Shown here one piece after another: positions 1-64,000 of a DNA stretch of 64,000 bases (its first letter is position 1; each line of letters opens with the position of its first letter). The notes below the pieces were generated by a model that saw only the letters and a list, made by a program, of their open reading frames with translations, was not told where the DNA came from and searched no databases. The stretch is from contig SVGC01000013.1 of the NCBI GenBank assembly GCA_015056495.1, forward strand, positions 42,456-106,455, in the 5' to 3' direction. Source of the DNA: Butyrivibrio sp. (lineage in GTDB: Bacteria > Bacillota > Clostridia > Lachnospirales > Lachnospiraceae). The translations under genes and the position numbers were made by a program.

Positions 1-31
1 AACTGAAAAAGAAGGAAAGGGGGATTCATAA

Positions 32-1279
32 ATGGCATATGACAAAAATAACTTCGATCCGAAGGCTGCTGCTGAAGCCAGGAAAAAGGAAATGGAGGAG
101 ATCACTGTAAAGCTTGAGAATGGTGTTAAGAATATCTTCGAAGGTGATATTTATCAGGATTATCTTAAGTTTTGCGCGAAACTCCCAAGGTACTCTGTAA
201 ACAATCAGATCCTTATCATGATGCAAAGACCTGATGCAACAATGTGCCAGTCATTCTCAGGATGGAAGGAGATGAATCGTCATGTCATTAAAGGCGAGAA
301 AGGAATCCGCATCCTGGCTCCAGCTCCTTACAAGATGGAGCGTGAACAGGACAAGCTTGATAGCAATGGCAAAGCTATTCTTGATAAAGATGGTGAACCA
401 GTAAAAGAAAAGGTAGAGGTTACAATAAATGCCTTTAAGCCGGTAAGTACCTTTGATATCAGCCAGACTGATGGAGATCCGATACCAACACTTGGAATTG
501 AGGAACTTACCGGGAGTGTTGATGGATACAAAACACTCCTTGAAGCAATACAGGAAGTAGTTCCTGTACCGATTGCCTTTGAGAATATAGAGTCCGGTGC
601 AAAGGGGTACTTCCATCTGGAAGAAAACCGCATTGCTGTTCAGGAGGGGATGAGCGAGGCGCAGACTGTAAAGACCATTATTCATGAGGCTGCACATCAA
701 GCACTTCATTCCAAAGAAAAATATGATCCGTCGAGTGAAAAGAAATCCAAAAATCAGAAGGAAACAGAAGCAGAATCCGTGGCTTTTGTAGTATGCCAGC
801 ATTACGGAATCGATACTTCTGATTACTCTTTTGGTTATCTTGCAAGTTGGTCTGAGGGAAAAGAAGTACCTGAACTGAAGGCATCCCTCAACATAATCAG
901 GCAAGCTGCATCAGAGATGATAACTAAGATTGATGATAAGATTCGCGAGAAAACTACTGTAAGAGAAATGGATGAGTTTATGGAGGCACATGGCGACGAA
1001 CTCCCTTTCGATAATCCGGAGGCTGACCAACCGGCAGGTTATATCAAGGTCACACCTCCGGTAGATTTTAGCGAATACAAGCCTGAACAGATAATTACTA
1101 TTACTGCGGAGAAGGCAGAGGCAGTAAAAGAGGAATCTTCTGAAAATGATAAAGCTATGGCAAAGAAAGCAGCTAAGAAGACATCTATAAAGGATAAGAT
1201 CACAGCCGGAAAACAAAAAGCGGCAGGACAAAAGAAAAGTAAATCTAAGCCTGGCAAAGACTTGCAGGCAGCAATGTAA
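32..1279 (+). CDS. ArdC-like antirestriction / zincin metalloprotease-domain protein
   Basis: ArdC-like N-terminus (YSVNNQILIMMQRPDATMCQSFSGWKEMNRHVIKGEKGIRI), HEAAH motif (IIHEAAHQAL), Lys/Ala-rich C-terminal tail. Confidence 0.8.
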   Translation: MAYDKNNFDPKAAAEARKKEMEEITVKLENGVKNIFEGDIYQDYLKFCAKLPRYSVNNQILIMMQRPDATMCQSFSGWKEMNRHVIKGEKGIRILAPAPYKMEREQDKLDSNGKAILDKDGEPVKEKVEVTINAFKPVSTFDISQTDGDPIPTLGIEELTGSVDGYKTLLEAIQEVVPVPIAFENIESGAKGYFHLEENRIAVQEGMSEAQTVKTIIHEAAHQALHSKEKYDPSSEKKSKNQKETEAESVAFVVCQHYGIDTSDYSFGYLASWSEGKEVPELKASLNIIRQAASEMITKIDDKIREKTTVREMDEFMEAHGDELPFDNPEADQPAGYIKVTPPVDFSEYKPEQIITITAEKAEAVKEESSENDKAMAKKAAKKTSIKDKITAGKQKAAGQKKSKSKPGKDLQAAM

Positions 1280-1296
1280 AGAGAGGAGAACGTAGC

Positions 1297-1503
1297 ATGA
1301 ATAAGAAAATTGTATTTGGAGTAGTAGCAGGACTTAGTGTTTTGGCAGGTGTGGTAGTCAGCATTGTTCGTAGGAGCAACAAGAGATACGCTGTGGCAAA
1401 CGAACTTATTGAACAGACAGAGGATATCCTTGAGAGAACAATCAATGTTCTTGAAGAGGCCGAAGATATCTTTGATGGCTATGAACTTTGTGAGGAGGAA
1501 TAA
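1297..1503 (+). CDS. small hypothetical protein with one N-terminal hydrophobic segment
   Basis: RBS gaggag upstream; collinear with mobilization genes. Confidence 0.6.
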   Translation: MNKKIVFGVVAGLSVLAGVVVSIVRRSNKRYAVANELIEQTEDILERTINVLEEAEDIFDGYELCEEE

Positions 1504-1508
1504 CCACT

Positions 1509-1865
1509 ATGGAGAAAAAGAGAAAAACCAAGATCAGGAAATGGGATGAGATTGGTGGAGCCGCTGAAACAGAACTCGAAGAAACTACAGGGATTACAGA
1601 AGAAGATCCCGGTGTCGGTCCAGCAATAAGCAAAAACTTTATGCGTGGCATAGAGGATATGGTTGAGCAGAATGATAATAACTTTGATGGAGTTATCAAC
1701 AATCTGCCAGAGTCTAAGCCTGTATGTCAGGTTGATGCTGCTGAAGTCATAGAGGAAGAGCAGGAGAAAAAATCAATTCTGAAGAAGCTTCAGGAAACTC
1801 CTGTTGTACCGGATAAGCCTAAGCCTGCTACAACCTGTCTACTCTTTGATGCTATGGAGAGATAG
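1509..1865 (+). CDS. hypothetical acidic protein of the mobile element
   Basis: ORF packed tightly between neighbouring genes. Confidence 0.6.
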   Translation: MEKKRKTKIRKWDEIGGAAETELEETTGITEEDPGVGPAISKNFMRGIEDMVEQNDNNFDGVINNLPESKPVCQVDAAEVIEEEQEKKSILKKLQETPVVPDKPKPATTCLLFDAMER

Positions 1866-1867
1866 TA

Positions 1868-2197
1868 ATGCGTGAGTACACTGATTATATCCGTATAAAG
1901 CTGAAAAAAGGTGAGCGTGAGAAAATCCGTAAGCGTATGGAAGAGGCAGGCATAAATAATATGTCTGCCTATATTCGTAAAATGGCCATTGATGGATATG
2001 TGATCAGACTGGACTTAAGCGATGTGAAGGAGGTGTCTCGCCTCCTTCGCATCAATGCCAACAACATCAATCAATGTGCTAAACGCGCCAATGAAACTGG
2101 GAGTTTTTATTACGGAGAGATCCAAAGAATACAGGTTCAGCAGGAACAGCTTTGGTCACTTTTGAAAGCAATATTGCAGAGGCTTTCGACGATTTAA
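1868..2197 (+). CDS. MobC-like relaxosome accessory protein
   Basis: Small basic protein (RIKLKKGEREKIRKRMEEAGINNMSAYIRKMAIDGYVI ... LLRINANNINQCAKRANETG) directly before the relaxase. Confidence 0.85.
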   Translation: MREYTDYIRIKLKKGEREKIRKRMEEAGINNMSAYIRKMAIDGYVIRLDLSDVKEVSRLLRINANNINQCAKRANETGSFYYGEIQRIQVQQEQLWSLLKAILQRLSTI

Positions 2198-2216
2198 CGA
2201 AAAGAGGTGATGACTT

Positions 2217-3638
2217 GTGGCAGCTACAAGGCTGATTTCCATGCATATGAATAAAGGCAAATCTATTCAGCAGTGCATCAAGGACAGAACGGATTATGCT
2301 CAGAATCCTGAGAAAACAGAACATGGACAATTGGTCAGTAGTTATGAGTGTGATCCCAAGCTTGTTGAAGAACAGTTTGCTGTTTCTAAGAGGGAGTATC
2401 TTCAAAAGACCGGAAGAAAATATAACGGTGATGTTATAGCATATCAGATCAGGCAGGCCTTTAAGCCTGGGGAGCTTACACCGGAAGAAGCAAACAAGAT
2501 TGGCTATGAAACGGCAATGCGCTGGACAAAAGGACGGCACGCCTTTATCGTTGCAACTCACATTGACAGAGCCCATATTCACAACCATATCATCTACAAT
2601 TCCACAAATCTTAACTGTGATGGCAAGTTCAGGGACTTCATATTGTCAGGCGTGGCTCTGCGTAAAGTCAGTGATATAGTCTGCATAGAAAATGGACTAT
2701 CTGTCATTACACCAAGGAAGCCAAGTGAACGTTCCAAGCGAACGGTATATCCCAGCCGAAAAAGCTTCCGAGAAGAAATTCGTGAGGCAATCGATATCTG
2801 CATGGAGCAAAAGCCAAAGGATATGGATGAGCTGATAAAGCTGCTTTCGGAAATGGGATATGAGTGTAAATGCGGTAAATATGTTTCGCTTAAAGGAAGA
2901 TGTCAGCGTAAGTATTTACGTATTCGCTCTCTTGGGGCAGGCTATCGAGAGCAGGATCTGGAAAAGGTATTTTCAGGCGAAGCAACCTTTATCCCTAATC
3001 CTAAGCAGGATAAAAATGAGTTTTTCACTCCTGTAAAAGATGAGCCAAAGCTTGATATGCTGCTTGATATCCAGGCTTTGATTGCCAAAGGTAAAGGACC
3101 AGGTTATGAACGATGGGCTAAGGTTCATAACATTAAGCAGATGGCACAGACCCTACTGTTTTTGGAGGAACACGATATCAGAGATTATGCAGATCTTGCA
3201 TCAAGAGCCAAGTCAGCTTCTGAAAGATTTGGTGAGATTACTACCAAGCAAAAGGAACTGGAAAGTAGACTGGAGGAAATCGCTACTCTGAAAAAGCACA
3301 TCATAAACTATTCCAAGACTAAGGATGTCTATGCAGAATACAGAAAGAGCGGCTATAGCAAAAAGTTCTATGAAGAACATCGTGAGGCGATTACTTTGTG
3401 TAAGGCTGCGAAAGAAGCTTTTTCCAAGATTCAGGGAAATATCCCGAAGATAAAAGAACTGAATGAAGAATATGCCAAGGTTCTTCAGAAAAAGAAGGGA
3501 ACATATGCTGAATACCGGCAGGCAAAGCAGGATATGAAAGATTATCAGACAGCCAAATACAACATAGATCGATTCCTCAAATTTGAGGAGTCGGAAAAGC
3601 AGGCAGAAAAGCAAAAGACAACTGTAAAGTCACTATAG
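2217..3638 (+). CDS. relaxase/mobilization nuclease (MobA/VirD2-type)
   Basis: HxDxxHxHNH-type motif ATHIDRAHIHNHIIYNST; N-terminal catalytic region; coiled-coil C-terminus. Confidence 0.92.
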   Translation: MAATRLISMHMNKGKSIQQCIKDRTDYAQNPEKTEHGQLVSSYECDPKLVEEQFAVSKREYLQKTGRKYNGDVIAYQIRQAFKPGELTPEEANKIGYETAMRWTKGRHAFIVATHIDRAHIHNHIIYNSTNLNCDGKFRDFILSGVALRKVSDIVCIENGLSVITPRKPSERSKRTVYPSRKSFREEIREAIDICMEQKPKDMDELIKLLSEMGYECKCGKYVSLKGRCQRKYLRIRSLGAGYREQDLEKVFSGEATFIPNPKQDKNEFFTPVKDEPKLDMLLDIQALIAKGKGPGYERWAKVHNIKQMAQTLLFLEEHDIRDYADLASRAKSASERFGEITTKQKELESRLEEIATLKKHIINYSKTKDVYAEYRKSGYSKKFYEEHREAITLCKAAKEAFSKIQGNIPKIKELNEEYAKVLQKKKGTYAEYRQAKQDMKDYQTAKYNIDRFLKFEESEKQAEKQKTTVKSL

Positions 3639-3644
3639 TAATTG

Positions 3645-3688
3645 GGGAGATTCTATCAGCAGGAGCTGACGGAGTCTCCCGCTTTTTT
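3645..3688 (+). terminator. rho-independent terminator after relaxase
   Basis: GGGAGA...TCAGC AGGA GCTGA...TCTCCC followed by a T-run. Confidence 0.75.
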
Positions 3689-3957
3689 ACGTTAGGGTAT
3701 TGTCGTCAGCGGCACTTTATGTGACGCGTAGCTCCGAGTGAAACGAGGTTCTGGGGGATTGGGGACACGCCCTCCAACAAGCGAGCTGCATCCGGTGATA
3801 ACCGATGCCCTGCTTGCGAAAATGGAAAATCAGACAAGCAGGAGAGAATGATTGTGAAAATGTATGTTGTTCGGGATATAGTTTTGAATGTAATTAAACA
3901 GAATGCCGAATCAAAATAGAATGGAAGTATGTAGGTTATAATAAATACGATAGACAG

Positions 3958-3990
3958 AAAGACTCACCTCATATTGGTGAGTCTTTTTGA
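3958..3990. terminator. bidirectional terminator at the 3' end of the ATPase operon
   Basis: AAAGACTCACC / GGTGAGTCTTTTT perfect stem at a convergent junction. Confidence 0.8.
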
Positions 3991-4003
3991 GCTATTATAA
4001 CTC

Positions 4004-5836
4004 TTATTTGTCTGGATTATAGACGTCATTTAGAAATCCGTATTGACCATGATCTTTGTCATGAGTAAATATTTTAGTACGTATTCCTGCTGATTCATCA
4101 GTTTCAGGAATGAAAGGCATTCGCTCTGTTTGTTCTATAAAGATAATTTGGTGATCTTTGGCGTGCTTAATAAGAAAGTTTATGAAGTTCTGTTTGATGG
4201 TTTCATCTTGCTCTTTATACTTTGATTCAGAAAACTGCGTTAATGCAGAATCTACTGCATAAAATCCAGGGGCGTATTTGTCTAATTCAATTAGGTATCT
4301 ATTCAATGCTAGTGTAGTAATGGTGTTAAGAATGGCGCAAATACCACCGCCACTAAAAACGGCTTTTTTCATTTTGTTGATTTCGATATCAAAGATATCC
4401 ATATTTAGGCGTGCAGTCTCAGCACCGCCAAATTTTGATTCTCTAAGAATATAGCGAAGTCTGTCCTCTAAACCGTGAATGAGCTGAGGGGTGAAGTCAT
4501 CTTTTATGTGATATTCTACAGATTTTGGAGTTTCTTGAGTTTCTTTCTCATATAGTTCATTTCTAAGTTCATATTCGTTTTCACGGATAATTTCAAGCTC
4601 GCTAGAAAGCCGAATGAATTTGAGGTTTTTATCGAGTTGTTCTTGAAACGCTGATAATTGGGGCTGTAGTTGTTCTGATATCATGGAATCTATATTGTGG
4701 CGTTTTTCTTCGAGCGACTCTATCGTGCTGATAAGTTCATTTTCTTGGAATTCAACAGTTGCTTGTGCATTTCCTAATTCCTTAAGGCTTTGTTTTATTT
4801 TTTCTAGTTCGGAAGCTGAAGACTCAATGATGGCAGGATCATTTAATACTTCGGTTTCGGTTCCACAGATTGGGCAAATGGTCTTTGTCGGTTCAGAACT
4901 ATCATTTGTGGCGCAGTCTACTATGAAGCCAATTCTCTTAATATCTGCTTGGTATTGAATTCGGAGATTTGAAAAATTATGTTTAACGGTTCTGGTTTCA
5001 GAAAGCTTACTATTTAGCTGGTATATCTTTGACATGAGTTCATCGCTTTCTTGAGTCGCTGCATTAATCATGTTTTGAAGCTCGGCGATTTTTTCTTTAA
5101 TCTGATTCATAGCCATATGAGGGCTTTGATTTTCAGCTCCTTCTAATACGCGCTCTATTTCTGCGCGCTTGTTAGCAGTATAGTTCACTTTGTCCAAAAG
5201 ATAATTAACTAGAGCTTGCCGCTTGCCTTCTGTAATTTTGGGGTCTTCTTTAGAATCAATATTTGATGCGTCTTGACCTGTAAGGAGAAATAATAAAACG
5301 GCTAATGACGCAGTTTCTCCGGCATTGTTTGGAAACAAAAGAGCAGAACTTTCCCTATCAACATCGCCTTGCTTGAGCATGAAGAGATGAAGCATGCTTC
5401 TCCATGTAAGCGCTTGAGTACTGTCATCTTTTTGGGCAGATCTGATTTTGTGGTCTTCATCAATTCCAAGTAGTTGTAAGTAGACAGAATTAATACTTTT
5501 CTTTGCGGAATGACTTGTACTGTAGTGCCCTGCAGTGAAGCCACCTCCACTAACATAGATTTTGGATTCGCCGATTGTTCGCTTTAGTGTTACATCACCA
5601 TTTTCAGTTGATAGAATTAAGGTGACATATTCATATCCATTGTTGTTATCTACGACTTTTGAAGGTCTGTCTTTCCTAGGAGTAAAACCGAATACATAAT
5701 CTATTGATTCCATTATGAAACTTTTTCCAGTATTGGAGGGACCAAGAACAAAATTAAGACCTGGGCAAAATTCTATAATTGAATCTTGATGGTTAGGACC
5801 GGATACAATTAACTTCTTGATATAGAATCTTTTCAT
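4004..5836 (-). CDS. SMC/Rad50-like ABC ATPase, ABC-3C-like system ATPase component
   Basis: Walker A GPSNTGKSF, long coiled coil interrupted by zinc-hook-like CPIC (ICPICGTETEVL), late Walker-B-like region QIIFIEQTERMPF. Confidence 0.75.
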   Translation of the reverse strand: MKRFYIKKLIVSGPNHQDSIIEFCPGLNFVLGPSNTGKSFIMESIDYVFGFTPRKDRPSKVVDNNNGYEYVTLILSTENGDVTLKRTIGESKIYVSGGGFTAGHYSTSHSAKKSINSVYLQLLGIDEDHKIRSAQKDDSTQALTWRSMLHLFMLKQGDVDRESSALLFPNNAGETASLAVLLFLLTGQDASNIDSKEDPKITEGKRQALVNYLLDKVNYTANKRAEIERVLEGAENQSPHMAMNQIKEKIAELQNMINAATQESDELMSKIYQLNSKLSETRTVKHNFSNLRIQYQADIKRIGFIVDCATNDSSEPTKTICPICGTETEVLNDPAIIESSASELEKIKQSLKELGNAQATVEFQENELISTIESLEEKRHNIDSMISEQLQPQLSAFQEQLDKNLKFIRLSSELEIIRENEYELRNELYEKETQETPKSVEYHIKDDFTPQLIHGLEDRLRYILRESKFGGAETARLNMDIFDIEINKMKKAVFSGGGICAILNTITTLALNRYLIELDKYAPGFYAVDSALTQFSESKYKEQDETIKQNFINFLIKHAKDHQIIFIEQTERMPFIPETDESAGIRTKIFTHDKDHGQYGFLNDVYNPDK

Positions 5837-6294
5837 AATGTAGGCTCCTTAAGAGATAGGGCAGTGACACGATTTATTTCTTTTTCCATTTGATTTGAGT
5901 TGATATCTGGAAAGCGCTGTAATACTGCTTTTACTGCCAAAGAATATTCTTTTGCATAGCTATTATCCAGCTTTTGATATCGTTCCATCCCTGCATCCGA
6001 AATAGAATATGTATAACCTTCGGGTGTTATATTCAGATTTATTAATTGTTTTAATACAAGCTGTTTTAAAGCAGCAGAGGTTAATGCTTTTCTTGAGGCA
6101 TACTCGCTAAATCTATAGTTTCCATAACCATGGAGGTTTTTATCAATAATATCAAAATCTTCGGCATATACTGCAATAAAGTCGATAGCTGCTATTTGAC
6201 GTTCGTCCAACAATAGATTAGGAAGTGAGTTCATCATTACTACTATACGTTGAGAAATCTCATATATAGATCCGATTACTGTTCTATCAGTCAT
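5833..6294 (-). CDS. winged-helix-like middle component of the ABC-3C-like system
   Basis: 153 aa, ASRKALTSAALKQLVLKQLINLNITPEGYTYSISDAG wHTH-like; 4-bp overlaps with both neighbours. Confidence 0.6.
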   Translation of the reverse strand: MTDRTVIGSIYEISQRIVVMMNSLPNLLLDERQIAAIDFIAVYAEDFDIIDKNLHGYGNYRFSEYASRKALTSAALKQLVLKQLINLNITPEGYTYSISDAGMERYQKLDNSYAKEYSLAVKAVLQRFPDINSNQMEKEINRVTALSLKEPTL

Positions 6295-7247
6295 TTCTTT
6301 GCATCCTTATTTTTTATTTTAACCCAATTAAGCTTTCCGTCATTTACAAGATGATGACATACACCTTTTTTTATTCTTTCACTGATCCAATACGGGGAAG
6401 CTCCTAGTAGATAGTTGTTGACAGGAACTTTTACAGATTGTTCCATGACTGCAAGCATGCGTTCGTAACCGTCAGGGTATTTCTTCCTTTCTGTGTCCTT
6501 AACTCCATCATAAGTAGAATCTTTGAGGACTTTAAATTGATCTGCTAAGTGCGGTGCTTTGAGCTCTTGAACTCCGCGACGTATTGATTCTGCAGCGTAG
6601 TAATCCACACGCCTTTCATCAAGATCTTCTGCATAGTCTGGATATGACAGTAAGTCATCTTTGTTAAAAGGAACGATATTTTCTGCATCTCCATATGCTT
6701 TATACAGCTCTTCAATATATGTTTCTTCTTCCTTGGCTGCCTTAGCTGGAACATCTACTATTGGTGGATGGGGCAGTTTTTTTATTTTGCTTTCAATATC
6801 AGCAATTAGATCAAAATCAACACCTAAGTCATCTATTTTGGTGGATTGTTGAGATGTGGTTTCTTTATTTGCCATACTTAATAGAACTGTTTCTAGAAGA
6901 TAGGCACACTCTCTCTGTGGATTGTTATCAGGAAGCCCATGGCTTCTGAGCCATTCACAAACGCCATCATAGGAATCACTCTCATCCATTTTTTTATCGA
7001 GCCATTCTTCATACTTACCCAAATCACGGTTTTCATATATATATTTTGCATATTTGCTTGGAAGAGGACGCTTGCCAGAACCTGTGACGTATCGAGTTTG
7101 AGTTCCGGGATCTCTCCTTAATGGGATACATGCTTCTAACGCGGCGTCTTTTAAAAAATGTCCTATTAGCTCTACAAAGTATTCAGCTTCGTTTTTTCCA
7201 TATGAAAAAAATGGGTATAACCCTGAAGCATATTCAGAGAACGTCAT
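6291..7247 (-). CDS. first component of the ABC-3C-like operon; candidate effector plus ABC-3C C-terminal domain
   Basis: RBS GGAGGAG upstream on the minus strand; C-terminus ...YERMLAVMEQSVKVPVNNYLLGASPYWISERIKKGVCHHLVNDGKLNWV; N-terminus unassigned. Confidence 0.6.
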   Translation of the reverse strand: MTFSEYASGLYPFFSYGKNEAEYFVELIGHFLKDAALEACIPLRRDPGTQTRYVTGSGKRPLPSKYAKYIYENRDLGKYEEWLDKKMDESDSYDGVCEWLRSHGLPDNNPQRECAYLLETVLLSMANKETTSQQSTKIDDLGVDFDLIADIESKIKKLPHPPIVDVPAKAAKEEETYIEELYKAYGDAENIVPFNKDDLLSYPDYAEDLDERRVDYYAAESIRRGVQELKAPHLADQFKVLKDSTYDGVKDTERKKYPDGYERMLAVMEQSVKVPVNNYLLGASPYWISERIKKGVCHHLVNDGKLNWVKIKNKDAKK

Positions 7248-7690
7248 AATATATACTCCTCCAGATAACTAAAGAGAAATGTTCCAAAATGTTCTAAAAT
7301 GTCCGATCTGTTCGATTGTTTAGTGGGGTGATTTTATAAAATACAGATGACGGTGAAGAAAGTAAGTAGAAATGAATGCTTTCGTCACTAAACCAAAGAA
7401 CAGGAAGTAAATCTTTCTTAAAATAATTCTATCATTGATGATTTGGTTGCTCAACAAAATCGTCGATAAACCGTATTTACTTCCACAAATTATCTCACAA
7501 AGCCTGAGATGGCCATTAAGGCGGTGGGATGCAATAAGAAGCAGATATATGGAGAAATCCATTATTACTTCTTAAGCATCCACCGTAGCTTACTGTGCCA
7601 TCTCTTTTTTTGCGTCAGGAGTCGGTGGATATTAGAACGGCTTCTTCTTTGCATCCTGCTGCTGATTGGTACAGGCAGAAAGGACAGTTT

Positions 7691-8338
7691 ATGAAGAAAA
7701 CATTAGTACCAAAAAACGAATTTGGCATGTTTGCTGATGGCAATGGAGTAGCTAAGGTTGATAGTTTAACCGTAGCTGAGGCCTTTGACAAGGATCATCG
7801 AAATGTGATCAGAGCCATAAGAACGCTTGATTGCTCGGAAGAATTTCGACTGCTCAATTTTGAGCAGTCGACTTACATCAACTCTCAGGGGCATAAGCAA
7901 CCTTGCTACAACATGACAAGAGACGGTTTCACGTTTCTGGCTATGGGATTTACAGGTAAAAAAGCAGCTCGATTCAAAGAGGCTTATATCAAGCAATTTA
8001 ATGAAATGGAGCAGTTTATTAAGTACTTGTTGGAGGCGAGGTCAGAGTTTCCGTTGTTGACAGCAAACATACAGTTAATCAAGGAAAATACCAAGCCTTA
8101 TCACTTCTCTAATGAGTGCAACATGCTCAACAGGATTGTTCTTGGGAAAACTGCAAAGGAAATCAGGGCGGAGCATGGGCTCAAAGCAGGAATGAGCATC
8201 AGACCTTATCTGACAAAAGAACAGATCGAGGCAATAGATTTGCTTCAGAGAGTAGATATAGGACTTTTGATTTCAACACCCGATTTTCAGCAGCGCAAAC
8301 AGTACCTTGAGTGGTTTTATTTGAAGAAGTTTTCTTGA
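7691..8338 (+). CDS. Rha-family regulatory protein (phage-type)
   Basis: VAEAFDKDHRNVIRAIRTLDCSEEF ... YNMTRDGFTFLAMGFTGKKAARFKEAYIKQFNEME is Rha-like; start chosen at ATG 7691 rather than 7595. Confidence 0.85.
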   Translation: MKKTLVPKNEFGMFADGNGVAKVDSLTVAEAFDKDHRNVIRAIRTLDCSEEFRLLNFEQSTYINSQGHKQPCYNMTRDGFTFLAMGFTGKKAARFKEAYIKQFNEMEQFIKYLLEARSEFPLLTANIQLIKENTKPYHFSNECNMLNRIVLGKTAKEIRAEHGLKAGMSIRPYLTKEQIEAIDLLQRVDIGLLISTPDFQQRKQYLEWFYLKKFS

Positions 8339-8349
8339 GGAGGTGTGGC

Positions 8350-8928
8350 ATGGCTTTGAAGATAAGAGAGACAGATTTACTTAGCAGTTACAAGAAGGCT
8401 ACACCTGAAAAGAGAGTGTCGCTGATGTTGGAGTATTACCTGGATTTTCCGGGTATGCTCCATAAAATCGAAAAGAAAACTGAGTATAAGATAAAAACCG
8501 AGCAGGAAAACATAAGGAGCAAACGCCGAGCGGATATAGACGTTAGGGTTCAGACCTCAAATATTAGTAATCCAACACAGAATGAAGCTATAAACAATGC
8601 CACGCTTGAGGAAGCCTTTAAAACAGGTGAAATAGATATGAAATTACTTAGGGATATGGAGAAAGCGTCTGAATATGCAGAGACCATCAGAATGGTAAGC
8701 ATTATGAAAATGGATTACCAGCTCCTTAAGGATATTCTTCATGAATATAGGGATGAGGATTTGGTGATTATTCAGAAACATTTGTCTGAAGGTATGTCGT
8801 ACAACGATATAGCTCAGGCGAGAAATTGTTCCATCGACAAGATAAAAAGAAGGTTTGCGAGGATCCGAGAGGAAATCACAGAAGAAATGTTGGAATGTAT
8901 CCAGATGAACTGCAAGGGAGGTAACTAA
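8350..8928 (+). CDS. sigma-70 region 4-like / HTH protein of the mobile element
   Basis: C-terminal LSEGMSYNDIAQARNCSIDKIKRRFARIREEI HTH; upstream of xis-int as in Tn916-type modules. Confidence 0.6.
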   Translation: MALKIRETDLLSSYKKATPEKRVSLMLEYYLDFPGMLHKIEKKTEYKIKTEQENIRSKRRADIDVRVQTSNISNPTQNEAINNATLEEAFKTGEIDMKLLRDMEKASEYAETIRMVSIMKMDYQLLKDILHEYRDEDLVIIQKHLSEGMSYNDIAQARNCSIDKIKRRFARIREEITEEMLECIQMNCKGGN

Positions 8929-8929
8929 G

Positions 8930-9139
8930 ATGTCTGAAGAAATGAAAGAGATGCCGCTTAGTGAGAAATACACCCTTTCTGTGGATGAAGCAGCTCTTTA
9001 CTTTGGCATAGGGCAGAAGAAGCTTAGAAGGCTTATATCTTTTAATCCTGATGCTGATTATCTGATCATGATAGGACAAAGAGTTGCCTTTAAGAGAAGA
9101 AAATTCGAACAGTTCATTGACGATGCAACCTGCATTTAA
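8930..9139 (+). CDS. xis: excisionase (Tn916 Xis-like)
   Basis: LSVDEAALYFGIGQKKLRRLI ... GQRVAFKRRKFEQFID, upstream of int. Confidence 0.85.
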   Translation: MSEEMKEMPLSEKYTLSVDEAALYFGIGQKKLRRLISFNPDADYLIMIGQRVAFKRRKFEQFIDDATCI

Positions 9140-9179
9140 GCGGATAAATACTGACAGAATTGACGTTAATCAATGGCAG

Positions 9180-9232
9180 AAGGCTCCAGGTTATGGTATC
9201 ATTTTAATTGCCATATTGGAGCCTTTCTTTTT
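9180..9232 (+). terminator. intrinsic terminator/attenuator between xis and int
   Basis: AAGGCTCCA...TATGG/CCATA...TGGAGCCTT then T-rich CTTTTT. Confidence 0.75.
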
Positions 9233-9249
9233 GAAAGGAGTACCAATAT

Positions 9250-10524
9250 ATGAGCGGAAAAAGAAAAGACAGCCGTGGTCGTGTATTACGAAATGGCGAG
9301 ATACAAGAGAGCAATGGTCGATACAGATACAAATATGTAGATACTTTTGGGGAATCTAAGTATGTGAGGTCATGGAGGCTTGATAAAAATGATCCTATGC
9401 CTGCCGGAAAACCATTTGAACTATCACTTAGAGAACTTGAAAGGCAAGTATCAGCAGATCTTATCGATCAGATTGTTCCAGAAGGAGGCAAGCTTACAGT
9501 ATTAGATTTAGTGGAGAAATATGTTTCATTGAGAAAAGGTGTACGTCCCAGTACGGAAGCTGGTTATAAGACTGTAATGAGTATCCTGAGAAAAGATCCA
9601 TTTGGAGCAAAGAGGATTGACAAGGTCAAAACTATAGATGCTCAGGAGTGGCTAGTGCAGCTTCAGAAAAATGGGAGAGGATACAGCTCTATTCATGTGA
9701 TCAGGGGCGTGCTCAGACCTGCTTTTCAACTTGCGGTAGATAACGATTTCATCAGAAAGAATCCCTTTGGATTCGGCCTCAGCACTGTTATATACAATGA
9801 TAGCGTGACTCGTGAGGCTATATCTCGTGATGATGAGAGGAAATTTCTTATGTTTGTTAAGGAGGACAGGCACTTCTGTAGGTATTATGACGGCATTTAT
9901 ATCCTGTTTAACACAGGGCTTCGTATTTCAGAATTTGTAGGACTCACATTTAATGATCTTGATTTTGACAATATGAAGATCAATGTAGACCATCAGCTCC
10001 AGAGAAATAATGGTATTGGATATAACATCAGAGATACCAAGACTGAGGCTGGAGGAAGGTTCGTCCCGATGACTCCGGAAGTAGCAGAGTGTTTCAAGCG
10101 CATCATTGCTAATCGCAAGACACCTAAAGTTGAGCCAATGGTTGATGGTTATATAGGATTTCTTTTCCTTGATAAAGATGAACATCCTATGGTAGCCATG
10201 CATTGGGAGAAGTATTTCCAGCATATTGTTCAGAAATACAACTCAATCTATAAGGTGCAGATGCCTAAGGTTACTCCTCATGTGTGCAGACATACATTCT
10301 GTAGCCGTATGGCGGCTGCCAGAATGAATCCTAAGACCTTACAGTACATCATGGGACATTCAGATATAGGTGTTACGCTTAACACGTACACTCATTTGGG
10401 ATTTGATGATGCTTTGGATGAGATGACCCGTATTTCCAAGGAAAAGAATACCGCTAAATCTAAAAAAGATACTGATGTTTTAACGGATTTTTCTGAATAT
10501 AGGGACAAGGCATCTAACGAATAA
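9250..10524 (+). CDS. int: tyrosine recombinase/integrase, Tn916 family
   Basis: R..H-R-H..Y motifs: TGLRISEF, HVCRHTFCSRMAAARMNPKTLQYIMGHSDIGVTLNTYTHL. Confidence 0.95.
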   Translation: MSGKRKDSRGRVLRNGEIQESNGRYRYKYVDTFGESKYVRSWRLDKNDPMPAGKPFELSLRELERQVSADLIDQIVPEGGKLTVLDLVEKYVSLRKGVRPSTEAGYKTVMSILRKDPFGAKRIDKVKTIDAQEWLVQLQKNGRGYSSIHVIRGVLRPAFQLAVDNDFIRKNPFGFGLSTVIYNDSVTREAISRDDERKFLMFVKEDRHFCRYYDGIYILFNTGLRISEFVGLTFNDLDFDNMKINVDHQLQRNNGIGYNIRDTKTEAGGRFVPMTPEVAECFKRIIANRKTPKVEPMVDGYIGFLFLDKDEHPMVAMHWEKYFQHIVQKYNSIYKVQMPKVTPHVCRHTFCSRMAAARMNPKTLQYIMGHSDIGVTLNTYTHLGFDDALDEMTRISKEKNTAKSKKDTDVLTDFSEYRDKASNE

Positions 10525-10541
10525 ATGGCTTAAAAAAGTCG

Positions 10542-10575
10542 AGGTGCAAGTCAGAACGATTTGCACCTTTTTTTG
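10542..10575 (+). terminator. terminator after int
   Basis: AGGTGCAA / TTGCACCT stem followed by a T-run. Confidence 0.8.
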
Positions 10576-10698
10576 CACCTTTTGTCGGTCAAAATATGCC
10601 AAATATTGCCAAGGATTGCCACGAAAATGAGAAAAACACGTTGGACAAAAATAGGCTTAAAGCCAGTAAACACGCAGAAATAGAGGTTTTTTACTAAG

Positions 10699-11163
10699 AT
10701 GATAAAGATTTTATTCGTTTGCCACGGCAACATCTGCCGTTCCCCAATGGCAGAGTTTGTGTTAAAAGATATGGTACAAAAAAGAGGGCTGGCAGACGAT
10801 TTCTACATTGAATCTGCAGCTACCAGTACAGAGGAGATCTGGAACGGTATAGGGAACCCAGTCTATCCGCCTGCAAGGAAGATTCTGGCGGAGCATGGAA
10901 TATCATGTGAGGGCAAAAGAGCCAGACAGATCACAGTGAAAGATTTTGAAGATTTTGACTATATTATTGGAATGGATTCGCAGAATAGACGCAATATGGA
11001 GAGAATCTGCCCGCCACAGTACAGGGATAAAATATCCCTGATGCTGGATTATACGGATCGTCCGGGAAGCGTATCAGATCCATGGTATACAAGCGATTTT
11101 GAGGCTACCTGGAGAGATGTTAATGACGGATGTAAGGGACTCTTGGATTTGATATTGACATGA
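10699..11163 (+). CDS. low molecular weight protein-tyrosine phosphatase
   Basis: FVCHGNICRSPMAEF P-loop and DPWY motif (VSDPWYTSDFE). Confidence 0.93.
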   Translation: MIKILFVCHGNICRSPMAEFVLKDMVQKRGLADDFYIESAATSTEEIWNGIGNPVYPPARKILAEHGISCEGKRARQITVKDFEDFDYIIGMDSQNRRNMERICPPQYRDKISLMLDYTDRPGSVSDPWYTSDFEATWRDVNDGCKGLLDLILT

Positions 11164-11192
11164 CTGATTAAGATACTTTAAACTTATACATA

Positions 11193-11252
11193 AGGCAAAG
11201 GCGCCAAATGAGGTCCAAAGGGTGGACTTTGATTGGTGACTTTGCCTCTTTT
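11193..11252 (+). promoter_or_regulatory. structured glnA leader / terminator-like hairpin, candidate ANTAR-responsive attenuator
   Basis: AGGCAAAG...GCCAA...GTCC / GGAC...TTGGT...CTTTGCCT followed by CTTTT. Confidence 0.6.
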
Positions 11253-11302
11253 GTTATAGATAAAGGTAAGCCGTTGCATTGAAGAAGTGCGGAAAGGATA
11301 CT

Positions 11303-12637
11303 ATGAGTAAATATACTAAGGAAGATATTTTTAGAATTGTAGAAGAGGAAGATGTTGCTTTTATCAGATTGCAGTTCTGTGACATTTTTGGAACACCAAA
11401 AAACATAGCAATAACTACAAGGCAGCTGGATAAGGCTCTTAATAATGAGATCATGTTTGACGGAGCTTCTGTAGAAGGCTTCGTAAGAAGTGAAGAGAGT
11501 GATATGTATCTGTATCCTGACATCGACACTTTTGATATATTTCCATGGAGACCGCAGAGCGGCAAGGTTGCAAGAATGTTCTGTAACGTGCATACCCTGG
11601 ATGGTAAGCCTTATGCAGCAGATCCTAGAAATATATTAAAAAGAGTTCTGGAAAATGCTGATGAAATGGGACTTAAATTCAAGATTGATCCACACCTTGA
11701 GTTTTTCCTTTTTGATACAGATGATGCCGGAAGGCCAACAACTGAGACTCACGAGAGTGCCGGATATTTTGATGTGGCACCTGCTGATCAGGCTGAAAAT
11801 GTAAGACGTGACATTATCATGAACCTTGAAGATATGAATTTTGACATTTCATCTTCTCATCATGAAAGCGCTCCGGGTCAGCATGAGATAGATTTCGCTG
11901 AAGACCTTGCCGACAGGATGGCTGATATGATCATGACATTCAGGATCACAGTCAAGACAATCGCCAAGCGCCACGGCCTTTATGCAACATTCATGCCTAA
12001 GCCAAAGGAAGGCGTAAGTGGATCTGGAATGCATATGAATATTCTCTGTGAGAATGAAGAAGGCGAAAGCCTTTTCTCAGATGACTATGGTAATCTGACA
12101 GACATTGCATATCAGTTTATTGCTGGTGTATTGGAGCATATCAAGGGAATTACACTTGTTACTAATCCTCTTGTAAATTCATACAAGAGACTGGTTCCTG
12201 GTTATGAAGCACCTATTAATATTTCATGGTCAAGCTCTTCTGCCAACCGTTCATCACTTATCAGGATACCTTCTCAGAGAGGCGCATGGACAAGACTTGA
12301 GCTTAGAAATCCTGATGGAACCTGCAATCCATACCTTGCCATCGCTCTTATACTGGCAGCAGGAATGGATGGGATCAAAAAAGGCCTTGTACCACCTGCT
12401 GAAATGCATGAGAACTTTACAGGAGCAACAAACAGTGATATTCGAAATGCTGCGTATGAAAACCTTCCACAGACTTTGGGTGAAGCAATAGAAGCTTATC
12501 AGAAGGATGAACTGGTAAAAGAGGTTTTGGGTGATTCTGTATTTGAAAAATACCTGGATGCCAAGAGACGTGATTGGGATTCATTCCGTACCTGTGTTAC
12601 TCAGTGGGAAATTGCTCAATATTTAAATAAATATTGA
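11303..12637 (+). CDS. glnA: glutamine synthetase type I
   Basis: RLQFCDIFGTPKNIAI, FDGASVEGFVR, GSGMHMN, NRSSLIRIP; RBS before ATG 11303. Confidence 0.97.
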   Translation: MSKYTKEDIFRIVEEEDVAFIRLQFCDIFGTPKNIAITTRQLDKALNNEIMFDGASVEGFVRSEESDMYLYPDIDTFDIFPWRPQSGKVARMFCNVHTLDGKPYAADPRNILKRVLENADEMGLKFKIDPHLEFFLFDTDDAGRPTTETHESAGYFDVAPADQAENVRRDIIMNLEDMNFDISSSHHESAPGQHEIDFAEDLADRMADMIMTFRITVKTIAKRHGLYATFMPKPKEGVSGSGMHMNILCENEEGESLFSDDYGNLTDIAYQFIAGVLEHIKGITLVTNPLVNSYKRLVPGYEAPINISWSSSSANRSSLIRIPSQRGAWTRLELRNPDGTCNPYLAIALILAAGMDGIKKGLVPPAEMHENFTGATNSDIRNAAYENLPQTLGEAIEAYQKDELVKEVLGDSVFEKYLDAKRRDWDSFRTCVTQWEIAQYLNKY

Positions 12638-12722
12638 TTAAAAAAATGCATATAGGCGCAATATTATTATATTCCAGCGATCTATTTGTAAAATTTCAAT
12701 CTTTTCCAGCGAAGGGCGAAAT

Positions 12723-13271
12723 ATGCAAAACATAATAGTAGCCTTTGCTAAAACTGAAGACGCAGCCAATTTCAAAAGCTTATTGGTCAGAAACGGATGG
12801 AATGTCAATGTTGTATGCACATCAGGAGCTCAGGCCTTATCCGCTATGGAAGATTTGGGTAATGGCGTGATCGTGTGCGGTTTTCGACTAACTGACATGC
12901 AATATACAGAACTGGCAGCAGATCTACCCACTTTTTTTCAGATGCTACTCATAGCGTCTCCAAATAAAGTCGACGATTCGGGATTGCCAGAAAATGTGGT
13001 TTATCTGCCCACTCCCATAAAAAAAGATGATCTGCTAAATACCCTTGTCATGATGGGAGAGGGAATAAGTCGTAGAAGAAAGAAAGCGAAAGCTTCAGGA
13101 AAGCAAAGAAGCGATAAAGAAAAACAAACTATTTTGCAGGCAAAAGAATTGCTCATGGCCCGTCACCACATGACAGAACCGGAAGCGCATAAATATATTC
13201 AAAAATGTTCTATGGATTCCGGTACTGACATGCTCGAAACGGCAGAAATGATCATATCTCTAAATGCCTGA
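12723..13271 (+). CDS. ANTAR-domain response regulator-like protein
   Basis: Receiver-like N-terminus; C-terminal AKELLMARHHMTEPEAHKYIQKCSMDSGTDMLETAEMII is ANTAR-like. Confidence 0.88.
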   Translation: MQNIIVAFAKTEDAANFKSLLVRNGWNVNVVCTSGAQALSAMEDLGNGVIVCGFRLTDMQYTELAADLPTFFQMLLIASPNKVDDSGLPENVVYLPTPIKKDDLLNTLVMMGEGISRRRKKAKASGKQRSDKEKQTILQAKELLMARHHMTEPEAHKYIQKCSMDSGTDMLETAEMIISLNA

Positions 13272-13280
13272 TATTTTTAA

Positions 13281-14075
13281 TCATCCAAGAGCAACATCCA
13301 TGGCCATCATGATGACGAAACCAATGGCAAAACCGATTGTAGCGAGATTTGAATGTTCACCTTCTGAAGCTTCAGGGATGATCTCTTCTACAATTACGTA
13401 TACCATTGCTCCAGCTGCAAAACTCAGCAAATAAGGAAGTATCGGGATCATTATGTTGGCTAAAAGGATTGTTAGAATGGCTCCGATTGGCTCTACAAGA
13501 CCAGATAAGGTGCCGTAATAAAAAGCTTTTCTTTTGCTTGATCCTTCTGCCCTTAGTGGCATTGAGATGATAGCGCCTTCAGGGAAGTTCTGGATAGCGA
13601 TACCGATTGACAGAGCAAATGCAGCAGATAGGCTGATCGAACCGCCGCCCATCAACATTCCTGCAAATACAACACCGACAGCCATTCCTTCAGGAAGATT
13701 GTGGATTGCGACAGCCAGGATCATCATGGTTGTGCGCTGAAGAGAGGTCTTAGGACCTTCAGGTTTACTATTTATGCCAATGTGCAGGTGTGGAGTCATG
13801 TGGTCGATGCATAACAGCCCTAGTATTCCTATCATGAAGCCTATAGCCGCTGGCAGAAAACTTAACTTTCCAAGACCGGCTTCTTCAGACATATTCATTG
13901 CGGGTACCAGCAGTGACCATACAGAAGCGGCCATCATTACGCCAGAGGCAAATCCTAACAGTATCTTCTGAATAAGTGTATTGATCTTATCCTTCATAAA
14001 AAAGACCATTGCAGATCCGAGAGTAGTTCCAATAAAAGGTATCATAATTCCTATAAATGTATTTGAATTTATCAT
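13281..14075 (-). CDS. ZIP family metal transporter
   Basis: Multi-TM, AVAIHNLPEGMAVGVVFAG and SIGIAIQNFPEGAIISMPL motifs. Confidence 0.93.
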   Translation of the reverse strand: MINSNTFIGIMIPFIGTTLGSAMVFFMKDKINTLIQKILLGFASGVMMAASVWSLLVPAMNMSEEAGLGKLSFLPAAIGFMIGILGLLCIDHMTPHLHIGINSKPEGPKTSLQRTTMMILAVAIHNLPEGMAVGVVFAGMLMGGGSISLSAAFALSIGIAIQNFPEGAIISMPLRAEGSSKRKAFYYGTLSGLVEPIGAILTILLANIMIPILPYLLSFAAGAMVYVIVEEIIPEASEGEHSNLATIGFAIGFVIMMAMDVALG

Positions 14076-14100
14076 AAGCCTTGTCTCCTTTGAAAAAATG

Positions 14101-14118
14101 TGTTAGCATTTGCTAACA
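14101..14118. promoter_or_regulatory. palindromic operator upstream of the ZIP transporter (DtxR/MntR-family-like)
   Basis: TGTTAGCA TT TGCTAACA perfect palindrome just downstream of a minus-strand TATAAT (14127-14132). Confidence 0.55.
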
Positions 14119-14596
14119 AAAAATATATTATATCAAAATGTTAAAAAATGCAATTAAATTTTACAAAATCTAATTAAAATTTTTGCTATATTTCAGTTCT
14201 AAAATTCTCGAATCATTTCTGTTTACAAGCTATATAGCGAGTTAATAGTAATATTTTTTACCAAAAACATAAAAAAATATGTATTCTTGTGACTTCAAAC
14301 AGAAAACCGCACTGGCTGCGGGTTTCGTAAGAAAATGATACAAGAGGAAAACAAGCCCTGCAGCGAAGCTGCCTTTAGATGGCTTGTTTTCAGGATTTTT
14401 GACATAAAATGGCAAAAATCTATGGAAAGTTAACATGTTTTTGATATAATATTATCAACAAAGTAGTAATTTGTGAATTCAAAAACTCTGATTCGTAATG
14501 TGATGGGCATTTGTTACTGGAGCGAGCTGTTAGCGAGTGAACAGTAACGGGCATTTTGCAGGAAGATGATCCGGGTCGTCTGTACATGGGGGAAAA

Positions 14597-15115
14597 ATGG
14601 ATATTTCAAGCTTGATGAAACTCTCATCATTAACCAATTCAAATTTAAGTAATCTAAATAGTACGGAATTGAGCTCACTGGCTAAATTGCAGAATCTTGC
14701 AGGATTAACGGAGGATGAGCTTGAATCTATAGCTTCGCTATCATCTTCAGGACTCTCATCTGTAACTGGAATATCAGGAAGTGCTCTAAAGACAGCTACA
14801 GAGAGCTTTTCTACAGTACTAAAGGATACTCTTGAAGAAGTCCAGCAGACAGGAACACTATCTGAGGAAACTCAGGAAGAGCTTGGCAAGGTTGTCAGTG
14901 TATTGGAAAGTGCTAAATCCGACAGCTCTACTGATAATACCGCTTATGAATTGTACAAGGAGCTCTTTAGCAGTTCTCAGGGTAGAAAAAATGTACAGGA
15001 AATAGTTCAGTCTGGATTTAACAATATGATATTTGATTCAGGTGAAATTACAACGGGTCTGAATAATATGAGTGCTATTATCAGTGCTCTTGAAAATACA
15101 AACGAAGAAAGCTGA
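14597..15115 (+). CDS. hypothetical Ser/Leu-rich protein
   Basis: Open ORF with RBS ggggga; biased composition. Confidence 0.6.
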   Translation: MDISSLMKLSSLTNSNLSNLNSTELSSLAKLQNLAGLTEDELESIASLSSSGLSSVTGISGSALKTATESFSTVLKDTLEEVQQTGTLSEETQEELGKVVSVLESAKSDSSTDNTAYELYKELFSSSQGRKNVQEIVQSGFNNMIFDSGEITTGLNNMSAIISALENTNEES

Positions 15116-15604
15116 TAAGTGGCAAATAACTGAAATGTATTTAAACTCTTTTCAGAGGTGATCGAACCATCTGCTTAAGGTAAGATTTCAAGATAGGCGA
15201 AGAATACACCTGAACTTGAATGCTGGAACGCATCTCGTCCTCATAACAATTTAATGACTTTTTTCATGGCGCGTCAGGAGCAGGTGTTCCCGGCGCGCTA
15301 ATAAATTATCAAAAAACAGTTTTGCTGACAAGTCTTTAAAAAAGAAATGTTCAAAGCCACAATTATTGGCTGTTTTGATGTTAGCAGTAACTAATTTTGC
15401 AAAATCTACACAAGATATTGTGGCCTGAAATTAAAAGTACATAATCATTTCACATTGTTAATTAATTATCATCAACGATATTTGATTTATATTGATGATA
15501 TGCATGTTACAACGAAAATAAACATACGCAATAATACAAAACACAAAAGTGATAATATCTAGCCCATAAATTAAAACGCTATTTCGTATAGCAACAACGT
15601 TATA

Positions 15605-16465
15605 TTATTCCTCGGCACCGTCCCAGAGATAGTCAATAAATTCGATAGCCAGATCAACACGCTTAGAAGAAGCGACTACGCCGACTACAGGCACTCTGTT
15701 CTGATATAAGCCCAGTTCATTGATATAAGGGGCATCTGTACAGATAATGCCTACTGGAATAGGATTTTCCATTTCAGAAGGATCAGGTGCTACAAAATCC
15801 TCAGGTGAGATATATTCTGATTCTGTATAAGTAGAAAGAGACAATTCATCGCCACTTTCCATTATGGTGCTCATTCCATCTGTAGATTCATCTGATGTAT
15901 TACTTGAAGCATATTCAGATTCATAAGTTCCATCATTTACGGCATCTATCACAGCCTGATCTATATAGTAGATATGTCCTTCATATCGTGACAATTCTTC
16001 TTCTGTCATTATGTCTCTAAGATCATAGAACATGCTGCTTCTGGCAAAATAGTTGAAAGTATCAGCATCAGATGTGATGACGTCAAGATCACCTGAAGCT
16101 GTTATAGCCATTATTTTTTCAGAGTTGGCAATCGTGTACTGATCAAAAGTGTTTAAATTTAATGATGTAGCAAGATCTATAAGAACCTGATATGTATTGG
16201 TATCAATATCTGCCAGAGTTCCAAATTCACTTTCAACATCTTCTTCCTCAACTGTCTGATAGCAGTTGACCATTATTGCATAGAAACCATAGTCTTTATT
16301 GGTCACAATATCATGTATAAGTGCGCCAAAGAATATTGCGCAAAAAATTCCTACAAGTAAATGTATCTTGTAATATTCCCAGAAATAAGCAATCTTGCCT
16401 TTGAATCCGGCATTTTTTAAGGCTTCCTGCCTGCTCTTTTTAATATCCTCATCACTAAGTGCCAT
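15605..16465 (-). CDS. hypothetical membrane-anchored protein
   Basis: Single TM after a short cytoplasmic N-terminus; start at 16465 has a GGAGG RBS (track start 16582 less likely). Confidence 0.7.
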   Translation of the reverse strand: MALSDEDIKKSRQEALKNAGFKGKIAYFWEYYKIHLLVGIFCAIFFGALIHDIVTNKDYGFYAIMVNCYQTVEEEDVESEFGTLADIDTNTYQVLIDLATSLNLNTFDQYTIANSEKIMAITASGDLDVITSDADTFNYFARSSMFYDLRDIMTEEELSRYEGHIYYIDQAVIDAVNDGTYESEYASSNTSDESTDGMSTIMESGDELSLSTYTESEYISPEDFVAPDPSEMENPIPVGIICTDAPYINELGLYQNRVPVVGVVASSKRVDLAIEFIDYLWDGAEE

Positions 16466-16774
16466 AGTAATGCCTCCTGCCAATATATTTATGTTTTTTG
16501 AAGCTGCCCCAAGCCAGTGTTTTGGAGTGCCTTCAAAAAATCCCCTGAGCCTACCAAAAGACCCAAGGGATATTATACACAATAATTGTGATTTTATTAT
16601 ATAAAAACTTTATAAAGAGTTGAGAATTGTTGTGGTGGTATTCCATGAGCATGAGCTCTTTTTCATAAAAATGTGCAGTGATCCGCGCCTTAATCCGAGT
16701 CTTGAAAATGCTTGAAAGATTGAGTAAAGTAATATATAGTAGAGCGTAAAATAATAGGAGGAGTTTGGTTTACA

Positions 16775-17281
16775 ATGATGAACGATAACAATTACGTTGA
16801 GTGTCTGGTTTCCAGAAAGCCTTCGGTTCTAATGGCATTTCTTAAGATTCTGACAATTATGCTCGCTGTGGCCTTCTTTATTCTTGGAATGATCAGCCCG
16901 ATTTTCCTTATCGTTTTTATAGCATTGTGCGTAGCTGCGTATTTTGCAATCCAGAATTCATCTATAGAGTATGAATATCTGTATTGTGATAAAGAGATCA
17001 GTATCGATCGTATCTATAATAAGAGCAGACGTAAAAATGCCGGAAAGTTCGAAACAGATAAGTTGGAAATTTTAGCACCAGCTAGATCATATCATCTCGA
17101 TGAGTACAAGAACAAACAGAATTACAAGACTCTGGATTATAGTTCAGGAATCAAGGACCAGCAGCCGGATCCTACATATGTAATGTACTACGATGGTAGG
17201 GAAAAGCTCGTTTTTGAACCAAGTGCAGAGTTTGTTAGCGCAGTTAGGAATGTAGCTCCTAGAAAGGTATTTACAGACTGA
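16775..17281 (+). CDS. DUF6106-like membrane protein
   Basis: MNDNNYVECLVSRKPS ... two TM, YEYLYCDKEISIDRIYNKSRRK. Confidence 0.75.
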   Translation: MMNDNNYVECLVSRKPSVLMAFLKILTIMLAVAFFILGMISPIFLIVFIALCVAAYFAIQNSSIEYEYLYCDKEISIDRIYNKSRRKNAGKFETDKLEILAPARSYHLDEYKNKQNYKTLDYSSGIKDQQPDPTYVMYYDGREKLVFEPSAEFVSAVRNVAPRKVFTD

Positions 17282-17327
17282 TGTAATGTTTTATGTGGGG
17301 GATTCTTTGTATCTATTGAATTATTAA

Positions 17328-18800
<1,473 letters not shown>

Positions 18801-18816
18801 CTAAAGTCTGCGAGGG

Positions 18817-21522
18817 GTGACAGTGTTAGACAAACAACAGGGAGTATCAACTAAATTTGTTTTTGATCATGCGGAAGCACTCAAAAAGTGGCAGGACAGA
18901 TTCTGTGACATGGCGGGTGTTTTTGCCTGTTGCCTTGGAAACAAGGGAGATCGGATCACAGATTTCTCTGGTAACACTTCAGAACTCGAGACAGTACTTA
19001 AATATGTAACTGATATAAGGATACATAATATTTTCATAAGAGTAACAGAGAGCCAACTGGAAGATCAGGCTGTCGAGATAACCGACATTCCTAATCTTAA
19101 GTTGGCAGCTGTTGCTATCAAAAATGGTCAGGCTCTGGCAGGCGTGTGGATAATATGCGCTGTGCTTCAGGATGCAGAGTATGATCATGATTTCTATCAT
19201 CTTGATCCGATTACTGATTTCCATTATCAAACAACTGAAAATAAATTCTATAAATCCCTTGATCTTCTGAGGGTTTCAATGCTTGCGCTCATTCAGGTGG
19301 AAGATCTTAGGAATGAAGAAGTGCAGAAAAATGCGTCCAGCCAGATATCCATAAAAGAGATGGAAGATGCATTCCACAGAGCAGAAGTTACAGCTGAGAT
19401 AGTATCTTTACTTGATAGTGACGAAGATATTAACTCCATAATGCTCCAGATCATTACAAAAGTAGCAAGTTTCCTTGAAATCAGTAATGCTTTTGTGGTG
19501 TCTGTTAATAGTGACAATAATTTCATGGATGTGGTAGTTCAATGGAACGAAATAGGCTCACGACCTGTTTTTGATAGAAAAGAAGACCTGGAACGCTGCT
19601 GGTTCATGAATTCCAATAAAACCTTTGCTGTATCTGCTACAACTGCCATGAGTGCAGGTGAGAGGGAACAGCTTGATAATATGGGCATTAAGGCAGTTAT
19701 TGCCATGCCTGTACTGGTTGGCCAGGTTATAGGCTTTTATGTATGTCTTTCTGAAAACAGAAGCGCCAAAAACTGGACCATAGATGAAATAAAATTTATC
19801 AATGATGCTATCAGGATCCTCCAGAGTATCATTGTTAAGCGTATTCAGAAAAATTCCCTTGCAAGTTCATTCCAGTCTTTGGAATCCATACTTGATAACG
19901 TCGGAAGTTCCATATACGTAAGGGATATGAAGACCAATCTGCTATTGTTCGCCAACAGGAGCCTGCGTAATTATTTTGCAAAAGAGCTCCAGGAAGGCAC
20001 TCTTGAAGATCTTTTTGAGGGAAATGTCCCAGCCAGGAGTCATAGCGGAATGTACGAGATACACCATGAGCAGAGGAACAGATGGTATGACCTGTATTAC
20101 ACACATATCAACTGGGTTGATGGCCGCCTTGTATCCTTATGCGCTATTTATGATATTACTGAAAAGAAGCTGTATCAGAAGAGAATAGAGCAACAGGCTT
20201 ATACTGATTTCCTTACAGGCCTCTACAATAGAATGTGCTGTGAAAGAGATCTTGCCAAATACATTGATGAGGCACAGCAAAAGGGTGCAAAGGGAGCCTT
20301 GCTCTATCTTGATCTTGATGATTTCAAACATATTAATGATAGTCTTGGCCACCAGTACGGTGATGTCCTTTTGCAGAACGTGGCCAGCTCACTTACCAGT
20401 ATAGCTGGTATCAGTGATTCCTGTTACAGAATGGGCGGAGACGAGTTTGTAGTAATTGTTCCGCCTGATAGCTACTACAGGATGGACAATATACTGAATG
20501 AGATTCGTAACGTCTTTTCAACGCCATGGTATCTCAAGGATGACGATTATTACTGTACTATGAGTATGGGTATAGTTGAATTTCCTGATAACGGCGAAAG
20601 CGTATCAGAACTTATCAAACGCTCTGATATAGTCATGTATGAGGCCAAAAAAGGCGGTAAGAACAGGATTGCAAGATACTCAGATTCTATTGGTGCTTCT
20701 TCCACAAGAAGACTTGATCTGGAAAAAGGACTCAAGGATGGCACCTACAACAATTTCAAGGAATTTGATGTATATTATCAGCCTATCATGAGAGTAAACG
20801 GCAAAAAGACTGAATGTATCGGCGCCGAAGCTCTTCTCAGATGGACTAATGAAAAACTTGGAAGTGTATCACCTGCAGAATTCATTCCTCTTGCAGATTA
20901 TATGGGACTGATCGCACCTCTTGGAGATTTTGTAATGCAGAGAGCCTGCGAGAACTGCCGCAGATGGAATAAAGCAAGCGGCGGCAACATGTTTGTCACA
21001 GTCAATCTTACTGCTTCGCAGCTTATGCAGACCGATGTCCTGGATATGATAAGACGTTCTATTGAGGAAAATAATATCAGACCTGAAAATCTCAAGCTTG
21101 AGATTACAGAGTCTTTGGCGATAAATGACCTTGAACGTACTGAAAAGACAATGCTTGCCATCAAAGACATGGGCGTAGGCCTTGTCATGGATGATTTCGG
21201 TGAAGGCTATTCCTCACTTAACAGTATTCAGGTATTGCCTTTTGAAATGGTAAAGATATCACAGAAATTTGTTTATAATCTTGAAGAAGATGGATACGCC
21301 AAGGCATTTGTATGTGCAGTTCGAGATGTATCTGCTGCGCTGGACACTAAGATTGTTGTGGAAGGTATCGAGACCCAGAGTCAGTTGGACATTCTTTCAA
21401 AAAATGGTATTGAGCTCATTCAGGGATTTTATTTTGATAAAGCGCTACCGGAGGCAGACTTTGCTGATAAGTACATAAAAAGCGGCAGTGCAAAGCCAAA
21501 AAAGAAAAAAATCAAGGATTAA
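18817..21522 (+). CDS. GAF/PAS-GGDEF-EAL cyclic-di-GMP protein
   Basis: GGDEF (MGGDEFVVI), EAL (GAEALLRW), DDFGEGYSSL all intact; GTG start. Confidence 0.93.
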   Translation: MTVLDKQQGVSTKFVFDHAEALKKWQDRFCDMAGVFACCLGNKGDRITDFSGNTSELETVLKYVTDIRIHNIFIRVTESQLEDQAVEITDIPNLKLAAVAIKNGQALAGVWIICAVLQDAEYDHDFYHLDPITDFHYQTTENKFYKSLDLLRVSMLALIQVEDLRNEEVQKNASSQISIKEMEDAFHRAEVTAEIVSLLDSDEDINSIMLQIITKVASFLEISNAFVVSVNSDNNFMDVVVQWNEIGSRPVFDRKEDLERCWFMNSNKTFAVSATTAMSAGEREQLDNMGIKAVIAMPVLVGQVIGFYVCLSENRSAKNWTIDEIKFINDAIRILQSIIVKRIQKNSLASSFQSLESILDNVGSSIYVRDMKTNLLLFANRSLRNYFAKELQEGTLEDLFEGNVPARSHSGMYEIHHEQRNRWYDLYYTHINWVDGRLVSLCAIYDITEKKLYQKRIEQQAYTDFLTGLYNRMCCERDLAKYIDEAQQKGAKGALLYLDLDDFKHINDSLGHQYGDVLLQNVASSLTSIAGISDSCYRMGGDEFVVIVPPDSYYRMDNILNEIRNVFSTPWYLKDDDYYCTMSMGIVEFPDNGESVSELIKRSDIVMYEAKKGGKNRIARYSDSIGASSTRRLDLEKGLKDGTYNNFKEFDVYYQPIMRVNGKKTECIGAEALLRWTNEKLGSVSPAEFIPLADYMGLIAPLGDFVMQRACENCRRWNKASGGNMFVTVNLTASQLMQTDVLDMIRRSIEENNIRPENLKLEITESLAINDLERTEKTMLAIKDMGVGLVMDDFGEGYSSLNSIQVLPFEMVKISQKFVYNLEEDGYAKAFVCAVRDVSAALDTKIVVEGIETQSQLDILSKNGIELIQGFYFDKALPEADFADKYIKSGSAKPKKKKIKD

Positions 21523-21614
21523 ACTGGCTACTTGCTTTTTGCCATTTTTAGCGTTATTGTGGTACAATGTAATATTATAGAATAACTTTAAAAAGAAATG
21601 GGATTTTGTTAAAA

Positions 21615-23312
21615 ATGGCAGAAGTAAACACAAACACAGAAGCGAAGGAAAACAACATTCCTTCACGAAATTTTATCGAAAATGCAATTGATAAGGACTT
21701 ACAGGAAGGCGTTTATGACCACGTTCATACCCGTTTCCCTCCTGAACCAAATGGCTTTTTACATATAGGACATGCAAAGAGCATACTTTTAAACTATGGA
21801 CTTGCTAGGGAATATAACGGTAAGTTCAACTTAAGATTTGATGATACTAACCCAACCAAGGAACGTTCAGAATTCATGGATTCTATAATCGCTGACGTTA
21901 ACTGGTTAGGTGCTGATTATGAAGATAGACTTTTCCATGCATCTGATTATTTTGATGAGATGTATGAAAATGCTGTAAAGCTTATTAAAAAAGGTAAAGC
22001 TTATGTTTCTACTCTTTCTGCTGAAGAGATGAGAGAATACAGAGGTACTCTGACTGAGCCTGGTAAAAATGACCCTGACAGAGACAGAAGTATCGAAGAA
22101 AACTTAAAGCTTTTTGAAGACATGAAGGAAGGCAAGGTAGAGGATGGTGCAATGACTCTTCGTGCCAAGATTGATATGTCTTCACCTAATATCAATATGA
22201 GAGACCCTATCATCTACAGAGTTGCTCATATGACACATGCCAGAACAGGCGACAAATGGTGCATTTATCCTATGTACGATTTTGCTCACCCTATTGAGGA
22301 CGCCATCGAAGGAATCACACATTCTATCTGTACTCTTGAATTTGAAGATCACAGACCTCTCTATGACTGGGTTGTAAGAGAATGTGAATATGCTAATCCT
22401 CCTCGTCAGATCGAGTTTGCCAAGATGTATCTTACAAATGTGGTAACAGGTAAGAGATATATCAAGAAGCTCGTTGAGGATGGCATTGTTGATGGATGGG
22501 ATGACCCAAGACTTGTTACAATTGCAGCTCTTCGCAGACGTGGATTCACACCTGAATCAATCAGAATGTTTGTAGAGCTCTGTGGTGTCAGCAAGGCTCA
22601 GTCATCTGCTGAATATGCAATGCTCGAGTATTGTATCAGAGAAGATCTTAAGGCTAAGGCCAAGAGAATGATGGCAATCCTTGATCCTGTTAAGCTGGTA
22701 ATTGACAATTATCCTGAAAATACAACAGAAATGCTTGAGATAGAGAACAATAAAGAAGTTCCTGAGATGGGTATGCGTAAGCTTCCATTTAGCAGAGAGC
22801 TTTACATTGAGCGTGATGACTTCATGGAAGAACCTCCAAAGAAGTATTTCCGTCTCTTCCCAGGTAATGAAGTACGACTTATGAATGCTTACTTTGTTAC
22901 ATGCACAGGCTGTGTTAAGGATGAAAATGGCAATGTAGTTGAAGTACATTGTACATATGATCCTGAGACAAAGAGTGGAAGCGGATTCAATGCTCGTAAG
23001 GTAAAAGGAACAATTCACTGGGTAGATGCTTCTTCAGCTGTAAATGCTGAGGTAAGGCTCTATGAGAACATTGTGGATGAGGAAAAGGGAGTATATAACG
23101 AGGATGGCTCCATCAACGTTAACCCTAATTCAATCACAGTTATCAAGAATGCCAAGCTTGAGCCTGAACTTGCCAATGTAAAAGCAGGTGATAAGTTCCA
23201 GTTTGTAAGAAACGGATTCTTCTGTGTAGATTCTAAGGATTCCAAAGAGGGAGCTTTAGTATTTAACAGAATAGTTTCACTTAAGAGTTCATTTGTATTA
23301 CCAAAGAATTGA
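21615..23312 (+). CDS. glnS: glutaminyl-tRNA synthetase
   Basis: [23 protein letters not shown] motif, class I GlnRS. Confidence 0.97.
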
Positions 23313-23447
23313 TCTGTGAAATAGGTGATTTCGTTACTGAAACGAGGTGTCAGTAACTTAAAAATACTACTGAGTCAGTCATCATGATTATAGTACCGAG
23401 AGGAATAATAGTGCGAAAGCAGGGTTGTTTCTGCGGAAAGGTGTGAA

Positions 23448-24308
23448 ATGGCTGGTTTTTTATCAGGACTATCAAAATTTGGATTAGGAAACATGAAGGA
23501 TCAGAAGTTATATGAAGATCCTAAGAAAAAGGAAGGAAAAAACCCACAGGCAGCAGCGCCAGCCAAGCCTCTGCCAAAAAATGAAGTAGATTTCCTTTTT
23601 GACAAAAAATATACTTGTCCTATTTGTGAAAAGTCCTTTATTTCCAAGACTGTAAGGACTGGTAAGGTCAAGATGAAAGCTGTAGATCTGGATCTTAGAC
23701 CAGACTATGATGAAGTTGACCAGATAAAATATGACGTAGTTGCATGTCCTGAATGTGGATATGCAGCTCTCGCCAAATATTTTGATGGTCTTATCAAATA
23801 TCAGAAGGATGAGATCAGGGCTCAGATTGCTGTTAACTATATGAAACAGCAGCCATACGGTGAGACTTATTCTTATGAAGTTGCCAAGGGCAGATATGAA
23901 CTTGCTCTTGCCAATGCTATGGTTAAAAAAGCAAAGAACAGTGAAAAAGCTTATCTCTGCTTAAAGACTGCATGGCTTATCAGAGGCTGGTACGAACATA
24001 TGGATCCGGCTGAAGAGAATTTTGAAAAACGTAAGGAAGAACTTGTTGCAGAAGAAAAAGACCTTCTAAGTAGTGCTAAAGAGGGATTTGTAATGGCCCG
24101 TCAGTCAGAGGGATTCCCTATAGCTGGAATGGATGAAGGAACATTGGATTATCTGATTGCAGCTCTTGCTTATGAAACAGAGGATTATGATGTGGCATCC
24201 AAGATGGCTGCTACTATCGTAGCTTCCAGAACTGCCAGCAGCAGATTAAAAGACAAGGCTCGTGATCTTAAGGATATGATCTCTGAAAAGACCAAGTCTG
24301 AAGAATGA
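23448..24308 (+). CDS. DUF2225 protein
   Basis: YTCPICEKSF ... CPECGYAAL paired CxxC motifs. Confidence 0.88.
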   Translation: MAGFLSGLSKFGLGNMKDQKLYEDPKKKEGKNPQAAAPAKPLPKNEVDFLFDKKYTCPICEKSFISKTVRTGKVKMKAVDLDLRPDYDEVDQIKYDVVACPECGYAALAKYFDGLIKYQKDEIRAQIAVNYMKQQPYGETYSYEVAKGRYELALANAMVKKAKNSEKAYLCLKTAWLIRGWYEHMDPAEENFEKRKEELVAEEKDLLSSAKEGFVMARQSEGFPIAGMDEGTLDYLIAALAYETEDYDVASKMAATIVASRTASSRLKDKARDLKDMISEKTKSEE

Positions 24309-24315
24309 TATAAAT

Positions 24316-24356
24316 AAAGGCATCGGCTTTTGACCGATGCCTTTAATTTTTTTATT
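24316..24356. terminator. terminator between convergent genes
   Basis: AAAGGCATCGG / CCGATGCCTTT then T-run. Confidence 0.88.
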
Positions 24357-24360
24357 CTTT

Positions 24361-24660
24361 TTATTTTTCTTCTTCGTCAAAGAACTCTTCAGTTTCAACT
24401 GGTTCTTCTTTTGTTTCTTCTTTAGCATCCTCAGATGTGTTTTCTTCTTTATTGCTGTCGATGTTTACATACTTTCTACCACTGAATGATGTAGTAGTGT
24501 CGTCATCATCGAAATCGTCATCTTCGAAATCATCGAAGTCTTCATCATCAAAATCGTCGAAGTCTGAATTTCCCTTCTGATTAAGATAATAATATACACC
24601 AGCAGCGGCTGCGCCTGCTACTGCAGCGAATGCTAAAAACTTGCCCAAACCTTTAGACAT
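24361..24660 (-). CDS. small membrane-anchored Asp/Glu-rich hypothetical protein
   Basis: N-terminal TM; DFDDFDDEDFDDFEDDDFDDDD tract. Confidence 0.7.
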   Translation of the reverse strand: MSKGLGKFLAFAAVAGAAAAGVYYYLNQKGNSDFDDFDDEDFDDFEDDDFDDDDTTTSFSGRKYVNIDSNKEENTSEDAKEETKEEPVETEEFFDEEEK

Positions 24661-24869
24661 ATTTGCCTTCCTTCCCGCCTTATAGGCGCACTTTACTAGT
24701 GATTACTATTTTATACCAAATAATCAAATAATTAAAGAGTTTATGCTAATAAAACTGAAAATAAAAAATAATGTAGCGCAATAACGTAAAACCGTTGAAA
24801 AAACATATTGTAAAATGATATATTAGATGTAGACTGATTTAGTCAATTGTGCAATGGAGGGCTTGATAT

Positions 24870-25472
24870 TTGAACGAAAAGTTTTTTGACCTGAAAAAAG
24901 AAAAGCAGGATCGTATCATCAATGCCTCCCTAAAAGTTTTTGCCTTAAATGGTTTTCAGCGCGCAAGCACAGATGAAATGGTAAAAGAGGCAGAGATAAG
25001 TAAGGGACTTATTTTTCATTATTTTACCAGTAAGATTGGACTGTATGGATTTCTCTATGATTACAGCACGAGATTTATGACGCTGGAAGTATCTACAAAC
25101 GTTCCTAAAAATGAAACTGACATGATTGTCATTCTTGAAAAGATCATTGAAGCTCAGGCAGATGCCATGACACAGTATCCTTACATGCAGGCCTTTCTGC
25201 GTAGGGCTTATACAGAAAATGACACTGGTGCTTTAGAGCAGATCTATGATACAAGAATGCGTTATTACAGCATGTATTCTGATATCATGCAGCAGGCAGA
25301 TATGTCAATGATAAGGGATGACCTTGATCCTAATCTCATAGGAGCTATGTTTGAATATACTTGCGACGGTTATCTTAAGGAACTGGCTGCAAAAGGCGAA
25401 ATTGTACCTCAGACATATCTTAAAGAGATAAAAAAATATTTAGTGCTCATCAAAAAGATGGCTTATAAGTAA
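24870..25472 (+). CDS. TetR/AcrR family regulator
   Basis: IINASLKVFALNGFQRASTDEMVKEAEISKGLIFHYFTSKIGLY; TTG start with RBS ggaggg. Confidence 0.93.
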   Translation: MNEKFFDLKKEKQDRIINASLKVFALNGFQRASTDEMVKEAEISKGLIFHYFTSKIGLYGFLYDYSTRFMTLEVSTNVPKNETDMIVILEKIIEAQADAMTQYPYMQAFLRRAYTENDTGALEQIYDTRMRYYSMYSDIMQQADMSMIRDDLDPNLIGAMFEYTCDGYLKELAAKGEIVPQTYLKEIKKYLVLIKKMAYK

Positions 25473-25492
25473 AGACTGTGATAAAATGGTTA

Positions 25493-25508
25493 TCGGAAAC
25501 GTTTCCGA
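25493..25508. promoter_or_regulatory. LacI-family operator upstream of malQ
   Basis: TCGGAAAC GTTTCCGA perfect 16-bp palindrome overlapping the presumed -35 of a TATAAT promoter (25524-25529). Confidence 0.75.
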
Positions 25509-25549
25509 AAAAATATGGAAATGTATAATTATAGTAATTGGAGGTCGTT

Positions 25550-27070
25550 ATGGCAGTTAAAAAAAGTAGAAAATGCGGTGTTTTATTACCTGTTTCAAGT
25601 ATTCCATCAAAATATGGGATTGGTAGTTTTTCTAAGGAGGCATATGAGTTCATCGACTTTTTGCATGATGCCGGACAGAGCTACTGGCAGATTCTACCTT
25701 TGGGACCGACAAGTTATGGAGATTCTCCATATCAGTCTTTTTCAACATTTGCAGGCAATCCATATTTTATAGATATAGAAAAACTTATTAATGACAATCT
25801 TCTTACCAAGAAGGATGCAGATAAATACGATTTTGGTTCAGAACCGGAATATGTTGATTATGCAGCAATGTATAAGAGCAGATTTAAATTGCTAAGAACA
25901 GCATACGAGAATAGTGGACTTTCTGAAAAGAGTAAGTCCAAGTCTTCACCAGAACTGAAAAAGGCCTTTGATGCTTTCGTAGAGGCCAATAAAGACTGGG
26001 TTCTTGATTATTCTCTTTTCATGGCATTAAAAAATGCTAATGATGGAAGATCCTGGAATACCTGGGAGGAAGGCCTCAGACTTAGGAAAAAAGATGCTAT
26101 AAAAAAGGCATTTGATGAATACAGTGATGAAGTAAGATTTTATGAGTTCCAGCAATATCTTTTTGCAACTCAGTGGGTTGAATTAAAGGGATATGCTAAC
26201 AGCAAAGGAATTGATATAATTGGAGATATTCCAATCTATGTAGCTTTTGATAGTGCTGATACATGGTCAAGACCAGAGCTCTTCCAGCTGGATGAGAACA
26301 ATCTGCCTACAGATGTGGCAGGCTGCCCACCGGATGCATTCAGTGCGACAGGCCAGCTGTGGGGTAATCCACTGTATAAATGGGATTATCACAAGAAGAC
26401 CGGTTATGAATGGTGGATGAAGAGACTTGCTCACTGTTTTGATCTTTATGATGTAGTTCGTATCGATCATTTCAGAGGTTTTGATGAATATTATGCTATT
26501 CCTTATGGCTCTCCAAATGCTATTATAGGAGAGTGGCGTAAGGGACCAGGCATAGATCTTTTTGATACAATGAAAAAAGTACTTGGAAAGCGAAGAGTTA
26601 TAGCAGAGGATCTTGGATTCTTGACACCTTCTGTTATAAAGCTTGTGCAGAAGACTGGATTCCCGGGTATGAAGATATTGCAGTTTGCTTTTGATCCACG
26701 TGAGGAGAGTGATTATCTTCCTCACAACTATACTAAAAACTGCATCGTATATACCGGAACACACGACAATGAGACAACATTAGCATGGTACAATCAGCTG
26801 AGCCGCAAGGATAGAGCTTTTGCCAAGAAATACATGAATATCAAGACCAACAAGGATATCACATGGGAGTTTATCAGAGGCGCACTGGCAAGCGTTTCAG
26901 ATACTGCAATCATTCCAATGCAGGATTATCTTGGACTTGGAAGCAGCGCAAGGATCAATACTCCATCTACTCTTGGAGGCAATTGGCAATGGAGACTTAA
27001 AGGTGATGAACTTACTGGTGAACTTGCTGACAGGATGAAGGACATGGCTAAGTTGTACGGAAGGGTTTAA
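25550..27070 (+). CDS. malQ: 4-alpha-glucanotransferase
   Basis: GVLLPVSSIPSKYGIGSF, YWQILPLGPTSYGDSPYQSFS, YTGTHDNETT. Confidence 0.96.
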   Translation: MAVKKSRKCGVLLPVSSIPSKYGIGSFSKEAYEFIDFLHDAGQSYWQILPLGPTSYGDSPYQSFSTFAGNPYFIDIEKLINDNLLTKKDADKYDFGSEPEYVDYAAMYKSRFKLLRTAYENSGLSEKSKSKSSPELKKAFDAFVEANKDWVLDYSLFMALKNANDGRSWNTWEEGLRLRKKDAIKKAFDEYSDEVRFYEFQQYLFATQWVELKGYANSKGIDIIGDIPIYVAFDSADTWSRPELFQLDENNLPTDVAGCPPDAFSATGQLWGNPLYKWDYHKKTGYEWWMKRLAHCFDLYDVVRIDHFRGFDEYYAIPYGSPNAIIGEWRKGPGIDLFDTMKKVLGKRRVIAEDLGFLTPSVIKLVQKTGFPGMKILQFAFDPREESDYLPHNYTKNCIVYTGTHDNETTLAWYNQLSRKDRAFAKKYMNIKTNKDITWEFIRGALASVSDTAIIPMQDYLGLGSSARINTPSTLGGNWQWRLKGDELTGELADRMKDMAKLYGRV

Positions 27071-27071
27071 T

Positions 27072-28121
27072 ATGTCAGAAATCACAATCAAGGAAGTGGC
27101 TAAGAGATGCGGTGTTGGCGTAAGCACCGTATCCAGAGCTTTAAATAATCACTCTGATATCAATCCTGAGACCAAGGCACGTATCATGAAGGTAATAGAA
27201 GAAACAGGCTATATACCTAATAATAGTGCCAGAAATCTTAAAAGGACTGATTCCAAGTGTATTGCAGTTTTGATAAAGGGAATAACCAACCCGTTCTTTA
27301 GTCCTATGATCGAGGTCATAGAAGATGAGACCCGTAGGAAAAAATATTCTCTGGTCATCAGACACGTAGGTGCCTATGAGGACGAGGCTGATGTTGCTCT
27401 TGAACTTGAAAAAGAGAGAAAACTGCGAGGAATTATTTTCCTTGGTGGTGGATACAGAAAGTCTACTAATAAACTTAAAAGTCTTAGCGTACCTGTAGTT
27501 TTTTCTACAATAGGCGCGCCTCTTATCGAGAGTCAGAGCAAGGCTGATTTTTCATCGGTTTCTGTAGATGACAGACTTGAGAGCAAGAGGATGATAGAGC
27601 ATATGATAGGCCTTGGACACAAGAAGATCGCTATCATAACAGAAGGCTCTGAAGAGTTGTCAGTAGGACAGCTTAGATTGCAGGGATATGTAGAAGCTTT
27701 AAAGGCTGCCAAAATAGAAGTTAATGAAGATCTTATCAGGTACCTTGACCCTAACCTTGAGCACTATTCAGTGCAAAATGGTTACAGGACAGCCAAAGAT
27801 CTTATTAATTCAGGAACTGAATTTACAGCAATATTCTGTGTATCAGATATGCTTGCCATTGGTGCCTGCAGAGCATTGATGGACGCAGGTTACAAGATTC
27901 CCAAGGATATCAGTGTCAGCGGTTTTGATGGCCTTTCCATCGGCCAGTACTATTCACCGAGACTTACAACCATGAGACAGCCTATGATGGAACTGTCCAG
28001 GCAGAGTATTGGACTGTTATTTGATATAATTGATGAGGTATCTGAGCACAAAAATATTACTTTGGCCTGTGAACTGATCCAGGGTGAATCAGTTTGGAAA
28101 CCAAAGGGTTACCGAAAGTAG
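27072..28121 (+). CDS. LacI family transcriptional regulator
   Basis: TIKEVAKRCGVGVSTVSRALNNHSDI HTH plus periplasmic-binding-like domain. Confidence 0.96.
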   Translation: MSEITIKEVAKRCGVGVSTVSRALNNHSDINPETKARIMKVIEETGYIPNNSARNLKRTDSKCIAVLIKGITNPFFSPMIEVIEDETRRKKYSLVIRHVGAYEDEADVALELEKERKLRGIIFLGGGYRKSTNKLKSLSVPVVFSTIGAPLIESQSKADFSSVSVDDRLESKRMIEHMIGLGHKKIAIITEGSEELSVGQLRLQGYVEALKAAKIEVNEDLIRYLDPNLEHYSVQNGYRTAKDLINSGTEFTAIFCVSDMLAIGACRALMDAGYKIPKDISVSGFDGLSIGQYYSPRLTTMRQPMMELSRQSIGLLFDIIDEVSEHKNITLACELIQGESVWKPKGYRK

Positions 28122-28169
28122 ATCAGTACTTGATGCGATTTTGTATGGATAGGATTTTGGAGGGATGAT

Positions 28170-28721
28170 ATGGCTAAGACAGCAATCTTTTTTGCCAACG
28201 GATTTGAAGAAATAGAAGCACTTACAGTTGTTGATCTTCTTAGAAGAGCAGGAATTGAGATAAATATGGTATCTGTAACAGGAGAAAAGACAGTTACAGG
28301 TTCCCACAACATTACCATCAGCACAGAAAGCCTGATCGAAGATATTGATTTTGATGATCTTGATATGATCATTTTACCTGGTGGAATGCCTGGTACAATC
28401 AATCTGGAATCATGTGGCAGACTTCAGGATGCAATAGCAGATTTTGACAAAAAAGGTAAGTTATTAAGCGCTATCTGCGCAGCGCCTGGTGTATTTGGAA
28501 GAAAGGGAATACTTAACGGAAGAAAAGCATCTATTTTCCCTGGACTGGAAGCAGAGCTTAAGGGTGCAGAGGTTTCCTATGATGAAGTGACAGTAGATGG
28601 ACATTTCACAACAAGCAGAGGAATGGGTACTGCGATTCCTTTTGGTTTGGCCATCATTGCCCGTTTTCAGGGAAAAGAAGCTGCTGATGCCATGGCTGAT
28701 AAAATAGTTTATAAGAGATAA
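28170..28721 (+). CDS. DJ-1/PfpI family protein
   Basis: FFANGFEEIEALTVVDLLRRAG ... AICAAPGVFG. Confidence 0.93.
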   Translation: MAKTAIFFANGFEEIEALTVVDLLRRAGIEINMVSVTGEKTVTGSHNITISTESLIEDIDFDDLDMIILPGGMPGTINLESCGRLQDAIADFDKKGKLLSAICAAPGVFGRKGILNGRKASIFPGLEAELKGAEVSYDEVTVDGHFTTSRGMGTAIPFGLAIIARFQGKEAADAMADKIVYKR

Positions 28722-28734
28722 GGAACTATAAACA

Positions 28735-29289
28735 ATGGGAATGGAAATTGAACGCAAGTATATAATCAAGGAACTGCCGCAGGATCTGCAGCAGTTCCCT
28801 TTTCATGCTATAGAGCAGTGCTATCTGAATACTCATCCTACGGTCAGAGCCAGAAAAGAAGATGATGAGTACTATATGACTTATAAGGGAGAAGGAACAG
28901 TATCTAAAGTAGAATACAATCTTCCTCTTAATAAGGAAAGCTATGAACACCTAAGAGCAAAAGCCGATGGCAATGTGATCACTAAAAAGAGATATTTACT
29001 GCCTTTGAATGAAGATGCTTTTAGTAAAGAAGATATCCAAAGTGATCCAGAGCTTGAAAAAGCACTTGCCGAAAAGAGTATGAAGATTGAACTGGATGTT
29101 TTCGAAGGAGCATTCCAGGGTCTTGTTTTTGCAGAAGTGGAATTTCCGAGTTCTCATGCTGCAGATGTGTATGTGCCTGCAAAATGGTTTGGCTCAGACG
29201 TCAGTGAAGACAAGCATTTCAGCAATGCATACCTTAGCAGTATAAATGAAAAAGAAATTGATAGATTTCTGAATAATAATATGTTATAA
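28735..29289 (+). CDS. CYTH domain protein
   Basis: MEIERKYII ... RARKEDDEYYMTYKG ... ITKKRYLLP. Confidence 0.92.
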   Translation: MGMEIERKYIIKELPQDLQQFPFHAIEQCYLNTHPTVRARKEDDEYYMTYKGEGTVSKVEYNLPLNKESYEHLRAKADGNVITKKRYLLPLNEDAFSKEDIQSDPELEKALAEKSMKIELDVFEGAFQGLVFAEVEFPSSHAADVYVPAKWFGSDVSEDKHFSNAYLSSINEKEIDRFLNNNML

Positions 29290-29407
29290 TTTCAAATTGA
29301 TTGTGTCGAAAGATGCAAACCGTTCTATGTCCATCAGGATTTTTATAAATCCATTTAGGATAAAATTTTACGCGCGGTAAATAGATAAGTTTAAGGAGGA
29401 ATTTGGA

Positions 29408-30868
29408 ATGAGCGTAAAGGTAGAGAAGTTAGAGAACAACATGGCTAAGTTAACCATTGAAGTTCCTGCTGAAGATCTTGAAAAGGCTATTGAAAAGGCA
29501 TACCAGAAGAATAAGGGAAAGATTCAGATCCCTGGCTTCCGTAAGGGTAAGGCTCCAAGAAAGATGATCGAGCAGATGTATGGTAAGGGAGTATTCTTTG
29601 AAGATGCTGCTAATGATCTTATCAATGAGAGCTATCCAAAGGCAGCTGAGGAGTCTGGTGAAGATATCGTTTCTAATCCACAGATTGAAATCGTTACTAT
29701 TGAAGCTGGACAGGCTTTTGTTTACACAGCAGAAGTTGCTCTTAAGCCAGAAGTTAAGCTTGGTAAGTACAAGGGCGTTGAAGTAGAAAAGATGGATCTT
29801 GATGTAACTGATGAAGAAGTTGATCAGGAGATCGAGAACGAGAGAAATAAGAACGCAAGAAATATTGAGATTACAGATAGAGCAGTTAAGAAGGACGATA
29901 TGGTTACTCTTGACTTTGAAGGCTTTGTCGATGGAGTAGCTTTCAAGGGCGGTAAGGGAACAGATTATCCTCTTACAATCGGTTCAGGATCATTCATCCC
30001 TGGATTCGAAGATCAGCTTGTAGGCGCTGAGATCGGTAAGGAAGTTGAAGTTAACGTAACATTCCCTAAGGACTACCACGAAAAGTCACTTGCTGGTAAG
30101 GATGCAACATTTAAGTGCACAGTTAAGGCTATCAAAGAGAAGCAGCTTCCAGAGCTTAACGACGAGTTCGCTTCAGATGTATCTGCATTTGAAACACTTG
30201 CTGAGTACAAGGAAGATGTTAAGAAGACTCTTGTAGCTAAGAAGGAAGCTTCACAGAAGGCACAGCGTGAAGATACAGTTGTTAAGGCTATCATCGAGGA
30301 TTCAGAAATGGATCTTCCAGACGCAATGGTAGAGACACAGCAGAGAAACATCGTTAATGAAATGGCTCAGAGACTTCAGTATCAGGGTCTTTCAATGGAT
30401 CAGTACCTTAAGTACACAGGAAGCACTGTTCAGCAGATGATTGAGCAGGTTAAGCCACAGGCTATCGAAAGAATCAAGTCAAGACTTGTTCTTGAGGCAG
30501 TTGCAGCAGCTGAGAAGATCGAAGTTACAGAAGCTGACGTTGAAGCTGAGTTCCAGAAGATGGCTGACCAGTACAAGATGGAAGTTGAAAAGGTTAAGGA
30601 ACTTCTTGGAGATGCTGAGAAGAAGCAGCTCAAGGAAGACCTTGCTGTTCAGAAGGCAGCTGAGTTCGTAGTTGAGAACGTTAAGGAAGTAGCTAAGAAA
30701 GCTGCTAAGAAGACAACAAAGAAAGCAGCAGCTGCTGATGAAGAGACAGCTGAAAAGAAGCCAGCTAAGAGAACAACAAAGAAGGCTGCAGCTGAAGACG
30801 GCGAAGTAAAGGAAAAGAAGACAACTACTAGAAAGACAACAAAGAAAGCTACTAAGACAGAAGAGTAA
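29408..30868 (+). CDS. tig: trigger factor with Lys/Ala/Thr-rich C-terminal extension
   Basis: IQIPGFRKGKAPRKMIEQMYG, FKBP domain, then AKKAAKKTTKKAAAA... tail; followed by clpP-clpX. Confidence 0.96.
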   Translation: MSVKVEKLENNMAKLTIEVPAEDLEKAIEKAYQKNKGKIQIPGFRKGKAPRKMIEQMYGKGVFFEDAANDLINESYPKAAEESGEDIVSNPQIEIVTIEAGQAFVYTAEVALKPEVKLGKYKGVEVEKMDLDVTDEEVDQEIENERNKNARNIEITDRAVKKDDMVTLDFEGFVDGVAFKGGKGTDYPLTIGSGSFIPGFEDQLVGAEIGKEVEVNVTFPKDYHEKSLAGKDATFKCTVKAIKEKQLPELNDEFASDVSAFETLAEYKEDVKKTLVAKKEASQKAQREDTVVKAIIEDSEMDLPDAMVETQQRNIVNEMAQRLQYQGLSMDQYLKYTGSTVQQMIEQVKPQAIERIKSRLVLEAVAAAEKIEVTEADVEAEFQKMADQYKMEVEKVKELLGDAEKKQLKEDLAVQKAAEFVVENVKEVAKKAAKKTTKKAAAADEETAEKKPAKRTTKKAAAEDGEVKEKKTTTRKTTKKATKTEE

Positions 30869-31070
30869 TTTTCTTTTTTCCGGATAATTGTGTCAGTTTT
30901 ATAATTAAATATAAAGATTGATTAGTTGTGCACAGTGTAATAAAATTATACTGTGCACAATGATATTTAGGCACTTTATAATTTTTTAATGTTTATATAG
31001 CTTGAATATTTGATTATCCCTGTTCTATTATGGGTTGATAAGCACAAAAACATAGAATGGAGGAATTACA

Positions 31071-31670
31071 ATGAGTTTAATACCTTACGTCATTGAACAG
31101 ACTAGCAGAGGTGAAAGGTCATACGATATATATTCCAGACTGCTTAAAGAGAGAATTATTTTCCTTGGAGAAGAAGTAAATGCTAATTCAGCAAGTGTTA
31201 TTGTAGCACAGCTGCTTTTCCTTGAAGCAGAAGATACAACCAAGGATATCCATATGTACATTAATAGCCCGGGTGGTGAGATTACTTCCGGTATGGCTAT
31301 TTATGATACAATGAATTACATTAAATGTGATGTTTCAACTATTTGTATTGGTATGGCTGCAAGTATGGGCGCATTCCTTCTTGCCGGCGGTACTAAGGGA
31401 AAGAGAATGGCTCTTCCAAATGCTGAGATCATGATCCACCAGCCATCAGGCGGTTCACAGGGTCAGGCTACAGAGATCGAGATTGCAGCTAAGCACATTT
31501 TAAAGGTTAGACAGAACATGAATACTATCATGGCAGCTAATACAGGCAGAACTGTTGAAGAAGTAGCTGCAGCTACAGAGCGTGATAACTGGTTATCAGC
31601 TCAGGAAGCACTTGATTTTGGTTTGATTGATTCTATTGTTACTGCTCGTGCAGATGACAAGAAAAACTAA
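31071..31670 (+). CDS. clpP: ATP-dependent Clp protease proteolytic subunit
   Basis: [14 protein letters not shown] and MIHQPSGG motifs. Confidence 0.98.
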
Positions 31671-31679
31671 GAGGTAGAT

Positions 31680-32948
31680 ATGGCAGGAAAAAATCCAGGA
31701 GAAATTAGATGCTCATTTTGTAATAAGACACAGGATCAGGTTAAAAAACTTATAGCAGGACCTGCAGGGGTTTACATTTGCGATGAGTGTGTTGATATCT
31801 GTGCAGATATCATTGAAGAAGAATTTGAAGATGAGCCTGTAATTCGTGACGAAAAAGATATCAATCTTCTTAAACCTGTAGAGATCAGAAATTTCCTTGA
31901 TGAGTATGTAATTGGTCAGGATGAAGCCAAGAAGGTACTGGCTGTTTCTGTTTACAATCATTACAAGCGTGTCATGGCTCCAAAGACCGGAGATGATGAT
32001 GTAGAACTTCAGAAGAGTAATATCATCATGGTTGGTCCTACTGGTTCAGGTAAGACATATCTTGCACAGACACTTGCCAAGATCATCAATGTTCCATTTG
32101 CTATTGCAGATGCTACTACATTGACAGAGGCAGGTTATGTCGGTGAAGATGTTGAGAATATTCTTTTGAAGCTCATTCAGGCTGCTGATTATGATATTGA
32201 ACGTGCACAGTATGGTATTGTGTACATTGATGAGATCGATAAGATCACTAAGAAGGGTGAGAATGTATCTATCACTAGAGATGTATCTGGTGAAGGCGTT
32301 CAGCAGGCTCTTCTTAAGATCATAGAAGGTACAGTTGCCAGTGTTCCACCTCAGGGCGGAAGAAAGCATCCTCATCAGGAACTTATCCAGATCGATACAA
32401 GTAATATCTTGTTTATCTGTGGTGGTGCTTTTGACGGACTTGATAAGATCATCGAGGCAAGACTTGACCGTAATTCTATCGGTTTCAATGCTGAGATTGC
32501 AGATAAGACAGAGCGTGAAATAGGAGAAGTGCTTGCACAGGTTACTCCACAGGATCTTACTAAATTTGGTCTTATTCCTGAATTCGTTGGTCGTGTGCCT
32601 ATCTGTGTTACTCTTGAAGGACTTAGTCAGGAAGCACTTGTTCGTATCCTCAAGGAGCCTAAAAATGCTCTTGTTAAGCAGTATCAGAAGCTCTTTGATT
32701 TTGATGATGTTAAGCTTTCATTTGAGGATGAGGCTATTGAAAAGATAGCTAAACTGGCATATGATCGTCAGACTGGAGCCAGAGGACTTCGTTCAATCAT
32801 GGAGAAGTCTATGATGGACGTTATGTATGAGATTCCATCTGATGAATCTATTACAGAATGCGTAGTTACTGAAGGCTCTGTAGATGGAGATAATCCACCA
32901 CTTATAGTGCATAAAGAACAGGCTAAGCGTCTTAAATCAGCGAGGTAA
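31680..32948 (+). CDS. clpX: ClpX ATPase
   Basis: N-terminal zinc finger CSFCNKTQ...[16 protein letters not shown]. Confidence 0.98.
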
Positions 32949-32959
32949 GAATTTATTTA

Positions 32960-32986
32960 GGCAGAGGCGAAAACCTCTGCCTTTTT
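32960..32986 (+). terminator. terminator after clpX
   Basis: GGCAGAGG CGAAAA CCTCTGCC TTTTT. Confidence 0.9.
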
Positions 32987-33048
32987 ACATGATATAGGGA
33001 TTATTCTTACGAGCCTTATATTATATAAAAGCTGAAAGGAATAAAACT

Positions 33049-33645
33049 ATGGTAATTAAATTTGTAAATCTTGAGACAGTCTGTGGTATCACAAGTAAGA
33101 TCCCTGACAACGAATTTCCCGAATTTGCTTTTGCGGGAAAAAGTAATGTTGGTAAATCTTCACTTATTAACGGACTTATGAATCGTAAGTCCTATGCCAG
33201 AACCAGTGCAGAACCTGGTAAAACACAGACTATCAACTATTATCTTATAAATAAGAGCTTCTATTTTGTTGATCTCCCAGGATACGGATATGCCAAAGTA
33301 TCCGAGGATACCAAGAAAAAATGGGGCAAGATGGTGGAAAACTATCTGAATAATTCAAAGCAGTTAAGACAGATCTTCTTGCTGATTGATATTAGACATG
33401 AGCCCTCAGCCAATGATAAGATGATGTACGACTGGATCTGCTATCAGGGTTTGAAGCCTATAATCATTGCTACTAAAGCTGATAAGATCAAGAAGAGCCA
33501 GTTGGAAAAGCAACTTAACATGATCAGGGAAAATTTGAACATGCCGGAAGATGGCATTATCATGCCTTATTCAGCACTGTCTAAATTTGGCAGAGACGAG
33601 ATATATGAGCTTCTTGAAAAGGAACTGGCATCTGCACAGGAGTAA
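33049..33645 (+). CDS. engB: ribosome biogenesis GTP-binding protein YsxC/EngB
   Basis: FAGKSNVGKSSLINGLMNRK, DLPGYGYAKV. Confidence 0.96.
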   Translation: MVIKFVNLETVCGITSKIPDNEFPEFAFAGKSNVGKSSLINGLMNRKSYARTSAEPGKTQTINYYLINKSFYFVDLPGYGYAKVSEDTKKKWGKMVENYLNNSKQLRQIFLLIDIRHEPSANDKMMYDWICYQGLKPIIIATKADKIKKSQLEKQLNMIRENLNMPEDGIIMPYSALSKFGRDEIYELLEKELASAQE

Positions 33646-33670
33646 TAGAAAAAGTAGGTTGGGGATTTAA

Positions 33671-34849
33671 ATGGAATGGCATCCACTGAAGGCAGAGCTT
33701 AATGAACAATGCCTAAGAGACGTAATCAAAAAATATCATTTTAATAATTCTGAATATGACGAGCTGCATAGATGCTACAAGAGGCTTTTGCCCATGGTAC
33801 ATCCTGCGGTATGTTATAAAGTGTATGACTATAGTTGCAGTGAAAATAGAGAAAAAACTGCAAGACAGCCGATTAAATACGTAGAAGCTGTTATGACACT
33901 GGGAGCAGCTGTTGACAGTTTTCAGGACAATTGCCAATCCCAGAAAAATGTGTCCTGGGCGTATTACGTTGAATGCCTTGGAATGGAGCTGTTATCAAAG
34001 GCATATGAATCTTTTGACCAGATGTTATTTGAAGAATTGGGATTATGGTCAGGAGATTATGAATACATAGGTAGTGAATATCCTTTGGAAGAGCTCGTTC
34101 CAATGTTTACAAGACTACGACAAAAACAGGTATCCTATAACAGTGCATATGCATTGTCACCAAGATGCAGTGTGGCTTTTGTTGTATCTCTCTATGATTA
34201 TCAAATACACAAGAAAACAATGTGTGAGAGATGCCCTATGGAAAATTGCAGCTATAGAAAAGCAGATAATCCAAAGCTGGTTAAAGGTGAGACGAAGGGA
34301 GAAAAGACTATGTCAGATAATGATAGAATTGGTTTGACTCATTTGTACACTGGAGATGGCAAGGGTAAAACTACAGCTGCTGTAGGACTTGCAATCAGAG
34401 CACTTGGAAATGGCAAAAAAGTTATTTTTACACAGTTTATGAAAGGCCGTGAGACCGGTGAGGTCAATTGTCTTGCAGGAATCGATGGCGTAAAGATCAT
34501 TAGAAATGATGAAAATCTTGGCTGGTACAGAAGAGGTGATGAGGAGCAGGCAAAAGCCTTTACCCGCCTTCATAACAGCACTCTGGAACAGATAGAAGAA
34601 CTTATAGCTACAGGTGAATGGGATATGGTCATAATGGATGAAATAACCTATCCATACAATTATGGGATCATTGATAAAGAACGTCTTCAGAATCTGATCC
34701 TTAAGAAGCCAAAGTATTTGGAACTGGTTCTTACAGGCAGAAATCCTGATCAGTTTTTTACCGACCATGCAGATTACATAACCGAGATGAAAAAAATCCG
34801 TCATCCTTACGATAAAGGCATTTCAGCCCGCGAAGGCATAGAATGTTAA
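33671..34849 (+). CDS. MetH-activation-like domain fused to corrinoid adenosyltransferase (CobO/BtuR)
   Basis: C-terminal HLYTGDGKGKTTAAVGLAIRALG; N-terminal ALSPRCSVAFVVSL...CERCPMENCSYRK; internal in-frame ATG 34310 with RBS aaggga. Confidence 0.8.
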   Translation: MEWHPLKAELNEQCLRDVIKKYHFNNSEYDELHRCYKRLLPMVHPAVCYKVYDYSCSENREKTARQPIKYVEAVMTLGAAVDSFQDNCQSQKNVSWAYYVECLGMELLSKAYESFDQMLFEELGLWSGDYEYIGSEYPLEELVPMFTRLRQKQVSYNSAYALSPRCSVAFVVSLYDYQIHKKTMCERCPMENCSYRKADNPKLVKGETKGEKTMSDNDRIGLTHLYTGDGKGKTTAAVGLAIRALGNGKKVIFTQFMKGRETGEVNCLAGIDGVKIIRNDENLGWYRRGDEEQAKAFTRLHNSTLEQIEELIATGEWDMVIMDEITYPYNYGIIDKERLQNLILKKPKYLELVLTGRNPDQFFTDHADYITEMKKIRHPYDKGISAREGIEC

Positions 34850-34929
34850 AAAATGAGTCACTGGGGACGTATCAAAATGACTCATTGTGCACAATGAGTC
34901 ATTTTGATACGTCCCCGGTGACTCGTTTT
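34850..34929. repeat. REP-like palindrome, copy 1
   Basis: 80-bp near-perfect inverted repeat centred on TTGTGCACAA; arms AATGAGTCACTGGGGACGTATCAAAATGACTCATTG. Confidence 0.9.
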
Positions 34930-34933
34930 ATTT

Positions 34934-36082
34934 TTAGTGCTTATTACGACGAAGTAACTCCACGTATGCCATGATAAGTGGAGCTACACCCTTGGCATCA
35001 TTTTCTACAACAGGCTCGCTGAAGTAGTATTCCAGAGAACCATCACGGTGATCTTTACCACCAAGTCCGGCTACAAGGCAGATTCCGCCAAGTCTTGGAG
35101 AACCATCTTCATTTCTTGAAAGATATTTTTCTGTAATGCCTGTGAAGGCCTTTTCAGCAACTTCTTCAAAACGTTCTGGAATATAGCCCAGACGAACACC
35201 CTTTAAGAGAGCATAAGCAATAAGTGCTGTACCTGAAGTCTCAAGGTAGTTACGCTTATCATCTTTTTTATTTATTACCTGATAGAACATGCCGCTTTCA
35301 TCCTGAAATGGGATAAGAGCATCACCAAGGTTCTTGAGCATAGTCTGTAAATATCTGTATTCATAATACATTGATTCGTGCATGACTTCAGCTGTATCTA
35401 CAAGTGAAGCACTGAACCAGCCAAGAGCTCTGAGCCAGAAATTAGGACTAAGACCTGTCTCAGGATCAGCCCAATACATTTCTCTGCTTTCATCATATCC
35501 GTGATAATAAAGACCTGTAACAGGATCCTTCATGAGCTTTTCAACATTTTTAAACTGGTTAAAGCTGTCAAGGCAGCCCTTCATTTTGTTATATTTTGTC
35601 TCATATTCCATGTAAAATGGCTGTGCCATATAGAGTCCGTCAAGCCATACCTGGTTTGGATAGATATCCTTGTGCCAGAAATTGCCGGCCTTTGTACGAG
35701 GCATTGTATCAAGCTGTGATCTTACATGATCCAGAGCTTTACGATATTTTCCCTTGCCTGTCAGGTCGTAGAGCTTGAAAAGGCTTCTGGCAGCATTTAT
35801 ATTGTCGAGATTGTACTCTTTTACATCATAAGTCTTGATAGTTCCATCTTCATTAACAAACCAACCAATGAAATTATCAGCAAAGTTGAGATATTTCACA
35901 TCATTTGTGATCTCATAAAGGGAAAGTATAGAGTTGATCATGCAACCATCTATATAATTCCATTTATTAGGCTTTCCCTGTCTGACTTTCTCGATGTTCC
36001 ACATTGGGTGTTCAGCATCAGAGTTGTCCAAAAGGTATGAGATGTATTCATCTAGTAACTGGTAAGTTTCTTCTTTAGTCAT
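34934..36082 (-). CDS. glycoside hydrolase family 105/88-like unsaturated glucuronyl/rhamnogalacturonyl hydrolase
   Basis: WNYIDGCMINSILSLYE ... VWLDGLYMAQPFY ... LRALGWFSASLVD. Confidence 0.9.
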   Translation of the reverse strand: MTKEETYQLLDEYISYLLDNSDAEHPMWNIEKVRQGKPNKWNYIDGCMINSILSLYEITNDVKYLNFADNFIGWFVNEDGTIKTYDVKEYNLDNINAARSLFKLYDLTGKGKYRKALDHVRSQLDTMPRTKAGNFWHKDIYPNQVWLDGLYMAQPFYMEYETKYNKMKGCLDSFNQFKNVEKLMKDPVTGLYYHGYDESREMYWADPETGLSPNFWLRALGWFSASLVDTAEVMHESMYYEYRYLQTMLKNLGDALIPFQDESGMFYQVINKKDDKRNYLETSGTALIAYALLKGVRLGYIPERFEEVAEKAFTGITEKYLSRNEDGSPRLGGICLVAGLGGKDHRDGSLEYYFSEPVVENDAKGVAPLIMAYVELLRRNKH

Positions 36083-36110
36083 AGCGCTCTCCGTTCTAAA
36101 AATATAGAAA

Positions 36111-36126
36111 ATGTAAACGCTTACAT
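36111..36126. promoter_or_regulatory. cre/LacI-family operator upstream of GH105
   Basis: ATGTAAACGCTTACAT fits the degenerate cre consensus WTGNAANCGNWNNCW. Confidence 0.65.
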
Positions 36127-36235
36127 TTTAGCATAATTAATTCTATATTTCTACTGAAAAATGGTGTAAACTAGATAAGTCAGCATCACTAAATTACTGT
36201 GTAATTTAAAGTGATCAATAGTACGGAGGAGCGAT

Positions 36236-37531
36236 ATGTTTAAAGATACTACGGCTAAAATGCTTGATATGATCGAGCAGAGCCCTACATGTTATCATGT
36301 TATAGATACATTGAAAAAAGAGCTTGAAGATAACGGTTTTACAAGACTTGAAGAATCCCAGGAATGGAAGATCAAAAATGGTGGGAAATATTATGTAACT
36401 CGAAATGGTTCATCTATTATTTCTTTTCAGATCCCAAAGAAGACTTTTAAAGGATTTTATATGATCGCAAGTCATAGTGATTCACCTTCATTTAAGATCA
36501 AGGAATCACCTGAACTTGAGTCAGCTGGATTATATATACGTCTTAACGTTGAGAAATATGGCGGGATGCTTTGCGCACCTTGGTTTGACAGACCACTCTC
36601 TGTAGCAGGAAGAGTTATGGTCAAAGATGGTGCCAATGGAATCAAAATGCAGCTTGTTCAGATTGACAGAGACCTTCTGATGCTTCCATCACTTGCTATA
36701 CATATGAATCGTGAAGCTAATGACGGCATGAAGTACAATGCTCAGGACGATATGCTTCCATTATTTGGCGATATGGCTGATAAAGGAAAGTTCATGAAAG
36801 CAGTTGCTGAAGCAGCTGGTGTAAAAGAAAAAGACATACTTAGCACAGACCTGTTTTTATATAACAGAGTAAAGCCATCTATCTGGGGTGCTGAGAATCA
36901 GTATATCTCAAGTGCAAGACTTGATGATCAGGAGTGTGTGTACACTACTTTATTTGGATTTTTAAAGGCTAAGGCAACAGACAATGTACTTCTTCACTGC
37001 GTATTTGATAATGAAGAGGTTGGAAGCGGAACCAAGCAGGGAGCAGCTTCAACATTCTTAAAGGATACTCTTGAGAGAATAAATGAGAGCCTCGGAAGAA
37101 CAAGACAGCAGTATCACACTGCACTTGCTAATAGCTTTATGGTATCAGCTGATAATGCACATGCAGTTCATCCTGCATATGGTTCAAAGGCAGATCCTGT
37201 GAACCGTCCACAGATGAACGCAGGAATTGTAATAAAATATAATGCTAACCAGAAATACACAACTGATGCGGTTTCTGGCGCAATGTGCAAAATGGTATGT
37301 GAGAAAGCCAAGGTTCCATATCAGACATTTACTAACAGATCAGATATGGCTGGTGGTTCAACTCTTGGAAATATCTCCAATACACAGGTTGCACTTAATA
37401 CAGTCGATATTGGACTAGCTCAGCTTGCAATGCATTCACCATATGAGACAGCAGGCTACAAGGATGCTGAATACATGGCAGAGTTTGCCTATGGCTTCTA
37501 TACCAGCAAGGTAGAAATTGCCGGAGTATGA
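36236..37531 (+). CDS. M18 family aminopeptidase
   Basis: ASHSDSPSFKIKE, DNEEVGSGTKQGA, SADNAHAVHPAY. Confidence 0.95.
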   Translation: MFKDTTAKMLDMIEQSPTCYHVIDTLKKELEDNGFTRLEESQEWKIKNGGKYYVTRNGSSIISFQIPKKTFKGFYMIASHSDSPSFKIKESPELESAGLYIRLNVEKYGGMLCAPWFDRPLSVAGRVMVKDGANGIKMQLVQIDRDLLMLPSLAIHMNREANDGMKYNAQDDMLPLFGDMADKGKFMKAVAEAAGVKEKDILSTDLFLYNRVKPSIWGAENQYISSARLDDQECVYTTLFGFLKAKATDNVLLHCVFDNEEVGSGTKQGAASTFLKDTLERINESLGRTRQQYHTALANSFMVSADNAHAVHPAYGSKADPVNRPQMNAGIVIKYNANQKYTTDAVSGAMCKMVCEKAKVPYQTFTNRSDMAGGSTLGNISNTQVALNTVDIGLAQLAMHSPYETAGYKDAEYMAEFAYGFYTSKVEIAGV

Positions 37532-37630
37532 TGAAAAATCTGCTTGATCGCAGGTCCGTATACCTATGCAGACCACGTATCATAGCACTGCAATAAGCAA
37601 ATTAAAAAATGAAAGTAGGTTATTTAATAA

Positions 37631-38986
37631 ATGGGTATTTTTGATTTATTTGGTGGCAAAAAAAATAGTGAAGCAGAGGCAGCTAGAGCTGCTGAGCAGG
37701 AGGTACAGAAGAAGGAACAGATAATTGAGGAGCAGAAAAAAGCTCATGAAGGTCTGGCATGGCCTGTTCTTCCAAAGTTAAACCCTGTAAATGTTGATAA
37801 CGCTAAACCGGTTGAAATAGAAGATGAGATCACTGCCGAGCGCAAGGATGAACTTGGTGAGATGATTTATGAGCCTGAAATCAACCCTGAAAGCATCAGA
37901 TTCTTATCAATGCAGGAAGTGCTCTTTTTACTTACAACTATGGAGCAGTTCAATAAGCATTCAGAATTAAAGAACTATGAGTCAAATCATAGAAAACTTT
38001 ACAACGAGGTTCTTAACAGAGTAAGAGATGCCAAGAACCTGTATGTATTATATGATGTTACAACAGGCTATCCATTCATCGACCATGGTTATATCAATAT
38101 TTATCTTGAAAAAGAAAAATGTGAAAAGGCAGCACAGCTTTTTGCGCAGCAGTTTAGAAGACTTGCAGTTCGCGAGTGTCCTGTAGAAAACGAAGCAGCA
38201 GACGCAAGCAATCGCAGAGGATTTTTTGATTATCTGTATTACCTTGGAATTGAGCATATCATTATTGATAATGGCTTCTATAGAGCACACTTTAAGAGAA
38301 ACGAAATAGTAGCAGCTCCTGGCGACTGGAATTCTGATAATTCCAAGCAGCCACCTGTTAACCCGGGCTTAAGCTTTGCAATGCTTGATTTCCTTGAAGA
38401 GGTAAGATGGCCTGTTAATTATGAGAAACGTAAGGAAGTCCTTCGTGCTAAGGAAATGCGCATGGCTGCAATGGCTCAGGCTTCACGCTTTATTGTACCT
38501 ATGCAGCATCAGGGACCAGTTGAACTTACTGAAAATGGTAAGATGAAGCTCAGCAAGGATTCCAAGCTTCGCTTCCCTATTATCAAGACAGCTAATGAAA
38601 AGAGCTTTTTACCTGTATTTACAGATGGTATAGAATTTAGCAAAAAGTTCAAAGGAACAGAATGGGAAGGCGGAGTATTTACATTCTTCGATATCATCAG
38701 ATTCCTTCAGGATAAAGATGGTATTGTTATCAATCCTTTTGGACAGAACATCATCATGCCAAAAGACAGAATGCAGGCTCTTGCAGCCGCTGCTGCAGCT
38801 GCTGCGGCAGCACGTAATGCCAAGGCAAAACAGAAGACCAAGGTTACTCCAATGCCAACAGCAGTAGCCCAGGAAGATCATCCAATGACGGATACTGTTG
38901 ACCAGACTCCAAAGGCTGATGATATAGAGATTCCGGAAATTGATGACGCTCCAATCGCCTTAACAAGTGATGAAAAAAATGAATAA
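37631..38986 (+). CDS. SseB-like domain hypothetical protein
   Basis: LYVLYDVTTGYPFIDHGYINIYLEKEKCEKAAQLFAQQFRRL; poly-Ala stretch. Confidence 0.6.
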   Translation: MGIFDLFGGKKNSEAEAARAAEQEVQKKEQIIEEQKKAHEGLAWPVLPKLNPVNVDNAKPVEIEDEITAERKDELGEMIYEPEINPESIRFLSMQEVLFLLTTMEQFNKHSELKNYESNHRKLYNEVLNRVRDAKNLYVLYDVTTGYPFIDHGYINIYLEKEKCEKAAQLFAQQFRRLAVRECPVENEAADASNRRGFFDYLYYLGIEHIIIDNGFYRAHFKRNEIVAAPGDWNSDNSKQPPVNPGLSFAMLDFLEEVRWPVNYEKRKEVLRAKEMRMAAMAQASRFIVPMQHQGPVELTENGKMKLSKDSKLRFPIIKTANEKSFLPVFTDGIEFSKKFKGTEWEGGVFTFFDIIRFLQDKDGIVINPFGQNIIMPKDRMQALAAAAAAAAAARNAKAKQKTKVTPMPTAVAQEDHPMTDTVDQTPKADDIEIPEIDDAPIALTSDEKNE

Positions 38987-39020
38987 TCCCTGATATATAA
39001 ATTATATAAGGATTCTTTTA

Positions 39021-39095
39021 CAATATTTGAATTGAATATTGTCGAAAAAAAGATTAAAATAATTATGTTAACATTAATTATTTTAATCTTTTTTT
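39021..39095. terminator. two tandem hairpins, including a perfect 21-bp stem
   Basis: CAATATT/AATATTG (39021-39041) then AAAAAAAGATTAAAATAATTA/TAATTATTTTAATCTTTTTTT (39045-39095). Confidence 0.8.
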
Positions 39096-39113
39096 ATACA
39101 GTAAGGAGCCTGT

Positions 39114-40004
39114 ATGTTCGATCGCATGATGGGACAGTTCCTTGTAGAAAGTGGAAGACTTGGCAAGGGACAGCTAGCTGAAGTATATAAGAGACAAGCT
39201 TCACAGAGAGCCAAACTCGGTGTTATTGCGGTTTCTGAGAAACTGATCACAATAGCCCAGGCAGAGGAGATCAATGCCCTGCAAGCTGTTGAAGACAAGA
39301 GATTTGGCGATATTGCAATTGAGCGCGGATATCTTAATAGCGCTCAGTTGGAGAGGTTGGTAGATTTACAGGGCAATGCTTTCCATGCATTTTCTCAGAG
39401 CCTGATCGACCTCGGTTACATGTCATTGGAAGAGCTGAGTGCTGCTACCAGTGATTATCAGTTCAAAAACGGTCTTTTGGATACAGATATGGCCGTATTA
39501 AAAAATGATGATACTGAGCGTGTAATAGATATCTTTGTTGATTCCAATGAAAAATATAAAGAACTATTTACCATGGGAGTAAAGGATCTTTATCGTTTGG
39601 TTGATTGCAATCTCTGGATTGGAAAGGCTTATAAGACTACAAATCTGAAATGTGAAGTAATGGGATTCCAGAAGATAAGTGGTAGTGAGAATATCTTTTT
39701 ATCTATTGCCGGCAAATATGATGACGTTCAGAAAGTAGCCAAGGCATATACCAAGGAGCCTTTTATAGAGACTGAAGAAGACGCTCTTGATGCTGTATGC
39801 GAGCTTATAAACTGTATAAATGGCTTATATGTATCTGAGCAGAGTAGAAAAAATATATCAGTAGATCTGGAACCTCCTGTATATGCGACAACATACTCGG
39901 AAATAAAGGCTGAAGAGGCGGTGGTATTACCGGTCTATATTTGTGATGGTGAAGTCAAATTCCTTATTTCAGTTGGTACAGCAGTTAATGTTTTAATGGA
40001 TTGA
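39114..40004 (+). CDS. CheX/CheC-like phosphatase-domain protein
   Basis: C-terminal ISGSENIFLSIAGKYDDVQKVAKAYT...EDALDAVCELINCINGLYVSE resembles CheX; adjacent to a CheY-like gene. Confidence 0.65.
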   Translation: MFDRMMGQFLVESGRLGKGQLAEVYKRQASQRAKLGVIAVSEKLITIAQAEEINALQAVEDKRFGDIAIERGYLNSAQLERLVDLQGNAFHAFSQSLIDLGYMSLEELSAATSDYQFKNGLLDTDMAVLKNDDTERVIDIFVDSNEKYKELFTMGVKDLYRLVDCNLWIGKAYKTTNLKCEVMGFQKISGSENIFLSIAGKYDDVQKVAKAYTKEPFIETEEDALDAVCELINCINGLYVSEQSRKNISVDLEPPVYATTYSEIKAEEAVVLPVYICDGEVKFLISVGTAVNVLMD

Positions 40005-40027
40005 TTGGATAAAAGAAGGGCATACAT

Positions 40028-40387
40028 ATGGCAAATATATTGATTGTAGATGATTCTAGAACTTCTCGTAAAATGCTTAGAGATATCCTTGAGAGAAGAG
40101 GACATGTTATCATTGGTGAAGCTGTAGACGGACAGGAAGCTTTTGATCAGTATGTAAAGCTTAAACCTGATCTTGTAACAATGGATATTACTATGCCTGT
40201 CATGGACGGAATAGAGGCCTTAAAACTCATCCGTAAAAATGATCCTAATGCAAAGGTTATTATGATAACAGCAGCAGGCCAAAAAGAAAAAATGCTTGAA
40301 GCTATCAAAACCGGTGCATTAGAATTCATTACAAAACCTTTTAATGATGATGTTGTATTGGAAATTGTGGATAACATTACAAAATAG
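40028..40387 (+). CDS. CheY-like response regulator
   Basis: ILIVDDSRTSRKMLRDIL, DLVTMDITMPVMDG, KPF. Confidence 0.95.
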   Translation: MANILIVDDSRTSRKMLRDILERRGHVIIGEAVDGQEAFDQYVKLKPDLVTMDITMPVMDGIEALKLIRKNDPNAKVIMITAAGQKEKMLEAIKTGALEFITKPFNDDVVLEIVDNITK

Positions 40388-40391
40388 TTGA

Positions 40392-41114
40392 TCAATACCA
40401 TCCACCATCAATAGTGATTATCTGACCAGTCATATAGGCAGGGGATTCGGAGATATGGTAAGCAAGTCTTGCTACTTCTTCCGGAGAACCCAGTCTGTTG
40501 GCTGGTATTTCTTCTTTTAGGGCCTCAATATCTTCTTCACTTAGATGTGATCTGTTCATGTCTGTATCGATCACGCCACAAGCTATAGCATTAACTGCAA
40601 TATTACTTGGTGCCAATTCCTTTGCAAGGGCTCTGGTAAAAGAGTTTACAGCACCCTTAGACGCAGAATATGCTACTTCACATGAAGCTCCAACATTTCC
40701 CCATACAGACGTAATATTTATTATTCTTCCGCTATGCTTTTTCAACATGATAGGAACAGCATTTTTGCAAGTGTTGAACAGACTGTCCAGATTAGTAGAC
40801 ATAAGCCTGTGCCATTCCTCATCAGTCATATCTGTTAATAATCCAAGCCATGCTATACCTGCGTTATTGACCAGAACATCCAACTCCTGGATATTCTTAA
40901 AGATATCGCAAACATCATTATAATTGCCTATATCGCATATATATGGAACGGCTTTGATACCATATTTTGCCTCCAGTTCCTTGCAATAAGCTGTAAGCTC
41001 AGCTCCGTGACTATATCCTGTGAGATATAAAGAATAACCATTTCTTGCAAATTCTTCTGCAATAGCTTTTCCTATTCCTTTTGATGCTCCTGTAATTAGC
41101 GCGTTTTTACTCAT
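40392..41114 (-). CDS. SDR family oxidoreductase (FabG-like)
   Basis: ALITGASKGIGKAIAEEFA, NNAGIAW, YSASKGAVNSF. Confidence 0.95.
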   Translation of the reverse strand: MSKNALITGASKGIGKAIAEEFARNGYSLYLTGYSHGAELTAYCKELEAKYGIKAVPYICDIGNYNDVCDIFKNIQELDVLVNNAGIAWLGLLTDMTDEEWHRLMSTNLDSLFNTCKNAVPIMLKKHSGRIINITSVWGNVGASCEVAYSASKGAVNSFTRALAKELAPSNIAVNAIACGVIDTDMNRSHLSEEDIEALKEEIPANRLGSPEEVARLAYHISESPAYMTGQIITIDGGWY

Positions 41115-41163
41115 ATTTCCTCTTTTAAATTAAATAATTGTCAACAAATACGTATTATCGTGA

Positions 41164-41210
41164 CTTTCAACTGGATTCCGGTTTTTAACGAGCCGAAAAC
41201 TGCTTGAAAG
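41164..41210. repeat. inverted repeat/hairpin
   Basis: CTTTCAA...CGGTTTT...AAAACTG...TTGAAAG. Confidence 0.5.
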
Positions 41211-41395
41211 ACATAGATATTGACTTCTCTATAAATATATAACTGTTTTAGGTGTCAATTCAACATTATATAAAATATTATGAAAATACGTTTTTTTTCA
41301 CACAATGAACATAATTTATTGATACGATATCATAAAAATAAGTTTCCGAAATAAAAAGGATTGAATTTATGATTGCACAGTGAGGTGAATTAGGT

Positions 41396-42067
41396 ATGCA
41401 TATGAATGAAATCCCAGAAGAATCTTTAATGTATGTAACACTTTCAATGTTAGGCGTTCAGCAGACATTCAAGACCAAGGCTATTACAGCTTTTGAAGGC
41501 GGTATGTTGGTTGAACCTCTTATGTTTGCAGGTGTTCCACTTAATCACATAGACAAAGCCGAAGTACGAGTTGAAAGCTCAGTAGATGGTTCCGTGAAGT
41601 ATCTGCATGCTGATTCAATAGATGCTATACGAAATTGGGGCGGAGTATATCATGTCATCAAAGGCAGTGAAGTCCAAAAAGATGCCAGCATGCGTAAGTC
41701 AGAACGCGTTAAGGTAGAAAAAATAGGTAAAGTATACATCAACTGTTCTTCACTATATTCCAGCGTGATCGTACAGGATATATCAATGCAGGGAATATCA
41801 TTTATGATGGGCCCTAAGGTAAAATGTAATGTTGGCGACAGAGTACGCATAGTATTTGAGCCACAGGATGATAAAAAGAAGATAGAAGTAATTGCAAAAG
41901 TTGTCAGATTGTTCGATGTAAGTAGCTTAAAAGGTGCAGGCTGCAAGATTACAGAGATGAATCCTGCACTTATTGATTATCTCCTTGAATTAAAGAGTTA
42001 TTTCGTAGATGACCAAAAGGAATCTCAAAAAGAGGATACAAAGAAAAAAGGAGCTTTTACTATTTGA
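41396..42067 (+). CDS. PilZ-domain protein (putative c-di-GMP receptor)
   Basis: RKSERVKVEKIGKVY ... VQDISMQGISF resembles PilZ RxxxR / DxSxxG motifs. Confidence 0.7.
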   Translation: MHMNEIPEESLMYVTLSMLGVQQTFKTKAITAFEGGMLVEPLMFAGVPLNHIDKAEVRVESSVDGSVKYLHADSIDAIRNWGGVYHVIKGSEVQKDASMRKSERVKVEKIGKVYINCSSLYSSVIVQDISMQGISFMMGPKVKCNVGDRVRIVFEPQDDKKKIEVIAKVVRLFDVSSLKGAGCKITEMNPALIDYLLELKSYFVDDQKESQKEDTKKKGAFTI

Positions 42068-42080
42068 CTTTAAATTGCTA

Positions 42081-42120
42081 AAATAAACTGATATCATAAG
42101 AGATGTCAGTTTATTTTTTT
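42081..42120 (+). terminator. terminator
   Basis: AAATAAACTGATATC / GATGTCAGTTTATTTTTTT. Confidence 0.85.
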
Positions 42121-42217
42121 ATCATATGTAGGTATTTACAAATAAAAAAGTGTATGCTATATTATTAATATCAATTGTATGCAATTTAATTGCCTATCTA
42201 AAAAGGAGGAAATAAAT

Positions 42218-43153
42218 ATGTACGATTTAATAATTATTGGATCTGGACCTGCAGGCTTATCTGCTTCAGTATATGCTAAGAGAGCCGGATTGAACATGTT
42301 AGTTATAGAAAAAAAACCTGTAAGTGGTGGACAGATAGTTGATACCTATGAGGTGGATAACTATCTTGGACTTCCAGGTATCAATGGTTTTGATATGGCC
42401 ATGAAGTTCAGAGAACATGCCGACAAGCTGGGCGTAGAATTTGTAAATGATTCTGTAACAGGTGTGACGATCGTGGATAAGGGAAGTGAAACCAAGGCCC
42501 CTACATATAAGATCACAACTGAAAATGGAGAATATGAGACCAAGACTATTATCCTTGCAACAGGAGCTGAGCACAACAAGCTTGGAATTCCTGGAGAGGA
42601 AGAGTTCACAGGAAAGGGCGTATCCTATTGCGCAACCTGTGATGGAGCATTCTTTAGAGGCAAGACCGCTGTAGTAAATGGCGGTGGTGATGTTGCTGTT
42701 GAAGATGCAATATTCCTTGCAAGAGGATGCAGCAAAGTATATCTTGTTCACAGAAGAGATGAGCTCAGAGCTACTAAAGTTCTTCAGGATGAATTATTTG
42801 GCCTTCCAAATGTAGAAGTTATCTGGGATAGCGTAGTTAAGAAAGTATCAGGTGAGGGTACTGTTAAGAATATTACGATCCAGAATGTTAAGACAGGAGA
42901 AGAAAAGGAACTTGATACAAGTGCTCTTTTCGTAGCAGTAGGAATCCATCCTTTAACAGATATTTTTGCAGGAATTGTTAACTGTGATGATAAAGGATAT
43001 GTCATTGCCGGTGAAGATGGTCAGTCATCTGAACCAGGTATATTTGTAGCAGGCGATTCACGTAAAAAGAGACTTCGTCAGATAGTTACAGCTGTTGCTG
43101 ATGGAGCCAATGCTGTAACATCTATTCAGGATTTTCTTGTTGGTAAAAAATAA
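42218..43153 (+). CDS. trxB: thioredoxin reductase
   Basis: IIGSGPAGLSASVYAKRAG, CATCDGAFF; start 42218 after AAAGGAGGA. Confidence 0.95.
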   Translation: MYDLIIIGSGPAGLSASVYAKRAGLNMLVIEKKPVSGGQIVDTYEVDNYLGLPGINGFDMAMKFREHADKLGVEFVNDSVTGVTIVDKGSETKAPTYKITTENGEYETKTIILATGAEHNKLGIPGEEEFTGKGVSYCATCDGAFFRGKTAVVNGGGDVAVEDAIFLARGCSKVYLVHRRDELRATKVLQDELFGLPNVEVIWDSVVKKVSGEGTVKNITIQNVKTGEEKELDTSALFVAVGIHPLTDIFAGIVNCDDKGYVIAGEDGQSSEPGIFVAGDSRKKRLRQIVTAVADGANAVTSIQDFLVGKK

Positions 43154-43190
43154 TTATAACTACGTAATATAAAATATTATAGAATGAACA

Positions 43191-43231
43191 AAAGCATTAT
43201 TCTGCATCTGTGAGTAGAATGATGCTTTTTT
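43191..43231 (+). terminator. terminator after trxB
   Basis: AAAGCATTATTCT / AGAATGATGCTTTTTT. Confidence 0.85.
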
Positions 43232-43411
43232 CTATACCCTGAAAAGGATTGTTAAGAGGGTGTAAAATGTCTACACAATTCCAAAAAACGTTAAATTATC
43301 GCGATTTCGACACAGGATTTTAACACTTTTTTGTTGACAAATGTGGTTTAGGGGCGTATATTGATTAACAGATGTAACAAATTCGTAACAAAAATGTTTG
43401 GAGGCTATACT

Positions 43412-44875
43412 TTGAAAAAGAATAAAATGCAGTTAGCTGCCATAACTATGGCTACTGCTATTACCTTTTCCGGAATAAGCTTTGACACAACAGCATCTAA
43501 TGCTAAGGTAACTTCTGTATTACCTACAGCAGGTTTCAGTTATGTTTTATCTTCTTCTAAAGTATCCCTTTCTACTATTAAGACAGTAGTAGAGAGTAAG
43601 AATACTACAGAGGATGTTAAGACTACAGAGACTTCTAATACGGGATTTACAACAAGTGTTGGCTTTAGCACTTTAACGGCAAGTACTACCGGAGCAAAGA
43701 CTACGACAGCTACTACAGAAACAAGTGAAGAAGCAACTGAGTCAGACTCAAGTGTTGCAACTTCAACAGATTCAACTGAAGAAACAGTAACTTCTGAAGA
43801 GACAACTACAACAGAAGCTACTACAAAAGATATAACAGAAACTATTGAAGACATCACAGAAGCATCAACTGATTCAAGCTCTGAAGAAGCTGATTGGGAT
43901 GTTGTAACAGAAGAAATGGCTGCTGAAGCCGCAGCTGCCGAAGAAGAAAGCTTTAAATCACTAGTAATCGCTCAGGTTAATAATTATGTTAATGTAAGAG
44001 ATGCAGCTAGTGAAGACGGCGAAGTAGTTGGTAAACTTTATAACAATTCTGTTGGTACTCTTATTGAAGAGGAAAACGGATGGTACAAGATCACATCAGG
44101 ATCAGTTACAGGTTATGTAAAAGCTGAATACTGTGTAACAGGTGAAGATGCAGTAGAACTTGCCAAGGAAGTTGGTACAAGAATTGCTACTGTAACAACA
44201 ACAACCTTAAAGGTTAGAGCAGATGCAAGTACAGATGCAGAAGTACTTGGTCTTGTTCCAATCGAAGATGAACTTATCGTAGTTGAAGAACTTGACGGAT
44301 GGGTCAAGGTAAGTATCGAGGAAGGTGAAGGATACGTATCAACTGATTACGTAATGCTTTCAACAGAATTCGTTACTGCTGAGTCTAAAGAGGAAGAGGA
44401 AGCAAGACTTGCTCAGGAAGCAGCTGAAAAAGCAGCAGCTTATGAATCCCTTAATTCTAAGCAGAGTTCTTCATCAGAGAGCAGTAACAGCAGCTATACA
44501 TCAGCTGTTGAATATACAACAGAGACAAGCTCAATCGGCGCAGCTGTAGCAGCATTTGCTCAGCAGTTTGTTGGTAACCCATATGTATACGGTGGAACAT
44601 CACTTACAAACGGTGCTGACTGCTCAGGATTTGTAATGAGTGTATACGCTAACTTTGGTGTAAGCCTTCCACATAGCTCTGGTGCAGACAGATCTGTTGG
44701 ATCAGCTGTTGATGGTCTTGAGAATGCTCAGCCAGGTGATATCATCTGCTACTCTGGTCACGTTGCTATCTACATTGGTAATGGACAGATCGTACATGCA
44801 TCAACTGCTAAGACTGGTATTAAGATTTCAAATGCTGATTACAGAACAATCCTTGCAATCAGAAGAATATTCTAA
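43412..44875 (+). CDS. secreted SH3b-NlpC/P60 peptidoglycan hydrolase
   Basis: Signal peptide, Thr/Ser/Glu-rich linker, two SH3b repeats (YVNVRDAASEDGEVVGKL; TLKVRADASTDAEVLGLV), NlpC/P60 DCSGFV...GHVAIYIG; TTG start 43412 after GGAGG. Confidence 0.92.
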   Translation: MKKNKMQLAAITMATAITFSGISFDTTASNAKVTSVLPTAGFSYVLSSSKVSLSTIKTVVESKNTTEDVKTTETSNTGFTTSVGFSTLTASTTGAKTTTATTETSEEATESDSSVATSTDSTEETVTSEETTTTEATTKDITETIEDITEASTDSSSEEADWDVVTEEMAAEAAAAEEESFKSLVIAQVNNYVNVRDAASEDGEVVGKLYNNSVGTLIEEENGWYKITSGSVTGYVKAEYCVTGEDAVELAKEVGTRIATVTTTTLKVRADASTDAEVLGLVPIEDELIVVEELDGWVKVSIEEGEGYVSTDYVMLSTEFVTAESKEEEEARLAQEAAEKAAAYESLNSKQSSSSESSNSSYTSAVEYTTETSSIGAAVAAFAQQFVGNPYVYGGTSLTNGADCSGFVMSVYANFGVSLPHSSGADRSVGSAVDGLENAQPGDIICYSGHVAIYIGNGQIVHASTAKTGIKISNADYRTILAIRRIF

Positions 44876-44888
44876 TAATAGTAAGATC

Positions 44889-44923
44889 AACTCCTATGGT
44901 GTAAAAAACCATAGGAGTTTTTT
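44889..44923 (+). terminator. terminator after the NlpC/P60 gene
   Basis: AACTCCTATGGT / ACCATAGGAGTT TTTT. Confidence 0.9.
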
Positions 44924-44947
44924 CATAAAAAATTCTATATTGAAAAG

Positions 44948-45165
44948 TTATCCACTTTAGATTGTGAAATTCGAACTTGTCAACTGCCAATAAGGGTCCC
45001 CAAAGGGTTTGAAATTTTTAAAATTCTGTGAATTTCTACAAATATTTATAAAGTCAACATGGTTTCATAATATTTTCTTTAGAATTTCTTTAGAAATTAT
45101 CCACATACGTTAAAACATAAATGCCCAAATAATAGTTATACACGAAGTTATCCACATTATCCACG
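44948..45165 (+). promoter_or_regulatory. cluster of five DnaA-box-like 9-mers
   Basis: TTATCCACT 44948, TTATCCACA 45097, TTATACACG 45136, TTATCCACA 45148, TTATCCACG 45157, all same orientation in an AT-rich intergenic region. Confidence 0.7.
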
Positions 45166-45428
45166 AACGACAATCAAAATAATTACTTTTACACAATTTA
45201 AAAACCACACGTTTGTTTTGTGCAATCCTAACAAAAATAATAAATCTTTTGAGGCTGTTAGTCTGGTGACATACACTTGACAATTTAATAATTTAGTTAC
45301 AGAAAGTGCCGTGTTTACTGAATTTTCTAACTTGTTAAAGATTTGTAAACAATTGTGTGAAAATAGGACAAATCATTCTAAAGATGTTATACTATTAACA
45401 TCAATAAACCGAAAAGGGGATGATAGCT

Positions 45429-45959
45429 ATGAAATTTACAATTGTAGGAAAAAACATCGATGTTACACCAGGTTTGAAGGAAGCTGTAGAGGAGAAAATC
45501 GGTAAGCTTGAAAAGTACTTCACCCCAGACACAAATGTAAACGTAACACTTAGTGTTGATAAGGAGCAGCACAAGATAGAGGTTACAATCCCTGTAAAAG
45601 GAAAGATCATTCGTTCTGAACAGGCTAGTAGTGACATGTATGTTTCTATTGACTTGGTAGAGGAGGTTATTGAGAGACAGTTAAAGAAATATAAGAACAA
45701 GCTTGTGGATAAGAAACAGGCTGAGACATCAAATTTCAAAAAAGAATATATCGAGACTACTGATGTAGACGATGATGAGATTAAAATTGAAAGAGTTAAG
45801 AAATTTGATCTTAAGCCAATGTACATCGAGGACGCAGCAGTCCAGATGGAACTTCTTGGACACGAATTCTTTGTATTTGTTAATGCAGAGACAGATCAGG
45901 TTAATGTAGTTTATAAGAGAAAGAAAGGCTCTTACGGCCTCATTGAACCGGAAGCTTGA
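45429..45959 (+). CDS. hpf: long-form ribosome hibernation promoting factor
   Basis: MKFTIVGKNIDVTPGLKEAVEEKIGKLEKYF; C-terminal KPMYIEDAAVQMELLGHEFFVFVNAETDQVNVVYKRKKGSYGLIEP. Confidence 0.95.
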   Translation: MKFTIVGKNIDVTPGLKEAVEEKIGKLEKYFTPDTNVNVTLSVDKEQHKIEVTIPVKGKIIRSEQASSDMYVSIDLVEEVIERQLKKYKNKLVDKKQAETSNFKKEYIETTDVDDDEIKIERVKKFDLKPMYIEDAAVQMELLGHEFFVFVNAETDQVNVVYKRKKGSYGLIEPEA

Positions 45960-46050
45960 TAAATGGCTTGGTATCTTGATCGTCCCATGTGCGTGATAAA
46001 CAGCGCAGGAGACCATTTGAGATTAGAAAATTGAATAACAGATAGATAAG

Positions 46051-46094
46051 ACCTCATGTTGATTACTTTATAAAGAATCGACATGAGGTTTTTT
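46051..46094 (+). terminator. terminator after hpf
   Basis: ACCTCATGT ... ACATGAGGT TTTTT. Confidence 0.8.
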
Positions 46095-46388
46095 ATGTGA
46101 TGAAAATATATAGGAATTTTTGATCTATTATTTTTTTGCGGCAATTAAATGGTAGAAATCCAAAAAGTCAGATAAAAAGTTACTTCAATGCTTTGTTTTT
46201 GTTGCATTAGACTTACTGGTATGCTATAATAAATTTGTTGTGAAAAAAATAACAATAATTTTTTAACAATCGATTCTGATACTTAAAGTAAGGATAAAAT
46301 CTGAGTTTTTACTTACTTTATTATATTAAGAATTAAGAGGTTTTATAAAATTCACATCTGGTAGAACCAGAAAAAATGGAGGTAAAAA

Positions 46389-47567
46389 ATGGCAAAGAAG
46401 GTTGTATTAGCAGGCGCATGTAGAACAGCAATCGGTAAGATGGGTGGAGCTCTTAGCACAACTCCTGCAGCTGATCTTGGAGCAATTGTTATCAAGGAAG
46501 CATTAAATCGTGCAGGTGTTAAGCCTGAGCAGGTTGACGAAGTACTTATGGGTTGTGTAATCCAGGCTGGTCTTGGACAGAACGTTGCAAGACAGGCAAC
46601 ACTTAAGGCTGGACTTCCAGTTGAAGTTCCTGCAGTAACAATCAACGTAGTATGTGGATCAGGTCTTAACTGCGTTAATATGGCAGCTGATATGATTCTT
46701 GCAGGCGACGCTGATATCGTTGTTGCTGGTGGTATGGAAAACATGTCTATGGCTCCATTCGCACTCGATAAGGCTCGTTTTGGATATAGAATGAACAATG
46801 GAACACTTATTGACTGCATGATCAAGGATGCTCTTTGGGATGCATTCAATGATTATCACATGATCAAGACAGCTGATAACGTAGCTGAGCAGTGGGGACT
46901 TACAAGAGAGCAGCTTGATGAGTTCGCAGTAAACAGCCAGAACAAGGCTGAAGCAGCTATCAAGGCTGGTAAGTTCAAGGATGAGATCGTTCCAGTTGAA
47001 GTTAAACAGAAGAAAGAAACAGTAGTTGTAGATACAGATGAAGGCCCTCGTCCTGGAACAACAATGGAAGCACTTGCAAAACTTCGTGCTATCAATCCAG
47101 ACGGTGTTACAACAGCTGGTAATGCATCAGGTATCAATGATGGTGCTGCAGCAATCGTTGTTATGAGCGAAGAAAAGGCTAAGGAACTTGGCGTTAAGCC
47201 TATGGCTACTTGGGTAGCTGGTGCTCTTGGCGGTGTTGATCCTTCAATCATGGGTGTTGGACCTGTAGCTGCTACAAAGAAAGTTCTTAAGAAAACAGGA
47301 CTTACAATTGATGATATCGATCTTTACGAAGCTAACGAAGCTTTCGCTGCACAGTCAGTTGCAGTAGGTAAGGATCTTAACTTTGATCTTAACAAGCTCA
47401 ACGTTAACGGTGGTGCTATTGCACTTGGTCACCCAGTTGGAGCTTCAGGATGCCGTATCCTTGTTACACTGCTTCACGAGATGCAGAGATCTGGTAAGAA
47501 TCGTGGTCTTGCTACACTTTGCATCGGTGGTGGAATGGGATGTGCTACTATCGTTGAAAAGTATTGA
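46389..47567 (+). CDS. thl: acetyl-CoA acetyltransferase (thiolase)
   Basis: [37 protein letters not shown]. Confidence 0.97.
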
Positions 47568-47580
47568 TCTTTAACTTAAC

Positions 47581-47609
47581 AGGGGATGCTTTTTCTGCAT
47601 CCCCTTTTT
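47581..47609 (+). terminator. terminator/attenuator between thl and crt
   Basis: AGGGGATGC TTTTTCT GCATCCCCT TTTT. Confidence 0.85.
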
Positions 47610-47631
47610 CGAATGAAAAAAGGAGATAAAA

Positions 47632-48426
47632 ATGGGATTTGTAAATTATGAGCAGAAAGATGCTATCGGCATCATCACAATCAATCGTCCTGAAGCTTTA
47701 AACGCTTTAAATTCTCAGGTACTTGATGATCTTTCAGCTACTTTTGACAGCGTAGATTTAAAAACAGTTCGTGCACTTGTTCTTACAGGCGCAGGTGAGA
47801 AATCATTTGTTGCTGGTGCAGATATAGGTGAGATGAGCACATTAACAAAGGCTGAAGGCGAAGCTTTTGGTAAAAAGGGAAATGATCTTTTCAGAAAGAT
47901 CGAAGAGTTCCCAATTCCTGTAATCGCAGCAGTTAACGGATTTGCTCTTGGCGGCGGTAATGAGATCGCTATGAGCTGCGATATCAGAATCTGTTCTGAT
48001 ACAGCTATGTTTGGTCAGCCTGAAGTTGGTCTTGGAATCACTCCTGGATTTGGCGGAACACAGAGACTTGCAAGACTTGTTAGTCCTGGAATGGCTAAAC
48101 AGCTTATTTATACAGCACGCAATATCAAGGCTGATGAAGCATACAGGATCGGACTTGTTAATGCTGTATATCCACTTGAAGAGCTCCTTCCAGCAGCTGA
48201 AAAGCTTGCTGCTACAATCGCTCAGAATGCTCCTATTGCAGTTCGTAACTGCAAAAAGGCTATCAATGATGGTCTCCAGGTAGATATGGACAAGGCTATC
48301 GTTGTTGAAGAAAAGCTCTTTGGTGATTGCTTCGAGTCATATGATCAGAAGGAAGGCATGGCTAATTTCCTTCGTAAGAAAGATGACCCTGCAAAGGTTA
48401 AGCACGTTGCATTCAAGAACGAATAA
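47632..48426 (+). CDS. crt: enoyl-CoA hydratase / 3-hydroxybutyryl-CoA dehydratase (crotonase)
   Basis: IAAVNGFALGGGNEIAMSCDIRI; position in butyrate cluster. Confidence 0.95.
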   Translation: MGFVNYEQKDAIGIITINRPEALNALNSQVLDDLSATFDSVDLKTVRALVLTGAGEKSFVAGADIGEMSTLTKAEGEAFGKKGNDLFRKIEEFPIPVIAAVNGFALGGGNEIAMSCDIRICSDTAMFGQPEVGLGITPGFGGTQRLARLVSPGMAKQLIYTARNIKADEAYRIGLVNAVYPLEELLPAAEKLAATIAQNAPIAVRNCKKAINDGLQVDMDKAIVVEEKLFGDCFESYDQKEGMANFLRKKDDPAKVKHVAFKNE

Positions 48427-48549
48427 TATTGTTGATGAAATCCACTTAAAAACGGATTTTGAAAAATAAAACTATATAGTTAATACATGCTTTCTTAGTT
48501 ATGGCGAATGTGAATATATGCATGTATGACAACAGAATGGAGGAAAATA

Positions 48550-49425
48550 ATGAAGGTTGCAGTTATTGGCGCTGGTACAATGGGATCAGGTATCGCACAG
48601 ACATTTGCTCAGTGTGATGCAGTAGAAAAGGTATACTTATGTGATATCAAGACAGAGTTTGCTGAAGGCGGACTTGCTAAGATCAAGAAGGGATTCGATA
48701 AGAGAATCGCTAAAGGTAAGATGGAGCAGGCAGACGCTGACAAGATCGTTGCTAAGATCCAGACAGGTCTTAACGAGATCTGTGCAGATGCTGATCTTGT
48801 AGTAGAGGCAGCTCTTGAAGTTATGGATATCAAGAAGAATCTTTTCAAAGAACTTGAAGAGAATATCGTAAAGAATCCAGATTGTATCTTTGCTTCAAAT
48901 ACATCATCTCTTTCAATCACAGAAATCGGTGCAGGTCTTCCAAAGCCTGTAGTTGGTATGCACTTCTTCAATCCAGCTCCTGTTATGAAGCTTGTTGAAG
49001 TTATCGCTGGTATCAACACTCCAGTTGAAACAGTTGAAAAGGTAAAAGAGATTTCAGTAAAGCTTGGAAAGACACCTGTACAGGTTAATGAATCAGCTGG
49101 TTTCGTTGTAAACCGTATTCTTATCCCACTTATCAACGAAGGTATCTTCGTATATTCAGAAGGTGTATCAGATATAGAAGGTATCGATACAGCTATGAAG
49201 CTTGGATGTAACCACCCAATGGGACCACTTGAACTTGGTGACTATGTAGGTCTTGATATCGTACTTGCAATCATGGAAGTACTTTATGCTGAAACAGGCG
49301 ATTCTAAGTATCGTCCAGCTCCACTTCTTCGTAAGATGGTTCGTGGTAAGAAGCTTGGTGTTAAGACAGGAATTGGTTTCTACGATTATTCAAACGGTGG
49401 AAAAGTTCCTACAGACAAGAAATAA
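48550..49425 (+). CDS. hbd: 3-hydroxybutyryl-CoA dehydrogenase
   Basis: [32 protein letters not shown]; start 48550 after GGAGG. Confidence 0.97.
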
Positions 49426-49512
49426 TGTTTTCCTGATTGAGAAATCAATTATAGGTTTAAAGGTCAGGTTTAGTGCCTGACCTTAACATAGAAAATTGGA
49501 GGATTTTATAAG

Positions 49513-50667
49513 ATGGATTTTACGCTGGATCAGCAACATCAGATGGCAAGATCTCTTTTCAAGGATTTTGCAGAAAAAGAAGTTAAGCCTCACGCAATCG
49601 AGGTTGACGAGACAGAAGTTTTCCCTAGAGAAACTGTTACAAAGATGCAGAAGTATGGTTTCATGGGAATTACAGTTCCAAAGGAATATGGCGGACAGGG
49701 CTGTGACCCACTTACATATGTTATGTGCGTAGAGGAACTTTCAAAGGTTTGTGCTACAACAGGCGTTATCGTTTCTGCACACAGCTCACTTTGCTGTGAT
49801 CCTATTCTCTTCTATGGTAATGAAGAGCAGAAGCAGAAATACCTTGTACCTCTTGCAAAGGGAGAAAAGCTTGGCGCTTTCGGTCTTACAGAGCCAGGTG
49901 CTGGTACAGATGCTCAGGGTGTTCAGACAAGAGCTGAGCTTGTAGGAGATGAGTACATCCTTAACGGATCAAAGTGCTTCATCACAAACGGTAAAGAAGC
50001 TGATATTTATATCATTATCGCTTATACAGATATTCAGACTGATGCAAAGGGAAGAAAGAAGAAGATCTTCTCAGCATTCATCGTTGAAAAGGGAACACCA
50101 GGATTCACATTTGGTACAAAAGAGAACAAGATGGGTATCCGTGGTTCATCAACATATGAACTTATCTTCCAGGATTGCCATATTCCAAAGGCAAATCTTC
50201 TTGGACAGGAAGGCAAGGGCTTCAAGTATGCTATGCATACTCTTGATGGCGGACGTATTGGTATCGCTGCTCAGGCTCTTGGTATTGCTGAAGGCGCTCT
50301 TGAGAGAGCAATTGAGTACACAAAGGAAAGAAAGCAGTTCGGCAGAAGCATTGCTCAGTTCCAGAATACTCAGTTCCAGCTTGCTAACATGGCAACAGAA
50401 GTAGAAGCTGCTAAGCTCCTTGTTTATAATGCTGCAATGGCTAAGGCTACACAGGCTACATATTCTGTAGAAGCTGCTAAGGCTAAGTTATTTGCTGCAG
50501 AGACAGCTATGAACGTAACAACAAAGGCTGTTCAGTTACTTGGTGGTTATGGATACATTAGAGAGTATGAAGTAGAGCGTATGATGCGCGATGCTAAGAT
50601 CACTGAGATCTACGAAGGAACTTCAGAAGTTCAGCGTATGGTTATTTCAGGATCATTACTTGCATGA
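49513..50667 (+). CDS. bcd: butyryl-CoA (acyl-CoA) dehydrogenase
   Basis: [44 protein letters not shown]. Confidence 0.97.
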
Positions 50668-50726
50668 TCACAAAGATGTAAAATTTCGCACCATAGTGCA
50701 GAAACATTATTGATAAGGAGAAAAAC

Positions 50727-51536
50727 ATGAAAGTTGTAGTTTGTGTTAAGCAGGTCCCAGATACAAAGGGCGGCGTTAAATTTAAACCAGACGGAACTCT
50801 GGATAGAAATGCAATGCTTGCTATCATGAACCCAGATGATAAAGCTGGTCTTGAAGCAGCACTTAAATTAAAAGATGAATATGGCGCAGAAGTTACAGTA
50901 GTAACTATGGGTCTTCCAAAGGCAGATGCAGTCTTAAGAGAAGCAATTGCAATGGGTGCAGATAAGGGCATCCTTGTAACAGATAGAGTACTCGGCGGTG
51001 CTGATACTTGGGCTACATCTTCTACAATAGCCGGTGCACTTAGAAACCTCGATTACGATCTTATCATTACAGGTCGTCAGGCTATCGATGGTGATACAGC
51101 ACAGGTTGGTCCTCAGATTTCTGAGCACCTTCACATTCCAGTAATCTCATATGCTGAAGAAATCAAGGTAGATGAGAAGGCTGGTACAGTAACAGTTAAG
51201 AGACAGTTCGAAGACAGATATCACATGGTTGAAGCTAAGATGCCATGTCTTGTAACAGCTCTTTCAGAGCTTGGCGAGCCACGATACATGACTCCAGGCG
51301 GAATCTTCGGAGCATTCGAAAAGAACGAAGATGGTTCAGACAAAGTAACTGTATGGGGCAGAAATGACCTTAAGGATGTTGATGATAGCAACATCGGTCT
51401 TAAGGGATCACCAACAGTTATCGCTAAGGCTTCAGATAAAGTTAAAAAGGGCGCAGGTGAAAAGGTAGTTCTTGATACACCTGAAGAATCTGTTGATTAC
51501 ATCGTAAGCAAACTTGTTGAGAAGCATGTTGTCTAA
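50727..51536 (+). CDS. etfB: electron transfer flavoprotein subunit beta
   Basis: MKVVVCVKQVPDT; adjacent to bcd. Confidence 0.97.
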   Translation: MKVVVCVKQVPDTKGGVKFKPDGTLDRNAMLAIMNPDDKAGLEAALKLKDEYGAEVTVVTMGLPKADAVLREAIAMGADKGILVTDRVLGGADTWATSSTIAGALRNLDYDLIITGRQAIDGDTAQVGPQISEHLHIPVISYAEEIKVDEKAGTVTVKRQFEDRYHMVEAKMPCLVTALSELGEPRYMTPGGIFGAFEKNEDGSDKVTVWGRNDLKDVDDSNIGLKGSPTVIAKASDKVKKGAGEKVVLDTPEESVDYIVSKLVEKHVV

Positions 51537-51575
51537 GATGGGTTACCTATCAGAATATTAGGAGGAATAATTCAA

Positions 51576-52628
51576 ATGTCTTTAGAAGAATATAAGGGTG
51601 TATTTATATTTGCTCAGCAGGTTGACAATGAAATCAGCAGTATCGCTTTAGAACTTCTGGGCAAAGCAAGAAATCTCGCAGAGAGTCTTGATGAGAAAAA
51701 AGTAACAGCAGTACTTATCGGTTCTGATGTAAAGGGACTTACAGGTACTCTTGCTGAGTATGGTGCAGACAGAGTTATCGTTGTTGATGATCCTGCACTT
51801 AAAGATTATAGAACTGAGCCATATACACATGCACTTGCATCTGTTGTAAATGAGTTCAAACCAGAGATCTTACTTGTTGGTGCTACAGCTATTGGCCGTG
51901 ACCTTGGTCCTCGTGTATCATCAAGAGTTCACACTGGTCTTACAGCTGACTGTACAAGTCTTGAGATCGGTGATTTCCCACTTGTTGCAGTTCCTGGACA
52001 GGAAGACAAGCAGAAGCATAAACAGCTTCTTATGACACGTCCTGCATTCGGTGGAAACACAATCGCTACAATCGCATGTCCTGACTTCAGACCACAGATG
52101 GCTACAGTTAGACCAGGCGTTATGCAGAAGATCGAGCCAAAGAAGGGTGCTACAGCAGAAATCGTTGAGTACAACCCAGGTTTCGAAGAAAATAACTGCT
52201 ATACAAAGATCCTTGAGATCGTTAAGGCAGTATCTGATGTTGCTGATATCTCAGAAGCTAAGATCCTTGTATCTGGCGGACGTGGTGTTGGAAGCCCAGA
52301 GAACTTCAAGCTCCTTGATGACCTTGCTGCAGTTCTTCACGGAACAGTTAGCTGCTCAAGAGCAGTTGTAGATTCAGGCTGGAAGCCAAAGGATCTTCAG
52401 GTAGGTCAGACAGGTAAGACTGTACGTCCTCACGTATACTTTGCAATTGGTATTTCAGGTGCCATCCAGCACGTAGCAGGTATGGAAGAGTCTGATATCA
52501 TCATTGCTATCAACAAAGATGAGAACGCTCCAATCTTCGACGTAGCAGACTACGGCGTAGTAGGCGACCTCAACAAGATCGTTCCACTTCTTACAAAGAA
52601 GCTTCAGGAAACAATCGCTAACAAATAA
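51576..52628 (+). CDS. etfA: electron transfer flavoprotein subunit alpha
   Basis: SGGRGVGSPENF, SRAVVDSGW, GQTGKTVRPHVYFAIGISGAIQH. Confidence 0.97.
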   Translation: MSLEEYKGVFIFAQQVDNEISSIALELLGKARNLAESLDEKKVTAVLIGSDVKGLTGTLAEYGADRVIVVDDPALKDYRTEPYTHALASVVNEFKPEILLVGATAIGRDLGPRVSSRVHTGLTADCTSLEIGDFPLVAVPGQEDKQKHKQLLMTRPAFGGNTIATIACPDFRPQMATVRPGVMQKIEPKKGATAEIVEYNPGFEENNCYTKILEIVKAVSDVADISEAKILVSGGRGVGSPENFKLLDDLAAVLHGTVSCSRAVVDSGWKPKDLQVGQTGKTVRPHVYFAIGISGAIQHVAGMEESDIIIAINKDENAPIFDVADYGVVGDLNKIVPLLTKKLQETIANK

Positions 52629-52648
52629 TAAAATTTGGTCATGATGCA

Positions 52649-52689
52649 GAGCCCGGAAAAATGTTCCCTATTTTTCCGGGCTCTTTTTC
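52649..52689 (+). terminator. terminator after etfA
   Basis: GAGCCCGGAAAAA / TTTTTCCGGGCTC TTTTT. Confidence 0.92.
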
Positions 52690-52837
52690 TGTCTAAGGAA
52701 AAAATTACCCATGATAAAAAAGTTGTTGAAATAAGAAAAGTTTGTGTTATACTAAAAATAGAACAGATAGAACGAATATCATAAGACAAAATAGAGAGTA
52801 ATATTTTTTTATCCGAGTTATCGAGGAGGGAAAGATC

Positions 52838-55450
52838 ATGAATATCCAAAAGTTTACACAGAAATCAATTGAGGCTGTGAATAACTGTGAAAAGGTTGCT
52901 ATGGACTATGGCAATCAGGAGATTGAACAGGAACACTTGCTATACAGCCTTTTGACAATAGAAGATAGCCTTATCATTAAACTTATAGAAAAGATGGGTA
53001 TCAGCAAGGAAAGCTTTATACAGAGAGTCGAGCAGGGACTTGCCAAGAGGACCAAAGTCTCCGGAGGCAATCCGTACGTAGGCCAGTATCTGAATAAAGT
53101 GCTTCTAAGCGCTGAAGATGAAGCCAGGGCCATGGGAGATGAATATGTATCAGTGGAACATCTCTTCCTGTCTATGCTCAAGCATCCTAATCGTGAGATC
53201 ATGGATATCTTTAGCGAATTTGGAATTGATAAGAACTCATTTTTACAGGTGTTATCAGAGGTAAGGGGCAATCAGAGAGTTGTCAGCGACAATCCTGAAG
53301 CAACCTACGATACTCTGAATAAATATGGCTCAGAGCTTGTGGAAAAGGCCAAACAGCAGAAAATGGACCCTGTTATAGGCAGAGATGCTGAGATCAGAAA
53401 TGTTATCCGTATCCTGTCCCGTAAGACCAAAAATAACCCTGTCCTGATCGGTGAGCCTGGTGTTGGTAAAACAGCAGTTGTAGAGGCTCTGGCACAGCGT
53501 ATCGCCAGCGGTGATGTACCAACCGGACTTAAGGATAAAAAGATATTTGCTCTGGACATGGGAGCACTTGTTGCAGGAGCCAAATACAGAGGCGAGTTTG
53601 AAGAGAGACTTAAAGCTGTTCTTGAGGATGTAAAAAAGAGTGAAGGAGAGATTCTTCTCTTTATCGATGAGCTCCATACTATTGTCGGTGCAGGTAAGAC
53701 AGACGGTGCCCTTGATGCCAGCAATATGTTAAAACCTATGCTTGCAAGAGGCGAGCTCCACTGTATCGGTGCTACTACACTGGATGAATATAGAGAATAC
53801 ATCGAAAAAGACCCGGCTCTTGAACGTAGATTCCAGCCTGTAACAGTTGATGAACCAACTGTAGAGGATACAATCTCTATCCTTCGTGGACTTAAAGAGA
53901 GATATGAAGTATACCATGGCGTTAAGATCATGGATAATGCTCTGGTTAGTGCAGCAACACTTTCAGACAGATATATTTCCGACAGATTCCTTCCAGATAA
54001 GGCCATCGACCTTGTTGATGAAGCCTGTGCCCTTATCAAGACAGAGATGGATTCAATGCCAGCCGAAATGGACGAACTGAACCGTAGGATCCTTCAGATG
54101 CAGATAGAAGAAGCTGCTCTGAAAAAAGAAGATGACTCACTCAGCAAGGAGAGATTGACTAATCTTCAAAAGGAACTTGCAGAACTTAGAGCTGATTTTG
54201 ATAACCGCAAGGCTCAGTGGACAAATGAGAAAGCTTCTGTAGATAAGCTAGCTGCTCTTCGTGAACAGATAGAAAATATGAATAATGAAATACAGAAGGC
54301 TCAGAGAGAAGGCGACCTTGAAAAGGCAGCAGAGTTACAGTACGGTAAACTTCCTGCTCTTAAGAAAGAACTTGAAGATGCAGAGGAAAGCGTAAAAGAA
54401 GAGGAATTGTCCTTAGTCCATGAAAAAGTAAGCGAAGAAGAAATTGCCAAGATCATTTCTAAATGGACAGGAATACCTGTATCAAAGCTTACAGAAAGTG
54501 AGAGAAATAAGACACTTCATCTTGGAGAAGAACTCCATAAGAGAGTTGTTGGTCAGGATGATGCTGTTACAAGAGTCTCAGAAGCAATCATGAGATCCAA
54601 AGCCGGTATCAAGGACCCATCCAAGCCTATCGGATCATTCCTGTTCCTTGGCCCAACAGGTGTTGGTAAAACAGAGCTTGCCAAGGCCCTTGCAGCTTCA
54701 CTTTTTGACAACGAAAACAATATGGTCAGGATCGATATGTCTGAATATATGGAAAAATACAGTGTATCAAGACTTATCGGTGCAGCACCAGGATATGTAG
54801 GTTATGAAGAAGGTGGTCAGCTTACAGAGGCAGTTCGTAGAAAACCATATGCAGTAGTACTCTTTGATGAGATTGAAAAAGCTCATCCGGATGTATTCAA
54901 TATCCTGCTGCAGGTACTTGATGACGGACGTATCACTGATTCACAGGGAAGAACAGTTGATTTTAAAAATACTATAATCATTTTGACTTCAAATATTGGA
55001 GCCCAGGATCTTCTTGATGGAATAAGTGAAGATGGCGAGATTAGTCAGAACGCAGAAAATGCTGTAATGGAGCAGCTCAGAATGCATTTTAGACCAGAGT
55101 TTCTTAACAGACTTGATGAGACCATAATGTTTAAACCTCTGACAAAAGGAAATATTAGTGGTATCATAGATTTAATTGTGGCCGATCTTAACAAGAGACT
55201 TGCAGACAGAGAGATAAGCATTGAGCTTACAGACGCTGCCAAGACATATGTAGTTGATAATGCATATGAGCCGACCTATGGAGCAAGACCTCTTAAGAGA
55301 TACATACAGAAATATGTCGAGACAATGTCAGCTAAACTGATCCTTGAAGATAAGGTGGAGCCTCATGATTCCATCATCTTTGATGTTCAGGCTGGAGAAC
55401 TTACTGCAACAGCTGTTCATAATGCAGTTCCACGTATCGAAGAGGCATGA
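52838..55450 (+). CDS. clpB: ClpB disaggregase
   Basis: Two AAA+ domains ([16 protein letters not shown]) and a middle coiled coil. Confidence 0.96.
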
Positions 55451-55535
55451 TTCATAATCCGACAGGCACAGCTCTTTTTGCATATGTTTCTTGAACAGAA
55501 TTAATAAGAGGCCACTTAGAAAGTGAGATATATAA

Positions 55536-55718
55536 TTGATACCAAATGATCCAGTCATGCTGCTCAGCTATATCAATATGCAGCTGAGAGATAATTACAA
55601 CACTCTGGAGGCACTTCAAGAAGGCCTTTCATTAAGCGATGAAGAAATGAAATCTATCATTAGTAAGCTGGAAATGATAAGCTATATATATAACCCGACG
55701 TTAAACCAGTTTAAATAA
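55536..55718 (+). CDS. DUF4250 protein
   Basis: MIPNDPVMLLSYINMQLRDNYNTLEALQEGLSLSDEEM...YNPTLNQF. Confidence 0.85.
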   Translation: MIPNDPVMLLSYINMQLRDNYNTLEALQEGLSLSDEEMKSIISKLEMISYIYNPTLNQFK

Positions 55719-55727
55719 TCAAATGAG

Positions 55728-55807
55728 TAAATGAGTCACTGGGGACGTATCAAATTGACTCATTGCACACAATGAGTCAAACTGATACGTCCCCAGTGAC
55801 TCGTTTA
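55728..55807. repeat. REP-like palindrome, copy 2
   Basis: Same sequence family as 34850-34929: AATGAGTCACTGGGGACGTATCAAATTGACTCATTG...CAATGAGTCAAACTGATACGTCCCCAGTGACTCGTTTA. Confidence 0.9.
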
Positions 55808-55827
55808 TCGCAAAAGGAGCTGCGATT

Positions 55828-58302
55828 ATGACATACTTCACCTGTTTTTTCCTTGATAATGAAAAAGACATAATAGTGAGCCTATACAAAGATCTGGATA
55901 GGCTCTATTATGTTCTGACCACACCGAATCACAGTAGTGGAAATCTTATTAGGAATTTGTCAAAAGTGTGCAGATTGCCACTTTCCAAAGATGACGACAA
56001 CAAACTCATCATCAAGGGTGAAGTCCCTTGTTTTATAGATGGCTGTAATGAAGAACAGTACATCTTTAAAATGGGTGAAACAGAAATAGCCAGTATAAGT
56101 GCCGAAGGCAATGTGGAGATGAAGGCAACCATTCCCGCTATTGCCAAGACGCTTATGAGCCAGACCAAAGAATTTCATCTTGAAAAAGGAAAAACTATTT
56201 TCAAGACATATATACGCAAAGATCTTAAATTTCACGCGGATCTCCATACTCATATGAATGGAAATCTTCCGGGCGATATTTTGATTGCCCTCGGAATCTA
56301 TCATCAGATCCGATATCCATTATATTATGTCAAAAAACTGGGCCTTGAACTGACAGATGCTCAGTGGGAAAAACTGAATATCCAGAGAGAAAAGGTTTCA
56401 AGACAGTTTGTTTCTTCCGACCTTAAGGGCAAGTATCTTGATCGAAGGATCAATGACAATACCTTCATTAACTTTGCAGATCTGATACTAGGTAACCTTG
56501 ATAATGCAGAGATGAACATAGTCAAGATCCGAGGTTCCCTTGCGATCATCAAGGATGGACAGGCTGTTTTTACCAACCTGGAAAAAGTGTATCTCTATCG
56601 CTATGTATTCTGCAAAGGACAGGAAAGCGAAGAAAAAATAGAGCTAAACCGTATAGAGCAGATCCCTGATGAAGGCGTAAAATCAGCTCTTAAGCAGATG
56701 CTGAAGGACAAGGAAAGCCTGCCATACTGCCACAATACTCTTTTTCAGGATAAATTATTGTGGATTGCCAGAAATTATAAGAAACAGGGAATAGTTTATG
56801 CTGAGATAAGTGATACGACACTTGTTAAAAAATATGAGTCTATAGAAATGCTCAGACAGGTACATGAAGTCATGCCCAAAATATATCAGGAAACTGGCGT
56901 CATGATACGATTTCTTGCCGCTATGCGTAGGATTCCGCTAACCATTGTCAAAGATGCTGTGACACCTGCCAACTACCTCGAGCAAAATCTTGAAGTACTT
57001 AAAGCCACAGCCCTTGATCCATATGTGGCAGGCTGCGACTTTGTCGGTGAAGAAATCAATGACATCATCACTTTGAAACCTGCATTTAAAGAGATTGTAA
57101 AAATAGCCGCCAAAGATCCAAGTTTTGTCATAAGGGTCCATGCCGGTGAGAATGATAGTCAGAAAGATAATATTGCTCACAGTATTGCCTGTGTCAAAGA
57201 CTCACTCCAGCCTGGTCAGAAGATGCCCAAGATGCGCCTGGGACACGGCTTATATACATATAGTCCGACTTCTAAAAAGGGAAAAGAAGTCCTTAAGCAG
57301 TTAAAAGAAAATAACGTGGTGCTGGAGTTCCAGATTACGAGTAATGTAAGACTCAACAACCTCAACTCCCTTGAGCACCATCCTCTGAAGCAGTACTTGA
57401 AACAAGGCATACAGTGCGTTCAGGGAACTGATGGTGCAGCATTATACGGCACCAACTCTATTGATGAGCAGCTCTCCCTTGAAAAGATGCTTGGTCTGTC
57501 AGAATCAGATCAGCTTCTGATGAAAGAGGCAGAGACCAGGATCATTGAAGATAGCCGCAAGGCATATTCTGATAAAAAGCTCGCCTTTGAGCAGATGATG
57601 AATGGCCGTGATATGGAAGAAGTCCTTCTAGAAAAAATGAAGGCTGTAAAGATCACCAAGAAGATAAGCGAAGATGCACTTAAACTGGACGCTAACACAG
57701 AACTGAAAAATCAGATAAGTGAGATTACCTGGGACAGACTTCCGGTTGTACTTATCGGAGGCAGCTTCAATACTGAGAACAGAGCTACCAAGCTCAGCAG
57801 CAATGCCACAGCGCAGCTGGACAAGCTTCTGGAATACCTTAGCCCGGAAGAAGTAGTATTTGTAATAGGTCATAAGCTGACTGGTTATGAGAAATATCTT
57901 TTGGACCACAATAAGAAAGGCTTCAAGATATATTCAGTAGTTCCATCTCTCATTACCAAAAAAGAAGCTGACAAGATCAAGGCAGCAGGCGTAATGGTGA
58001 GGGTATCCACTGAATCTCAGGGAATGGGTATCTATAAGAGCTTTAATTATGAGATATTTGAGCGCAGACCTTCAATGGTAGTAGCCTTCGATGGCAATAG
58101 CGCAGCCGCCAACCTGATTCAGGAAGCCAAAAACGGAAAAGGTATGTCCGAGATATTTGTCTGGGGACATTCCAAGAACCTTAGACAAAAGGCGTCATCA
58201 TTGCACGGCTATGTATTCACATTTGATGAAGAGAACTCCATAGTCGATACCATTACAAGCCTTCAGAAAAGGCTTGCTGAAAAGATGAATAAAGGCGAAT
58301 GA
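55828..58302 (+). CDS. adenosine-deaminase-like amidohydrolase with N-terminal extension and Rossmann/SLOG-like C-terminal domain
   Basis: HADLHTHMNGNLP, VIRVHAGEN, RLGHGLY, QGTDGAALYGT metal/active-site motifs; C-terminal PVVLIGGSFNTENRATKLSSNATAQLDKLLEYL. Confidence 0.75.
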   Translation: MTYFTCFFLDNEKDIIVSLYKDLDRLYYVLTTPNHSSGNLIRNLSKVCRLPLSKDDDNKLIIKGEVPCFIDGCNEEQYIFKMGETEIASISAEGNVEMKATIPAIAKTLMSQTKEFHLEKGKTIFKTYIRKDLKFHADLHTHMNGNLPGDILIALGIYHQIRYPLYYVKKLGLELTDAQWEKLNIQREKVSRQFVSSDLKGKYLDRRINDNTFINFADLILGNLDNAEMNIVKIRGSLAIIKDGQAVFTNLEKVYLYRYVFCKGQESEEKIELNRIEQIPDEGVKSALKQMLKDKESLPYCHNTLFQDKLLWIARNYKKQGIVYAEISDTTLVKKYESIEMLRQVHEVMPKIYQETGVMIRFLAAMRRIPLTIVKDAVTPANYLEQNLEVLKATALDPYVAGCDFVGEEINDIITLKPAFKEIVKIAAKDPSFVIRVHAGENDSQKDNIAHSIACVKDSLQPGQKMPKMRLGHGLYTYSPTSKKGKEVLKQLKENNVVLEFQITSNVRLNNLNSLEHHPLKQYLKQGIQCVQGTDGAALYGTNSIDEQLSLEKMLGLSESDQLLMKEAETRIIEDSRKAYSDKKLAFEQMMNGRDMEEVLLEKMKAVKITKKISEDALKLDANTELKNQISEITWDRLPVVLIGGSFNTENRATKLSSNATAQLDKLLEYLSPEEVVFVIGHKLTGYEKYLLDHNKKGFKIYSVVPSLITKKEADKIKAAGVMVRVSTESQGMGIYKSFNYEIFERRPSMVVAFDGNSAAANLIQEAKNGKGMSEIFVWGHSKNLRQKASSLHGYVFTFDEENSIVDTITSLQKRLAEKMNKGE

Positions 58303-58386
58303 AAGTGACTATTCCTCCGGCAACTTTAGTTGAAAACTGGTTTATAGCGAGTAAAAATACATTTTGCCGATAATAGATAATTGAAG

Positions 58387-58442
58387 AAACGTACAAGTTG
58401 TTGTATACTTAAGAGTGAGAAAATACAACCGCTTGTACGTTT
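58387..58442. promoter_or_regulatory. long hairpin upstream of the EPS cluster
   Basis: AAACGTACAAG...TTGTAT / ATACAA...CTTGTACGTTT. Confidence 0.7.
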
Positions 58443-58523
58443 ATTTATGCCATAAGAACTGTGTTCTCCATGATATAAATAACGATTCGCTTTATGCGTA
58501 TGAATACAAGCATAGAGGGGCAA

Positions 58524-59255
58524 ATGGAGAAAAACAAATCGATTGACATTCACTGCCATATAATGCCTGGCGTGGATGATGGCTCGCCTGATATTGAGAC
58601 AAGCCTTGCAATGTTAAAAATGGCTGTGAATGACGGGATAGAGCAGATTATTCTGACACCCCATTACAAGCCAATGCACCATAATGTAAGACCGCAGAAA
58701 AATGAACTGTACAGACAAAAACTGCAGCAAATAGCTCAGGAAAAAGGAATTAAAGTCCAACTTTTTTCAGGAAATGAAATCTATTACAGTGGGGAAACGC
58801 AGGAACAGCTGGTGAATAGAGAGATATGTACACTGGCAGGTTCTGACTATGTTCTTGTAGAATTCCATCCGACAGATATATACAGCAATATTCACAATGC
58901 TATGTATCAGATAATCAGCGCAGGATTTACACCTATCCTGGCACATGTAGAGCGATATTCTGATATTGTATCACATCCCCAATACGTAGACGAACTGATT
59001 GCCCTTGGCTGTTACATTCAAGTCAATGCATCAAGTGTAATGGGCAAGTATGGTTTTGGCACAAGGCTCTTTACCAGAAAGCTCCTTAAATCGAGAAAAG
59101 TGCATTTTGTAGCAACTGACGCTCATGATACGGGCAGACGAGCACCTCTTTTATCAGAGTGCAGAGAATATGTAGAACGTAAAATAGACAGCGTATATGC
59201 AGATGACATTTTTTACAACAATCCTCTTGCTGTTATTAAAGGTGAGATCATATAA
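58524..59255 (+). CDS. CpsB/YwqE-type PHP tyrosine phosphatase
   Basis: IDIHCHIMPGVDDGSPDIETSLAML ... TPHYKP ... ATDAHDTGRR. Confidence 0.93.
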   Translation: MEKNKSIDIHCHIMPGVDDGSPDIETSLAMLKMAVNDGIEQIILTPHYKPMHHNVRPQKNELYRQKLQQIAQEKGIKVQLFSGNEIYYSGETQEQLVNREICTLAGSDYVLVEFHPTDIYSNIHNAMYQIISAGFTPILAHVERYSDIVSHPQYVDELIALGCYIQVNASSVMGKYGFGTRLFTRKLLKSRKVHFVATDAHDTGRRAPLLSECREYVERKIDSVYADDIFYNNPLAVIKGEII

Positions 59256-59340
59256 ATACAAATTATCTATAGGGATCAGCACTAATATACTGAGCAATAA
59301 TTACCGAAATATAGTTTATATTATAGAGGAATAAAAGTTT

Positions 59341-60039
59341 ATGGGAAAAGATGATAACGTTATTGAGATCAATCTTGGTGAACTTATAGGAGTGCTTATC
59401 AGCAGAGCATTTCTGATCATCAGCGCCGGAATATTTTTTGGATTAGTATGCATGTTTGTCAGCAAGTTTGTTTTAGCGCCGGTCTACGAGTCCACCACCA
59501 AGATATACATCCTGAACAAGGATGAAAGCTCATCCATCACCTATAGTGATGTGCAGATCAGTACACAGCTTACTCAGGACTACGCAGAGCTTATTAAGAG
59601 CAGATACGTGCTTGAAGAGGTGATCCAGAGACTTCGACTGGATGTAGATTATGATGATCTCTATGACAAGCTCTCCATCGTTACACCAAGCGATACGCGA
59701 ATAGTTGCCATTACCGTTGAAGATAAAGACCCTATGATGGCTATGAAGATGGCCAACAGCATCAGAGAAGTTGCTTCTGAACACATCACCAACGTAATGG
59801 ATATAGATGCCATAAATGTTGTTGAGACTGCCAATATGCCAATGGAAAAAGCAGGACCAAGCGTTCTCAAGTGGACAGTTATCGGCGGAGCACTTGGAGT
59901 CATCCTGGTGTGTGTAGTAGTACTTCTGGAATACCTTATGGATGATTCCATCAAAACCTCTGATGATGTGGAAAACTATCTGGGACTTAGCACACTTGCT
60001 CTTATACCTATGGCAGTTGAAGAAACCAAGAAGAAATAA
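59341..60039 (+). CDS. Wzz/CapA-like chain-length determinant and BY-kinase activator
   Basis: Two TM; YESTTKIYILNKDESSSITYSDVQISTQLTQDYAELIKSR. Confidence 0.92.
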   Translation: MGKDDNVIEINLGELIGVLISRAFLIISAGIFFGLVCMFVSKFVLAPVYESTTKIYILNKDESSSITYSDVQISTQLTQDYAELIKSRYVLEEVIQRLRLDVDYDDLYDKLSIVTPSDTRIVAITVEDKDPMMAMKMANSIREVASEHITNVMDIDAINVVETANMPMEKAGPSVLKWTVIGGALGVILVCVVVLLEYLMDDSIKTSDDVENYLGLSTLALIPMAVEETKKK

Positions 60040-60053
60040 AAGAGGGGAACCCT

Positions 60054-60875
60054 ATGCAGAGTGCAAAATTGCATTTTAGCGCAGCTGAAAATAACTATCA
60101 GCAAAAGGAAGCATATAAAACGCTTAGAAGTAACGTGGAATTTAGCGGACAGGACGTCAGAGCTATCTCAATAACCAGTTGTACGCCTGGTGAAGGTAAG
60201 ACCAGTGTTGCCATGGCTCTTGCAAGAGCTTTTGCAGAAGCAGGAAAAAAGACGGTGCTTGTAGATGCGGATATGCGTAAATCAGTAATGGTAGGTCGAT
60301 ACAAGACAGGAACTGTCAGACTTGGCCTTACCCATTGCCTTGTTGGTAGAGAAAAACTCTCTAGCGTAATATGCGAAACGGATGTACCAAACCTCTATAT
60401 TGTCTTTAGCGGACCGGTACCTCCAAACCCAAGTGAACTTCTTGGCGGCCGCATATTTGGCAAAGTCCTTGATAATATGAAAAATGTTTTTGACTATGTG
60501 ATCATTGATACACCGCCTCTTGGAAGCGTTATTGACGCGGCTGTCGTATCCAAGCAGTGCGATGGAACTATCATGGTAATTGAAGACAACGCCATTAGTT
60601 ACAGGTTTGCACAAAAGGTTAAGGATCAGCTGGATAAAGCAGGTGCCAAACTGCTGGGAGTTGTCCTTAATAAAGTTGATATGTCAGGAAAAGGATATTA
60701 TGGCCATTACGGCAATTATTATGGCAAGTATTACGGCAAATACTACGGCAAGTATTATGGCCAGTACGGCAATACTCAGGACAACGGACCTGCGAGGCCT
60801 GAGAAAAAAGAAGAGGTAGGAATCGACGTTGATGAGGAACTTGATTATATCGAAGGAATAGTCAGGAAGGGCTGA
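60054..60875 (+). CDS. CpsD/CapB-type tyrosine-protein kinase with Tyr-rich C-terminus
   Basis: Walker A TPGEGKTS, Walker A' VLVDADMRKS, C-terminal GYYGHYGNYYGKYYGKYYGKYYGQYG. Confidence 0.95.
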   Translation: MQSAKLHFSAAENNYQQKEAYKTLRSNVEFSGQDVRAISITSCTPGEGKTSVAMALARAFAEAGKKTVLVDADMRKSVMVGRYKTGTVRLGLTHCLVGREKLSSVICETDVPNLYIVFSGPVPPNPSELLGGRIFGKVLDNMKNVFDYVIIDTPPLGSVIDAAVVSKQCDGTIMVIEDNAISYRFAQKVKDQLDKAGAKLLGVVLNKVDMSGKGYYGHYGNYYGKYYGKYYGKYYGQYGNTQDNGPARPEKKEEVGIDVDEELDYIEGIVRKG

Positions 60876-60890
60876 TGGAGGAACTGGAGC

Positions 60891-61364
60891 TTGAGAAAAG
60901 GGAATTTTCTGGCAATAGTTTTCATACTGCTTAGCGTATTGATCATTGTAGCCAGTGTATACATGTACAGAGGAATGGATAAGATTGCTCCTGAGTTTAG
61001 ATTTTCTGCGCTGGATATTACTTATAATGACGAAACTACTGAAAGAGATCTGCTTCAGGGTATAAAAGCATTTGATGCAAAAGACGGAGATGTTTCTGAC
61101 AGGATTGTCATCGAAAAGGTCGTTGCTAATGAAGAAGCTGGCACTGCTGTCGTTTATTATGCAGTCAGCGATATGAGCGGCAATGTGACCAAACAGTCCA
61201 GGATCTTTCCTGCAGAATTTAAGACAGATGAGGAGAAAATGATTTTAGGGGAGACATTTGAAGACAATAGTGCAATAGAAATATCATTTGATGAAATGAG
61301 CAGTGAATTCGGGGGATCAAATGAAGGAACTGAAGCAACAAGCGGAGCTTCAGTTGAAGAGTAG
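60891..61364 (+). CDS. membrane-anchored protein with DUF5011/Ig-like extracellular region
   Basis: N-terminal TM; IKAFDAKDGDVSDRIVI...VVYYAVSDMSGNVTKQSR; TTG start. Confidence 0.65.
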   Translation: MRKGNFLAIVFILLSVLIIVASVYMYRGMDKIAPEFRFSALDITYNDETTERDLLQGIKAFDAKDGDVSDRIVIEKVVANEEAGTAVVYYAVSDMSGNVTKQSRIFPAEFKTDEEKMILGETFEDNSAIEISFDEMSSEFGGSNEGTEATSGASVEE

Positions 61365-61429
61365 AATCTGATAGTAGCGTCACAAAAACTGACGTTACAT
61401 TTCAGGAATAAACTACGAGGTTGATGCCT

Positions 61430-62482
61430 ATGAGAAAAAAGTCGAGAGTGTTCCTGGTAATATGGGCTGTATTTGCAACCCTGGTGGCAGCAGGACTTAT
61501 TGCCTTTGAAGTACTCAGGATATTTGGAAAAACAAGTCTTGATTCCAAATCAGTGACCAGCACTCCTATGCTTGAACAATCTGATGAACAGCAGGATAGT
61601 GCAACTATTTCCAGCTCAGAATGGGAAGCTGACTGGGTGCGTTATAACGGAGCTATCTATGATTACAATGAAGATATCAAGACCTTTTTGATCATGGGAA
61701 TTGATAAAACAGATGAAGTTATACCTGTTGCAGAAGGCACAGATGGAGGACAGGCAGATGGTCTGTTCCTACTGGTACTTGATCCACGAACAGAGAGTAT
61801 CAAAGTCATAGCAATTAACAGAAATACCATGACCGATGTGGATATCTATGACGATCATGGCAGATATATGACGACAACTATTGCTCAGATAGCTGTCCAG
61901 CATGGTTTTGGAGATGGCGTGGAAGAGAGCTGTGAGTATCAGGTCAAGGCAGTATCCAAACTCTTTTACCAGCTTCCGATACATGGTTATGCAGCCATCA
62001 ATATGAGCGCTATTTCAACTATCAATGACAATATTGGTGGAGTTGATGTGGTAGTCCTTGAAGATCTGACCTCAGTTGATAAGACCCTCAAAGAGGGTGA
62101 ACAGGTACATCTCATGGGAGATACAGCTTTTACCTATGTAAAATATAGAGATGTTTCTGAGTATAAATCTTCTGATAAAAGACTTCTCAGACAAAAGCAG
62201 TATCTTAAAGCCTTTATTGAAAAGGCAAGGGTAAAATCCCGTGAAGATTCATCCACAGCACTGGATATCTATACATCCATCACATCATACATGACCACAG
62301 ATATCACTGCCGATGAATTGACTTATCTGGTACCACTTATAAACGAATATGAATTTGATTCTGAAGACATCATCACACTGGAAGGCACTACCAAGAAAGG
62401 TGAGGATTTCGAAGAGTTTTACGTAGATGAGGTCGCTCTGTATGAGACAATCCTTGACGTATTTTATGTAAAGATTGGGTAG
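61430..62482 (+). CDS. LytR-CpsA-Psr (LCP) family protein
   Basis: FLIMGIDK...GQADGLFLLVLDPRTESIKVIAINRNTM; INDNIGGVDVVV; YVKYRDVSEYKSSDKRLLRQKQYLKAF. Confidence 0.9.
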   Translation: MRKKSRVFLVIWAVFATLVAAGLIAFEVLRIFGKTSLDSKSVTSTPMLEQSDEQQDSATISSSEWEADWVRYNGAIYDYNEDIKTFLIMGIDKTDEVIPVAEGTDGGQADGLFLLVLDPRTESIKVIAINRNTMTDVDIYDDHGRYMTTTIAQIAVQHGFGDGVEESCEYQVKAVSKLFYQLPIHGYAAINMSAISTINDNIGGVDVVVLEDLTSVDKTLKEGEQVHLMGDTAFTYVKYRDVSEYKSSDKRLLRQKQYLKAFIEKARVKSREDSSTALDIYTSITSYMTTDITADELTYLVPLINEYEFDSEDIITLEGTTKKGEDFEEFYVDEVALYETILDVFYVKIG

Positions 62483-62500
62483 AAAGTAGGCTGACAAGGT

Positions 62501-63220
62501 ATGAGACCGAAGTTTTGTTGTAGGATAGTCACTACTGTGATCGCTCTTTTGCTTCTGGCAGGGACATTGTCAGGATGTTCAGGGGAAAAAGAAGAAGAGG
62601 AATTATCAGTAGATGAGACATTAAAGATAGTAAGAGAGACCAATGAAGATATTTTTGGCTGGATATATGTGCCCGGAACTTCTATCAATGGACCTCTTTT
62701 GCAGAATAAAGATGGCGAAGATGATTTCTATCTGTACCATAACTACCTCAAGGAGTTTGATACAGACGGAGCGGTGTTTATTGAATCTGCCAATCTTCCG
62801 GATATGACAGATTTCAATGAGATAATCTATGGCAAGCCCAATAGCAGCACCGGTTTTATTGATCTGTACAATTTTGAGGATAAAGACTTTTTTGACCAAC
62901 ACGATACCATGTATATCTACCTTGATGGCAATGCCCTGACTTACGTCATATTTATGGTGTATGAGAGGGAAAATAACAATATCCTTGAAAAGTACGATCT
63001 GACCTATGCCAGTGGATGTCAGCAGTTTATTGATGAGATAAATACCACCAAGTCCATGAACAAGCACGTCAGGGACGGCTGGGAAAATATGATAGAGACC
63101 AATAACTTTATAGTGACTTTGACTGCGGTAGATGATAGCAGCGATAAACAGCTCGTTGTCATGGGATGTCTCGTTGGAGATGCTGCAGGAACTATAGACA
63201 GATGGTTTGATGTAGAGTGA
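62501..63220 (+). CDS. sortase-B-like lipoprotein, apparently catalytically dead
   Basis: Lipobox LAGTLSGC; IFGWIYVPGTSINGPLLQ...DGAVFIESAN...IIYGKPNSSTGFIDLYNFEDKDFF like SrtB, but His, Cys and Arg positions are replaced. Confidence 0.75.
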   Translation: MRPKFCCRIVTTVIALLLLAGTLSGCSGEKEEEELSVDETLKIVRETNEDIFGWIYVPGTSINGPLLQNKDGEDDFYLYHNYLKEFDTDGAVFIESANLPDMTDFNEIIYGKPNSSTGFIDLYNFEDKDFFDQHDTMYIYLDGNALTYVIFMVYERENNNILEKYDLTYASGCQQFIDEINTTKSMNKHVRDGWENMIETNNFIVTLTAVDDSSDKQLVVMGCLVGDAAGTIDRWFDVE

Positions 63221-63440
63221 CGCTATGGATCACAGTGACTGCTTAGACAGAATGCCCACTATGCCCCGCTTTTCGAGAGGATCAGCTTCAAGAGTTTACA
63301 CATAATTTAGAATTATATAATTTTTAGATGATTGAATTGTATATGCAAAAATATTAATATATGTTTAGAATATCGTTTTTATATCATAGGAAATTGCTTT
63401 CCTATTACGTGTAAACAAGTGTTGAAATGAGGGTATTATT

Positions 63441-64000
63441 ATGAGAAAGAGAATTATCGCATTAGTGATGGCTAGTTTTATGATGGTTTCAATGCCGGCA
63501 TATGCAACAGAATCTACCACAGGTAGTCTGAGTCCGACAGCAGAAGAGATCATTGAGCGCATGCAGCAACAGCTGGATGATCAGAATAAGACTATTGCAG
63601 CACTGACCAAGAGTTTAAATACAGCGCTTAGCAAGATCTCATCAAGTTCAGGATCATCTTCATCAGGATCAAGCTCAGGCTCATCGTCATCTCAAAGATA
63701 TCAGGCAGCAGTCAGAAATGCAGCTGCAGCTGGAATGACAGTTGGCGAGTACATGAATAATGCAATCGTTTCATCATCTGGAGTAGTTGGTGCAACACCA
63801 ATCGGACAGGGTGGACACGTTGTTATCAACGGCAAGCGTAGCAATGTAGTATTTACATTGTCACCAGCCCGTGGCAGCGCAGGATCAGCGCAGGGACTTG
63901 CATCTTCCCTTGGCGGAACATTGCTGAATGTAGTCAATGTCTCATCAACAGTAGGCTTTAGCAATGCATCTGTTAACTTCTATGTAAAAGGCCTTAAGAT
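63441..64000 (+). CDS. secreted hypothetical protein (incomplete, runs off window)
   Basis: Signal peptide MRKRIIALVMASFMMVSMPAYA, coiled coil, Ser/Gly linker; no stop before window end. Confidence 0.8.
   Translation, partial: MRKRIIALVMASFMMVSMPAYATESTTGSLSPTAEEIIERMQQQLDDQNKTIAALTKSLNTALSKISSSSGSSSSGSSSGSSSSQRYQAAVRNAAAAGMTVGEYMNNAIVSSSGVVGATPIGQGGHVVINGKRSNVVFTLSPARGSAGSAQGLASSLGGTLLNVVNVSSTVGFSNASVNFYVKGLK

Follow-up and report, generated by a model that had tools for sequence, protein, structure and literature searches.

An adenosine deaminase-family protein with a C-terminal SLOG-like domain in Butyrivibrio: a candidate adenine-nucleotide deaminase

The 64,000-nucleotide stretch of Butyrivibrio sp. 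DNA analysed here (the window) carries a gene for an 824-residue protein in which an adenosine deaminase (ADA) barrel is followed by a predicted SLOG domain. We tentatively propose that this protein, ADA-SLOG, is a stand-alone, SLOG-gated adenine-nucleotide deaminase with a role in nucleotide-pool or stress control. The open reading frame, the domain order, a conserved catalytic centre, two substitutions in the substrate pocket, the predicted SLOG fold and the pattern of inheritance are the observations from which we infer the activity, the class of substrate, the ligand, the gating and the role. The substrate and the ligand, in particular, are suggested by the two substituted positions and by the fold.

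Organization of the ADA-SLOG protein

The gene lies at 55828–58302 on the forward strand and starts with ATG. A reading frame of these coordinates and this length had been reported in the first-pass annotation, and both are borne out by the translation. Conservation in orthologues of 53–83% identity and in a distant homologue excludes a chance reading frame, and on this sequence evidence the gene is judged to be genuine.

The N-terminal region (residues 1–133; 55828–56226, forward strand) is rich in strands. An extension of about 130 unassigned residues had been described here earlier; the region measures about 133 residues and found no match in Pfam or PDB sequence searches. Strands and one helix are predicted for it in the full-length model, and 105 of its 133 residues can be aligned to the distant 783-residue homologue, at 20% identity. 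The ADA (amidohydrolase) domain follows (residues 134–590; 56227–57597, forward strand), delimited by the Pfam family PF00962 and by Foldseek matches to adenosine deaminases. Beyond it are a variable linker and the C-terminal domain. The full-length AlphaFold model is of moderate quality (pLDDT 79, pTM 0.64), so that it does not fix where the SLOG domain sits with respect to the ADA site.

The ADA barrel retains the metal and catalytic residues

Pfam A_deaminase (PF00962) matched residues 314–561 at E=2.3e-16 (60.2 bits against a cut-off of 27), and a Foldseek search with the full-length model returned adenosine deaminases, the best at E=8.5e-8. A score above the curated cut-off, together with a complete set of HxH, HAGE, GHG and Asp motifs, places the sequence in the ADA superfamily. 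All the features of the centre are on the forward strand. The first metal-ligand pair is H140-T-H142 (56245–56253), H438-A-G-E441 (57139–57150) supplies a further metal ligand and the catalytic Glu, H473 (57244–57246; mouse H238) is the catalytic His, and D535 (mouse D295) is the metal Asp, encoded together with G536 at 57430–57435. H140, H142, H438, E441, H473 and D535 are invariant in 23 aligned orthologues (53–83% identity) and also in the distant homologue, which is 25% identical. The core motifs quoted in the first-pass annotation are thus all present and the ADA-type metal centre that it recognized is intact. Two of these motifs, however, are not classical in detail: GTDGAALYG has a Gly after the metal Asp in place of the TDD or TDN of classical enzymes, and in DLHTHMNGNLP the 'HMNG' has Asn where ADA has Asp.

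Alignment against ordinary ADAs revealed an insertion of roughly 100 residues in the barrel, within a stretch of about residues 176–305 (56353–56742, forward strand). About half of this insertion is absent from the distant homologue. Assignment to the classical adenosine deaminases was considered and rejected on the equivalog model TIGR01430, where the protein scored 54 bits against a cut-off of 216.55, and on the substrate residues described below.

The adenosine-reading residues are replaced

In mouse ADA, Asp19 touches the ribose hydroxyls and Asp296 is required for both binding and catalysis (PMC12669630). Both residues are replaced in every member of the ADA-SLOG group, Asp19 by Asn or Ala and Asp296 by Gly. 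The Asp19 position corresponds to N144 (56257–56259, forward strand), which is Asn in 23 of 23 orthologues and Ala in the distant homologue; the Asp296 position corresponds to G536, which is Gly in all 23 and in the homologue as well. In ordinary clostridial ADAs, used as controls, Asp19 was kept in 15 of 15, and Asp or Asn was found at 296 in all 15 sequences readable there.

These controls bear on how the substitutions are to be read. TaqCad1, a deaminase of ATP but not of adenosine, has Gly at the Asp19 position and Asn at the Asp296 position (PMC12669630). As a specific mark of ATP deaminases the Asp296 change is weakened, Asn being common there in ordinary bacterial ADAs. Because ordinary ADAs keep Asp19 and have Asp or Asn at 296, the telling changes appear to be the replacement of Asp19 and the Gly at 296, and a change of Asp296 alone says little. 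The N6-methyl-AMP deaminases 8qch and 6iv5 also have Asn at the Asp19 position. Since this residue is Asn in enzymes acting on a 5′-monophosphate and Gly in Cad1, a 5′-phosphorylated adenine nucleotide seems the likelier substrate, although the pocket positions do not indicate which one.

The C-terminal domain is predicted to adopt a SLOG fold

Residues 632–803 (57721–58236, forward strand) form a SLOG-like Rossmannoid domain, recognized from its domain model, from Foldseek and from its invariant motifs; domains of this kind act as signal sensors in immunity proteins and ion channels. Across the C-terminal 190 residues or so, no Pfam family (SLOG models included) scored above its cut-off and PDB sequence searches gave no convincing match. 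The AlphaFold2 model of the domain alone is confident (pLDDT 89, pTM 0.87) and Rossmannoid, and its top Foldseek matches among PDB folds were the SLOG domains of TRPM4 and TRPM3, DprA, the MoCo carrier protein and ShosA (probability 0.98–1.00, E 0.003–0.02). When the full-length model was searched, the 50 best matches included a single SLOG protein, a MoCo carrier protein. The C-terminus of the distant homologue gave a weak match to LSDAT_prok ('SLOG in TRPM, prokaryote'; E=0.007, 16.1 bits against a cut-off of 25.4), which lends further support, and a SLOG fold is assigned on these models with good confidence. The Rossmannoid, SLOG-like C-terminus had been anticipated in the first-pass annotation, which proposed AlphaFold and Foldseek as the check and the lack of a nucleotide-binding fold as a reason to abandon its reading; a fold of the nucleotide-binding type is what these methods predict.

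The domain is also strongly conserved. Among the 23 orthologues little or no variation is seen in the blocks GGS, R652/T654, GYEK, YKS.NYEIFERR, DGN and QEAKNGKG, and 51 of the 172 positions of the domain are invariant as compared to 2 of 41 in the linker that precedes it (residues 591–631; 57598–57720, forward strand), where the mean pairwise difference is 0.45. Such invariance next to a freely varying linker is as expected of a working pocket.

Distribution and inheritance

Of the 47 complete genomes available for the window's genus, 39 carry the form of about 820 residues, in one copy each; the other 8 are without it, and some of these have only a short ADA. In a second genus, of Clostridia with small genomes, 30 of 47 complete genomes carry the gene and 17 do not. 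Missing from members of both genera, the gene is therefore not essential. One genome of the second genus carries a disrupted copy, with stop codons and a split match, which fits dispensability there. Named relatives include Butyrivibrio, Pseudobutyrivibrio and Lachnospira, and named loci from Clostridia metagenome-assembled genomes (MAGs), about 54% identical to the window protein, look like the same group as the second genus. The gene is patchy elsewhere: it was present in 8 of 200 genomes sampled from the wider family, the distant homologue (783 residues, 25% identical and co-linear over its full length) came from 1 of 99 genomes of its own family, and a search with the SLOG domain alone in 398 genomes of the phylum returned two orthologues only. 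The window's genome gave no A_deaminase-family match other than the ADA-SLOG protein; some other genomes of the genus encode a classical ADA in addition.

Over 27 genomes the distances between ADA-SLOG proteins correlate with ClpB distances (Mantel r 0.71, with 0 of 999 permutations; within the genus, r 0.59), and their mean is 1.4 times that of ClpB. That the distances follow those of ClpB points to mostly vertical descent. Viral contigs, phages and plasmids yielded no relative beyond ordinary ADAs; two plasmid matches were set aside because they are ordinary ADAs without SLOG, and a viral structure library gave no meaningful match. On a Novosphingobium humi plasmid an ADA-type reading frame without SLOG (2778–5958) lies beside an apparent SIR2-type protein, in a record that is unannotated.

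Genomic neighbourhood

No conserved neighbour or operon partner was found in the window and 30 further loci, even between orthologues of about 80% identity, and 25 upstream regions share no promoter or regulon motif. A conserved housekeeping context in all relatives had been named at the outset as grounds against a nucleotide-sensing system; because no neighbourhood is conserved, this objection cannot hold. Those neighbours that were tested look like housekeeping genes (UvrC, DinB, a YfbR nucleotidase, an ABC transporter, a LacI regulator and a SpoU methylase). There were no defence-specific genes among them, the ClpB and ABC-transporter matches being to generic ATPases, and no Cas genes of type III CRISPR systems. 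A 153-residue protein with the cytidine/guanine deaminase zinc fold is encoded upstream on the same strand at five loci, among them three of the four Clostridia MAG loci in which ClpB lies downstream (see below).

In the window the gene is flanked by clpB and by an apparent exopolysaccharide locus, both names being read from sequence. ClpB (52838–55450) adjoins the gene upstream in the window and downstream in four Clostridia MAG loci. It was rejected as a partner, as the other members of the genus that were checked have it at a different place in the genome. In a ClpB search at E≤1e-200, 4 of 6 carriers of ADA-SLOG in the second genus were matched and 0 of 10 non-carriers; in the window's genus and family all 30 carriers were matched, carriers alone being searched there. 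Shared ancestry may account for this pattern.

Just upstream of the gene is an inverted repeat with 38-nt arms (55728–55807; MFE −66.7 kcal/mol, z=−13.2). The hairpin is near-perfect, with ACTGGGGACGT at both ends, and stops roughly 20 nt short of the start codon. The motif recurs as a second pair near 34860–34919 of the window. In sequence it looks like a repeat of the REP/MITE type.

Proposed function and alternative explanations

In the reading that we place first, the ADA barrel would use its normal metal/Glu/His centre to convert the 6-amino group of an adenine compound to an inosine-type product. The altered ribose/5′ pocket (Asp19 to Asn, Asp296 to Gly) makes it likely that this compound has a 5′-phosphate (AMP, ADP, ATP or a derivative) and is not free adenosine. 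The C-terminal SLOG domain, by analogy with CARF in Cad1, would bind a nucleotide-type ligand and set the activity of the barrel, and the protein would most likely help to control the purine-nucleotide pool or act in a stress response. The idea of a single-gene system that senses and deaminates nucleotides, put forward in the first-pass annotation, fits the domain anatomy best; its hint of a role in biological conflict fared less well, given the neighbours tested, free of defence genes, the failure to find phage, viral or plasmid relatives and the mostly vertical inheritance. Nucleotide-pool or stress control is thus the more likely role as compared to phage defence.

Four readings were weighed, and the nucleotide- or stress-control deaminase, itself tentative, is followed by three of decreasing probability. 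An anti-phage effector encoded by a single gene is possible but on balance unlikely. Here a signal nucleotide raised by infection would bind SLOG, the barrel would turn ATP, dATP or another nucleotide into inosine forms and growth would stop. Two known ADA-type effectors, RdrB (PMC9994260) and Cad1 (PMC11645235), perform such nucleotide deamination; SLOG serves as the sensor in Thoeris ThsA (PMC11204291); the pocket is changed at the same two positions as in TaqCad1; and outside the two main genera the gene is patchy, both in the wider family and in that of the homologue. This has to be set against the housekeeping neighbours tested, the searches that gave no phage, plasmid or viral relatives, the invariable single copy with largely vertical descent within the genus, and loci that, where examined, hold no gene for a signal-making partner. 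The lower-ranked idea of an ordinary salvage deaminase for adenosine or deoxyadenosine, with decorating domains and a SLOG that merely holds an oligomer together, draws on superfamily membership and on the protein being the sole ADA-family member of its own genome, where it could fill a salvage role. It is improbable given that no member has Asp19 or Asp296, residues that the ordinary ADAs read retain (with Asp or Asn at 296), that some genomes of the genus encode a classical ADA as well and that the SLOG motif block is strongly conserved. Several SLOG families, LOG for example, are enzymes, and this block is highly conserved, so a bifunctional protein could be imagined whose SLOG domain, like LOG and PpnN, hydrolyses a nucleotide or nucleoside and acts in sequence with the deaminase. 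PGGxGTxxE, the motif of LOG, was not seen in the sequence, however, and the nearest folds (TRPM, DprA, MoCo carrier) are binding domains, which leaves this the least probable reading.

A more specific and rather doubtful version of SLOG gating would make ADA-SLOG a third independent bacterial ADA-type ATP deaminase beside RdrB and Cad1, a one-protein system that would turn ATP into ITP once its SLOG domain had recognized a signal nucleotide, ADP-ribose-like or other, and that is encoded by a resident chromosomal gene of rumen and gut Clostridia. No description of an ADA-SLOG fusion was found in the literature searched, which mostly excluded subscription papers, and this is not proof of novelty. 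Should the preferred SLOG-gated deaminase hold, nucleotide sensing and deamination would be joined in one bacterial protein with SLOG replacing CARF as the sensor, and regulated ADA-type nucleotide deaminases would extend beyond RADAR and Cad1. Such enzymes would then also seem to serve ordinary nucleotide control, since common rumen bacteria keep this gene as a resident and pass it on mostly by vertical descent. With a single gene and clear residues to mutate, the proposal is directly testable.

Comparison with known systems

With the classical adenosine deaminase (Add) the protein has the metal and catalytic residues in common; unlike Add, it lacks Asp19 and Asp296 and has the insertion and two added regions. 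The N6-methyl-AMP deaminases (ADAL/MAPDA; 8qch, 6iv5) share the Asn at the Asp19 position and act on a 5′-monophosphate, but they are single-domain proteins of about 355 residues and the solved ones are eukaryotic. On the side of the C-terminal domain, TRPM channels (LSDAT), DprA, the MoCo carrier protein and Thoeris ThsA have the SLOG that is predicted here; none of these is fused to ADA, and their sequences are too distant for a Pfam assignment of the window domain.

RdrB of RADAR forms a dodecameric shell and converts ATP to ITP. PADLOC, which presumably includes an RdrB model, gave at E≤1 no match besides CARF_ADA, and thus none to a RADAR/RdrB profile. No RdrA AAA+ ATPase was seen beside the gene, and no neighbouring gene is conserved across the window and the 30 loci. 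The first-pass annotation had remarked that no RdrA-like ATPase is adjacent, which holds, the adjacent AAA+ protein being ClpB; the kinship to RdrB that it suggested finds no support. Membership of the RdrB family was rejected on these two grounds, the profile search and the neighbourhood. RdrB (8fnv, 8fnw) resembles the window protein in its large size, in belonging to the ADA family and in having both an extended N-terminus and an insertion that splits the barrel (PMC9994260). In its PDB chains, however, the ADA profile still matches at residues 690–778 of about 798, which leaves no room for an added C-terminal domain.

Cad1, the CARF-fused ADA of type III CRISPR systems (9c67, 9ebt, 8z3k), is a parallel in design, as it likewise joins an ADA barrel to a nucleotide-sensing domain of Rossmann type, and in TaqCad1 the same two pocket positions, Asp19 and Asp296, are changed. 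It appeared among the structure-search matches (rank 30) and in a mixed ADA profile search. Its sensor is a CARF domain at the N-terminus, whereas that of the window protein would be SLOG at the C-terminus. The PADLOC match to CARF_ADA was weak (37 bits, from profile position 303 of 605, within the ADA part), and it reflects ADA homology only, because ordinary ADAs run as controls score 120–174 bits on the same profile. With this score and a 133-residue N-terminus in which neither CARF nor any other Pfam family was matched, membership of Cad1 was likewise rejected. The window protein thus belongs to neither the Cad1 nor the RdrB family; at most, by analogy, it may work like Cad1 with another sensor.
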